Assembly: GCF_900009145.1 (NCBI RefSeq)
Contig: NZ_LN889817.1
Coordinates: 36,132 to 78,562, forward strand
From: Planktothrix tepida PCC 9214
Lineage (GTDB): Bacteria > Cyanobacteriota > Cyanobacteriia > Cyanobacteriales > Microcoleaceae
Length of the DNA stretch: 42,431 nucleotides
Reading direction: 5' to 3'
A program made the translations under genes and the position numbers. The notes beneath the pieces are model-generated. The model ran no database searches. It saw nothing but the letters and a program-made list of their open reading frames with translations, and was not told where the DNA came from. Shown piece by piece: positions 1 through 42,431 of this stretch; position 1 is the first letter of the stretch; the number at the start of each line of letters is the position of its first letter.

Positions 1-1
1 T

Positions 2-382
2 AGAAGAACCAGATTTTTAGCCATTTTAACCGCTTTATTAACCCGTCCCGAAGGCAGTTTAATTGTGATTGAAGAAGTTGATAATGGTTTACATCCCTCT
101 CGCGCTGGTTTACTTTTACAAATGTTACGAGAAATTGGGAAAAAACGGAATATTGATATTTTAGTCACGACTCATAACCCCGCTTTAATGGATGAATTAA
201 CCCCTGATTTTATTCCTTTTGTTATGGTTGCTTATCGAGATCAAGATACGGGAGAAAACCAGTTAATTCCTTTAGATGAAATTGATAATTTACCCAAATT
301 AATCGCATCAGGTTCTTTAGGAAAAATCACGCAACAAGGATTATTAGAAAAAAGTTTAGCTGAACATCGGGAATATCAATAA
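2..382 (+). CDS. AAA ATPase, C-terminal part (cut by window edge)
   Basis: This is the C-terminal end of an ATP-binding protein of the SMC/OLD-like AAA family; the frame stays open to the first bases of the window, so the start is missing. A Walker B strand ending in LIVIEEVDNGLHPSRA is followed by a switch/H-loop motif TTHNPALMDEL, the usual pairing in ABC-type ATPases of the AAA_21 kind. The last 50 residues hold no recognisable domain. Such proteins often act in restriction, retron or abortive-infection systems, but the upstream partner is not visible, so no role can be given. A GTG at 65 could be read as a start only if the upstream frame is ignored; the Walker B context argues against it. 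Confidence 0.8.
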   Translation, partial: RRTRFLAILTALLTRPEGSLIVIEEVDNGLHPSRAGLLLQMLREIGKKRNIDILVTTHNPALMDELTPDFIPFVMVAYRDQDTGENQLIPLDEIDNLPKLIASGSLGKITQQGLLEKSLAEHREYQ

Positions 383-393
383 TGGGAAAAGTA

Positions 394-597
394 TTAATTT
401 TTGATACTTCTATCCTCTTGTTCAGAGTCAAGGTTTGTGATTCTACTTTGATCTTTTTCAGGAATAAATTCTCCGGTTCCTTCACAGAAAAAACAAGTTT
501 CTTCCCGTTGAATTTCTCCTGAACAATCTCGAATTTCTATATATCCTTTTCCCTCACAGTGAGGACAGGTTTGAGGAATGATTAGGTCTTTTTTCAT
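394..597 (-). CDS. Small DnaJ-type zinc-finger protein
   Basis: A 67-residue protein with two CxxCxGxG repeats (CPHCEGKG at residues 11-18, CFFCEGTG at 35-42), the zinc-binding unit of the DnaJ cysteine-rich domain. Two of the four repeats of DnaJ are present, enough for one zinc site. There is no J domain, signal peptide or membrane segment, and the tail is acidic and polar. It converges on the ATPase gene with only 11 bases between the stop codons. No Shine-Dalgarno sequence is visible. Similar small proteins are common in cyanobacteria and have no assigned function; the role could be protein or RNA binding, which is inference. Confidence 0.7.
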   Translation of the reverse strand: MKKDLIIPQTCPHCEGKGYIEIRDCSGEIQREETCFFCEGTGEFIPEKDQSRITNLDSEQEDRSIKN

Positions 598-640
598 ATT
601 TATAGAGAGGGGAATTAAGCCCTGAAGGGCTTACTACAAT

Positions 641-1900
641 TTAATGCTCGATACCGACTATGGGTAAAGATAAAGAATTGAGTTGAGTCACTTTTTCGGG
701 GGTGCTTTTTAAGGGAGTTTGATTTAAACGGTCAAAAATATAGCGGGAAATTTGAGGAAAAACCTTTTCATTTTTTGACCATGCAGGATCATCTCCAAAT
801 ACGACTAGAATATAAATGGCTTTATCGTTTAAAGTTCTAACAAAGGCAACTTCTTGACGAGAACGACTGGTATAACCTACTTTAGACCCATAGTAAATGT
901 CAGGAGGTAAAGATTCTCCTAAAAATCCTTCAACGGAGTTAGCATCAATATTTTTCCAGGCTTTGGGGTTTAAATCACGAGTTAATAAATAGGCCATTTT
1001 GGTACTGGCTACAGGAGAAATGGCTTGTTTTGTATAAATTTCATACATTAATCGTGCGGTTTGGTCTGTGGTGACAAGATTTCCTTTAGAATAGGGGGGA
1101 TTTTCTCGCAGTTGTAAATCTCGACCTGTGGGTTCTTCTCCTATCCCTGTAATGGGATAATTTTTAGTGGTTAAATTAATCCCTTTATAACCGGATTTTT
1201 CAAAAAATTGATTGACTTGACTGCGTTTTTGCACCCATTTATCTAATTGAGGTTTGTCTAAATTTTCCCCCGATTCAGTTTGTGTAATAGCATCAACAAT
1301 GCGACTAGCGGCATCATTATCGGAAATTCGCATCATGTGGGATAAATCGGTATAAAAGGGGGATTCTTGGGGAATATATCCTTTTTCGGCATAGCCAAAA
1401 AATGCCACCATCCAAAATAATTTAGCAACACTGGCGGGAAATCTGAGGGTAGTATTGTTATATCCAGCAATAGTATGGGTTTGAGGATTACTAACATCAA
1501 TTAAGCTAATCGATAAAGATTCGGTTGGTAATCCTTGGGTTTTGGCAATATTAACAGCCCCATCAACAATAGTTTGTAAGTCTTTACTAGAAGTTAAATT
1601 AGGAGGAGTTTTAATATTATAAACAACGGTTTTATCGGTATTGGTAGCTACTGGGGCAGAAATCGTAGTATTTTGAATTTGGGGTTGGGGTTTTGCGGGT
1701 GGAAATAATAGTTTAAAAATCCCTCCCATTGTCCAGTTAAAGGTTAATAATAGGGCAATTAAAAATAGAATTCGAGAGTATTTTAACCGTGCTAATGGAT
1801 GGGGAGGTTTAGTTCTAACTTTAATAGGCGAGTGCCTTAAAGAATAGCCTCGAACAGAAGAACGTCGCACAGACCGACGGTGCTGGGTAAGAGAAGCCAT
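641..1900 (-). CDS. Membrane-anchored class A beta-lactamase-like serine hydrolase
   Basis: A 419-residue protein of the beta-lactamase2 family (penicillin-binding or peptidoglycan-active serine hydrolases). A basic N-terminus (residues 1-43, rich in Arg) leads to one membrane segment at about 44-66, placing the enzyme domain outside the membrane. The catalytic signatures are present: SVAK (157-160, SxxK), SDN (193-195) and a KVG in place of KTG near residue 360. I chose the ATG at 1900; a TTG at 1939 would add 13 residues, and neither has a clear ribosome-binding site. The Glu166 loop of true class A enzymes cannot be judged by eye, so beta-lactam hydrolysis is uncertain. A cell-wall role is equally possible. 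Confidence 0.8.
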   Translation of the reverse strand: MASLTQHRRSVRRSSVRGYSLRHSPIKVRTKPPHPLARLKYSRILFLIALLLTFNWTMGGIFKLLFPPAKPQPQIQNTTISAPVATNTDKTVVYNIKTPPNLTSSKDLQTIVDGAVNIAKTQGLPTESLSISLIDVSNPQTHTIAGYNNTTLRFPASVAKLFWMVAFFGYAEKGYIPQESPFYTDLSHMMRISDNDAASRIVDAITQTESGENLDKPQLDKWVQKRSQVNQFFEKSGYKGINLTTKNYPITGIGEEPTGRDLQLRENPPYSKGNLVTTDQTARLMYEIYTKQAISPVASTKMAYLLTRDLNPKAWKNIDANSVEGFLGESLPPDIYYGSKVGYTSRSRQEVAFVRTLNDKAIYILVVFGDDPAWSKNEKVFPQISRYIFDRLNQTPLKSTPEKVTQLNSLSLPIVGIEH

Positions 1901-1981
1901 ATTAGAGGAAATAGGAAAATTAAATATAGAATAATACAATAGCAGAAGACAGCAATTGTAGAATGATCCATTATCGCCTTA

Positions 1982-2830
1982 TTAACCCAAATCAGGTAAA
2001 GTTAAAGCCAGTTGATAGATTTGGCGACGGGAAATGGAGGTGGCTTCGGCGATTTGGCGACTGGCTTCGGAATGGGACATCCCCTCTTGAATTAGACGTT
2101 GGAGTTCCGCTTTAATTTGATCTTCTGTCAGAGGAGTTGCCGTTTCCGTAATACCTGCAATCACTAATGTGAGTTCACCTTTGGGGTTATGATCTTGATA
2201 GTATTGTACGGCTTCTGCTAACGTTCCGCGCCAAAATTCTTCATGCAGTTTTGTGAGTTCCCGTGCGATGACAATTGACCGTTTTGATCCTAAACTTTGC
2301 GCTAAATCGGTTAAGGTTTCCAGAAGACGATGGGGCGCTTCATATAATATTAAGGTTCGAGATTCAGTTTGTAATAAAGTTAAACGGTTTTGACGTTCTT
2401 TATTTTTGGTCGGTAAAAAGCCTTCAAAAACAAATCGATCCGTTGGCAGTCCCGCCGCACTTAAAGCTGTTAAACTCGCACTAACCCCAGGAATGGGAAT
2501 CACGGGAATTTCCGCTTCAATACAAGCTTTAACCAATTCATATCCGGGGTCAGAAATGCCTGGCATTCCGGCATCAGTCACTAAGGCGATCGCATTTCCC
2601 TGACGTAGAGATGCAACCAGAGTGGGAATCCGGCGATGTTGATTATGTTCATAATAACTTAGTTGCGACGTTTTGATGTCAAAATGGTGTAATAACTTGG
2701 CCGTATGACGGGTATCTTCAGCCGCAATCCAATCAACACTTTGTAAAATTTTTATCGCGCGTAAGGTTATATCTTCCAGGTTGCCAATGGGAGTACCAAC
2801 AATATAAAGGGTTCCAGCTTGAATCGTCAT
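1982..2830 (-). CDS. rsmI: 16S rRNA (cytidine1402-2'-O)-methyltransferase
   Basis: RsmI methylates the ribose 2'-oxygen of C1402 in the decoding centre of 16S rRNA using S-adenosylmethionine. The 282-residue length is normal for the family. The tetrapyrrole-methylase fold is clear: LYIVGTPIGNLEDIT at the N-terminus, AAEDTRHTAKLL, the Gly-rich VTDAGMPGISDPG loop, IPGVSASLTAL, and ILYEAPHRL. The C-terminal helix-turn-helix-like tail (SEASRQIAEATSISRRQIYQLAL) is also typical. It is divergent from the kinase gene at 2995, with a 164-base spacer. The ATG at 2830 starts exactly where family alignments start. Confidence 0.97.
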   Translation of the reverse strand: MTIQAGTLYIVGTPIGNLEDITLRAIKILQSVDWIAAEDTRHTAKLLHHFDIKTSQLSYYEHNQHRRIPTLVASLRQGNAIALVTDAGMPGISDPGYELVKACIEAEIPVIPIPGVSASLTALSAAGLPTDRFVFEGFLPTKNKERQNRLTLLQTESRTLILYEAPHRLLETLTDLAQSLGSKRSIVIARELTKLHEEFWRGTLAEAVQYYQDHNPKGELTLVIAGITETATPLTEDQIKAELQRLIQEGMSHSEASRQIAEATSISRRQIYQLALTLPDLG

Positions 2831-2994
2831 GTTTAATTTAAGACCTTACGCAAATATAACTGTGATATAACGCACCATACCTCAAGGATAATATTAGGTA
2901 TCTTAGAGAAGTATAGAGTACATCTCCAGTTCATTTTTGATCTTGAGATTAAGGCTTGTTGCTCTTGACCCCGAAAATCATGAACTGAACCAGA

Positions 2995-5900
2995 ATGCTG
3001 ACACTATCAGGATTTGGCACAACTACTTTACTGTATAGCAGTCCCACCAGTTTAGTGTATCGGGGCTATTGGGTTGACCATGAACAGCCGGTTGTGCTGA
3101 AAGTCTTGCGGGAACAGGGACATAATCCCAAACAGTTAGCTCGGTTTCAGCGAGAATATGAACTGATTCAGTCTTTAAATCTGCCCGGTGTGGTGAAAGT
3201 TTACGGCTTAGAACACCATCACCCTCACCCGATCATGATTTTAGAAGATTTTGGGGGAGAATCTCTGACGAAATTGGGATCGGCGGGTCAGTTGAATTTA
3301 ATTGAATTTTTGCAATTAGCGATCGCCATTACTAAAAGTTTAGGTCAAATTCATGGATTTAATATTATTCATAAAGATATTAACCCTAGTAATATTATCT
3401 TAAATCCTCAGACGGGAATTGTTAAACTGATTGATTTCGGCATTGCGAGTGTTTTATCTCAAGAAAACCTTACCTTTATTTCTCCCAATACCTTAGAAGG
3501 AACCTTAGCTTATCTCTCCCCTGAACAAACGGGACGCATGAATCGTCCAATTGATTATCGCAGTGATTTTTATGCTTTAGGGGTAACGTTATATGAATTA
3601 CTCACGGGTCGATTACCGTTTCAAAGTGATGACCCTTTAGAATTAGTCCATAGTCATATAGCTAAAACTCCGATTTCTCCCCGTCACTATACAGCCTTTA
3701 GCTTACCTGACATCCTATCCGGTATTATTTTAAAATTAATGGCTAAAAATGCCGAAGATCGATATCAATCTGCTTATGGAATTAAAAGTGATTTAGAACA
3801 ATGTTTAGAACAAATTAAAACCCAGGGTGATATTGAACCTTTTCTATTAGGAAGCCAAGATTTATCCGATAAATTACAAATTCCAGAAAAATTATATGGT
3901 CGAGAACACCACCTACAAACCTTGTTAAAAGCGTTTGAACGGGTGAGTCAAGGAAACCGAGAATTAATTTGGGTTTCGGGCTATTCTGGTGTGGGAAAAT
4001 CGGCCTTAGTTCGAGAAATTCATAAACCGGTAACGGCTAAACGAGGCATTTTTATTTCAGGAAAATTTGATCAATATAAACGAAATATTCCCTATTTTGC
4101 CATTGCTCAAGCCTTAAATGAGTTTTGCCATCAAATTTTAACAGAACGGAAAGAAATATTAGAGCAATGGAAACAAAAAATTTTGGCTTTTGTAGAAAAT
4201 AAAGGACATCTTTTAATTGATGTAATTCCCCACTTAGAAAGAGTCATTGGCAAAACATCTGCCCCTAAATCTCTGGATTTACAAGCCACTCCGAATTGTT
4301 TTTTATGGACTTTTAAAAAATTAATCCAAGCGTTAATTCAACCTCAACATCCGTTAGTGATTTTTTTAGATGATTTACAATGGGCAGATTGGGCATCTTT
4401 AAACTTGATTAAAACCTTAATTCAAGATGAAACAATTCAATATTTAATGATTATTGGAGCCTATCGCCATCACGAATTAAATCTCAATCCCCCCTTAAAA
4501 TCAATCCTAGAAGTGATTAAAGAAAGCCAAGATAAAGGGTTTAAAATTATTCTCAATAATTTAAGCTTATCAGATGTTAATCATTTAATTGCTGAAGGAT
4601 TAAATTGTTCTCTGGAAATCAGTCAATCCTTAGCAAATTTAGTTTATCAAAAAACTCAAGGAAATCCTTTTTTTACTAAAGAATTTTTGAAATCCCTTTA
4701 TACAGAAGGATTATTGCAATTTCAATACCCAACTCAATTATCGTGGATACAAGGCAACCACAAAGGCAACTGGACATGGAATCTGGAACAAATTCAGGCT
4801 AAAAATATTACGAATTATTGTAATAATCGTCCTAAAAATTTACAGAAACCTGATAATATTAATTCATCCAATTCCTTAGATATTGCCAGTATTTTTAAAG
4901 CCTCTCAAGCTCTTTCACGGGAAATTTCTATTGAGCATTTACTCACCAAAATCATGAAAATTGTATTAGAAAATGCGGGAGCCGAGCGAGGATATTTAAT
5001 TTTAGAATCTGATGAACACTGGTTTATTCAAGCATCGGTAACAACTGTTCCTGATCAAGTTCAAGTTCTACAAAAGATTCCGATTGAATGGATAAATCCC
5101 CACACGAATACCCCGGAAGTTTGCAACGCTATTGTTAATTATGTAATTCATACCCAAGAGAGTTTAGTGATTCATGATGCTACGGAAGAAAATAAATTTA
5201 CCAGTGATGATTATATTCTTCTCTATCAACCTAAATCTATTTTATGTGTTCCCCTCTTGAACCAAGGAAAACTGATGGGAATTTTATATTTAGAGAATAA
5301 TTTAATGGCTGGAGCTTTTACGTCAGAACGGTTAGAAATTTTAAATTTACTGTCTTCTCAAGCCGCAATTTCCATTGAAAATGCTCGTCTTTATCAAACC
5401 TTAGAAGAAAAAGTGACCGAACGAACCCAAGCCTTACAACAAGAGATATTAGAACGTAAACGCATTGAACAAGCACTACGGGAAAGTCAAGAACGATTTG
5501 AGTTAGCCATGCGAGGTGCTAATGATGGCTTATGGGATTGGAATATTATTACAGGTGAAGCTTATTATTCCCCTCGATATCAAGAAATGTTAGGATACAC
5601 CGAAGAAGAATTTAGTTCCAAAATTGATGAATTTATTTATAGAATTCATCCAGAAGATCGAGATTCCGTTCTTAACCAAGTTTATAAATATATTTATCGG
5701 AAATATTCTCATTATGAAATTATTTTGAGAATGCGACACAAACAAGGTCATTACATTTGGATTTTAAGTCGAGGAATTGGTTTACCTGAACGTCCTCATA
5801 AAATGACTCGAATTGTGGGAATTAATATTGATATTACGGAACGAAAAAAAGTTGAAGAAGCCTTGAAAGAAGCCAAAGAAGATGCGGAAGCCGCGAGTCA

Positions 5901-7320
5901 TGCTAAAAGTGAATTTTTAGCCAATATGAGTCATGAATTACGAACCCCCTTAAATGGAATTTTAGGATATACCCAAATTTTAAAACGTTCAACAACCTTA
6001 TCTGAAAAAGAACAAGCGGGAATTCAAATTATTCATCAATGTGGAACCCATCTTCTGACCTTGATTAATGATATCTTAGATTTATCAAAAATTGAAGCAG
6101 GAAAACTAGATATCTCAGTTCAACCGATCAATTTAGAAACTTTTTTAAAAGACGTTATAGAAATCTGCGCGATTAAAGCTAAACAAAAAGGTTTAACGTT
6201 TATCTATATGCCTTTATCTCCACTTCCAACCGTTGTGGAAGTTGATGAAAAACGCTTAAGACAAATTTTAATTAATCTTTTAGGAAATGCCGTTAAATTT
6301 ACGGACTCTGGAAAGCTAACTTTTAGTTTAAAAGTCATTGATAAAGAAAAATTAACTACTTCTTTATGCACTCATCATCCTATTGATACAACCCTTAAAT
6401 TTCAAATTGAAGATACCGGAATTGGCATGAATCCTGAACAATTAGAGCGGATTTTTTTACCCTTTGAACAGGTGGCAGAGATGTCCTATCGTGCCGAGGG
6501 AACTGGATTAGGGTTAGCGATTACTCAACGATTAATTAAACACTTAGGAGGAGATTTATTTGTAGAAAGTAACCCTGGAAAAGGGAGTAAGTTTTGGTTT
6601 GAATTAACTCTTCCGGCTTCAACCCAATGGCAACCGATACCTGACGGTAATTCCTTATCTTCTATTGTAGGATTTAGAGGAAAAAAATTCAAGATTTTAG
6701 TCGTGGATGATAAACCTGAAAATCGCTTAGTGTTAGTCGATTTATTGCAACCTTTAGGGTTTGAAGTGTTAGAAGCAAGTAATGGTCAAGAAGGGTTAGA
6801 GCAACTGGAAATTACCCAAGCTAATTTAGTGATTGCTGATTTATTAATGCCGATTATGGATGGTTTTGAAATGACTCGCCGCATTCGTTCTTTACCCAAA
6901 TTCAATAATATTCCTGTGATTGCAACTTCCGCATCTGTTTATGAATGGGATCGACAGCAAAGCCATGATGCGGGATGCAATGATTTTCTTCCTAAACCCT
7001 TACAAGTTGAGGATTTACTACATAAACTTAAAACTTGGTTAAAGTTAGAATGGGAATATGATCGCCCCCAAGAAACTTGGCTTCCACCCCTTTCAGAAAA
7101 TCCGCTTACTTTAGTCATTCCCAGTCCTGAAATTTTAGATAATTTAGTTAAATTAGCCAAGCGAGGGAGAGTTTTAGAATTGGAAGAGGAAGTGATGAAA
7201 CTCAAAGCTTTTGATCCGCGTTGGAGTTTATTTGCAGATCGGATTAAGTCCATGACTCAAGAATTTCAATTAACACAAATTAAGGAGTTTCTAAATCAAT
7301 GCACAATCAACTCATTTTAA
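2995..7320 (+). CDS. Hybrid Ser/Thr kinase - AAA - GAF - PAS - histidine kinase - REC protein
   Basis: A 1441-residue sensor. Domains: Ser/Thr kinase 1-270 (Lys36, HKD 126-128, DFG 147-149, SPEQ activation end); AAA_16-type ATPase about 298-580 (Walker A GYSGVGKSAL 329-338, Walker B LVIFLDD 454-460); GAF about 640-800; coiled linker; PAS/PAC about 830-950; HisKA with His980 (MSHELRTPL); HATPase with N box near 1099 and GTGLGL at 1169-1174; REC 1230-1350 with Asp1282 and Lys1334. Family members usually carry a long TPR-like helical region between the ATPase and GAF; here only about 40 residues (600-630) are left, so it seems deleted in frame. The stop overlaps the next gene by 22 bases, indicating coupled expression. 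The input signal is unknown. Confidence 0.93.
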   Translation: MLTLSGFGTTTLLYSSPTSLVYRGYWVDHEQPVVLKVLREQGHNPKQLARFQREYELIQSLNLPGVVKVYGLEHHHPHPIMILEDFGGESLTKLGSAGQLNLIEFLQLAIAITKSLGQIHGFNIIHKDINPSNIILNPQTGIVKLIDFGIASVLSQENLTFISPNTLEGTLAYLSPEQTGRMNRPIDYRSDFYALGVTLYELLTGRLPFQSDDPLELVHSHIAKTPISPRHYTAFSLPDILSGIILKLMAKNAEDRYQSAYGIKSDLEQCLEQIKTQGDIEPFLLGSQDLSDKLQIPEKLYGREHHLQTLLKAFERVSQGNRELIWVSGYSGVGKSALVREIHKPVTAKRGIFISGKFDQYKRNIPYFAIAQALNEFCHQILTERKEILEQWKQKILAFVENKGHLLIDVIPHLERVIGKTSAPKSLDLQATPNCFLWTFKKLIQALIQPQHPLVIFLDDLQWADWASLNLIKTLIQDETIQYLMIIGAYRHHELNLNPPLKSILEVIKESQDKGFKIILNNLSLSDVNHLIAEGLNCSLEISQSLANLVYQKTQGNPFFTKEFLKSLYTEGLLQFQYPTQLSWIQGNHKGNWTWNLEQIQAKNITNYCNNRPKNLQKPDNINSSNSLDIASIFKASQALSREISIEHLLTKIMKIVLENAGAERGYLILESDEHWFIQASVTTVPDQVQVLQKIPIEWINPHTNTPEVCNAIVNYVIHTQESLVIHDATEENKFTSDDYILLYQPKSILCVPLLNQGKLMGILYLENNLMAGAFTSERLEILNLLSSQAAISIENARLYQTLEEKVTERTQALQQEILERKRIEQALRESQERFELAMRGANDGLWDWNIITGEAYYSPRYQEMLGYTEEEFSSKIDEFIYRIHPEDRDSVLNQVYKYIYRKYSHYEIILRMRHKQGHYIWILSRGIGLPERPHKMTRIVGINIDITERKKVEEALKEAKEDAEAASHAKSEFLANMSHELRTPLNGILGYTQILKRSTTLSEKEQAGIQIIHQCGTHLLTLINDILDLSKIEAGKLDISVQPINLETFLKDVIEICAIKAKQKGLTFIYMPLSPLPTVVEVDEKRLRQILINLLGNAVKFTDSGKLTFSLKVIDKEKLTTSLCTHHPIDTTLKFQIEDTGIGMNPEQLERIFLPFEQVAEMSYRAEGTGLGLAITQRLIKHLGGDLFVESNPGKGSKFWFELTLPASTQWQPIPDGNSLSSIVGFRGKKFKILVVDDKPENRLVLVDLLQPLGFEVLEASNGQEGLEQLEITQANLVIADLLMPIMDGFEMTRRIRSLPKFNNIPVIATSASVYEWDRQQSHDAGCNDFLPKPLQVEDLLHKLKTWLKLEWEYDRPQETWLPPLSENPLTLVIPSPEILDNLVKLAKRGRVLELEEEVMKLKAFDPRWSLFADRIKSMTQEFQLTQIKEFLNQCTINSF

Positions 7321-8480
7321 TTGTTGATGATAATCCCACCAATTTAAAAATTCTGTCACAAACTTTAACCAGTGCCGGCTTTCAATTGGCGATCGCAACC
7401 AATGGAGAAGAAGCTTTAGAGGAGGTCATGGAAGAATTACCAGAACTGATTTTACTCGATGTAAAAATGCCTAAAATTGATGGATTTGAAACCTGTCGTC
7501 GTCTGAAAGCTAACCCAAAAGCTCAGGATATTCCGATTATTTTTATGACGGCATTATCAGAAACGATTGATAAAGTTAAGGGTCTTTCTTTAGGGGCTGT
7601 AGATTATATTACCAAACCCTTTGATGAACAAGATGTTTTAGCAAGAGTTCGAGTTCATTTACGGTTAAGAGCCGCCCAAAAACAAATTATTGCTCAAGAA
7701 AAATTAGCGTCTTTAGGAACAATTACCGCAGGGGTTGCCCATGAACTTCGTAATCCTTTAAATTTTGTGATTAATTATGCTCAATCTTCTATTGATAGCT
7801 TAAATGAATTATTCGTAAATATCCAGGAAAATCCTCAGCTAGAACCCCAGAAAATTATCAATCAATTGCAAGAGGTAATCCAGGATTCTCAGGCGGTTTA
7901 TGAACATGGAGAACGGGCTAGTCAAATTATTGAAAGTATGATGCAGTTGGCTCGTTCTGAACCGGGAGAATATCAATGTATTAATCTCAATGATCTTTTA
8001 CCTCAAGCCCTTAAATTAGCTTACCATAGTTTTAGAGCTAAACATCTACAGTTTTTAATGACAATTCATACACAATTTGATTCTAATTTAGAACCCATAG
8101 AAGCAATTGCCTCGGATTTACATCGGGCTTTTATTAATATAATTGATAATAGCTGTTACGCCCTTTATTTAAAATTCTTAGAAGAGCAGCATGGAAATAC
8201 TAATTTTAGCCCTACTTTATCCTTAACGACAAAGAATCAAGAATCTTATATTGAAATTAAAATTCATGATAATGGAATTGGGATTCAACCTGACACGATT
8301 GCTAATGTTTTTACCCCTTTTTTTACAACCAAACCCCCCGAACAAGGCATGGGGCTAGGCTTATCTTTAACCCATGATATTATTGTTTTACAGCATGGAG
8401 GAAGCATTCAACTTGATACAAAATGGAAACAATATACTGAGTTTACTTTAACTTTACCTAAAATTCAGCAGGAGAATTAA
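7299..8480 (+). CDS. Response regulator receiver - histidine kinase
   Basis: A 393-residue soluble two-component protein. The N-terminal REC domain (1-122) has the acidic pair at 10-11, phospho-acceptor Asp54 (ILLDVKMP), Thr84 and Lys106. A short helical linker leads to a HisKA segment with His148 in GVAHELRNPLNF, then an ATPase domain with an N box (INIIDNSCYAL), DNGIGI and GMGLGLSL. The REC-HK order suggests it receives phosphate from another kinase, then signals on. Its ATG lies inside the last codons of the 1441-residue hybrid kinase, with AAGGAG at 7282-7287 as ribosome-binding site, so the two are translationally linked and are probably one phosphorelay (inference). No sensor domain and no membrane segment are present. 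Confidence 0.93.
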   Translation: MHNQLILIVDDNPTNLKILSQTLTSAGFQLAIATNGEEALEEVMEELPELILLDVKMPKIDGFETCRRLKANPKAQDIPIIFMTALSETIDKVKGLSLGAVDYITKPFDEQDVLARVRVHLRLRAAQKQIIAQEKLASLGTITAGVAHELRNPLNFVINYAQSSIDSLNELFVNIQENPQLEPQKIINQLQEVIQDSQAVYEHGERASQIIESMMQLARSEPGEYQCINLNDLLPQALKLAYHSFRAKHLQFLMTIHTQFDSNLEPIEAIASDLHRAFINIIDNSCYALYLKFLEEQHGNTNFSPTLSLTTKNQESYIEIKIHDNGIGIQPDTIANVFTPFFTTKPPEQGMGLGLSLTHDIIVLQHGGSIQLDTKWKQYTEFTLTLPKIQQEN

Positions 8481-8531
8481 TCGCATCGGATTTTGTGTCA
8501 CGAATAATATCTCATCTAATTCTATTGAACC

Positions 8532-8539
8532 GGAGGTGA
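8532..8539 (+). promoter_or_regulatory. Strong Shine-Dalgarno sequence before a heptamer-repeat leader
   Basis: GGAGGTGA at 8532-8539 is an almost perfect anti-16S match. It sits 13 bases before the ATG at 8553 but 85 bases before the ATG at 8625 that begins the conserved REC domain. The ATG at 8625 has no Shine-Dalgarno sequence of its own. This favours translation starting at 8553 and reading through the repeat, unless the repeat invaded between the original site and start. Confidence 0.5.
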
Positions 8540-8552
8540 TTAAAATAAAAAA

Positions 8553-10358
8553 ATGATGAGGGTCATAAACTACTGTTCCCTGTTCCCTGTTCCCTGTTCC
8601 CTGTTCCCTACACGCTATATTATTATGCCTCAAACCCCAGCTTGTATTTTAGTAATTGATGATGAACCGGAGTTACAACGGTTGATAGAAAGACGATTAA
8701 AACATCAAATTGAAATTGGAGAATTCCAGTTTTTGTTTACCACCAGTGGTATTGATGCTTTGGATATTTTGCGTTCAACTCCCCATATTTCTATGGTTTT
8801 AACCGACTTAAATATGCCGGGGATGGATGGATGGGCATTGCTCGAACAAATCCCTAAAATTGATCCGCTCCTTAAAGCCGTTGTTGTCTCAGCTTATGGC
8901 GATATTCAAAATATTAGAACGGCCATGAATCGAGGAGCTTTTGATTTTTTAACCAAACCCATTAACTTTCAAGATTTAATTTTAACCATCCGCAAAACGA
9001 TTGATATTGTCACTAAAAGTCGCCTGCAAAAAGAACAACTAGAAGCTGCTGTTGAGAATTTACAATATTTGGCTCTTTATGATAAACTTACGGGGCTGCC
9101 GAATCAAAATCATGTTTTAGAATGTATTCGAGCCGCTATTGATCAACGGTTAGATTTTGCTGTCTTTTATCTAGCCTTAGATCGATTTAAAGTAATTCGA
9201 TATGGTTATGGAAAGACTTTAGCTGAAGAGTTTTTAATTCAAGCAGTTGAACGGATAAAATCTTGTCTTCACACTACTGATGTATTAGCTCGAATTTGGA
9301 AAGATGAATTTGTTTTGTTTTTACCCGGTATTCAATCAGAAAATATTGCCTTAGAAAGAGCAAATCAAATTCATAAAGCTTTGAAATTATCCCTGCGAGG
9401 ACACCGAATTATTGCATCAGGAAATACCAGCATTGGGATTGCATTATCAAGTTTTCCCTGTGAACAAGCAGAAGATTTTTTAAGGGTAGCAGATACAGCG
9501 ATGCACTATGCTAGAATGCAGAATCAAAAAAATTGTACCGTTTTTTTTAATCCTGAAATGCAGATGGCAGTTTTAAATCGATTGCAGTTAGAATCGGATT
9601 TAGAATTAGGGTTAGAAAATCAGGAATTTCGGGTTTATTATCAACCGATTTACAGCTTAGACAATCAACATTTAGCAGGGTTTGAAGCCTTAGTTCGTTG
9701 GCAACATCCGAGTCGAGGCTTAATTCCGCCCTCAGAATTTATTCCTTTGACAGAAGAAACTGGACTGATTATTCCCTTGGGAGAATGGGTACTTCGAGAG
9801 GCTTGTCGCCAATTTAGTCGCTGGTACAAAGAATTTCCTGAACAATTTCCTTTAATACTCAGTGTTAATTTATCCGGTTTACAAATCTTGAATTCGGATT
9901 TTACTAGCTTAATTGATAATATTATTCAATCTAATCCCTTGGAAGGATTCACGTTAAAACTAGAAATTACGGAAAGCATTTTAATGGAAAATCCTGAAAT
10001 TGTAACCCAATACATGAGTCAATTCCAATCCCGAAAAATTCGATTAGCAATTGATGACTTTGGAACAGGTTACTCTTGTTTATCTTACTTGCAATCTCTT
10101 CCTTTAGATACATTAAAAATTGATCGTTCTTTTATCTCAAACCTTAACTTAAATCCCAAAAGCTTAGATATTATAAAAACCTTAATTACCTTGGCTCATA
10201 GTTTAAATTTGGATGTGATTGCAGAAGGAGTAGAAACAGAACAACAAATTGCTATTTTAAAGGATTTAGGCTGTGAATATGCACAAGGGTATTATTTTTC
10301 ACCGCCTGTTGATGCCAACTGTATTTTTCGGCTTTTCCAGAAAAAAAAAGTTTATTAA
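8553..10358 (+). CDS. REC-GGDEF-EAL response regulator, probable c-di-GMP phosphodiesterase
   Basis: A receiver-output protein for cyclic di-GMP. From the ATG at 8553 it has 601 residues; from the ATG at 8625, where homology to REC begins, 577. REC has the acidic residues (VIDDEP), acceptor Asp in LTDLNMPGMDGW and a conserved Lys (LTKPIN). The GGDEF domain starts KLTGLPNQN but its signature reads RIWKDEF, so both Gly residues are lost and cyclase activity is unlikely. The EAL domain looks complete: FEALVRWQHP, LEITES, IDDFGTGYS, LKIDRSFI and EGVETEQQ. The net activity is therefore predicted to be c-di-GMP breakdown, perhaps GTP-modulated. It follows the two kinase genes by 72 bases and is the likely output of that block. 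Confidence 0.93.
   Translation: MMRVINYCSLFPVPCSLFPTRYIIMPQTPACILVIDDEPELQRLIERRLKHQIEIGEFQFLFTTSGIDALDILRSTPHISMVLTDLNMPGMDGWALLEQIPKIDPLLKAVVVSAYGDIQNIRTAMNRGAFDFLTKPINFQDLILTIRKTIDIVTKSRLQKEQLEAAVENLQYLALYDKLTGLPNQNHVLECIRAAIDQRLDFAVFYLALDRFKVIRYGYGKTLAEEFLIQAVERIKSCLHTTDVLARIWKDEFVLFLPGIQSENIALERANQIHKALKLSLRGHRIIASGNTSIGIALSSFPCEQAEDFLRVADTAMHYARMQNQKNCTVFFNPEMQMAVLNRLQLESDLELGLENQEFRVYYQPIYSLDNQHLAGFEALVRWQHPSRGLIPPSEFIPLTEETGLIIPLGEWVLREACRQFSRWYKEFPEQFPLILSVNLSGLQILNSDFTSLIDNIIQSNPLEGFTLKLEITESILMENPEIVTQYMSQFQSRKIRLAIDDFGTGYSCLSYLQSLPLDTLKIDRSFISNLNLNPKSLDIIKTLITLAHSLNLDVIAEGVETEQQIAILKDLGCEYAQGYYFSPPVDANCIFRLFQKKKVY
8574..8608 (+). repeat. Heptamer tandem repeat (TGTTCCC)5
   Basis: Five perfect copies of TGTTCCC in a row, resembling the short tandemly repeated heptamers (STRR) of filamentous cyanobacteria. 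It lies between a strong Shine-Dalgarno sequence and the REC domain of the GGDEF-EAL gene, and is read in frame as a Cys-Ser-Leu-Phe-Pro-Val-Pro type leader. Because the unit is 7 bases, any copy change other than in threes shifts the frame. Confidence 0.9.
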
Positions 10359-10404
10359 ACTCGATTTAACCTTTTGTTAACTTCTCAATTTTTAAAATCA
10401 TTTT

Positions 10405-11274
10405 ATGGCTAAACAAGGCTTATTTGTGGGATTAATCACCCTTGATTTCATTTATTCGGTTAACACTTATCCCCATAAAAATCAAAAAATTGTGGCTTCA
10501 AATTATAGCGTTGTTGCTGGGGGGCCAGCAACCAATGCTGCTGTTACTTTTAACAGTTTAGGGAACCAATCTACCTTACTGGGAGTATTAGGTAGCAATC
10601 CTTTAACACAACTGATTCGAGCCGATTTACAATACTATAATGTTAATCTGGTAGACTTAGATCCCACTCGTTTAGAAGCACCTCCCGTCTCATCAATTAT
10701 TGTGACTCCTGAAACAGGTGATCGGATGGTTGTTTCCATTAATGCGACAAAATCCCAAGTTTCCAACTTCTCAAATTTACCTCAATTTTTAGATAATATT
10801 GATATTATTTTAATCGATGGTCATCAAATTCCGATGAGTCAAATTATCATTCAGCAAGCCAAAACCCAGAAAATACCTATTATTTTAGATGGAGGCAGTT
10901 GGAAACCGGGATTAGAAACAATTTTACCCCATATCACCTATGCCATTTGTTCTAATGCTTTTTATCCTCCTAACTGCCAAACTTCCGAAGATGTTTTTAA
11001 TTATCTCAAAGCCTTAAATATTCCTTATATTGCCATTACTCAAGGAGAAAAACCCATTGAATATGCTACCCTTAAAGAAGGAAGTGGGAAAATCTCGGTT
11101 CCCAGCATTCAAGCTATAGATACTTTAGGTGCAGGGGATATTTTTCATGGTGCTTTTTGCCATTTTATTCTATCCCAAAACTTTACCACCGCCTTAGCTG
11201 AATCCGCCAAAATTGCCGCCCAATCTTGTCAACATTTTGGAACTCGTCAATGGATTCAATTCTGGGAAAACTAA
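10405..11274 (+). CDS. PfkB-family carbohydrate kinase
   Basis: A 289-residue ribokinase-like kinase that transfers ATP phosphate to a sugar or nucleoside. The N-terminus (LFVGLITLDFIYSV) and the AGGPATNAA substrate motif at about residues 38-46 match PfkB proteins. The second signature, DTLGAGDIFHGA near residues 239-250, carries the catalytic Asp and the anion hole. The protein is slightly short for the family (usual 300-330), mainly in the lid region. Substrate cannot be told from sequence; fructose, ribose or adenosine are all possible. It begins 46 bases after the GGDEF-EAL gene on the same strand but no functional link is evident. Confidence 0.88.
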   Translation: MAKQGLFVGLITLDFIYSVNTYPHKNQKIVASNYSVVAGGPATNAAVTFNSLGNQSTLLGVLGSNPLTQLIRADLQYYNVNLVDLDPTRLEAPPVSSIIVTPETGDRMVVSINATKSQVSNFSNLPQFLDNIDIILIDGHQIPMSQIIIQQAKTQKIPIILDGGSWKPGLETILPHITYAICSNAFYPPNCQTSEDVFNYLKALNIPYIAITQGEKPIEYATLKEGSGKISVPSIQAIDTLGAGDIFHGAFCHFILSQNFTTALAESAKIAAQSCQHFGTRQWIQFWEN

Positions 11275-11460
11275 CCGGGTTGATTGCAGTTTTTTAATTT
11301 CCTATGACTCTGATGATTGTTTTTCTCTTCAATTCGGCTAACAAAACTGAGAATTATAGACAATTTGCAACCCTTGGGATATAATTATAGTATGCTCTTG
11401 TGTTTTTTGATTTTATTTTATTAAAATATCCTATTTTTAACGATAAAAGGTTGCCACTCT

Positions 11461-12612
11461 ATGACCGATATTCAACCCTTAAAAATTACCCTTCCCCCTT
11501 TACAAATCACCTTAAACGATGGCCAGAAAGTCAGTTTACAATGGCTTCCTCAACCTCCCATTCATGAACCCCAACAACCGTCTCAACCGCCTGAAATAGT
11601 TCACCCTCCTCAACTTCCTGATGGTTGGAAAAAATGGGTAGCCGCCAATAAATTAATTAATCAATCCGATGAGGCTTTAATTGAATGTATGGTTAAAAAT
11701 GGGATTGATGTTAAGCTTGCCATTGAAGAAGTTACAGGCATCACCAATCAACCTTATTTTCAAGCCGGACAAGAAATTCTGCAAAAGTTAGAAAAACTAG
11801 AATCTCTTTTACAAATTCAAAATCAACTCGCTGCTTTATCTTCCCATTCTAACACTATTCCTCGAATTCCCTTTTTATCAAAAGATGAATTTTTAGACCA
11901 ATATTATTCACAAAATAAACCTGTTATTTTAACGGGTCTGATGAACAATTGGGCAGCTTTGCACCGATGGACACCTGAATATTTAAAAGAAAAGTATGGT
12001 AATGTTAGCATTCAAGTTCAAGGAAATCGCAACGCTGATCCCAATTATGAAATTAATTTAGAACAACATCGGAAAACGATGTTATTTCAAGATTATATTG
12101 ATTGGGTTGTTCATGCGGGAGAAACCAATGATTACTATATGGTGGCGAATAACCATACCTTAAACCGTGAAGAAATGCAGGGTCTCTTTGAAGATATGGA
12201 AATTTTTCCTGAATATTTAAACCCTGATATTAAAGCCGGAAGAACATTTTTTTGGTTTGGTTCAGCCGGAACTGTAACTCCTTTACATCATGATCCTATT
12301 AATATCTTTTTAGCTCAAGTTTCGGGGCGAAAACTAATTAAAATGATTCCCCCTCAACAAACCCCATTTCTTTATAATACCATTGGGGTTTTTAGTCCCA
12401 TTGATCCGGCTAATCCTGATTATAGCCGTTATCCTTTATATCGAAACGTTCGTTCCATTGATGTGATTCTACACCCCGGAGAAGTGATTTTTCTTCCGGT
12501 GGGATGGTGGCATTATGTCAAAGCTTTAGAGATCAGTATTTCAGTATCTTTTATTAATTTTATATTTCCGAATGATTATGATTGGAAAAATCCTTCCTTT
12601 GGTCACTATTAA
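11461..12612 (+). CDS. Cupin-8/JmjC-like Fe(II) 2-oxoglutarate-dependent oxygenase
   Basis: A 383-residue protein. The C-terminal 230 residues form a cupin-8 (JmjC-like) domain, as in factor-inhibiting-HIF type hydroxylases: NKPVILTGLMNNWAA opens it, the iron-binding HxD lies at 276-278 (LHHDP) and the distal His at 351 (VGWWHYVKAL). A Lys in GRKLIKMI may bind 2-oxoglutarate. The first 60 residues are Pro/Gln-rich, followed by a predicted helical segment (about 70-130). Substrates of bacterial members are mostly unknown (proteins, peptides or small molecules). The upstream 186-base gap holds a possible promoter: TTGCAA at 11365 and TAGTAT, 17 bases apart. Confidence 0.88.
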   Translation: MTDIQPLKITLPPLQITLNDGQKVSLQWLPQPPIHEPQQPSQPPEIVHPPQLPDGWKKWVAANKLINQSDEALIECMVKNGIDVKLAIEEVTGITNQPYFQAGQEILQKLEKLESLLQIQNQLAALSSHSNTIPRIPFLSKDEFLDQYYSQNKPVILTGLMNNWAALHRWTPEYLKEKYGNVSIQVQGNRNADPNYEINLEQHRKTMLFQDYIDWVVHAGETNDYYMVANNHTLNREEMQGLFEDMEIFPEYLNPDIKAGRTFFWFGSAGTVTPLHHDPINIFLAQVSGRKLIKMIPPQQTPFLYNTIGVFSPIDPANPDYSRYPLYRNVRSIDVILHPGEVIFLPVGWWHYVKALEISISVSFINFIFPNDYDWKNPSFGHY

Positions 12613-12617
12613 ACAAA

Positions 12618-12649
12618 GGGTGTGCCAACCTATTATAGGACTCACACCC
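12618..12649. terminator. Convergent hairpin terminator
   Basis: GGGTGTG (12618-12624) pairs with CACACCC (12643-12649), and CCTA/TAGG pairs inside the loop. It sits between the convergent oxygenase and MFS genes, with A/T-rich sequence on both sides, so it can act in both directions. Confidence 0.55.
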
Positions 12650-12657
12650 CAATAATT

Positions 12658-13902
12658 TTAATTTAAGCTATAAACATCCTTGGCTTGACCCATAGCAAAT
12701 TTGAGAGAAAGGTGAACCGTTTTATTAGAAAATCCTGCAAAGGTGATGACCGCTATTAAAGCTAAAATTGCATCCAAAGCAAAAATACTCGAATAACCTA
12801 ATTGTTCAGCAAGGCTTCCAAAAATAGGCCCAGCCAGGGCAATTCCGACATCAAAACCCGTTAAACAAAGGGAGAAAAATTGACCTCGTTCTTCTGGAAG
12901 ACACCGATCTGTAATTAAGGTAATCATCATGGGAATAACGATCCCTGCTCCCATGCCTTCTAACAATGCAGCTAATAAAATAATGTTACTACCTGTTGTT
13001 TTAGATAAGAGTAACATTGCCAAAAAATAACAGATTAAACCCCCTGTAATAAATATACCTCGACCATAGCGATCAGAAGCTCGACCTGTAGGAACCCGCA
13101 CTAAAAAACTAGCGATCGCGGCGGTACTATAAAATAAACCTGAATTAAAACTTAACCCAGATTCTTTCACGGATAAGGGTAAAAATGTCACTAAAGTTCC
13201 AAAGATTAAACCCACCATTAACATCACAAATGCGGGAATTCGTAGACGGGGACTCCACAACATTTTGCAGTACCATAATCCTTTTTCTAGGAACGAAGTA
13301 GAAGATGAAGTTAGTGTCGGTTGATTTCGTTGGGGTTCAAAGACTTGAGAAATTCCTAGAAATGCTAAAAACGCAAACCCCGCACTAGATAAAAAGATGG
13401 GGTCATAGCCAAAAGCGGTTTGCAAAAATCCCCCCAATGCTGGGCCAATTGCCATTCCAATTGGGGCGACTAAACTCATATATCCGATGACTTCTCCCCG
13501 TTTATCCACAGGGGCAATATCAGCTACTAAAGCACTATAACCGAGGGTAAATGCCGCTACACTGATGCCATGAAATGCCCGCAAAAACAGCATCAATAAA
13601 ATTGATTGTGTCCATAAATATCCTAGAGGCGCGATCATCGCCACTATCGTTCCAATGAGTAGGACTAATTTACGACTTTTGCGATCTGCTAAGGGGCCAA
13701 ACCAAAATCGAGAGGGTAATAAACCCAAGGCAAAAGCGCCCATAACCCAGCCAATTTGTTGTTTTGTTCCACCCAAAAATTCAACGTATAAAGGGAGTGT
13801 TGGTAACAGTGCGGTTAGACTTGTCCAAAAACATAAACCGGCGATAAATAGTATCAGTAAACTCCGTTGGCTCTTGGAATCAAAACTACGAAAAGCGTTC
13901 AA
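12658..13902 (-). CDS. Major facilitator superfamily transporter
   Basis: A 414-residue polytopic membrane protein with about twelve hydrophobic segments. The loop between segments 2 and 3 holds the MFS motif A (GPLADRKSRKLVL, about residues 68-80), and a second copy of the loop in the C-terminal half reads GRASDRYGRG. The segment after motif A has RAFHGISVAAFTLGYSALVADIAP, typical of the drug:H+ antiporter 1 / YfcJ-like group. It is a monocistronic gene on the minus strand. The substrate is unknown; sugar or drug efflux are the usual assignments for relatives. The ATG at 13902 places the first membrane segment at residues 13-35, as expected. Confidence 0.92.
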   Translation of the reverse strand: MNAFRSFDSKSQRSLLILFIAGLCFWTSLTALLPTLPLYVEFLGGTKQQIGWVMGAFALGLLPSRFWFGPLADRKSRKLVLLIGTIVAMIAPLGYLWTQSILLMLFLRAFHGISVAAFTLGYSALVADIAPVDKRGEVIGYMSLVAPIGMAIGPALGGFLQTAFGYDPIFLSSAGFAFLAFLGISQVFEPQRNQPTLTSSSTSFLEKGLWYCKMLWSPRLRIPAFVMLMVGLIFGTLVTFLPLSVKESGLSFNSGLFYSTAAIASFLVRVPTGRASDRYGRGIFITGGLICYFLAMLLLSKTTGSNIILLAALLEGMGAGIVIPMMITLITDRCLPEERGQFFSLCLTGFDVGIALAGPIFGSLAEQLGYSSIFALDAILALIAVITFAGFSNKTVHLSLKFAMGQAKDVYSLN

Positions 13903-14006
13903 AATACCTATTCCTTAATAGTGTGCAATATCCACTTAAACCCAACAAGAGTTAGGCGCGTGTTTTTCACTGAATTCTTAACTCATTTCTATTGTGTAAC
14001 AATTTG

Positions 14007-14708
14007 TTAATTTTTGCCCTGCTCCTCAAGGGAGTTCAGATTAATATTGGCAATTTGTTGATAAAACCATAGGGCTGCCATGCCGTTATCTACTTGAGTT
14101 AATTGTTCTAAAGTTTGTTCTAAAAGGAGAATTGGCAAACCCGAAAGAGCTACAGAATATTCAATTTCTTCATATTTTCCGTTTTCTCCTAACCGAAAAG
14201 CAATCACCTGTTTCCCTTTAACATTTGTGACCCAATATTCAGGAATTCCTAATGCGGCATACAGTTGTTTTTTCTCATCTAAATCAGTGGCTAAGGTGGT
14301 ATCAGAAACTTCTCCCACTAAATCAGGAACTCGCCAACGATTTAAGTCAATACGACGGGGTTCTCCAGCTTGCCAACGAGGTGCATTTTCACCAATATAT
14401 AAAACATGATCGGGGGCAGATGCGCGAGTGTTCGCTTTTTCGAGTTGACAGCGACCGAGTGAACTAAAACTAGCAACGGGAAATCGAGCAAACCAAAAGG
14501 CAAATAGCATGGTTAATAAATCGCTAATACTAGCATGATTAATTCCTTCTGAACCCATTTCACTCCATAAATATCCATCTTGATAAAATACTTTAACTCG
14601 TTCTAAAGTAGGATGATCTCGATAGGCTAAATAATCATCCCAAGTTGCAGTTTGCCATTGATGAATTTCAGAATTGTATGAAGGAAGTGTTAATGAGGAT
14701 AGAGTCAT
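14007..14708 (-). CDS. Uma2-family putative endonuclease (DUF820)
   Basis: A 233-residue protein of the Uma2 family, a PD-(D/E)xK-fold group greatly expanded in cyanobacteria and of unproven function. The core is visible: APDHVLYIG, then PDLVGEVSDTT with the metal-binding Asp/Glu, DEKKQLYAALGIPEYWV with the Lys, and the VIAFRL strand. The ATG at 14708 (MTLSSLTLPS) matches how family members begin; an upstream ATG at 14729 would add seven residues. The gene stands alone and diverges from the SDR gene at 14898. Length and motifs look intact, in contrast to the truncated relative at 25831. Confidence 0.85.
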   Translation of the reverse strand: MTLSSLTLPSYNSEIHQWQTATWDDYLAYRDHPTLERVKVFYQDGYLWSEMGSEGINHASISDLLTMLFAFWFARFPVASFSSLGRCQLEKANTRASAPDHVLYIGENAPRWQAGEPRRIDLNRWRVPDLVGEVSDTTLATDLDEKKQLYAALGIPEYWVTNVKGKQVIAFRLGENGKYEEIEYSVALSGLPILLLEQTLEQLTQVDNGMAALWFYQQIANINLNSLEEQGKN

Positions 14709-14897
14709 AATAGCAACAACCGATGTCAAAAATTAAGAATCCTAAGCAGGTTCTGAAGATTAAGGGGAATTAGAATAATTTTGTTGTAACTATAGCATAT
14801 TTTTTTGATTTTAGGGGAGTCTTTCTCAGGATAGACGTAAAAACTTGAGAAAACTTGCAATATTCAGACTATGGGAAAATTAAATTGGGGTTAATCC

Positions 14898-15680
14898 ATG
14901 TTATTAAAAGATAAAGTTGCTGTCATTAGTGGGGCGGGTTCAGGAATTGGTCAAGCAACAGCATTGTTATTGGCAAAAGAAGGGGCAAAAGTAGCAACCC
15001 TAGATCGCACACCTGCCAAAAGTCAACAAACCGTTGATCAAATTAAACAAGCAGGTGGAGAAGCGATGATGATGGTTGCAGATATTTCCCATTGGGAACA
15101 AGTGCAACCATCAATGGATAAAATTGCTGAAAGTTGGGGCAAAATTGATATTGTTTTTGCTAATGCGGGGATTAATGGGGTTTGGGCTCCTTTAGATGAA
15201 CTTTCACCGGAAGAATGGAAAACAACCATTTCGATTAATTTAGATGGAACCTTTTATACTTTAAAATATGCCTTACCTTATTTAAAAAAACAAGGTGGGA
15301 GTGTGGTAATTACCTCTTCTGTTAACGGAACTCGAATGTTTAGTAATAGTGGCGCAACCGCTTACGCTTCTACAAAAGCGGCTCAAGTTGCCTTTGCAAA
15401 AATGACAGCGTTAGAATTAGCAAAATATAAAATTAGAGTTAATGTCATTTGTCCGGGGGCAATTACAACAGAAATTGATCAAAATACTGAACGAGAAGAC
15501 TTAGAAGAAGCTCAAGAACCTGTAGAATTTCCTGAAGGTGAAATTCCCTTAACCAATGGTCAACCGGGAACCTCTGAACAAGTTGCACAACTGGTTTTAT
15601 TTTTAGTCTCTGATGCCTCTAGTCATATTACCGGAACTGAAGTTTGGATTGATGGCGGACAATCTTTATTACAAGGATAA
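14898..15680 (+). CDS. SDR-family oxidoreductase
   Basis: A 260-residue classical short-chain dehydrogenase. The Rossmann motif SGAGSGIG at residues 11-18, Asp36 (TLDR, suggests NAD rather than NADP), NAG at 89-91, and the catalytic Ser141, Tyr156 and Lys160 are all present. The C-terminus (DASSHITGTEVWIDGGQSL) is typical of the 3-ketoacyl-ACP reductase or glucose dehydrogenase-like group. The substrate cannot be told. It is followed 58 bases later, on the same strand, by an alpha-glucosidase gene, so a sugar-related substrate is possible but unproven. Confidence 0.9.
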   Translation: MLLKDKVAVISGAGSGIGQATALLLAKEGAKVATLDRTPAKSQQTVDQIKQAGGEAMMMVADISHWEQVQPSMDKIAESWGKIDIVFANAGINGVWAPLDELSPEEWKTTISINLDGTFYTLKYALPYLKKQGGSVVITSSVNGTRMFSNSGATAYASTKAAQVAFAKMTALELAKYKIRVNVICPGAITTEIDQNTEREDLEEAQEPVEFPEGEIPLTNGQPGTSEQVAQLVLFLVSDASSHITGTEVWIDGGQSLLQG

Positions 15681-15738
15681 AGTTTTTTAGGATAGAATTA
15701 ATTAAGTGCTATATTGTTAATCCCTACGGTCTTAGATT

Positions 15739-18090
15739 ATGCCTCAATACTTTGGACAATTACACACCCTCGATCCCAATTGGTCACAAATTGAATCTGT
15801 TAAAACAGTAGAAGTAAGCGATCGCTCTATACTATTTAAATGTGGGAATGTTTGTGTTAAAATTAGTATATTAGCTGATAATTTAATTCGAGTTCGTTAT
15901 GCCCCATCCGGTGACTTTCTGCCCCGTCGTTCTTGGGCTGTTACGGTGGATGATTCAGACTGGCAACCTATTGAATTTAAAACTCAAGACATCGAACAAA
16001 CGACAGAAATTGTTACTGAAAAAATTAAAATTATTATTCAGCATCATCCATTCCGTATTCAATGTTATGATAATAATAATAACCCTTTTGCAATTGATGC
16101 CGAATTAGGTTTTGCATGGCGACAAGGGTTAATGGCAGTTTGGAAAAAGATTGAAGCAGAAGAGCATTTTTATGGCTTTGGAGAACGCACTGGATTTTTA
16201 GATAAAATTGGAGAAGTCAAAACCAATTGGACAGTTGATTCTTTAGATTATGATGCCTTAACCGATGCCATGTATCAAGCCATTCCGATGTTTATGGCAT
16301 TACGTCCTGAGTTAAGTTATGGCATTTTTTTGAATAGTACCTATTGGAGTCGCTTTGATATTGGAGTTGAACAACCCGGAGTTTGGCGCATGGAAACCCA
16401 AGCTTCAGAACTCGATTATTATATTATTTATGGCCCTAAACCTGAACAAATTTTAAATACCTATACCCAACTCACCGGACGAATGCCCTTACCTCCCCGT
16501 TGGGCTTTAGGCTATCATCAATGTCGGTGGAGTTATGAATCAGAAATTGTTGTTGAACAACTTGCAAAAGAATTTAGAAACCGCAAAATTCCCTGTGATG
16601 TCATTCATTTAGATATTGATTATATGCGAGGATATCGAGTGTTTACTTGGAGTGATTATCGCTTTCCTCATCCTCAAAACTTAATTCAACATTTAAGCCA
16701 TAACGGGTTTAAAACCATCACCATTATTGACCCCGGTGTTAAATATGAACCCGAAGGACATTATACTATTTTTGATCAAGGATTAGAACAAGATTATTTT
16801 GTTAGAAAACCCAATGGTCAATTGTTTCATGGTTATGTTTGGCCGGATAAAGCGGTATTTCCTGATTTTTTAAATCCCCAAGTCCAAAAATGGTGGGGAG
16901 AATGCCATCAAACGTTAACAGATATGGGAATTGCAGGCATTTGGAACGATATGAATGAACCCGCCTTAGATGACCGTCCTTTTGGTGATAAAGGAACTAA
17001 AATTACCTTTCCATTAGATTGTTTACAAGGGCCATTAGAAGAACAAGCAACCCACGCCGAAACCCATAATTTATACGGGTTAATGATGGCTAAATCCTGT
17101 GCAGAAGCACTGGTAAAATTGCGACCGCAGGAACGATCTTTTGTATTAACACGGTCAGGATATGCGGGAATTCAACGCTGGTCATCGGTGTGGATGGGGG
17201 ATAACCATTCGATTTGGGAACATTTAGAAACTTCTCTTCCCATGTTATGCAATATGGGGTTATCGGGAGTCGCTTTTGTGGGTTGTGATATTGGCGGTTT
17301 TGCGGGAAATGCAACAGCAGAATTATTCGCTCGATGGATGCAAATGGGCGTTTTATATCCCTTGATGCGAGGTCATTCTGCTTTATCAACCGCCCAACAT
17401 GAACCTTGGGTATTTGGAGAAAAAGTTGAACAAATTTGTCGAGAATATTTAGAATTACGCTATCGTCTTTTACCGTATCTTTATACCTTATTTTGGGAAG
17501 CCACCCAAACGGGAGCGCCGATTCTCCGTCCCCTATTTTATCACTATCCAAATGATAGCAAAACCTATACCTTATCCGATCAAGTTTTACTCGGTTCAGC
17601 AATTTTAGCAGCACCCATTTATCGCCCCGGTGTTGAATGTCGGGCGGTGTATTTACCTGAAGGTATTTGGTATGATTGGTGGACAGGAAAATCCTATTCT
17701 GGATCACAATATATTTTAGCAGAAGCACCCTTAGAACGGATGCCTTTATATGTGAAAGCGGGTTCAATTATTCCCTTACAACCCGTGATGCAATATGTCG
17801 ATGAAAAACCGATTGATTGTTTAACCTTTAAGGTTTTTCCAGGGACAGGAGAGGGGATTTTATATGAAGATGATGGTCATTCTTTTGAGTATGTTCAGGG
17901 AATTTATGCAACAACGAAATATCGAATTTATCAAGAGAATCAAGAATTAATCCTTGAAATCGAACCTCGTCAAGGACAATGGATTCCTCCTAACCGTGAG
18001 ATTATCATTGATGTTGTGGGAGTCGGTGAACAGCGTTTTCAAGATCAGGGTCAGGGGAAACAATTACAGTTTAGTTTGCTCAAAAATTAG
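15739..18090 (+). CDS. Alpha-glucosidase, glycoside hydrolase family 31
   Basis: A 783-residue GH31 enzyme releasing glucose from alpha-linked oligosaccharides by a retaining mechanism. The N-terminal beta-domain includes FYGFGERTG. The (beta/alpha)8 barrel starts about residue 250 (PRWALGYHQCRWSY) with LDIDYM; the nucleophile is Asp404 in GIWNDMNEPA and the acid/base is Asp488 in VWMGDNHSIW. RSGYAGIQRW and GVAFVGCDIGGF are family signatures. There is no signal peptide, so it is cytosolic and may act on glycogen-derived or storage oligosaccharides (inference). Length is full. It probably shares transcription with the SDR gene upstream. A large antisense open frame (17090-17767) is a codon-bias shadow. 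Confidence 0.95.
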   Translation: MPQYFGQLHTLDPNWSQIESVKTVEVSDRSILFKCGNVCVKISILADNLIRVRYAPSGDFLPRRSWAVTVDDSDWQPIEFKTQDIEQTTEIVTEKIKIIIQHHPFRIQCYDNNNNPFAIDAELGFAWRQGLMAVWKKIEAEEHFYGFGERTGFLDKIGEVKTNWTVDSLDYDALTDAMYQAIPMFMALRPELSYGIFLNSTYWSRFDIGVEQPGVWRMETQASELDYYIIYGPKPEQILNTYTQLTGRMPLPPRWALGYHQCRWSYESEIVVEQLAKEFRNRKIPCDVIHLDIDYMRGYRVFTWSDYRFPHPQNLIQHLSHNGFKTITIIDPGVKYEPEGHYTIFDQGLEQDYFVRKPNGQLFHGYVWPDKAVFPDFLNPQVQKWWGECHQTLTDMGIAGIWNDMNEPALDDRPFGDKGTKITFPLDCLQGPLEEQATHAETHNLYGLMMAKSCAEALVKLRPQERSFVLTRSGYAGIQRWSSVWMGDNHSIWEHLETSLPMLCNMGLSGVAFVGCDIGGFAGNATAELFARWMQMGVLYPLMRGHSALSTAQHEPWVFGEKVEQICREYLELRYRLLPYLYTLFWEATQTGAPILRPLFYHYPNDSKTYTLSDQVLLGSAILAAPIYRPGVECRAVYLPEGIWYDWWTGKSYSGSQYILAEAPLERMPLYVKAGSIIPLQPVMQYVDEKPIDCLTFKVFPGTGEGILYEDDGHSFEYVQGIYATTKYRIYQENQELILEIEPRQGQWIPPNREIIIDVVGVGEQRFQDQGQGKQLQFSLLKN

Positions 18091-18178
18091 AATGATTATC
18101 CTTGGAGAGAGAATCATGCTTTGAGGATAAGTTCTATTGATAAAAATGGAAGTATTTTAGATTGAGGTTAACTTTTAA

Positions 18179-18727
18179 CTAAGCACTCAAACTTATTCTC
18201 TCACTATCCCAACCCAGGAGAAAAATAACAAGTTTCACACGCGCTCGATTGACAGCATAGTTGACCAAATCTTCACTAATATTAAATTGTTTTGAAGCCA
18301 TTTTCACAGACATTCCATTGACCTCAACAGCTTCAAAAATGGCAATATCTTGTTTCAACTGAAAATTTTCTTTTCGCTCAAAAAATAGAGGTTTGATTTC
18401 ATGAATATTTTTTATAATTAATTCTTTTTGATGCTCAATGGTTGAATCAAAACCCTCCACATTTGCGCTCTCACGAATTTCAACCAGTTGCTTTTGGATT
18501 GCTTTAATCCGTTCAATCTTGATATGATTGGTGATTATTGGGCTTCTGAAGACTCGGGTATTCGCAATCACTTCCGGGTTGTCTGTATCAAGCTTCACAG
18601 TTTGCAGGATCTCCATTATCTCATCCAGAATTGCACCTTTTTGAGAAATTTCACGAATTAAAGCCTGTAATTGGATAGTTAGTACCTTTAACCGTTTGTA
18701 ATCTGTTTTAGATAATGTGACAGCCAT
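18179..18727 (-). CDS. Unknown coiled-coil protein with C-terminal HTH-like segment
   Basis: I do not recognise this 182-residue protein. It is strongly helical: residues 5-50 and 75-130 have heptad-like Leu/Ile spacing and high Lys/Glu, suggesting coiled coil. Residues about 133-168 (EAVEVNGMSVKMASKQFNI then SEDLVNYAVNRARVKLVI) look like a helix-turn-helix, with a typical turn (SVKMASKQFNISEDLV). There is no signal peptide or membrane segment. It converges on the alpha-glucosidase gene with an 88-base gap. A DNA-binding or nucleoid/phage-type regulator is possible. Its upstream side is the 548-base gene-poor stretch that holds the small-RNA candidate. Confidence 0.55.
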   Translation of the reverse strand: MAVTLSKTDYKRLKVLTIQLQALIREISQKGAILDEIMEILQTVKLDTDNPEVIANTRVFRSPIITNHIKIERIKAIQKQLVEIRESANVEGFDSTIEHQKELIIKNIHEIKPLFFERKENFQLKQDIAIFEAVEVNGMSVKMASKQFNISEDLVNYAVNRARVKLVIFLLGWDSERISLSA

Positions 18728-18984
18728 GCTTTAGTCTCTTATGATGTTTAAGTCCCTTTATAGATTGATGGGGATGAATCAGTCAATACCTGACACCGTA
18801 ACTCAGTTGTTTCACTGGTTTTAGGGAGAGAATTTCTAGGCTATCACAAAGTTGTTCTATCTAGGGGAATTAAGCTGAAGCGTAAATAGAGCAATCCTTG
18901 TAGAGATTGTAATAATTTAAAACTGATATGAAACAGCCAGAAGTTTTGCTATAGAGAATTGGTAAGAATATAAGATAAAATAGA

Positions 18985-19013
18985 TTGACATAGAGATTTT
19001 ATTAATTTACAAT
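18985..19013 (+). promoter_or_regulatory. Consensus sigma70-type promoter
   Basis: TTGACA (18985-18990) and TACAAT (19008-19013) are separated by exactly 17 bases, the best -35/-10 pair I found in the window. No protein gene of normal size follows on this strand; a strong terminator-like hairpin comes about 37 bases after the -10. Confidence 0.65.
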
Positions 19014-19019
19014 AAAAAT

Positions 19020-19097
19020 AATCTATGGTGTTAATGCCAATAATTAGGGCTTTTGAGGGTGCTGTTCACCCTCAGAAGGCTTTTAGTCTTTTTGTTT
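19020..19097 (+). ncRNA. Candidate small RNA (promoter plus intrinsic terminator)
   Basis: From the expected start about 19020, a transcript of roughly 75 nt would end in a 12-bp stem (19050-19061 with 19067-19078, core GAGGGTG/CACCCTC, loop CTGTT) followed by the T-rich tract 19081-19096. This is the layout of a free-standing bacterial small RNA. It does not match a family I can name. An alternative is a 24-codon open frame starting at ATG 19024 and ending just after the T tract, but it has no ribosome-binding site. Orientation is opposite to the neighbouring genes on both sides. Confidence 0.45.
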
Positions 19098-19109
19098 AGT
19101 AAATTAGTC

Positions 19110-19135
19110 GGGTGCGTAAGCACAGCGCACGCACC
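19110..19135. repeat. Dispersed 26-bp dyad repeat, copy 1
   Basis: GGTGCGT and ACGCACC form the arms of an imperfect palindrome. A second copy with one base difference lies at 23599-23624. The sequence type (GTGCGTAAGC...GCACGCAC) is a common dispersed repeat in cyanobacteria; it has no visible gene. Confidence 0.8.
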
Positions 19136-19275
19136 AAAAATTTATTAATCAATCAAAGTTGGTACTTGTGGCCTCGCCTTATGCACCCTATGGGTTTTTT
19201 AAGGATGCGATCGCGTAGCCCCTACAATTCTAATAATCTTTATTTACCAATTATTTGTTTTTCATTTTCTAAATA

Positions 19276-20416
19276 GACATCTCCGAAAATCTCCAAATGC
19301 CCTCTATCGCTACTTTTGGAATCTCTAGCACTCCTGTGCCGGCTTCTCCAAAAGTAACGGATTCATAGGCTTTTTCAGTCACATTAATAATAACTAATGA
19401 ATTTTATCTCTGATATACAATTATTTCTCAAAAGAATTCTGGGCAATTCTTAGATGGTAATACAATCGCTCCTATTCGCCATCTTATTAATCCACATACT
19501 GTCAAGATTACTGCTTCATAATTTTGCCTCTTTAACCGAAATCTTTCTGAAGCAACTCGATAAATTTTTATCAGTCTTATTAAATGTTCAACTACAATCC
19601 TTTGTTGGGCTTTTAACCGATTTTCTTCTCGCTTTTCCGCCGACATCTCTTGATTCCTCGGTTTCTTATACGGTGTATTAATTGCTGTTTCTCCTACATA
19701 AGCTTTATCCCCTCTGTATTTTTGATTATTCCCCAATTCCTGGCTTCTTTCTCTCCACAATTTCAGATCACTTGTTGCTCCGGTATAACCCACAGCTACA
19801 TCCACTATTTCTTTTCCATTTGGCATGACAATGACTTGATTTTTAAAGGTATGTGTCTTTTTCTTTCCTGAGTAATATTTTTTCTGCTCTTCATTGTCTG
19901 TTGGTCTTTCCCTGGGCTGTTCATAGCTATCTACTACTAACTCAAATTCCACCAGAATTTTTTCTACCCACTCCCAATCACTCTCGTTTTTTTTTACTTG
20001 CTCTAGCAAACTCGCTGGTAGTAATTCTCTCAAGATTTTTATCCAGTTATGGAAAATATCATTCGCTGTTGATTCACTGACTTCAAACTGTAACCCTAAC
20101 ATTTGAAATGTCGGCATTTGATGCAGATAAATTAGAGTCAGTAAGATTTGTTCCTCCACAGATAATTTCTGCCGACGACCCCCACCTGCTTTAATCAACC
20201 TGATTTTAGTTTTTTCTTTTTCCTGTCGTTTTTCTTCTTCTAATAACTCCGCAGCTTGAATGAGTTCTATCATCTGTTCATATTCCATCCCTAATAGCCT
20301 TTTTGCTTGCTGGGGATTCTTGTCCAGATAGTCTCTTAATTTACTCATCTCTAATCCGGGGTAAAATTTAATTTTATCATCTTTTTACCCCTCCTTTTTT
20401 CTATTTTGGAGATGTC
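19276..20416 (-). mobile_element. IS5-like insertion sequence
   Basis: About 1.14 kb holding one transposase gene on the minus strand. The ends are inverted repeats: GACATCTCCGAAAAT at the left (from 19276) and ATTTTGGAGATGTC at the right (to 20416), one base different. Both sides carry TA (19274-19275 and 20417-20418), fitting the 2-bp target duplication of the IS427/IS1031 branch of IS5. Insertion is at the 3' end of the immunity/Phd gene, for which the IS edge supplies the stop codon. Boundaries are read by eye and could be off by one or two bases. Confidence 0.8.
19428..20348 (-). CDS. IS5-family (DDE_Tnp_4) transposase
   Basis: A 306-residue transposase. Residues 1-55 are charged and helical; an HTH_Tnp_4-like domain follows (LSVEEQILLTLIYLHQMPTFQMLG, then STANDIFHNW). 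The RNase-H-like catalytic triad is visible as Asp140 (ELVVDSYEQ), Asp214 (YRGDKAYVG) and Glu254 (VVEHLIRLIK). It cuts and rejoins DNA at the ends of the surrounding 1.14-kb element. The reading frame is complete with no frameshift, so the element may still be mobile. Length is usual for single-frame IS427/IS1031-type enzymes. Confidence 0.92.
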   Translation of the reverse strand: MSKLRDYLDKNPQQAKRLLGMEYEQMIELIQAAELLEEEKRQEKEKTKIRLIKAGGGRRQKLSVEEQILLTLIYLHQMPTFQMLGLQFEVSESTANDIFHNWIKILRELLPASLLEQVKKNESDWEWVEKILVEFELVVDSYEQPRERPTDNEEQKKYYSGKKKTHTFKNQVIVMPNGKEIVDVAVGYTGATSDLKLWRERSQELGNNQKYRGDKAYVGETAINTPYKKPRNQEMSAEKREENRLKAQQRIVVEHLIRLIKIYRVASERFRLKRQNYEAVILTVCGLIRWRIGAIVLPSKNCPEFF

Positions 20417-20937
20417 TAATGAGCAGTTGTTATTAAATGATTCAATTCCTCTATCGCCATTAAAACCACACTTTCCCCTTCTGGACGATGAATAACAATA
20501 ATATCTCGATTCGCCACAACTTGCTCACACAATTGAGTGATATTTTCCCTAGCATCTTCCCAAGAAATTTGATTAAATTTCATCAGATTTAGCTTTAGTT
20601 TTTCCTCTAATTTAACCGGATTAGTAAAAATTTGATGAAAATTACTACTAAAATAAACTACTTCATAATCAGGTGCTAATTCCTGATCTAACTGTTTCCA
20701 TAAACTTAATCCTTCCCATTCAAAACGTTCTATTTCTTCCGGTGTAACTTCAGGAGAATCAGAAGGATCAGCCAAGTTTAATCGAGTTTCAAAAGCATCA
20801 GCCCAATGATATAAACGTTGAATAGTTTCTTGACTTAAAGGTAAAGATTCTGGCTCTAAATCACCCACTTGATCAGGTTCATCCCACCATAAGGGGTAAC
20901 ATCCATAATCTGTCATTAGTCTAATTTTTATAGGCAT
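20416..20937 (-). CDS. Fusion: unknown immunity-like domain plus Phd/YefM antitoxin-like domain, C-terminus replaced by IS
   Basis: 173 residues in two parts. Residues 1-112 form a small acidic, Trp-rich domain (DYGCYPLWWDEP, then LSLWKQLDQELAPDYEVVYFS) that I know only as a cyanobacterial protein of unknown function. Residues 119-173 resemble a Phd/YefM antitoxin (ISWEDARENITQLCEQV, VIHRPEGESVVLMAIEELN). An internal ATG at residue 119 marks where a separate antitoxin gene could have begun. The final codon runs into the IS5-like end, whose edge gives the TAG stop; with a TA duplication removed, the frame would continue about 11 codons past the IS. It starts 21 bases after the nuclease-like gene with an AGAGGT ribosome-binding site, the usual place of an immunity gene. 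Confidence 0.65.
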   Translation of the reverse strand: MPIKIRLMTDYGCYPLWWDEPDQVGDLEPESLPLSQETIQRLYHWADAFETRLNLADPSDSPEVTPEEIERFEWEGLSLWKQLDQELAPDYEVVYFSSNFHQIFTNPVKLEEKLKLNLMKFNQISWEDARENITQLCEQVVANRDIIVIHRPEGESVVLMAIEELNHLITTAH

Positions 20938-20958
20938 ATAATTGAACCTCTATAAAGA

Positions 20959-21417
20959 TTATTTTAGTTTTGTTCTCGGATTTGCCCCTACAATATATCC
21001 ATTATTGCCTATTGTAACTGCAATATATTTAATCTCACCCTTATAAATAAATTGATAAACTGGACGGGGGTTAACTGTGTCTCTACCTTGGGAACTAACA
21101 ATGGTTCCTTTGGTAATTGCTCCCATAACAACATCAACAATTTCATCTGCATCAATTCCTATTCTAGCAAATTGATCAGCTTTCGCTAAAATATGCTGTA
21201 AACCTCGGTTTTCATTTCCCATTTCTAAGAATACAATTTGATCATCTGCACATTTAGCGATTCTTACAATCTTTTCAGGATTATGCTTGATTCTTCTGGC
21301 TTGAAGTTCTGCAATTAAGGTAGATCTTTCAGTTTCATAGTCTGGCGTTTGAGTCAAGGGCTTACCTACTATAATGTTAAAATTATAGAACAATATTATA
21401 ACTAATAAAAATTGCAC
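20959..21417 (-). CDS. Putative nuclease toxin module (PBECR / polymorphic-toxin type)
   Basis: 152 residues from a GTG start. From residue 28 on it resembles the C-terminal toxin modules of filamentous-haemagglutinin-like and polymorphic toxins, of the Barnase/EndoU/ColicinE5/RelE-like (PBECR) kind: KIVRIAK, VFLEMGNENRGLQHIL with His75, RPVYQF with Arg118 and Tyr121, IAVTIGNNGYIVGANP. The expected action is RNA cleavage. Residues 1-18 are hydrophobic and may be either a chance extension of an orphaned module or a short signal. The start is uncertain. The gene begins just past the chlB terminator and is followed by the fused immunity/Phd gene, 21 bases away. Family assignment is from memory of motif order. 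Confidence 0.55.
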   Translation of the reverse strand: MQFLLVIILFYNFNIIVGKPLTQTPDYETERSTLIAELQARRIKHNPEKIVRIAKCADDQIVFLEMGNENRGLQHILAKADQFARIGIDADEIVDVVMGAITKGTIVSSQGRDTVNPRPVYQFIYKGEIKYIAVTIGNNGYIVGANPRTKLK

Positions 21418-21435
21418 CTTTATTTAAATTGTAAC

Positions 21436-21459
21436 AAAAAAAGGTGGGCATAGCCCACC
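21436..21459 (-). terminator. Intrinsic terminator of chlB
   Basis: On the minus strand GGTGGGC, loop TAT and GCCCACC form a perfect 7-bp stem (21443-21459) followed by seven T residues (21442-21436). It lies 16 bases after the chlB stop codon and directly before the toxin-like gene, so that gene needs its own promoter or read-through. Confidence 0.85.
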
Positions 21460-21474
21460 CTACAGAATAGAAAA

Positions 21475-23001
21475 TTAAGCTCCAACGGCTTCTTTTGCCG
21501 CATACATCACTTCTAAAGAAATTTCATTTAAACCGCGTTCACGGGCAAATTTTTCGGTATTGCGTTTAACTTTACCCCGAACAAACCCCGGAACTTTATT
21601 CAGTTCGGCTTGAGCTTCTTTCGTCCAATTCAAATCAGAATCCGCCGAAATTCCTTTGGTAATCACTTCTTTTGTATCGTGTCCGCCGAAGATTTCTAAT
21701 AGGTGATCTTCCATCCCCAACGTAAAGGAATTATAGATTAAATCGGTAATTTGATTCGTACCTTCATAGCCTAAAAAGGGTTTATAACCGATGGGGAAAT
21801 TTTGAATATGAATGGGGGAGGCAATAACACCGCAGGGAATATCTAAACGTTTCCCAACATGGCGTTCCATTTGGGTTCCAAAAATAGCAGAAGGTTCAAT
21901 GCGGGCAATCATATCTCCAATTTGAGCGTTATCATCACTGATGAGAACTTCATCGCAATATTCACTCACTTGTTCCTTAAACCAATCTGTATCATATTTG
22001 CAATAAGTTCCCGCACAAACAACATGAATTCCCATCTCCCGCGCGAGAATTTTTGTCATCGCCGCAGCGTGGGTATTATCCCCAAAAACAACAGCTTTTT
22101 TTCCGGTTAAATTCTGACAGTCAATGGAACGAGAAAACCAAGCAGCTTGGGAAACATACAGGGTTTGATTATCAATATATTCGCTATAATCAACATTAGC
22201 CCCTTGAGCATTAATCACTTGTTGAATTTTGCGAATACAACGGGCTGTTTCTACCACACCCATCGGCGTAATATCCACAAAAGGAGTACCGAATTCCGCT
22301 TGTAAATATCCGGCTGCCATTAACCCTAATTCTCGATAAGGAACTAAATTAAACCAAGCACGAGGTAGGTTTTTTAAGTTATGAACCGATGCTCCTTCGG
22401 GAATCACTTCATTAACTTCAATGCCTAAATCTGCCATTAACCGTTTTAATTCGGTGCAGTCATGTTGGTTATGGAAACCCAGGGTAGACATTCCAATAAT
22501 ATTAACAGAAGGTTTTTCGGTTTTGCCTTCGGGTAAATCGCCTTTTTTCTTAGCTTTTTCAATATAAAATTGAACGATTTGTTGTAACGTCCGGTCAGCG
22601 GCTTGCAGTTCATTCACGCGATAATGATTAACATCCGCTAACATAACATCGCCTTTGGCATCCAGTTGAGCGCGTTCGACAAAATTTTGTAAATCTTCTT
22701 GTAAAATACTGGACGTACAAGTGGGAGTTAAGACAATTAAATCGGGATGTTCTTCTTGATCTTTTCTAACAATATTATCAACAACTTTTTCTTGAGATCC
22801 CCGTGCTAAAACGTTACGATCTACAACACTAGCTGTCACCGGGGTATAGTCCCGTTCCCGTTCTAACATAGACCGCATCACGTTGAAGTAATCATCCCCT
22901 AAAGGGGCGTGCATGATGGCGTGAACATTTTTGAAAGAACTGGCGATGCGAAGGGTTCCAATATGGGCAGGGCCAGCATACATCCAATAAGCCAATTTCA
23001 T
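21475..23001 (-). CDS. chlB: Light-independent protochlorophyllide reductase subunit B
   Basis: ChlB and ChlN form the catalytic NB-protein of dark-operative protochlorophyllide oxidoreductase, which reduces ring D of protochlorophyllide with electrons from the ChlL iron protein. The 508 residues cover the full length. [18 protein letters not shown] opens the protein; Asp36 (APLGDDYF) is the known unusual Asp ligand of the NB 4Fe-4S cluster; [17 protein letters not shown] is the conserved Cys-containing loop; the C-terminal light-independent reductase domain ([25 protein letters not shown]) is present. GGAGAAAG lies before the ATG. chlL and chlN are not in this window, so chlB stands alone here, as in many cyanobacteria. 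Confidence 0.98.
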
Positions 23002-23276
23002 AGTGTCTTTCTCCGTTGATGGGTGATTAGGATAGCCTTGTTTATGTTCTCAGAAATTGTGCCAATCGCTAGTCGTATTTATACTTAGCGATCGCAATTT
23101 AATTTCTATTTTAGGATTTATTTTGACACTAAAACAATAATAATGTTGTTTAATTGCAATGATTCTTAAATTTTGAGCAACATTTTGTTAAATTGAATAG
23201 AAATGTTAAGTTCAATTTTAAAAACTTGACATAAAATCAAAAGTGTGTTTTCTAATTAATTTTTATTAGGGAAAAA

Positions 23277-23583
23277 ATGCGAACCTCAGAAGATTGGGAA
23301 TGGTTGGCTGCGAGTTCTGAATATTTAGCTGCGATCGCTGTTCAAGACTTATTACAGGAGAAAAAATGGATGGAAGCAACAGAAGGGTTAGCGGTTTTAA
23401 TTGAATCTAGCTGATATTCAAGAAGAAGTTCCCAGTTTAAACCTAAATTTTATTAATTCTATTTGGGAACAATGTTTTAAACGAGCCATTAAAGATGCTG
23501 AGGGTGAAATGGGTAAAAAATGCTCGTTAATCTCTTTATCTTGGCAAGAAGTATTTGAAGAAGAATCTCGTTTATTTAATTAA
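23277..23583 (+). pseudogene. Decayed DUF29-like gene (frameshift and internal loss)
   Basis: ATG at 23277 opens a 45-residue frame (MRTSEDWEWLAASSEYLAA...) that ends at TGA 23412. The neighbouring frame continues from 23401 to 23583 (IQEEVPSLNLNFINSIWEQC...). Removing one base near 23406 joins them into about 101 residues. The two halves resemble the start and end of cyanobacterial DUF29 proteins (about 145 residues), with the middle Arg-rich helix missing, so both a deletion and a frameshift are likely. A TTGACA (23226) with TCTAAT 19 bases on could be its promoter. A sequencing error could mimic the frameshift but not the missing middle. Confidence 0.6.
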
Positions 23584-23598
23584 AATTAACAATCCGTA

Positions 23599-23624
23599 GG
23601 GTGCGTAAGCGCAGCGCACGCACC
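23599..23624. repeat. Dispersed 26-bp dyad repeat, copy 2
   Basis: Same sequence as 19110-19135 except G for A at position 13. The arms GGTGCGT/ACGCACC can form a hairpin. It sits 15 bases after the decayed DUF29-like gene and could act as a terminator, although no T run follows the stem directly. Confidence 0.8.
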
Positions 23625-23719
23625 AACTTTTTTATTTATCGTTTCTATTTTCCAGTGTATATTTACAAGTTAGAAAACTAATTTAATCTCAACAAAAAGA
23701 CATTTAGCCCTATTTATTA

Positions 23720-24118
23720 TTATTTTTTACAAGCCAAAATAGCAGCTTTTTGTCCTAAACTATCTTTGATTAAAGGTTTCATTTCTGCATTGCCTCCATA
23801 ATCTACGCTTTCTAATAAACGACCACTATTAAATTCATAGGTTGTTAGGTTAATAATAGCAAACATAAATGTCTGACAATCTACTAACGTAGAATAATAG
23901 TATTTTCTATTTTCTCTTTCATCCTTTATATATTGCAAGTAAACAACAACGCTTCCACCTCTCCCTGAATAACCCCGTATAGAAGCTCTATCAACAAAAA
24001 GTTCTTCATTGTTGTTCCCATACCCTATTAATACCCACTGTTGTTGAGTCAATCCAGGGGGAGAGACAACTGTAAAACTAAATAGTACACAAAGAGATGC
24101 TATAATTTTACGAAACAT
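23720..24118 (-). CDS. Exported small protein, surface-adhesin E-like, paralogue 1
   Basis: 132 residues with a signal peptide (MFRKIIASLCVLFSFTVVSP, cleavage near GLTQ). The mature part begins QQWVLIGYGNNNEELFVDRASI and has a Cys in VDCQTF and another at the end (ILACKK), which could form a disulfide. The pattern (W at start, D-x-x-SI strand, YLQY strand, VDC strand) resembles adhesin E-type periplasmic proteins, a weak assignment. It is a tandem paralogue of the gene at 24171, both on the minus strand, 52 bases apart, so they are likely co-transcribed. The function is unknown. Confidence 0.7.
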   Translation of the reverse strand: MFRKIIASLCVLFSFTVVSPPGLTQQQWVLIGYGNNNEELFVDRASIRGYSGRGGSVVVYLQYIKDERENRKYYYSTLVDCQTFMFAIINLTTYEFNSGRLLESVDYGGNAEMKPLIKDSLGQKAAILACKK

Positions 24119-24170
24119 CAGCTTTATCCTTTTTAATTGGGCACAAATAAAGACTCAATCAACTAACATT

Positions 24171-24581
24171 TTATTGACGACCTGTACAAGCAAAAATAGC
24201 TCCACTTTCTAATATAGTATTCTTCCGTAAGGGTTCTATTTTTGGATTGTCTCCATAATCTACGCTTTCTAATAAGCGACCACTATTAAGCTCGTAAATT
24301 TTTTGGCTGAAAATAGCAAACATTGATGCCTCACAATCCACTAACAATACAGTATAGATTTTTGTATTTTCTCTTTCATTCCTCATATATTGTAAGTAAA
24401 CAACAGCATTTCCCCTTCTATTTCCATTTGCAAAACGTTTTATAGAAGACTTATCAATAAATAATTCTGTACCCTGATTACCACGTTCTATTAACACCCA
24501 CTGTTGTTGAGCCAATCCAGAAGGAGAGACAAATATAATACTAAATAGTACAGATAGACAGGTTATGATTTTACGCAACAT
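24171..24581 (-). CDS. Exported small protein, surface-adhesin E-like, paralogue 2
   Basis: 136 residues, signal peptide MLRKIITCLSVLFSIIFVSP with cleavage near GLAQ. The mature part starts QQWVLIERGNQGTELFIDKSSI and ends GAIFACTGRQ. It shares with paralogue 1 the blocks QQWVLI, VVYLQY, RENTK/RENRK, LVDC and NSGRLLESVDYG, at roughly half identity overall. Both Cys positions are kept. It is the promoter-proximal gene of the pair. The duplication is older than a very recent copy event because the DNA has clearly diverged. Confidence 0.7.
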   Translation of the reverse strand: MLRKIITCLSVLFSIIFVSPSGLAQQQWVLIERGNQGTELFIDKSSIKRFANGNRRGNAVVYLQYMRNERENTKIYTVLLVDCEASMFAIFSQKIYELNSGRLLESVDYGDNPKIEPLRKNTILESGAIFACTGRQ

Positions 24582-24928
24582 TAGTTTTTTCCCCTTAGTC
24601 TGACTAATTAAATTTGTATTAGCAATAAAGCTAAACCCTACTCCGTGTCATGCTGGGTTAAAGTCTTGACTCGGATGTAGTATTTCTAGGTGAATATTGA
24701 TGAAACAGTAATGATCACTAACCGAAGTAATTAACTCTGTTCATGTATATATACTTACTTTACCCCTGTTGAATTTGTTTTGTCAGTGAGAAAAAGTCAT
24801 AAAAAAGTCATAAAAAAGTCATAAATTCTGATAACTTATGCTAAAATTAGTCTCAGTCTTAAGTAGAATTTTACAATTCTTGTTTTTTATATAGAATTTT
24901 ATACTCTACTTGCAATAATTTTTGACCT
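24582..24928. other. Divergent intergenic region
   Basis: 347 bases between the divergent exported-protein pair and the HTH-nuclease gene. It must hold promoters for both. The clear structure is a triple 11-bp direct repeat (24790-24822). A TAAAAT-like -10 lies near 24841 for the rightward gene. No hidden reading frame is evident. Confidence 0.6.
24790..24822 (+). promoter_or_regulatory. Three 11-bp direct repeats (AAAAAAGTCAT)
   Basis: Units at 24790-24800 (first base G), 24801-24811 and 24812-24822, about one helical turn apart. Direct repeats with an 11-bp period are the usual binding layout of OmpR/PhoB-type response regulators. They end 106 bases before the ATG at 24929. Confidence 0.45.
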
Positions 24929-25813
24929 ATGACTGTTGATGAAGCCCTAACAATTACAGAGATGGTGCTAGATGATCGAGGCTTAAATAAAGTCCAAGAG
25001 ATTGTTTTTCGCCATGTTTGGGAAGGAAAATCCTATCGAGAAATTTCTACTTTAACTGAATATGATTATGAGTATATTAAAGATGTCGGATCAAAACTTT
25101 GGAAGCGACTTTCTGAAGCTTTTGGGGAAAAAGTTAAAAAAGATAATCTCAAGTCAGTTGTGAGGAGATACTTGAAGCGAGAGGAAGTTAATTTATCTCG
25201 GAATCGATATCGATTGATTGAGATTAATCTGAGTGGAGCCGAATTAAATGGAGCCAGTTTAAGTATTGGCAATTTAAGTGAAACTCCCCTATTAATTACT
25301 AACTTAAATAACTTAAATAACTTAAATAACTTAAATAAATTTTATTCAAGTTCAAGTGATTCATCATTAGATCTCGTGTCTGAACCAGAAGTTACTGAAT
25401 TAGAGGATTTACGCTCAGATATAGAACATCATCAACAAATTTTCCACAATGGGGATAATAAAATTTACTGTTGGAAAGGTTTGCAATTTTCCTCAGAAGC
25501 AGAAGTAAAAATTGCCGTAGCACTCGATCAAACGGGGGTAATATTTTTACCTAAATCCAAGGTAAGATTAACAACTAAAGAGGGGAGATACAATCAAGAA
25601 ACAGACTTTCTAATTTGTGATCGAGGAAAGTGGGGAATTCTTAATATTGAAGATTTGAAATTAGATAATGATCGAAAAAATTGGAATGAGCATTTAACTC
25701 ATATCGATAATTATCATAGCATCTCTGTAGTTAAGTATTATAGCTCGGAGCAATGTATAAAAGAAGCAAATAAAGTAGTGCAAGAGTTTTTAGAAATTTT
25801 GAATCAAACTTGA
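24929..25813 (+). CDS. VMAP-type HTH protein with C-terminal PDDEXK-like domain
   Basis: 294 residues. Residues 1-82 match the N-terminal HTH domain that precedes AAA, WD40 or protease modules in cyanobacterial vWA-MoxR-associated (VMAP) and related conflict systems (MTVDEALTITEMVL, SYREISTLTEYDYEYIKDVG, LKSVVRRYLKR). A short pentapeptide-like part (95-118) and an Asn-Leu repeat (125-137) follow. The C-terminal domain (178-292) looks like a PD-(D/E)xK nuclease: SSEAEVKIAVALD, FLPKSKVRL, ETDFLICDRGKWGIL with Asp226. The usual E after WGIL is Asn239 here, so activity may be lost. No AAA or WD40 module is present, making this a compact version. Confidence 0.7.
   Translation: MTVDEALTITEMVLDDRGLNKVQEIVFRHVWEGKSYREISTLTEYDYEYIKDVGSKLWKRLSEAFGEKVKKDNLKSVVRRYLKREEVNLSRNRYRLIEINLSGAELNGASLSIGNLSETPLLITNLNNLNNLNNLNKFYSSSSDSSLDLVSEPEVTELEDLRSDIEHHQQIFHNGDNKIYCWKGLQFSSEAEVKIAVALDQTGVIFLPKSKVRLTTKEGRYNQETDFLICDRGKWGILNIEDLKLDNDRKNWNEHLTHIDNYHSISVVKYYSSEQCIKEANKVVQEFLEILNQT
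25301..25336 (+). repeat. Four 9-bp tandem repeats inside a coding region
   Basis: Four perfect copies of AACTTAAAT, coding for four Asn-Leu-Asn units in the linker between HTH and nuclease-like domains. Copy changes would keep the frame and only alter the linker length. Confidence 0.9.
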
Positions 25814-25830
25814 GTATTATTGGCTTTTTT

Positions 25831-26232
25831 CTAGTTTTTAGGTTCTACCCATAAATGAAATAGAGGAGGCAGATCCTCCCATTGTGTATTTATTCCCAGC
25901 GTCTCGTTGCGAACAAGGCATCGATCTTGACGTATCCAAGCTGCATCAGGAGAACGATCAGCACCATTAGGAAGGTGAAACCCAGTTGAAGAATCAAAGG
26001 TTTTTCCTAATTTTGTTTGATGATTCCATAACCATAATTGACCATTAATATCGGAATTTTTAGCTCCGGTATCACTTCCCGTGGGAGGTATAACAATTAA
26101 TTCTCCCGTGGTAGTACGTTCTAATTTTAAATCTCGGTTTGCGATCGCAATTTCCCTAAATTGTTCAGGAGTAACGATTAATTGAATTGTTGAGGGAATA
26201 TTAACAGGTAATGTAGAAGATGATAATCCCAT
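25831..26232 (-). pseudogene. Truncated Uma2-family gene
   Basis: 133 residues against about 190 for the family. The N-terminal part is clear (IQLIVTPEQFREIAIANRDLKLERTTTGELIVIPPTGSDTGAKNSDINGQLW, quoted here only as blocks IQLIVTPEQF, LKLERTTTGELIVI and SPDAAWIRQDR). After RQDR the sequence departs from the family, and the segment with the catalytic Asp/Glu/Lys core (CPDFVVEL...K) is missing. The frame ends 17 bases from the convergent HTH-nuclease gene, so the 3' end was probably lost by deletion or recombination at that point. It may still be translated, but nuclease activity is not expected. A functional relative remains at 14007. Confidence 0.6.
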
Positions 26233-26265
26233 AGTTTTATCCTTAACCTTAAATTCCTATTATAA

Positions 26266-26291
26266 ACCCCCCTAAAATATAAAAGGGGGGT
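26266..26291 (-). terminator. Hairpin terminator after ndhB
   Basis: ACCCCCC and GGGGGGT (26266-26272 with 26285-26291) form a 7-bp stem with a 12-base A/T loop. On the minus strand it follows ndhB by 24 bases and is followed by TTATAAT, so it can end ndhB transcription. Confidence 0.65.
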
Positions 26292-26315
26292 AGCCGAGAA
26301 ATTCAGAAGTTAAAA

Positions 26316-27884
26316 TTACTTCCGTTTGGTAATGATAGGAGATGTTGTCAGATTAGCAACGGTTTTGGTTTTCACCAATGCGTTTTTAAACATCGGAGTA
26401 TGGGTAATCGCATCGCTTGATAAGGTAAATAACGGATTCGATAAAATACCTGATAACGAAGTCGCGACCAAAGTTAACACTAAACCCACTTGTAGAGGAC
26501 GCATTCCGGGTAAATTCCATTGCATAGCCGGATAATTTTTCACCGCATCTGACATTTCTTGGGGCTCTTTCACCACCATCATTTTCACAACGCGAATGTA
26601 ATAATAAATCGAGACGACACTGGTGACTAACCCTAACAAAACTAAGGCGTATAAACCCGCTTGCCAACCTGCCCAAAACAGATAAATTTTGCCAAAAAAT
26701 CCAGCTAAGGGAGGAATACCACCCAAGGATAATAGACAAATACTTAAACACAGGGTTAATAGGGGATCTTTTTGATATAACCCACTATATTCACTAATTT
26801 GATCTGTTCCCGTTCTCAGGGAGAAGAGAATCACACAAATGAACCCGCCTAAGTTCATAAACAGATAAATCAACAGGTAAAATACCATGCTGGAATATCC
26901 GGCTTCTGTTCCAGCAATTAACCCAATCATCACAAACCCAGCTTGGGCAATAGATGAATAAGCTAACATCCGTTTCATGCTGGTTTGAGCGAGCGCCACT
27001 ACGTTTCCTAAGATCATACTCAGGAGGGCTAAAGCGGTGAATACAAAGCGCCATTCATCGGCGACGGACGGAAAAGCGTTAATCAGTAAGCGAATGGCCA
27101 GGGCAAACCCGGCGGTTTTGGAACCCACGGATAAAAACGCCACAACGGGGGTGGGTGAACCTTCGTAAACGTCCGGTGTCCATTGGTGAAAGGGAACAGC
27201 CGAAATTTTAAAGGAAATTCCAGCAATGACGAAGACTAAAGCGATGACAACGCCGAGAGATTCACCGCTAGAAGTCGCTAAAACGTTGGCAATTTCAGTT
27301 AAATTGGTTTTGCCTCCCGACAGTCCATATAATAGGGATAAACCATAGAGAAATACGGCGGAACTCGCAGCCCCAATTAACAGATATTTCAATGCGGCTT
27401 CGTTAGAACGGGGGTCACGTTTGGTATATCCCGTTAATAAATAAGAGGAGATACTCAGGGTTTCCAACGAAACAAAAATGGTGACTAATTCATTCGCCCC
27501 GGACAGGAACATCGCCCCTAAAGTTGCAGTTAATAGAATGGCGATAAATTCTGCTAAGGCGGTTCCCGTTTGTTCAACGTAGCGAATGGACATTAAAATC
27601 GTGACGGCTGAAGACAGGGCAATAATTCCCCGAAAGACGATACTGAGATCATCCCCATTGAAACTGCCTAAAAAGGCGATGGTATTGGTTGTATCCCATT
27701 GAGTGTACAACACCCCAACCGAAAGCAGTAAACCTGCGATCGCCGCATAAGGCGTCCATTGGGAAGATTGAACGCGCCCAACAATCAAATCACCGACTAA
27801 CACCACCAAGAGGGTTATGATCACAATCCCCTCTGGCCAAATAATCCCAGCGTTTAACTGCGCTGCAAGAGTCGAAAAATCCAT
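26316..27884 (-). CDS. ndhB: NAD(P)H-quinone oxidoreductase subunit 2 (NDH-1 subunit N)
   Basis: NdhB is one of the antiporter-like proton-pumping membrane subunits of cyanobacterial NDH-1, used in respiration, cyclic electron flow and CO2 uptake. The 522 residues are about the normal length, with around 14 membrane segments. Family marks include [28 protein letters not shown] (blocks GANELVTIF and [12 protein letters not shown]), a conserved Glu in FVSLE, Lys in the [15 protein letters not shown] helix, and [18 protein letters not shown]. It is a single gene on the minus strand with its own terminator. The GC content is slightly higher than in its neighbours, as expected for a conserved, highly expressed gene. 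Confidence 0.97.
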
Positions 27885-28138
27885 AGCCTAACCTAAATGG
27901 ATAGTATCGTTTACAACGAATTGGTTCTTGAGATATCCTCTCAACGCCCAATTCCCAATCCTTTGAACATTTCTTAACATAACTTCTTTCTTACCATGTA
28001 TTTGTTTCAATTGCTGATAGGCATTAATTTGGATTAAAGTTTCCAGTTCCTCCAGAATTCCTCAAATCGAATCTCAGCAAGTTTCCGAGAACAGCGTTGG
28101 TTGCGTCTGGGAGTCCATGATCCCTCTTTTTACACGCA

Positions 28139-29371
28139 TTAAGAGGAACTTAAACGCCAAGCAATTAAAGGTTCAACTTTACCTTTAACAAAAATTGGAT
28201 CACAAGGTTCAACCTTGAGTTTCCGATTTAAAGCTTGATACAGGGTATCCGAAAGAGTAATTTCTCCAGCCGGAGTAATGCCTTCTAAACGTTTACCCGT
28301 ATTCACCACATCTCCAATAACGGTGTAAGTTCTGACTTCCTTTCCGCCAAATAATCCCTCAATCACTTCCCCACAATGAACGCTACAACCTGCTCCCAAA
28401 CCATAGGAATTCAAGCTATTTTTAGCGGCTTTTTGCATAGCTTGAGCCGCTTGAATGCCTTGTTGGGGGGTAGCATAAATCGCCATAATTTCATCCCCAG
28501 CTAGGGTCATTTTTAAGGGATGATATCGTGCAACTTCTGGTTCTACCATTTGATAATAATGGTTTAAAACCTGGGCAGCAATATCCGGTTGTTTTTCTTC
28601 ACACCATTGAGTAAAGCCCCGAATATCCATAAATAAAATTGTGCGATCGCATTGTTGAAAGGCTAAGGCTTCAGGATTATTTAACGCTGTTGTAACCATA
28701 TAACTTCCCATCCCCCACTCTGCCATATTTCCTAATAATCTAGCTGTTTGTTGAAGCTGATATCGTTGTTGGGATAGTTGAAAGGCTTGTAACCCTAAAA
28801 GTAGCCCAATTAAAATCATACTTAAAGTCAAAAATAAATGAGTTTTGCTTTGCAGAAAATTCAGAAATGTTTGCCAATATAATTGATCAGAATCCACAGA
28901 AATCTCAACAACAATATAAAAAGCAATAATCATTAAAGTTCGGGTAATACTTTCCAGAGGAAAGAATAACCAATCTGCTTTTAAATTGCTATGAAACCTT
29001 AATCCTTGAAGCGTAGCAATGAGGAAAGAAAAAATTAAGAATACAATATGAATAGGTTCTTTTAAAAACTCTAATCCATCATAAGGTAAATCCAGGACTG
29101 TGTACAAACTAACCCCGACTAAATTTCCCCAAAATCGATGGGTTTTTGGACGAGAGAGAACCCAGGCTTGTACTAACATGGCTACAATTAATAAATATTC
29201 TGTTGGGTCAGTTAAATACTCAATCCAACTTTTAGAAATAATATTAGAGAGACTTTTTAAAATTAAAAAATAACCACTATTACTCAAAAGCTCACCCCAG
29301 AAAGCACTTTGAGGATTTCCTGTAAATCGAGATTCTAAAAGGGATGTTAGGGAATTAGATGAGGTATACAT
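28139..29371 (-). CDS. Membrane-bound class III nucleotide cyclase (probable adenylate cyclase)
   Basis: 410 residues. The first 205 contain about five or six hydrophobic segments (for example YLLIVAMLVQAWVL, IHIVFLIFSFLIATL, MIIAFYIVVEI, LFLTLSMILIGLLLGL). The class III catalytic domain follows: metal-binding Asp in ILFMDIRGFTQW and in LAGDEIMAIY, the adenine-selective Lys in LKMTLAGDE, and the transition-state residues in TVIGDVVNTGKRLEG (Asn and Arg). All key residues are there, so it should make cAMP as a homodimer. No HAMP, CHASE or GAF domain is present; the membrane part is probably the sensor. It is a single gene; the downstream ndhB promoter region begins about 140 bases after its stop. 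Confidence 0.9.
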   Translation of the reverse strand: MYTSSNSLTSLLESRFTGNPQSAFWGELLSNSGYFLILKSLSNIISKSWIEYLTDPTEYLLIVAMLVQAWVLSRPKTHRFWGNLVGVSLYTVLDLPYDGLEFLKEPIHIVFLIFSFLIATLQGLRFHSNLKADWLFFPLESITRTLMIIAFYIVVEISVDSDQLYWQTFLNFLQSKTHLFLTLSMILIGLLLGLQAFQLSQQRYQLQQTARLLGNMAEWGMGSYMVTTALNNPEALAFQQCDRTILFMDIRGFTQWCEEKQPDIAAQVLNHYYQMVEPEVARYHPLKMTLAGDEIMAIYATPQQGIQAAQAMQKAAKNSLNSYGLGAGCSVHCGEVIEGLFGGKEVRTYTVIGDVVNTGKRLEGITPAGEITLSDTLYQALNRKLKVEPCDPIFVKGKVEPLIAWRLSSS

Positions 29372-29665
29372 GAATGCAGAATTTAATGCTGATATCAGTT
29401 TTAAGAGTTATGATTCTACCAAGACTGCCATATTATCATCAAACCAACTATAATTTGAGTTAAATTTATCAGGACAAAAATTGTTATTAAGTGGTTTAGA
29501 TTACGGCAATCATAATTGAACTGTGAATCGTGATTTTATTAATCCTTAGCACCCGAATCGTTAATAACTTTTTGAAAAATCAACTTTTTCTATTATAACA
29601 AACTTTTTGATCTTGAATATCAGTCATTAATTTCCACACCCAATTCCCTCTCCGTTAAATTTGGA

Positions 29666-30088
29666 TTAACTGGGTTTGACTAAAACGATATTCCCTTCTA
29701 GTTTAGCTAGATAACGTTTTAATCCTCGATCAGCCGGCCCTTTAATCACTGCACCATCTGGGGTAAATTGGGACGCATGACAAGGACATCCAAATTCTTT
29801 TTTACTCGCTTCCCATTGCACAACACAATCTAAATGGGGACAAGTGGGATTAACAGCAGAAATCTCCTGGGGATTGTTGGGATTACGAATAATTAAAACA
29901 GGAATTTGAGAATTTAAAATAGATCCCTGTTCATCGAGTTCTTGAAGGGTTCCCACTTGGATAAACTGATCAGGGCGAGTGACAAGATTTGACGATTTTT
30001 TAGAGTTAGAACAAGCGGCTAAAGCAACAGGAAAGAAACTCGCTAAACTTCCCACACTGACCCAAGCTAAAAAAGTACGACGGTTCAT
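29666..30088 (-). CDS. Rieske [2Fe-2S] lipoprotein
   Basis: 140 residues from ATG 30088, which has AGG in ATAGGTTAATT before it; a TTG at 30115 would add nine residues. The N-terminus MNRRTFLAWVSVGS is Tat-like (RRTFL) and ends in a lipobox VALAAC with Cys26, so the protein is probably an envelope lipoprotein. The Rieske cluster ligands are complete: CPH at 83-85 and CPCH at 101-104, with Cys88 and Cys103 for the disulfide of high-potential Rieske proteins. It is not the b6f subunit PetC (no transmembrane hinge, different length). It lies downstream of an exported rubrerythrin gene on the same strand and may hand electrons to it. Confidence 0.88.
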   Translation of the reverse strand: MNRRTFLAWVSVGSLASFFPVALAACSNSKKSSNLVTRPDQFIQVGTLQELDEQGSILNSQIPVLIIRNPNNPQEISAVNPTCPHLDCVVQWEASKKEFGCPCHASQFTPDGAVIKGPADRGLKRYLAKLEGNIVLVKPS

Positions 30089-30126
30089 AATTAACCTATA
30101 AATTTTAGAGTTCAATCCTGAGAACT

Positions 30127-30158
30127 ATGTAGAGACGTTTCCAGCAACATCTCTACAT
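30127..30158. repeat. Hairpin repeat between rubrerythrin and Rieske genes
   Basis: ATGTAGAGACGTT (30127-30139) and AACATCTCTACAT (30146-30158) form a 13-bp stem with one C-A mismatch and a 6-base loop. This GTAGAGACG-type hairpin is a common dispersed repeat in cyanobacteria. Here it could stabilise or attenuate the transcript between the two genes; no T run follows. Confidence 0.75.
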
Positions 30159-30202
30159 CAGTAAAATTTCAAAATGCAGTAATAAAAAAATAGCTTAAAC
30201 CT

Positions 30203-30913
30203 CTAAGCAACACTCAAGAAAAGATTTTCCGCCGTATTACAATCGGGACAATTGGTAAACCCTAAAGTATTGGTTGTATAACCACATTGAGGACAGACAT
30301 AAAATGTCATTTTAGCTTCTTGCCACTGGCCTAAATTATCCTTCGCTTGAGTATATAAATTAGCGTGTTGCTTTTCCGCATCAATCGCGTAGGTAAAGGT
30401 AACAACTGCATCTTGATTTCCTTCAGCACGCGCTTGTTCAATAAATTGGGGATACATAGTATGTCGTTCATAGGATTCTCCCTTAATGGCTTCTTGCAAA
30501 TTTTCAGCCGTTGATTTCACAGTGGGAGTTTCAATTTTTGCTTCAGGTGTGACACCCAATTTCCGAATCACTGCGCCATGATTAGCCGCATGAATTGCTT
30601 CTGCATCCGCCGCAGCTTGAAATAAAGCAGCAACTTGCAGATATCCTTCATCAGTTGCTTTTTGGGAAAAAGCAAGATAACGAGCATGGGCGTTAGATTC
30701 CCCATTATAAGCGGCTTGTAAATTTTTCAGCGTCGCTGACGAAGTATTATTACTAGGTGTAACAGAGTTTTGAATTTGAGGAGTCGCTGGAACCGTTTTC
30801 ACCGTAGGTTGATTAGAATTACAACCGACTAAACTCAACCCGCTTAACAGCGTCACCGTCACGATACTAACGGTTGGGCGAAAGAGGGAACGCAGATTTA
30901 AAGAATAATTCAT
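30203..30913 (-). CDS. Exported rubrerythrin lipoprotein
   Basis: 236 residues. Rubrerythrins reduce peroxide with a di-iron site and a rubredoxin centre; most are cytosolic. This one has a signal peptide with a lipobox (LSLVGC, Cys31), then a Ser/Thr/Asn-rich linker to about residue 60. The ferritin-like domain keeps the iron ligands: GESNAHARY, AEAIHAANH, GESYERHTMYPQF and DAEKQHANLY (two ExxH motifs). The C-terminus has the rubredoxin-like CPQCGY and CPDC pair. All parts look functional. The downstream Rieske lipoprotein gene suggests an extracytoplasmic electron supply. Nothing is truncated. Confidence 0.9.
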   Translation of the reverse strand: MNYSLNLRSLFRPTVSIVTVTLLSGLSLVGCNSNQPTVKTVPATPQIQNSVTPSNNTSSATLKNLQAAYNGESNAHARYLAFSQKATDEGYLQVAALFQAAADAEAIHAANHGAVIRKLGVTPEAKIETPTVKSTAENLQEAIKGESYERHTMYPQFIEQARAEGNQDAVVTFTYAIDAEKQHANLYTQAKDNLGQWQEAKMTFYVCPQCGYTTNTLGFTNCPDCNTAENLFLSVA

Positions 30914-31332
30914 CTTGATTCGGTTTCCTAACTCAGAATTGAACAGATAACTGTTTTGTTACTGAAATTCAAGGTAAACCTAAAAAGTGGCAATCTGGTG
31001 ACGCAGATTACAGCAAACCCAGCTTTTTACTCCTCTCCTTCATCGATGAACTTTAAACAGTGAAAATTGAGAGCAATATCTCTTTTTTTCATGATCAGGA
31101 TGATGTTCAAATCAGAATTTTTCTCCTAAGAGTTCAATGGGTACTGTGGCTTTTTAATTTTCTCTATTAAACTTTTATTCATATTGTTAAGAACCTTGAA
31201 TTTAGTTATAGTATTGTTCAGTTTTGTATCAAGTAGTGGATGAGTCATCCCTTCCGTGAAAATAGAGAGTTTTAAAGCGTTACCATAAAAAAAGTAAAAC
31301 TTTAATTCTAACTTAAAACTAAAAAATCAATT
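30914..31332. other. Divergent promoter region between rubrerythrin and SSADH genes
   Basis: 419 bases with no credible reading frame. It contains a good rightward promoter (31184-31212) and presumably the leftward promoter of the rubrerythrin operon. A short GAGA/TCTC hairpin with a T run near 31070-31090 is too weak to call a terminator. Confidence 0.6.
31184..31212 (+). promoter_or_regulatory. Predicted promoter of the SSADH/2-OGDC operon
   Basis: TTGTTA (31184-31189) and TATAGT (31207-31212) with a 17-base spacer. The distance to the ATG at 31333 leaves a leader of about 115 bases. Confidence 0.45.
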
Positions 31333-32697
31333 ATGGGCATTGCTACAATTAACCCGGCAACAGGCGAAACAGTCAAAACCTTTACCGCCTTGACGGATGC
31401 CGAAATTGAGAACGCTTTAGCTCTAGCGGATCGTGCCTTTAGAGACTATCGGCGAATATCCTTTGATACTCGATCGCAATGGATGCAAAACGCAGCTAAC
31501 CTGTTAGAAGAAAACGCCGAAACCTACGCCAAAATCATGACCTTGGAAATGGGGAAACCCATTACTGCCGCGATCGCAGAAGCGAAAAAAAGTGCCTCCG
31601 TTTGTCGTTATTATGCGGAAAATGCAGCCCAATTTTTAGCGGATGTTCCCGTCTCCAGTGACGCCAGTAACAGCTTTGTTTCCTATGAACCCCTAGGGGC
31701 AATTTTAGCAGTCATGCCTTGGAATTTCCCCTTCTGGCAAGTGTTTCGTTTTGCCGCGCCTGCTTTAATGGCGGGAAATGTCGGTTTACTCAAACACGCT
31801 TCTAACGTGCCTCAATGCGCCTTAGCCATTGCGGAAATTTTCCAAAACGCTGGATTTCCTGACGGGGTGTTTCAAACCTTATTAGTCGGTTCTAATAAAG
31901 TCGCCCAAATTATTACCGATGATCGCGTCAAAGCGGGAACCTTAACCGGAAGTGAACCCGCAGGTGCAAGTTTAGCTTCGTTGGCAGGTCAAAATATTAA
32001 AAAAACCGTCCTAGAATTAGGCGGAAGTGATCCGTTTATTGTGCTAGAAAGTGCGGATTTAAACGCAGCAGTTGAAGCCGCCGTTACCGCACGAATGTTA
32101 AATAATGGGCAATCTTGTATTGCAGCCAAACGGTTTATTTTAATCTCAAGTATTGCCGATGAATTTGAACGTTGTATGGCTGAAAAATTTGCAGCTTTAA
32201 AAATCGGTGATCCGATGTTACCTGATACCGAAGTCGGGCCGTTAGCAACCCCAGATATTTTAATGGAGTTGGATGATCAAGTTCAACGTTGTGTTGAATT
32301 GGGAGCCAAAGTTTTAACTGGAGGTCAACCCCTAAATTGTCCGGGGAATTTTTATCCGCCAACTATTTTAACCCAAATTCCTGAAGGAGCCCCTGCTTAT
32401 AGTGAAGAATTCTTTGGGCCGGTGGCGTTAATCTTCCGCGTCAATTCTTTAGATGAAGCCATTACCCTTGCTAATAGCACCATTTTTGGTTTAGGTGCTA
32501 GTGCTTGGACAACAAATCAAGCTGAACAAGAGCGTTTAATTCGAGAATTAGAAGCGGGTGCAGTGTTTATTAACGGTTTAGTTAAATCCGATCCGCGCTT
32601 ACCCTTTGGAGGCATCAAACGTTCCGGTTACGGACGAGAATTGAGCATCCAAGGAATTCACGAATTTGTGAATATTAAAACTGTTTGGATGAAATAA
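31333..32697 (+). CDS. gabD: Succinate-semialdehyde dehydrogenase
   Basis: A 454-residue aldehyde dehydrogenase. Catalytic residues are in place: Asn131 (PWNFPFWQ), Glu228 (LELGGSDPF) and nucleophile Cys262 (NNGQSCIAAKRF). MGIATINPATGE at the start and the 454-residue length fit the cyanobacterial SSADH group. It oxidises succinic semialdehyde to succinate with NAD(P)+. Directly downstream is the 2-oxoglutarate decarboxylase gene, which makes this substrate; the pair is the known cyanobacterial route that replaces 2-oxoglutarate dehydrogenase in the TCA cycle (described in Synechococcus PCC 7002). The gap between the two is 94 bases, so they are probably one operon. Confidence 0.92.
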   Translation: MGIATINPATGETVKTFTALTDAEIENALALADRAFRDYRRISFDTRSQWMQNAANLLEENAETYAKIMTLEMGKPITAAIAEAKKSASVCRYYAENAAQFLADVPVSSDASNSFVSYEPLGAILAVMPWNFPFWQVFRFAAPALMAGNVGLLKHASNVPQCALAIAEIFQNAGFPDGVFQTLLVGSNKVAQIITDDRVKAGTLTGSEPAGASLASLAGQNIKKTVLELGGSDPFIVLESADLNAAVEAAVTARMLNNGQSCIAAKRFILISSIADEFERCMAEKFAALKIGDPMLPDTEVGPLATPDILMELDDQVQRCVELGAKVLTGGQPLNCPGNFYPPTILTQIPEGAPAYSEEFFGPVALIFRVNSLDEAITLANSTIFGLGASAWTTNQAEQERLIRELEAGAVFINGLVKSDPRLPFGGIKRSGYGRELSIQGIHEFVNIKTVWMK

Positions 32698-32791
32698 GGC
32701 AGGCGCAACCGGGTTTGTCAGTTTCTGTATAAGCTCTATCGGGTTTATTGTTTTGGGTTTTAGGTTTCGGGTTCTATTTTTCTGGAAAATT

Positions 32792-34429
32792 ATGAATACA
32801 GCACAACTGTTAGTTAAATGTTTGGAAAATGAAGGGGTCGAGTATATTTTTGGAGTACCTGGGGAAGAGAATATGCAAATTCTTGAATCCCTCAAAACAT
32901 CCTCGATCAAATTTATTACAACTCGCCATGAACAAGGTGCTGCTTTTATGGCAGATGTTTATGGTCGCTTAACCGGAAGAGCCGGAGTTTGTTTATCAAC
33001 ATTAGGCCCTGGAGCGACCAATTTAATGACAGGGGTTGCTGATGCGAATTTAGATGGAGCACCGTTAGTTGCAATTACGGGTCAAGTGGGAACCGACCGA
33101 ATGCACATTGAATCCCATCAATATTTGGATTTAGTGGCAATGTTTGCTCCGGTTACGAAATGGAATGCTCAAATTGTTCGCCCTAGTATTACCCCAGAAA
33201 TTGTCAGAAAAGCGTTTAAAATAGCGCAAGCTGAAAAACCAGGAGCCGTGCATATTGATCTCCCAGAAAATATTGCTAATATGGCGGTTGAAGGCTATCC
33301 TTTAAAAAAGGATAAGCGAGAAAAAGTTTATTCCGCTTATCAAAGTATGAATGAAGCTGCCATCGCAATTTCTAAAGCGAATAACCCCTTAATTTTAGTG
33401 GGAAATGGGGCAATTCGAGCCAATGCTTGTGCAGCTTTCACGGAATTTGCCACCCAACTTAATATTCCAGTTGTTAATACCTTTATGGGTAAAGGGGTGA
33501 TTCCTTATACCCATCCTTTATCGTTATGGACAACAGGATTACAATTGCGGGATTATATTAGCTGTGGGTTTGACAAAGCCGATTTAATCATTGCTGTTGG
33601 CTATGATTTAATTGAATATTCCCCAAAAAAATGGAATCCCCAAGGCAAAGTTCCCATTATTCATATTAGCGAAACGCCTGCGGAAGTTGATAGCAGTTAT
33701 ATTCTGATTGCTGAAATTATTGGGGATATTTCTGACTCTCTCCATGAAATTTTAAGACGTTCAGATCGCACAGGAAAAGCTGAACCCTATGCCTTAAAAT
33801 TAAGAACTGATATTCGCAAAGATTACGAATATTATGCTAATGATAATGGATTTCCAATTAAACCGCAAAAAATTATTTATGATTTGCGTCAAGTTATGGG
33901 CCCAGAAGATATTGTGATTTCTGATGTCGGTGCTCATAAAATGTGGATGGCGAGACATTATCATTGTGAACGTCCGAATACTTGTTTAATTTCTAATGGA
34001 TTTGCTGCGATGGGAATTGCGATTCCCGGTGCAGTGGCGGCAAAATTAGTTTATCCTGATCGCAAGATAGTAGCGGTGACAGGAGATGGCGGATTTATGA
34101 TGAATAATCAAGAATTAGAAACCGCTTTACGAGTGGGAACACCGTTTGTTACCTTAATCTTTAATGATGGCGGTTATGGATTAATTGAATGGAAACAAAA
34201 TGATCAATTTGGTGAATCTTGTTTTATCAAATTTGGGAATCCTGACTTTGTTAAATTTGCTGAAAGTATGGGGTTAAAAGGATATCGTGTTGAAGCTACA
34301 ACGGATTTTGTTCCTATTCTTAAAGAAGCCTTAAATCAAGAGGTTCCTGTTGTTATTGATTGTCCCGTAGACTATCAAGAAAACTCGCGCTTTAGTCAAC
34401 GCTCTGGTGGGTTGTGTTGTCCGATTTAA
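32792..34429 (+). CDS. 2-Oxoglutarate decarboxylase (acetolactate synthase-like, ThDP-dependent)
   Basis: 545 residues from ATG 32792 (weak GGAAAA site), where the family begins (MNTAQLLVKCLENEGVEYIF); the frame is open to 32753 but adds an unrelated leader. It is a thiamine-diphosphate enzyme: catalytic Glu48 (RHEQGAAFMADVYGRL), and a ThDP/Mg motif near residue 430 (TGDGGFMMNNQELETA). By sequence alone it would be annotated as acetolactate synthase large subunit, but no small subunit is near and the SSADH neighbour identifies it as the decarboxylase of the cyanobacterial TCA bypass. It converts 2-oxoglutarate to succinic semialdehyde and CO2. A hairpin terminator follows. Confidence 0.88.
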   Translation: MNTAQLLVKCLENEGVEYIFGVPGEENMQILESLKTSSIKFITTRHEQGAAFMADVYGRLTGRAGVCLSTLGPGATNLMTGVADANLDGAPLVAITGQVGTDRMHIESHQYLDLVAMFAPVTKWNAQIVRPSITPEIVRKAFKIAQAEKPGAVHIDLPENIANMAVEGYPLKKDKREKVYSAYQSMNEAAIAISKANNPLILVGNGAIRANACAAFTEFATQLNIPVVNTFMGKGVIPYTHPLSLWTTGLQLRDYISCGFDKADLIIAVGYDLIEYSPKKWNPQGKVPIIHISETPAEVDSSYILIAEIIGDISDSLHEILRRSDRTGKAEPYALKLRTDIRKDYEYYANDNGFPIKPQKIIYDLRQVMGPEDIVISDVGAHKMWMARHYHCERPNTCLISNGFAAMGIAIPGAVAAKLVYPDRKIVAVTGDGGFMMNNQELETALRVGTPFVTLIFNDGGYGLIEWKQNDQFGESCFIKFGNPDFVKFAESMGLKGYRVEATTDFVPILKEALNQEVPVVIDCPVDYQENSRFSQRSGGLCCPI

Positions 34430-34501
34430 TCTCTGTTGTTGTGCTTTAGTATCCCAATAGTTCTTCTGCTTTAGCACTATCATTTCTAACTCAAATATGA
34501 T

Positions 34502-34551
34502 AAAAATAGCTTTGTGCGATGCTTCACAAAAAATCGTATAAAGCTATTTTT
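34502..34551 (+). terminator. Terminator of the SSADH/2-OGDC operon
   Basis: AAAAATAGCTTT (34502-34513) pairs perfectly with AAAGCTATTTTT (34540-34551) over 12 bp, with a 26-base loop. The last arm ends in a T run, and the hairpin lies 72 bases after the stop codon, just before the IS701-like element. Confidence 0.6.
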
Positions 34552-34562
34552 ATAAAATTTAT

Positions 34563-36016
34563 CCCTCTTCTGTCAGTCTCCGAGGAGTAAAATTAGAAAA
34601 TAAACCAGATGGGTAGCTAGAAGGGGGATAGGGTAATGGATGTAGAATTACAGATGATCAAACATTTAGCCCGAGATGCACAACCAACAGTTTCAGTGAT
34701 TGATGAATATTGTCAAGGTTATAAAGACCTATTCCCAGAAGTGAGAAGTTACGAATGTTTTAAATACTTACATCTAGGAATTATCTCACCAATTCCGAGA
34801 AAATCTTTACCGGAAATTGCTAAAATAGTAGGAATTAGGTCGCCACAATCACTGCATCATTTCTTAGCCAATTCGCCTTGGTCAGCAAGGGAATTAAAGG
34901 AAAGAAGATTAGCCCGAACTCTAAAAGCATTGAAAGGAGAGAAGATTATAGTAATAATTGATGAGACAGGAGATAGGAGAAAGGGAAAAAAAACCGACTA
35001 TATAGCTAGACAATACTTGGGAAGTGTGGGCAAAACAGATCGGGGAATAGTATCAGTTAATGCTTACGGTGTTTATAAAAATATAACCTTTCCTTTAGTG
35101 TTTAGAGTATTTAAACCCAAAGGAACATTAAAAGAAGGAGATGTCTACAAAACTAAGATTGAAATCGCATCAGAAATTCTAACAGAATTGGTTGATTGGG
35201 GATTTCAGATTGAATTGGTATTAGCAGATAGCCTTTATGGTGAAAGTAGTTCGTTTATCAGTACATTAGATCAATTTCAAATTCCTTGGGTACTAGCAAT
35301 AAGAAGTAATCATGGAGTCTGGATGTCAAGCGAGCAGAAAGTTAGAGCCAACAAATGGTGTAAATTTGAGAGGATTTTTAGCAATCAAGAATCAGAAACC
35401 AGATATATTAGAGAAATCATATTTGGGAAAAGAAGTACAAGAACCTATTGGGAAATTACCACAGATCCAGAAACGATGCCAGAAACATCAACTTCGTTTG
35501 TCATGACAAATTTAACAGAGAAGAGAAGCCAGATGAAAAAGACATTAGGTAATTTATACGGGTTAAGAACATGGGTGGAATATGGATTTCGACAATGTAA
35601 ACAAGAACTGGGTTGGACTGATTATCGGTTGACGGATTTTCCAGATATAGAAAAATGGTGGGAAATCATTTTCTGTGTGTATTTAATGATTAGTTTCAAC
35701 TCCGAAGTTTTCCGGTCTTTAAGTCAAGGCAGTCCCCGAGAATCTGAGAGCAAAAAAAACACCACCGATTGCTCAACTCATCAACAATGGAATCACAAAG
35801 AGGGATGGAAAAATGTTTTAAATAATCTGCGTTTAATAATTCAGCCTACTATTATATTGTGGTTGATTGTCCCGTGGCTAGATATTTTTCCCGACCGCCA
35901 TTTATTAGTGGGTTTTCATAAATTAATTGAGAATATTAATCAATTTCAATCTTATTTTCCCAATGGATAACTCTACTTTTTATTACTTGTTGATTTCGGA
36001 GAGTGACAGAAGAGGG
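34563..36016 (+). mobile_element. IS701-like insertion sequence, intact copy
   Basis: A 1454-bp element. Inverted ends: CCCTCTTCTGTCAGTCTCCG at 34563-34582 and CGGAGAGTGACAGAAGAGGG at 35997-36016, 19 of 20 matching. It holds one complete transposase gene. The flanking tetranucleotides are TTAT (left) and ATAT (right), which do not match, so the original target duplication has been lost by rearrangement. The right end abuts a MITE with the same end sequence. Confidence 0.88.
34636..35970 (+). CDS. IS701-family transposase
   Basis: A 444-residue DDE transposase of the IS701/DDE_5 type. The triad can be placed at Asp109 (IVIIDETGDRRKG), Asp198 (LVLADSLYGE) and a Glu near 313 (TWVEYGFRQCKQELGWTDYR, the YREK-like region). 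Other family marks are SPQSLHHFLANSPW and YIARQYLGSVGK. A GGGGGATAGGG ribosome-binding region precedes the ATG. The frame depends on a run of eight A residues at 35752-35759; the right-hand copy of this IS has seven and is out of frame there. The enzyme looks functional and could mobilise the MITE and the decayed copy in trans. Confidence 0.9.
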   Translation: MDVELQMIKHLARDAQPTVSVIDEYCQGYKDLFPEVRSYECFKYLHLGIISPIPRKSLPEIAKIVGIRSPQSLHHFLANSPWSARELKERRLARTLKALKGEKIIVIIDETGDRRKGKKTDYIARQYLGSVGKTDRGIVSVNAYGVYKNITFPLVFRVFKPKGTLKEGDVYKTKIEIASEILTELVDWGFQIELVLADSLYGESSSFISTLDQFQIPWVLAIRSNHGVWMSSEQKVRANKWCKFERIFSNQESETRYIREIIFGKRSTRTYWEITTDPETMPETSTSFVMTNLTEKRSQMKKTLGNLYGLRTWVEYGFRQCKQELGWTDYRLTDFPDIEKWWEIIFCVYLMISFNSEVFRSLSQGSPRESESKKNTTDCSTHQQWNHKEGWKNVLNNLRLIIQPTIILWLIVPWLDIFPDRHLLVGFHKLIENINQFQSYFPNG

Positions 36017-36020
36017 ATAT

Positions 36021-36205
36021 CCCTCTTCTGTCACTCTCCGAGAGGTCGATCTCTAAAACCTTTATCAGTCAGCCAATACAAGCTATCCTATTACAAAAAC
36101 GAAGTTTTTGTATTTGTTAGTAGAAATAAATCTTGCGATCGCAAAGCCTGCAAAAGCTCTAAAATCCAGAAATATCAAAAGTTTTCGGAGAGTGACAGAA
36201 GAGGG
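36021..36205. mobile_element. 185-bp MITE derived from the IS701-like ends
   Basis: Perfect 20-bp terminal inverted repeats (CCCTCTTCTGTCACTCTCCG at 36021-36040 and its complement at 36186-36205), identical to the right end of the adjacent IS. ATAT on both sides (36017-36020 and 36206-36209) fits the 4-bp target duplication of IS701 elements. The inside is noncoding, with an 8-bp hairpin (ACAAAAAC/GTTTTTGT, 36093-36111) and a HIP1 octamer near 36136. Confidence 0.8.
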
Positions 36206-36448
36206 ATATGTGGTATGAAACTTTTTATTCAGTTTATGAAAATTCATCACAATTGTAATCAATACTATCTTCAAAACCCAAGCTGCGGCGAATGCAAGTT
36301 TTAAGAGCGTTCCTTAACGACCCATTCAAACTTGATAACAATAAAGACGGGTAGCGTGTGAATCCTTGCCGAATTGAAATTAACTGCCTTTGAATAGGCA
36401 AAGCTTTGACGGTTGATGAAAGCACTTTTTCCACGAGTGTCGGCGTTC

Positions 36449-36546
36449 GCCCCTATTGCAACTCTCCATATAATCACACAGGATAAGTTTTACGGGTTTG
36501 GAATGGGGGCAGCCCCTATTGCAACTCTCCATATAATCACACAGGA
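36449..36546. repeat. Two identical 35-bp direct repeats, 63-bp period
   Basis: The 35-base unit starts GCCCCTATTGCAACTCTCCA and ends ATAATCACACAGGA; copies lie at 36449-36483 and 36512-36546 with a 28-base spacer. Geometry is CRISPR-like but there are only two units and no cas gene, and the first arm resembles a common dispersed cyanobacterial repeat (GGGGCGAACGCC-type). Confidence 0.85.
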
Positions 36547-36548
36547 GT

Positions 36549-36568
36549 CAATGGAAAATTTTCCATTG
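36549..36568. promoter_or_regulatory. Perfect 20-bp palindrome
   Basis: CAATGGAAAATTTTCCATTG is fully self-complementary. It begins two bases after the second 35-bp repeat. It could be a dimeric regulator site or a transcript hairpin (followed by GCTTTTGTT); no adjacent gene reads from it. Confidence 0.5.
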
Positions 36569-36922
36569 GCTTTTGTTACATTTGTAGTATTAAAATTACA
36601 TTTTGACTCTTTCTTTCCACACAAGCCCAAAAAACGGCTAAAAACAGGTAGGGAAAAGTAGGGAAAAAATGCACTATTTTCCCTCTTATTTCCTACGAAC
36701 AATTCACCCCAATTTAGTAAGTAAAACTACTCATTTGCCGAGAGAAAAGTTTAATTGATTTCAATCGGAATGAATGCAATTTCAATAATTTAAGGTTCCT
36801 CTGATTCAGAAGGTTTAACTGTCAGGTCTTAGCGTTACTTTCTGCATGAATGCTACTTAACCCCCTATCCCACAGATTTTTGTTTCACGACCCCAATTTT
36901 CCCACATTTCTTTGAGTCACAA

Positions 36923-37963
36923 TCAACTCAAAATCCCCCGACGTTCTTGATCTAATTCAATCGAATCAAAAAGTGCCTGGAAATTTCCTTCCCCAAAACC
37001 ATTATTTCCTTTACGCTGAATATATTCAAAAAAGATCGGACCAATACTATTTTTAGTGAAGATTTGTAAGAGAAAACCTCCTCCCTGTTCTTCCCCACCG
37101 TCAACCAGAATTTTATGTTTATGCAATTTTTCTACATTTTCACTATGGTTTGGTAAACGCTGATCAATTAACTCATAATAAGTATCTGGTGTATCTTGAA
37201 ACTCAATGCCTTGCATCGATAATTCAGTAACTGTTTGATAAATATTATTACTAGCAAGAGCAATATGTTGGATACCTTCTCCATTATATTCACGAATAAA
37301 CTCAGCAATTTGTGACTGATCGTCTTTAGTTTCATTCAGAGGAATAATTACACTCCGACAAGGACTTGCTACCACTTCACTATATAAACCTGTTTTTTTC
37401 CCATGAATATGAAATGATTTGATTTGTTCAAAACCAAATATTTTTTCATAAAAAGTACGCATACGTTCTACACCACCCTTATTGAGATTATGGGTGAGAT
37501 GATCTATTCGTTCTAAACAGGTTGCAGGATTAATATTATTAGTACGTTCATAATTAAATAAAGCAAATAAATTTTTCTCCAATTGATCATCGACCAAATA
37601 AATAAGAGAAGCACCTACACCTTGAATAGCTGGGAGAGAATAGTCTGTTTTTTCGGCGACAATAGCACCCAAAGCTATTGCTTGAGTAAATGCTTGTTGA
37701 GAGTTTTCTACCTTAAAACCAATAGCACTAGCACCTCGACCATGAATACTACGAAATATTTCAGTATTACCACCAAATCCAGGATTAGATATAAAGTGAA
37801 TATCTCCTTGACAATGCAGTGTAGTAGCAGGTGCTTCACCAAATGATCCTACTTGTCGCATCCCCATTTTGGTAAAAAGAGATAACAACAATTCAGGATG
37901 GCTACCGGAAAATTCTAAGAATGAAATAGATGATACTTTAACTTTATCACTTGATTGTAGCAT
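36923..37963 (-). CDS. hpd: 4-Hydroxyphenylpyruvate dioxygenase, proteobacterial type
   Basis: 346 residues. HPPD turns 4-hydroxyphenylpyruvate and O2 into homogentisate and CO2 at a non-haem Fe(II). Ligands are His155 (RIDHLTHN), His233 (GIQHIAL) and Glu313 (FFEYIQRKG). The IPLNE block (207-211), whose Asn contacts the substrate in HPPD and is changed in 4-hydroxymandelate synthases, is kept, and the C-terminal GFGEGNFQALF lid is standard; so HPPD is preferred over hydroxymandelate synthase. The N-terminal half (LEFSGSHPELL, GASAIGFKV, PAIQGVGASLIYLVD) is like proteobacterial enzymes rather than the usual cyanobacterial one. It follows the synthetase gene by 78 bases, with GAGGT before its ATG. 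Confidence 0.9.
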   Translation of the reverse strand: MLQSSDKVKVSSISFLEFSGSHPELLLSLFTKMGMRQVGSFGEAPATTLHCQGDIHFISNPGFGGNTEIFRSIHGRGASAIGFKVENSQQAFTQAIALGAIVAEKTDYSLPAIQGVGASLIYLVDDQLEKNLFALFNYERTNNINPATCLERIDHLTHNLNKGGVERMRTFYEKIFGFEQIKSFHIHGKKTGLYSEVVASPCRSVIIPLNETKDDQSQIAEFIREYNGEGIQHIALASNNIYQTVTELSMQGIEFQDTPDTYYELIDQRLPNHSENVEKLHKHKILVDGGEEQGGGFLLQIFTKNSIGPIFFEYIQRKGNNGFGEGNFQALFDSIELDQERRGILS

Positions 37964-38041
37964 ATTTGTAACCTCTATTAAGATAAAACAATCTGAGAGA
38001 AATATTAGTTAGTGAAAATTCATTTGCTATCTGTTACAAAT

Positions 38042-41000
38042 TTATAACGTCATATATTTGCTCAATTCTGTAGCTAAACTATCTACATATCCTTTAGTCA
38101 ATATGCCTAAATGATCACCCTCTATATTAATCACCGTCAATTGCTTAATATATTCTCCCCATCCCAAATCAATTTGCTTGGGTTCAAAATCTGAGCGCTG
38201 TGTTGCTCGAAATAATATGACAGGATCGTCGTAAGGCTCTATAACATAAGTATCAATAGCTTTTTTGCGAAAATATTCTCTAACATCAGCAAATTCATCA
38301 TCTGAATCAGTTTTAGTAGTTAGTTTTCCTTCTTGTCTCACCATATAGTCTTTATTTATCAATTTACTCCATACCTTCGCAGAGAAAGAACCCATGCCCT
38401 CATTCATCAAATGAATCATTGCTTTTCGCCAAGTGCTTAGACGATCTGCAAAACCAGGTACATGAGTATCCAGCATGGCAACCAGTTTAACTTCCTCACC
38501 TTGCTTAATTAACTCTCGTGCAACTTCTAATGCAATAATCCCCCCAAAAGATTCTCCACACAGAAAATATGGTCCTTGTTGCTGGTATTTTTGAATTGAA
38601 TTTAAATAAAGTTGAGTAATACGTTTCACATTAGGAAAATCTTGAAACTCCTGTGAATTTACTCCCTTTTGAATAACATCAATTTCTTCTTGCAGGTACA
38701 CACTACAAACAATATTCTCAATATCCAAACTGCCAGCAAGATCTTTATACAACAACACACCATATAAACAAAATAAAGGGGGTAATAAAACATCTCCCTG
38801 TTTTAATATTGTCAAATTTCCCATTTCCGGCACTATAATATCGCCTCTAATAATAGCTGCTATATCTTTAATTGTTGATCGTTCAAGTATAACAGCAATC
38901 GGTATAAATTTATCATACCGCTTTTGAACTTCTATGAGAAATTGCACAGCCAGCAAAGAATCTCCACCCAGTTCAAAAAAATCATGATTAACTCCTATTC
39001 CTTCAATCTTAAACATTTTTTCCCAGTATGCAATCAATACAGATTCTATATCATCAGTAGATGTTTCAAAAGTTGAACTAACTAAGATGTTATTAATATT
39101 TGGTGCAGGTAGTTGACTTCTATCTAATTTAGCATTGTGATTAGTAGGAAGTCTATCCAATTTAACAAAAATAGTTGGTATCATGTAGTCAGGCAGAAAT
39201 TTATACAAATGCTCTCGGATTTTGATGGCGGTTATATTAGAGTTGATCTTTAAAACTAAATATGCTATGAGAGATATATCGCTATTTTCTTCCATAACTC
39301 TGCCAACAACTACACAATCAGCAATCTCTGGAAAACGTTTCAAGTAATATTCAATTTCTGGCAACTCTACCCGCATACCCCGAATTTGTACTTGAAAATC
39401 ATCTCGTCCCAATAATTCAATATTTCCTTCACTATCAAAACGTCCAATATCACCAATAGAATAAAACCGTTCACCATCAATTTGAATAAATTTTTCAGCC
39501 GTCAACTTCTCTAGGTTTAAATAGCCTTTTACTAATCCATCTCCTGCAAAATATAGTTTACCTGGCGTTCCCATCGGTACCATATTGCCATACTTATCAA
39601 AAATTCTCACAGACATATTTTGATGCGGTTTACCAACTTTGGTTTTTTGCAAAACCATATCCCTAGATACTTGATAAGTGCAGCCCATACAACTAATTTC
39701 GCTAGAACCGTAAATTACATATACTTCGGCATTAATAAAAATTTTCTTCAATTTCTCTAAAACTTCTGGCGGAACCATATCACCACCAGAGGAAACGTGC
39801 CTGATATTATTAAATGCACTAAAATCTCCAAAATTTTCTTCAATATAGGGAAGTAACTGTTTTAATAAACTAGGTCCAAAATGAAATACTGTAATCCCTT
39901 GTAATTCTTTACATAACTGAGATAAATTGAGAACTATATCCCGATCAACTATTCTCAGTGATCCTCCAACATATAGGGGAGTTAAAATTTTAAACAAACT
40001 GATACTAAAAGTAAATCTAGCTGTTGATATAAACCGATCATTACTAGAAAATTTGTATTTGTTGCGAGCAGAAGAAAGGTACTGTACTAAATTTCCCTGG
40101 GTAGCAACCACACCTTTCGGTTTACCGGTTGTACCTGATGTAAAAAAGATATGAGATTCATGATCTAAATTAACTTTTATTTCTGGATTATTTACCGGAA
40201 AAGCATTGAGAATTTCAGCAGAATATTCTAGGTTGAATTTAGGAATATCAATATTTTCCAGAACTTCCTCCCCTTCCGAGCAAGTCAAAATTAATTGAGG
40301 TTTGACTTCTTGCAAAATTGCCAATATTCTTTCTTTAGGAAAAGTTGGATCAATAGGAACATAAACAGCCCCTACTTTATGAATTGCGAAGATAGCGTTG
40401 ATAATATCTGTTGATCGTGGCAGAAATGCGACAATTTTATCCCCTATAGCAATAGGAAATTGTAGAAAAAAATGAGCTAGTTGATTCGCTTCACAATTCA
40501 ACTGACCATAAGTAAGGTTTTTCTGACCAGCACTTACTGCCAAAGTATTAGGCGTTGTGGCTGCAAAGAATTCTATATTTTTGTAAATTGGTTTATCAGA
40601 AATTTTAACTTTTTCACCTTGAGCAAGTATTAACTGTTGCTTAATTTCATCAGGGCTTAAAATATTAAAAGAATGAATACAATGAGTAGGATTTTTTTCA
40701 ATATTATTTGCCAGGTTATATAAATGTTCTGGGATCAATTGATAACGACTGGAATCAGTATTTAAAAAAGAAATTTCGACTAATTGTTTACTATTAGTTA
40801 TGATACAGACAAATTCAACTTTAGTCATTTGCCGCAATGCTTTGGCATCATCTATTATTTGCTGAGAAAGCATTTCCTCAGATAAAAGCACAAGAACGTT
40901 TACACTATCATCATTGGTGGTTATTTTTTCAGCAGAAGAACTTTCTAGTGTACACTTAATTGATTTTGATAGTTCATCTAACGTATAGTTTATATTTGAG

Positions 41001-41257
41001 TCAAATACAAAACTTTTCTTGATAAAATCTTTAGATAGCTCTTCTACATTACTATTGGTATGTAAGTTGGTATATGAGTAAACAGGCACACGAAAAACTT
41101 CATTGTATGTGTGTTTATAGAGAACTGTACTTAAAAGGGCTAAAAATGAGGGGACACAAGATTCTACGTATTGAGAATTTATCAACTGAGATAAATCATC
41201 ATATTGCCGTATTCCAATAGATGTATCAAAGACAGAAGAGGTTTTCATTGTTATCAT
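38042..41257 (-). CDS. Monomodular NRPS-like synthetase: partial C, adenylation, thiolation, thioesterase
   Basis: 1071 residues. Residues 1-225 resemble only the C-terminal lobe of a condensation domain (FLALLSTVLYKHT; NNIEKNP; ILSPDEIKQQLI) and lack HHxxxDG. The adenylation domain (228-715) has FFTSGTTGKPKGVV (371-384), YGSSEIS, GDIGRFD, GRDDFQVQIRGMRVE and the catalytic Lys710 (NAKLDR). In motif A4 (RFTFSISLFK) the usual Asp that holds the substrate amino group is Ser418. The carrier domain has DFFELGGDSLL with Ser767; the type I thioesterase has GESFG (Ser903), Asp930 and His1049. This A-T-TE layout is that of quinone, furanone or dimer-forming synthetases using aryl keto acids. The partner HPPD gene downstream supports an aromatic substrate. 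Product unknown. Confidence 0.88.
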   Translation of the reverse strand: MITMKTSSVFDTSIGIRQYDDLSQLINSQYVESCVPSFLALLSTVLYKHTYNEVFRVPVYSYTNLHTNSNVEELSKDFIKKSFVFDSNINYTLDELSKSIKCTLESSSAEKITTNDDSVNVLVLLSEEMLSQQIIDDAKALRQMTKVEFVCIITNSKQLVEISFLNTDSSRYQLIPEHLYNLANNIEKNPTHCIHSFNILSPDEIKQQLILAQGEKVKISDKPIYKNIEFFAATTPNTLAVSAGQKNLTYGQLNCEANQLAHFFLQFPIAIGDKIVAFLPRSTDIINAIFAIHKVGAVYVPIDPTFPKERILAILQEVKPQLILTCSEGEEVLENIDIPKFNLEYSAEILNAFPVNNPEIKVNLDHESHIFFTSGTTGKPKGVVATQGNLVQYLSSARNKYKFSSNDRFISTARFTFSISLFKILTPLYVGGSLRIVDRDIVLNLSQLCKELQGITVFHFGPSLLKQLLPYIEENFGDFSAFNNIRHVSSGGDMVPPEVLEKLKKIFINAEVYVIYGSSEISCMGCTYQVSRDMVLQKTKVGKPHQNMSVRIFDKYGNMVPMGTPGKLYFAGDGLVKGYLNLEKLTAEKFIQIDGERFYSIGDIGRFDSEGNIELLGRDDFQVQIRGMRVELPEIEYYLKRFPEIADCVVVGRVMEENSDISLIAYLVLKINSNITAIKIREHLYKFLPDYMIPTIFVKLDRLPTNHNAKLDRSQLPAPNINNILVSSTFETSTDDIESVLIAYWEKMFKIEGIGVNHDFFELGGDSLLAVQFLIEVQKRYDKFIPIAVILERSTIKDIAAIIRGDIIVPEMGNLTILKQGDVLLPPLFCLYGVLLYKDLAGSLDIENIVCSVYLQEEIDVIQKGVNSQEFQDFPNVKRITQLYLNSIQKYQQQGPYFLCGESFGGIIALEVARELIKQGEEVKLVAMLDTHVPGFADRLSTWRKAMIHLMNEGMGSFSAKVWSKLINKDYMVRQEGKLTTKTDSDDEFADVREYFRKKAIDTYVIEPYDDPVILFRATQRSDFEPKQIDLGWGEYIKQLTVINIEGDHLGILTKGYVDSLATELSKYMTL

Positions 41258-41385
41258 AATATTTAGTTATGTAAATGGGTTTTAGTGTTTTTTAAACAAA
41301 CGATATTCTCCTAAATAGATTAAAGTAAACAATATTTAATTCTCGATCCTCTCTTTACATAGTGGTGTTTTATAGAGCCTACCTA

Positions 41386-41414
41386 CTTATAAATAAAAAT
41401 TGATGAAATTGCAA
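41386..41414 (-). promoter_or_regulatory. Predicted promoter of the synthetase-HPPD operon
   Basis: On the minus strand TTGCAA (41414-41409) and TATAAG (41391-41386) are 17 bases apart, leaving a leader of about 120 bases before the ATG at 41257. Confidence 0.4.
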
Positions 41415-41487
41415 TAGATCAATTGTAAAGATTTGCTGACGGGGTGACAACCCTGTTAAAAGGTTGATAAAATCAAGGACATAGCCC

Positions 41488-41727
41488 TTAACCCCCTCTG
41501 AAAAAAGGCAACTTGTTACGTCTGATCAGCATTAATTCATTGACAATTTCTTGAAAAAACTCCATTCCTATTACCCAAGATGTGCCGTATAACCCCATCC
41601 AAAAACTGCTGTGACGGCGTAGCGATCGCCTTTCTTCTTTCAGACGACCTATATAGTTTTGAATTCCCTTCCTTTTAATCTGTTGACCTTGAAGCCCACA
41701 TTCCGCAGATAGGGGGCAAATTTTCCA
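41488..41727 (-). pseudogene. Open remnant of an unrecognised protein C-terminus
   Basis: A 79-codon open frame without a plausible start, ending at TAA 41490-41488. It encodes a basic helix (GRLKEERRSLRRHSSFWMG) followed by a hydrophobic segment (LYGTSWVIGMEFFQEIV). The pattern of a coiled helix running into one membrane segment is like C-termini of small plasmid or transposon proteins, but I cannot name it. An upstream TAG in frame and lack of an ATG suggest a broken gene. It sits between the synthetase operon and the Tn3-like end. Confidence 0.35.
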
Positions 41728-41783
41728 CTAATTCTAAAAAATAGAAACCTATTCCAATTTTTCGGTGAACTTCCGAAGCTTTA

Positions 41784-41821
41784 GGCATCACCGTGCCAAA
41801 ACGGGAAAATTGTACGCTAAG
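41784..41821. repeat. Possible Tn3-family 38-bp terminal repeat
   Basis: The 38 bases end in TGTACGCTAAG, like the conserved inner end of Tn3-family inverted repeats, and the orientation (inner end toward the transposase remnant) is right. The outer end starts GGCATC rather than GGGG, so the call is tentative. Confidence 0.4.
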
Positions 41822-41847
41822 GTTGAAACCTTTATTCCTCAAGCATT

Positions 41848-42033
41848 TCAACGATACCTATTTTCTTTCACCCGCAAAGGGCGTAAGTTGTCAAAACCGC
41901 TTGCCTGCTTTAAATTCCAAACATAATCACCCGTAAGATTAATATGCTCCCAACCCAACGGCGATAAATGCTGCAAATATTCTTCAGGAATATCCACACC
42001 CTGTTGTTTCAAATAATCAACAGCTTTTTCTAA
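41848..42033 (-). pseudogene. Tn3-family transposase C-terminal fragment
   Basis: About 60 residues matching the end of Tn3 transposases: LEKAVDYLKQQG, then YLQHLSPLGWEHINLTGDY and DNLRPLR, the most conserved C-terminal signature of the family. The rest of the gene is cut off by the right-hand IS701-like copy, inserted at CTAA (42030-42033); the frame now runs out of the IS. It is not functional. It shows that the island was built on an older Tn3-type transposon. Confidence 0.85.
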
Positions 42034-42431
42034 CCCTCTTCTGTCAATCTCCGAAATCAACAAGTAATAAAAAGTAGAGTTATCCATTCAGAAAATAAGA
42101 TTGAAATTGATTAATATTCTCAATTAATTTATGAAAATCTACTAATAAATGGCGGTCGGGAAAAATATCTAGCTACGGGACAATCAACCACAATATAATA
42201 GTAGGCTGAATTATTAAACGCAGATTATTTAAAACATTTTTCCATCCCTCTTTATGATTCCATTGTTGGTGATTTGAGCAATCTGTAGTGTTTTTTTGCT
42301 CTCAAATTCTCTGGGACTGCCTTGACTTAAAGACCGGAAAACTTCGGAGTTTAAACTAATCATTAAATACACACAGAAAATGATTTCCCACCATTTTTCT
42401 ATATCTGGAAAATCCGTCAACCGATAATCAG
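42034..42431 (-). mobile_element. IS701-like insertion sequence, decayed inverted copy (cut by window edge)
   Basis: Its right end CCCTCTTCTGTCAATCTCCG (42034-42053) differs by one base from that of the intact copy. The visible 398 bases are nearly identical to the intact copy's 3' part but on the opposite strand, so the right ends of the two copies face each other across 6 kb. The flank CTAA fits the preferred IS701 target. The left end lies beyond the window. Confidence 0.88.
42080..42431 (-). pseudogene. IS701-family transposase remnant, frameshifted
   Basis: The 3' part of a second transposase gene. Compared with the intact copy it has a run of seven instead of eight A residues (T7 at 42291-42297 on the plus strand), which shifts the frame to an early stop, and a TGG-to-TAG change at 42175-42173 in the original frame. 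Both lesions inactivate the C-terminus. The catalytic Asp region is outside the window. Any movement of this copy needs transposase from the other copy. Confidence 0.85.

Follow-up and report, generated by a model that had tools for sequence, protein, structure and literature searches.

The window, that is, the whole 42,431-nucleotide stretch of the Planktothrix tepida PCC 9214 genome analysed here, carries two neighbouring genes on its minus strand. One (38042..41257, 1071 aa, ATG start) encodes a synthetase with half a condensation (C) domain followed by adenylation (A), carrier (T) and thioesterase (TE) domains, as judged by ORF, Pfam, code and tree. After an intergenic gap of 78 bases (37964..38041, from ORF coordinates) comes a gene for a 4-hydroxyphenylpyruvate dioxygenase (HPPD; 36923..37963, 346 aa, ATG start), assigned to type I (Pseudomonas-like) by ORF, Pfam, TIGR01263, alignment and tree, and the second HPPD of this genome. 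No tailoring gene was seen among the ORFs directly adjoining the pair. An IS701-family element adjoins it, and its GC content is slightly lower than that of the window's first 36.5 kb (0.333 versus 0.372, a weak signal).

In the synthetase, Pfam matches AMP-binding (residues 231–580), AMP-binding_C (634–710), PP-binding (741–802) and Thioesterase (837–939). On the minus strand, the A domain spans 39110..40567 (residues 231–716), the T domain 38852..39037 and the thioesterase 38045..38830, all three with their catalytic residues. Carrier Ser767 (38957–38959) is intact, as is the thioesterase motif GESFG (residues 901–905) with Ser903 (38549–38551); Asp930 and His1049, in columns conserved among homologues, are likely the other members of the thioesterase triad. 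A PPTase is encoded in the same genome. Pfam finds no condensation domain in this protein, while homologue L008 matches PF00668 at profile positions 383–456. In an AlphaFold2 model (mean pLDDT 80.8), residues 7–9 onward align only with the middle of C domains onward (from SrfA-C 227, EntF 222 and Txo1 2358), and HHxxxDG is absent. According to this model, the enzyme keeps only the C-terminal lobe of a C domain (residues about 8–200 by the alignment ranges; 40658..41236, minus strand), the N-lobe bearing HHxxxDG being missing. Fold and domain order are those of the terminal C-A-T-TE modules EntF, SrfA-C and AB3403, from which the window synthetase differs in lacking both the HHxxxDG of the N-lobe and Asp235 of the A domain. 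An earlier note on this DNA had described a partial C-A-T-TE synthetase of 1071 residues with intact Ser767, followed 78 bases later by an HPPD with intact iron ligands, and both descriptions are borne out by ORF coordinates, Pfam and alignments.

The HPPD is full-length and scores 340.3 bits against TIGR01263 (curated cut-off 277). The alignment shows the iron site H155 (in RIDHLT), H233 and E313, the motif GFGEGNF, and the Pro and Asn-Glu of the PxNE loop. It resembles the HPPD of Pseudomonas fluorescens (1cjx) in length, H/H/E ligands and GFGEGNF, and differs from known HPPDs in being a second copy that adjoins a synthetase, in a cyanobacterium without detected homogentisate 1,2-dioxygenase (HmgA). 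We considered a hydroxymandelate synthase and rejected it, the GFGEGNF motif having Phe and not Ile; Ile at that place is among the Hms pocket residues listed in the available part of PMC3720870. The product should be homogentisate.

Homogentisate, or 2,5-dihydroxyphenylacetate, is an aromatic acid precursor of vitamin E. A separate, cyanobacterial-type housekeeping HPPD is found elsewhere in the genome, which would allow the probable biosynthetic enzyme to be told apart from it. The HmgA search, over 21 chosen member genomes, gave no match in the window genome; weak matches below the cut-off adjoin a non-cluster HPPD in three of them (G503, G676 and G679).

The A domain carries the code SIFHVSICMK, its positions located by GrsA motifs. 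At the A4 motif FTFSIS (39998..40015, minus strand), Ser418, which aligns with Asp396 of LgrA, stands in place of Asp235; judging from the alignment, the amino-acid-binding Asp is lost. In the tree, the domain falls in a supported monophyletic clade whose codes start S-I-(F/L)-H and which shares the signature VIYGSSEISCMGC (residues 514–526; 39680..39718, minus strand) in the homologue alignment; seven members (L006, L008, L047, L072, L090, L092 and L102) and A domains shorter than 440 aa were left out of this tree. The nearest solved chains are ordinary amino-acid modules, and given this we infer the step from code to substrate.

A scan of genome contigs with a single protein found no relative. 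A search with an A4–A5 alignment did find relatives. The clade, with its SIFH..ICMK code, was seen at no fewer than 39 non-redundant loci in five phyla, Asp235 missing at all of those listed; more loci may exist. These comprise 25 listed matches, 12 of 14 further genomes (the other two, G559 and G481, are contigs of L051 and L075) and two further loci of genome G830. An HPPD-family gene adjoins the synthetase or lies within a few genes of it at 23 of the 39 loci among the matches listed (14/25, 8/12 and 1/2, respectively), compared with 0/7 control NRPS loci. Counted by genome over the 388 searched in the order, 9 of 14 A-positive genomes have an HPPD nearby, a binomial probability of about 8e-17 under an assumed 0.7% per locus and with loci treated as independent. 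Only adjacency was counted, because HPPD presence alone is common (333/388 genomes of the order); it was also found in 20/20 genomes of a smaller set. At the remaining 16 of 39 loci, among the matches listed, no HPPD was seen in the available flanks; they include two from the same family as the window's genome, G129 and G392, and four (L055, L056, L064 and L068) lie on short or cut contigs. Outside the window's phylum the pair sits at unrelated genome sites and the order of its genes varies; occurrence within the genus is sporadic. A TyrA-type gene, which would supply 4-hydroxyphenylpyruvate, is added in three loci and a methyltransferase in one (OMT, L071); no aminotransferase was seen in the neighbourhoods examined. 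The earlier note had called the pair an orphan, which it is not. It had also proposed looking for the pair in other genomes, genes never adjacent there being held against its reading, and the search found them adjacent or nearly so.

In the HPPD tree the cluster enzymes fall into several lineages, separate from that of the housekeeping enzyme; this tree is incompletely congruent with the A-domain tree (L057, L095 and L096). All 18 full-length aligned HPPDs adjoining ICMK codes have GNF, a count that leaves out L072 (truncated) and L121 (unaligned). GNF is the common state, present in non-cluster HPPDs of the alignment too. Variant A-domain codes pair with other dioxygenases, HMS-like in L097 and L106 and single-domain in L069 and L071. 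GNI is found in the dioxygenase of L097 (code ..LTLK) and also in a relative that Microcoleus G481 (code ..MTLK) encodes at another site, not adjacent to its synthetase; among aligned or tree rows, Ile at the Phe place occurs only in L097 and L106. Such matching of code variants and dioxygenase types would be expected of an A domain that accepts the dioxygenase product, and amounts to a natural experiment in which code and partner vary together. The covariation is based on two lineages, L097 with Microcoleus and L069 with L071. The PxNE loop has its Pro replaced in the cluster HPPDs of type II and of L061/L065, which may therefore make a different product.

We propose, with a probability of roughly 0.6, that the two genes form a small self-contained pathway. 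HPPD would convert 4-hydroxyphenylpyruvate to homogentisate, and the A domain, without an amino-acid anchor in its code, would adenylate this acid and load it on Ser767. The half-C domain would probably serve as scaffold only, and the thioesterase would release the homogentisoyl group through acyl transfer or lactonisation. In the dimodular relatives, whose second-module DILQ..VWK codes we take to be glycine-like, linkage to a second residue would precede release. The sequence data establish the genes, their domains and catalytic residues, the clade, the recurrent pairing and the association between code variants and dioxygenase type; which acid is loaded, how it is released and what accepts it we infer. 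The reading in the earlier note is supported in part: Asp235 is lost and the HPPD partnership repeats across phyla. Among the substrates it named (4-hydroxyphenylpyruvate, homogentisate or a related aryl acid), homogentisate is favoured, with HPPD as supplier; the note's other suggestion, that HPPD competes for the substrate, is unlikely because this one synthetase clade has acquired HPPDs of several lineages and three loci include a TyrA-type gene. If homogentisate is the acid, SIFH..ICMK would be a testable substrate rule for homogentisate across the clade, and synthetase plus HPPD a signature for genome mining.

The coupling could be real and the acid another one derived from 4-hydroxyphenylpyruvate and made by or after the dioxygenase, such as 4-hydroxymandelate, 4-hydroxyphenylacetate or a methylated or glycosylated homogentisate. 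The variant code–dioxygenase pairings, the methyltransferase of L071 and the altered PxNE loop of type II enzymes are consistent with this; for the window itself we hold it unlikely, its HPPD having the Pro, Asn-Glu, GFGEGNF and a score above the cut-off, and the pair no directly adjoining tailoring gene. The TyrA-type gene recalls glycopeptide clusters, where TyrA and an HPPD-fold enzyme, 4-hydroxymandelate synthase, supply an aryl acid to an NRPS by feeding Hpg; in the window the enzyme resembles HPPD and its acid would be loaded unchanged, and no aminotransferase was seen in the neighbourhoods examined.

The earlier note also raised dimerisation of a keto acid: 4-hydroxyphenylpyruvate would be turned into a quinone or furanone, and HPPD would compete for it or regulate it. 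The A-T-TE layout, without a working C domain and with a non-amino-acid A domain, is indeed that of fungal synthetases for atromentin, polyporic acid and aspulvinone (PMC10316625 and PMC9047271, as far as the available text goes), and Asp235 is lost. In the available part of PMC10316625, however, keto-acid enzymes are marked by Val at code position 1, with Asn at position 5 for 4-hydroxyphenylpyruvate and Ile/Val for phenylpyruvate, whereas the window has Ser (Ser418) and Val. The window enzyme is, moreover, bacterial, retains a half-C domain, has dimodular relatives with an HHxxxDG domain and has a partner that would consume the presumed substrate, which makes such dimer chemistry improbable.

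Loading of a small amino acid or hydroxy acid by the A domain, with HPPD as passenger, is quite improbable: H278 (His at code position 4) and its neighbours presumably resemble serine codes, but Asp235 is lost at all 39 loci among the matches listed and HPPD partners recur from several lineages. Chance proximity or hitch-hiking after transfer, the second HPPD feeding plastoquinone or tocopherol, would fit the adjoining IS701-family element and the sporadic occurrence in the genus; given the unrelated sites and varying gene order in other phyla, and 0/7 controls, we regard it as very improbable.

Returning to the homogentisate pathway, searches of open-licence PMC full texts, a scope outside which most subscription papers fall, showed no report of the pair, of a homogentisate-loading A domain or of a homogentisate polysaccharide among the matches listed. 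The gene pair hints at aromatic metabolites of a class not yet described. One conserved GT2 is carried by seven loci, and polysaccharide-type genes lie near seven (two weakly) among the chosen genes scanned with Pfam. The queries of this check came from member loci, so that self-matches are uninformative. Independent evidence comes from Pfam and from the controls, in which the sole match was a sulfotransferase in L115. Given these genes, a glycan may be the final carrier of the homogentisoyl group. A tentative and rather doubtful extension is a cross-phylum pathway in which homogentisate from a dedicated HPPD is activated on the synthetase and then transferred as an acyl group to sugars or exported polysaccharides. 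Bacteria would thereby gain a coat of redox-active hydroquinones that can be cross-linked, with pyomelanin-like chemistry bound to the sheath. In the minimal two-gene form of the window, the group would go to a glycan already present on the cell surface or to a glycosyl donor. Were the sugar link true, it would reveal hydroquinone-decorated polysaccharides.

Two open reading frames on the minus strand of the window, a synthetase gene (1071 aa, 38042-41257) and, 78 bases downstream, an HPPD gene (346 aa, 36923-37963), bear out the pair described in the earlier note. Pfam recognizes A, T and TE domains in the synthetase, and the HPPD scores 340 bits against TIGR01263 (cut-off 277), its closest solved relative by sequence being the Pseudomonas enzyme 1cjx. 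The genome encodes a phosphopantetheinyl transferase and two HPPDs, that of the window being the second. The other, on contig C26, is 41% identical to it over residues 149-342 and clusters with cyanobacterial housekeeping HPPDs in the HPPD tree; among 386 sampled genomes of the phylum, the next-best matches to the window HPPD reach 45% (G343) and 40% (G004) identity. Most likely, the HPPD would form homogentisate, the A domain would load it and the TE would pass it to an acceptor or close it to a lactone; we put loading of homogentisate, judged from sequence, at roughly 0.6.

The window A-domain code is SIFHVSICMK, and Ser418 aligns with the Asp position of LgrA. Keto-acid dimer formation by the synthetase, as proposed earlier, is disfavoured, being at odds with the A-domain code by PMC10316625. 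The claim of a partial C domain is borne out: although Pfam assigns no family to the N-terminal 200 residues, a homologue (L008) matches the final part of the condensation profile, and an AlphaFold2 model (mean pLDDT 80.8) superposes this region on condensation domains over their later half. A motif search found no HHxxxDG in the window protein, nor before the first carrier in any listed sequence; nine of the listed proteins have it in their second module (L056, L062 second protein, L067, L075, L091, L093, L094, L098 and L100). The TE nucleophile of the window synthetase is Ser (GESFGG); eight relatives have Cys instead (L058, L062 second protein, L069, L070, L071 at 8483-12136, L073, L098 and L100).

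Searches with an A4-A5 profile returned at least 25 named loci among the matches listed, with 14/388 genomes positive in the window's order and 2/174 in that of L057, where G830 carries three loci. Among the matches listed, the clade comprises 39 non-redundant loci. The code of every one has S at position 1, I at position 2 and H at position 4, and F at position 3 except in L091, L097 and L099, which have L. When the same gene pair was sought in other genomes, an HPPD-family gene lay in the flanks at 23 of the 39 loci (14/25 named loci, 8/12 further genomes and 1/2 further G830 loci); it was absent from the flanks at 16, of which four sit on contigs that are short or cut. Most paired HPPDs adjoin the synthetase directly, with one intervening gene in L060 and two in L071. 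The synthetase comes first in the window, L051 and L121, the HPPD in L057 and L098-L100, and the genes diverge in L052 and L062. In the window's order, 9/14 A-positive genomes have the pair; within its family, 3/61 genomes carry the clade, the window alone with an adjacent HPPD, and seven other NRPS loci of that family (14-20 kb each), taken as a control, had no HPPD.

Clade A domains form a single group in the A-domain tree (39 rows, support 100/99), where the window and L051 nest with L053 and L052 of Pseudomonadota (99/87); the HPPD tree unites the window, L051, L057, L052 and L060 (100/100). Combined, these groupings suggest that the pair was exchanged between Pseudomonadota and cyanobacteria, in either direction. 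The trees disagree in places: the A domain of L057 falls with that of a myxobacterium, and L095/L096 carry type II HPPDs, yet their A domains lie far from those of other type II carriers. Synthetase and HPPD partners have therefore also been re-matched.

The A-domain pocket and the dioxygenase vary together in two lineages, which is few; loading of the dioxygenase product by the A domain would predict such a pattern. Where the code is of the ICMK type, the 18 full-length HPPDs in the alignment all keep the Phe of GFGxGNF, also the common state among non-cluster HPPDs. Beside L097 (SILHVMLTLK), the dioxygenase has Ile there, consistent with Ile355 of the hydroxymandelate synthase pocket, listed with Phe350, Gly351 and Ser352 in PMC3720870; Microcoleus G481 has a near relative of this dioxygenase elsewhere in its genome and a synthetase code SIFHVMMTLK. 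L069 and L071 (SIFHVTLSLK) carry a single-domain dioxygenase with two His and Glu. The PxNE loop of L061, L065 and type II HPPDs departs from typical HPPD, which weakens the case for homogentisate at those loci.

Homogentisate 1,2-dioxygenase (HmgA), the ring-opening enzyme for homogentisate, was above cut-off in 0/21 chosen member genomes and unmatched at 1e-10 in the window's genome. Weak matches that stay below cut-off, each directly adjoining a non-cluster HPPD (G503:C7:270269-271132, G676:C86:110224-111021, G679:C34:183889-184752), are perhaps a divergent cyanobacterial homogentisate dioxygenase, so that a divergent catabolic route may exist there. Extra TyrA-type dehydrogenases accompany L062, L069 and L071, the last also with an extra O-methyltransferase.

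Acylation of sugars or polysaccharides with homogentisate, suggested by gene neighbourhoods, is judged less likely than not. A single GT2 family lies close to the synthetase at seven loci (L052, L057, L062, L069, L073, L098 and L100; 40-78% identity to the L098 GT2). Polysaccharide-type genes also occur near seven: L053 (Wzz, export, sugar transferase, flippase), L059 (export, Wzz, NeuB, epimerase, CTP transferase, ABC exporter), L097 (MurJ-type flippase, GT4, sulfotransferase), L098 (flippase, sulfotransferase, GT2), L121 (pair between GT4 and sugar transferase; Wzz, export and CapD-type genes further out) and, weakly, L072/L119 (one sugar transferase) and L120 (scanned GT4, asparagine-synthase-like protein). 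A check for such genes gave no match at the window and L051; the window's contig (L006) has two of sugar type, a GT2 and a hexapeptide transferase, at 6-8 kb past the synthetase amid housekeeping genes. The apparent sugar link therefore belongs to part of the clade. Between HPPD and sugar transferase, L121 encodes a 296-aa protein without Pfam match (5862-6752) that might perform the acyl transfer. Related proteins of ~550 aa (68% identity) lie downstream of GT2 at L098:16197-17894, there without Pfam match, and L100:9933-11582.

Between the acetolactate synthase gene and HPPD, the window carries an apparently whole insertion element (34560-36019) in which a 24-nt inverted repeat (96%; 34560-34583 / 35996-36019) flanks an IS701-family transposase gene (34636-35970). 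A perfect 35-nt direct repeat (36449-36546), its two copies 63 nt apart, may be a one-spacer CRISPR-like or other remnant; the 32-nt core has no other copy in the genome at ≤2 mismatches. Adjoining the L052 member is a formyltransferase-A-T protein (L052:12166-16875) with a luciferase-like monooxygenase inserted in its A domain.
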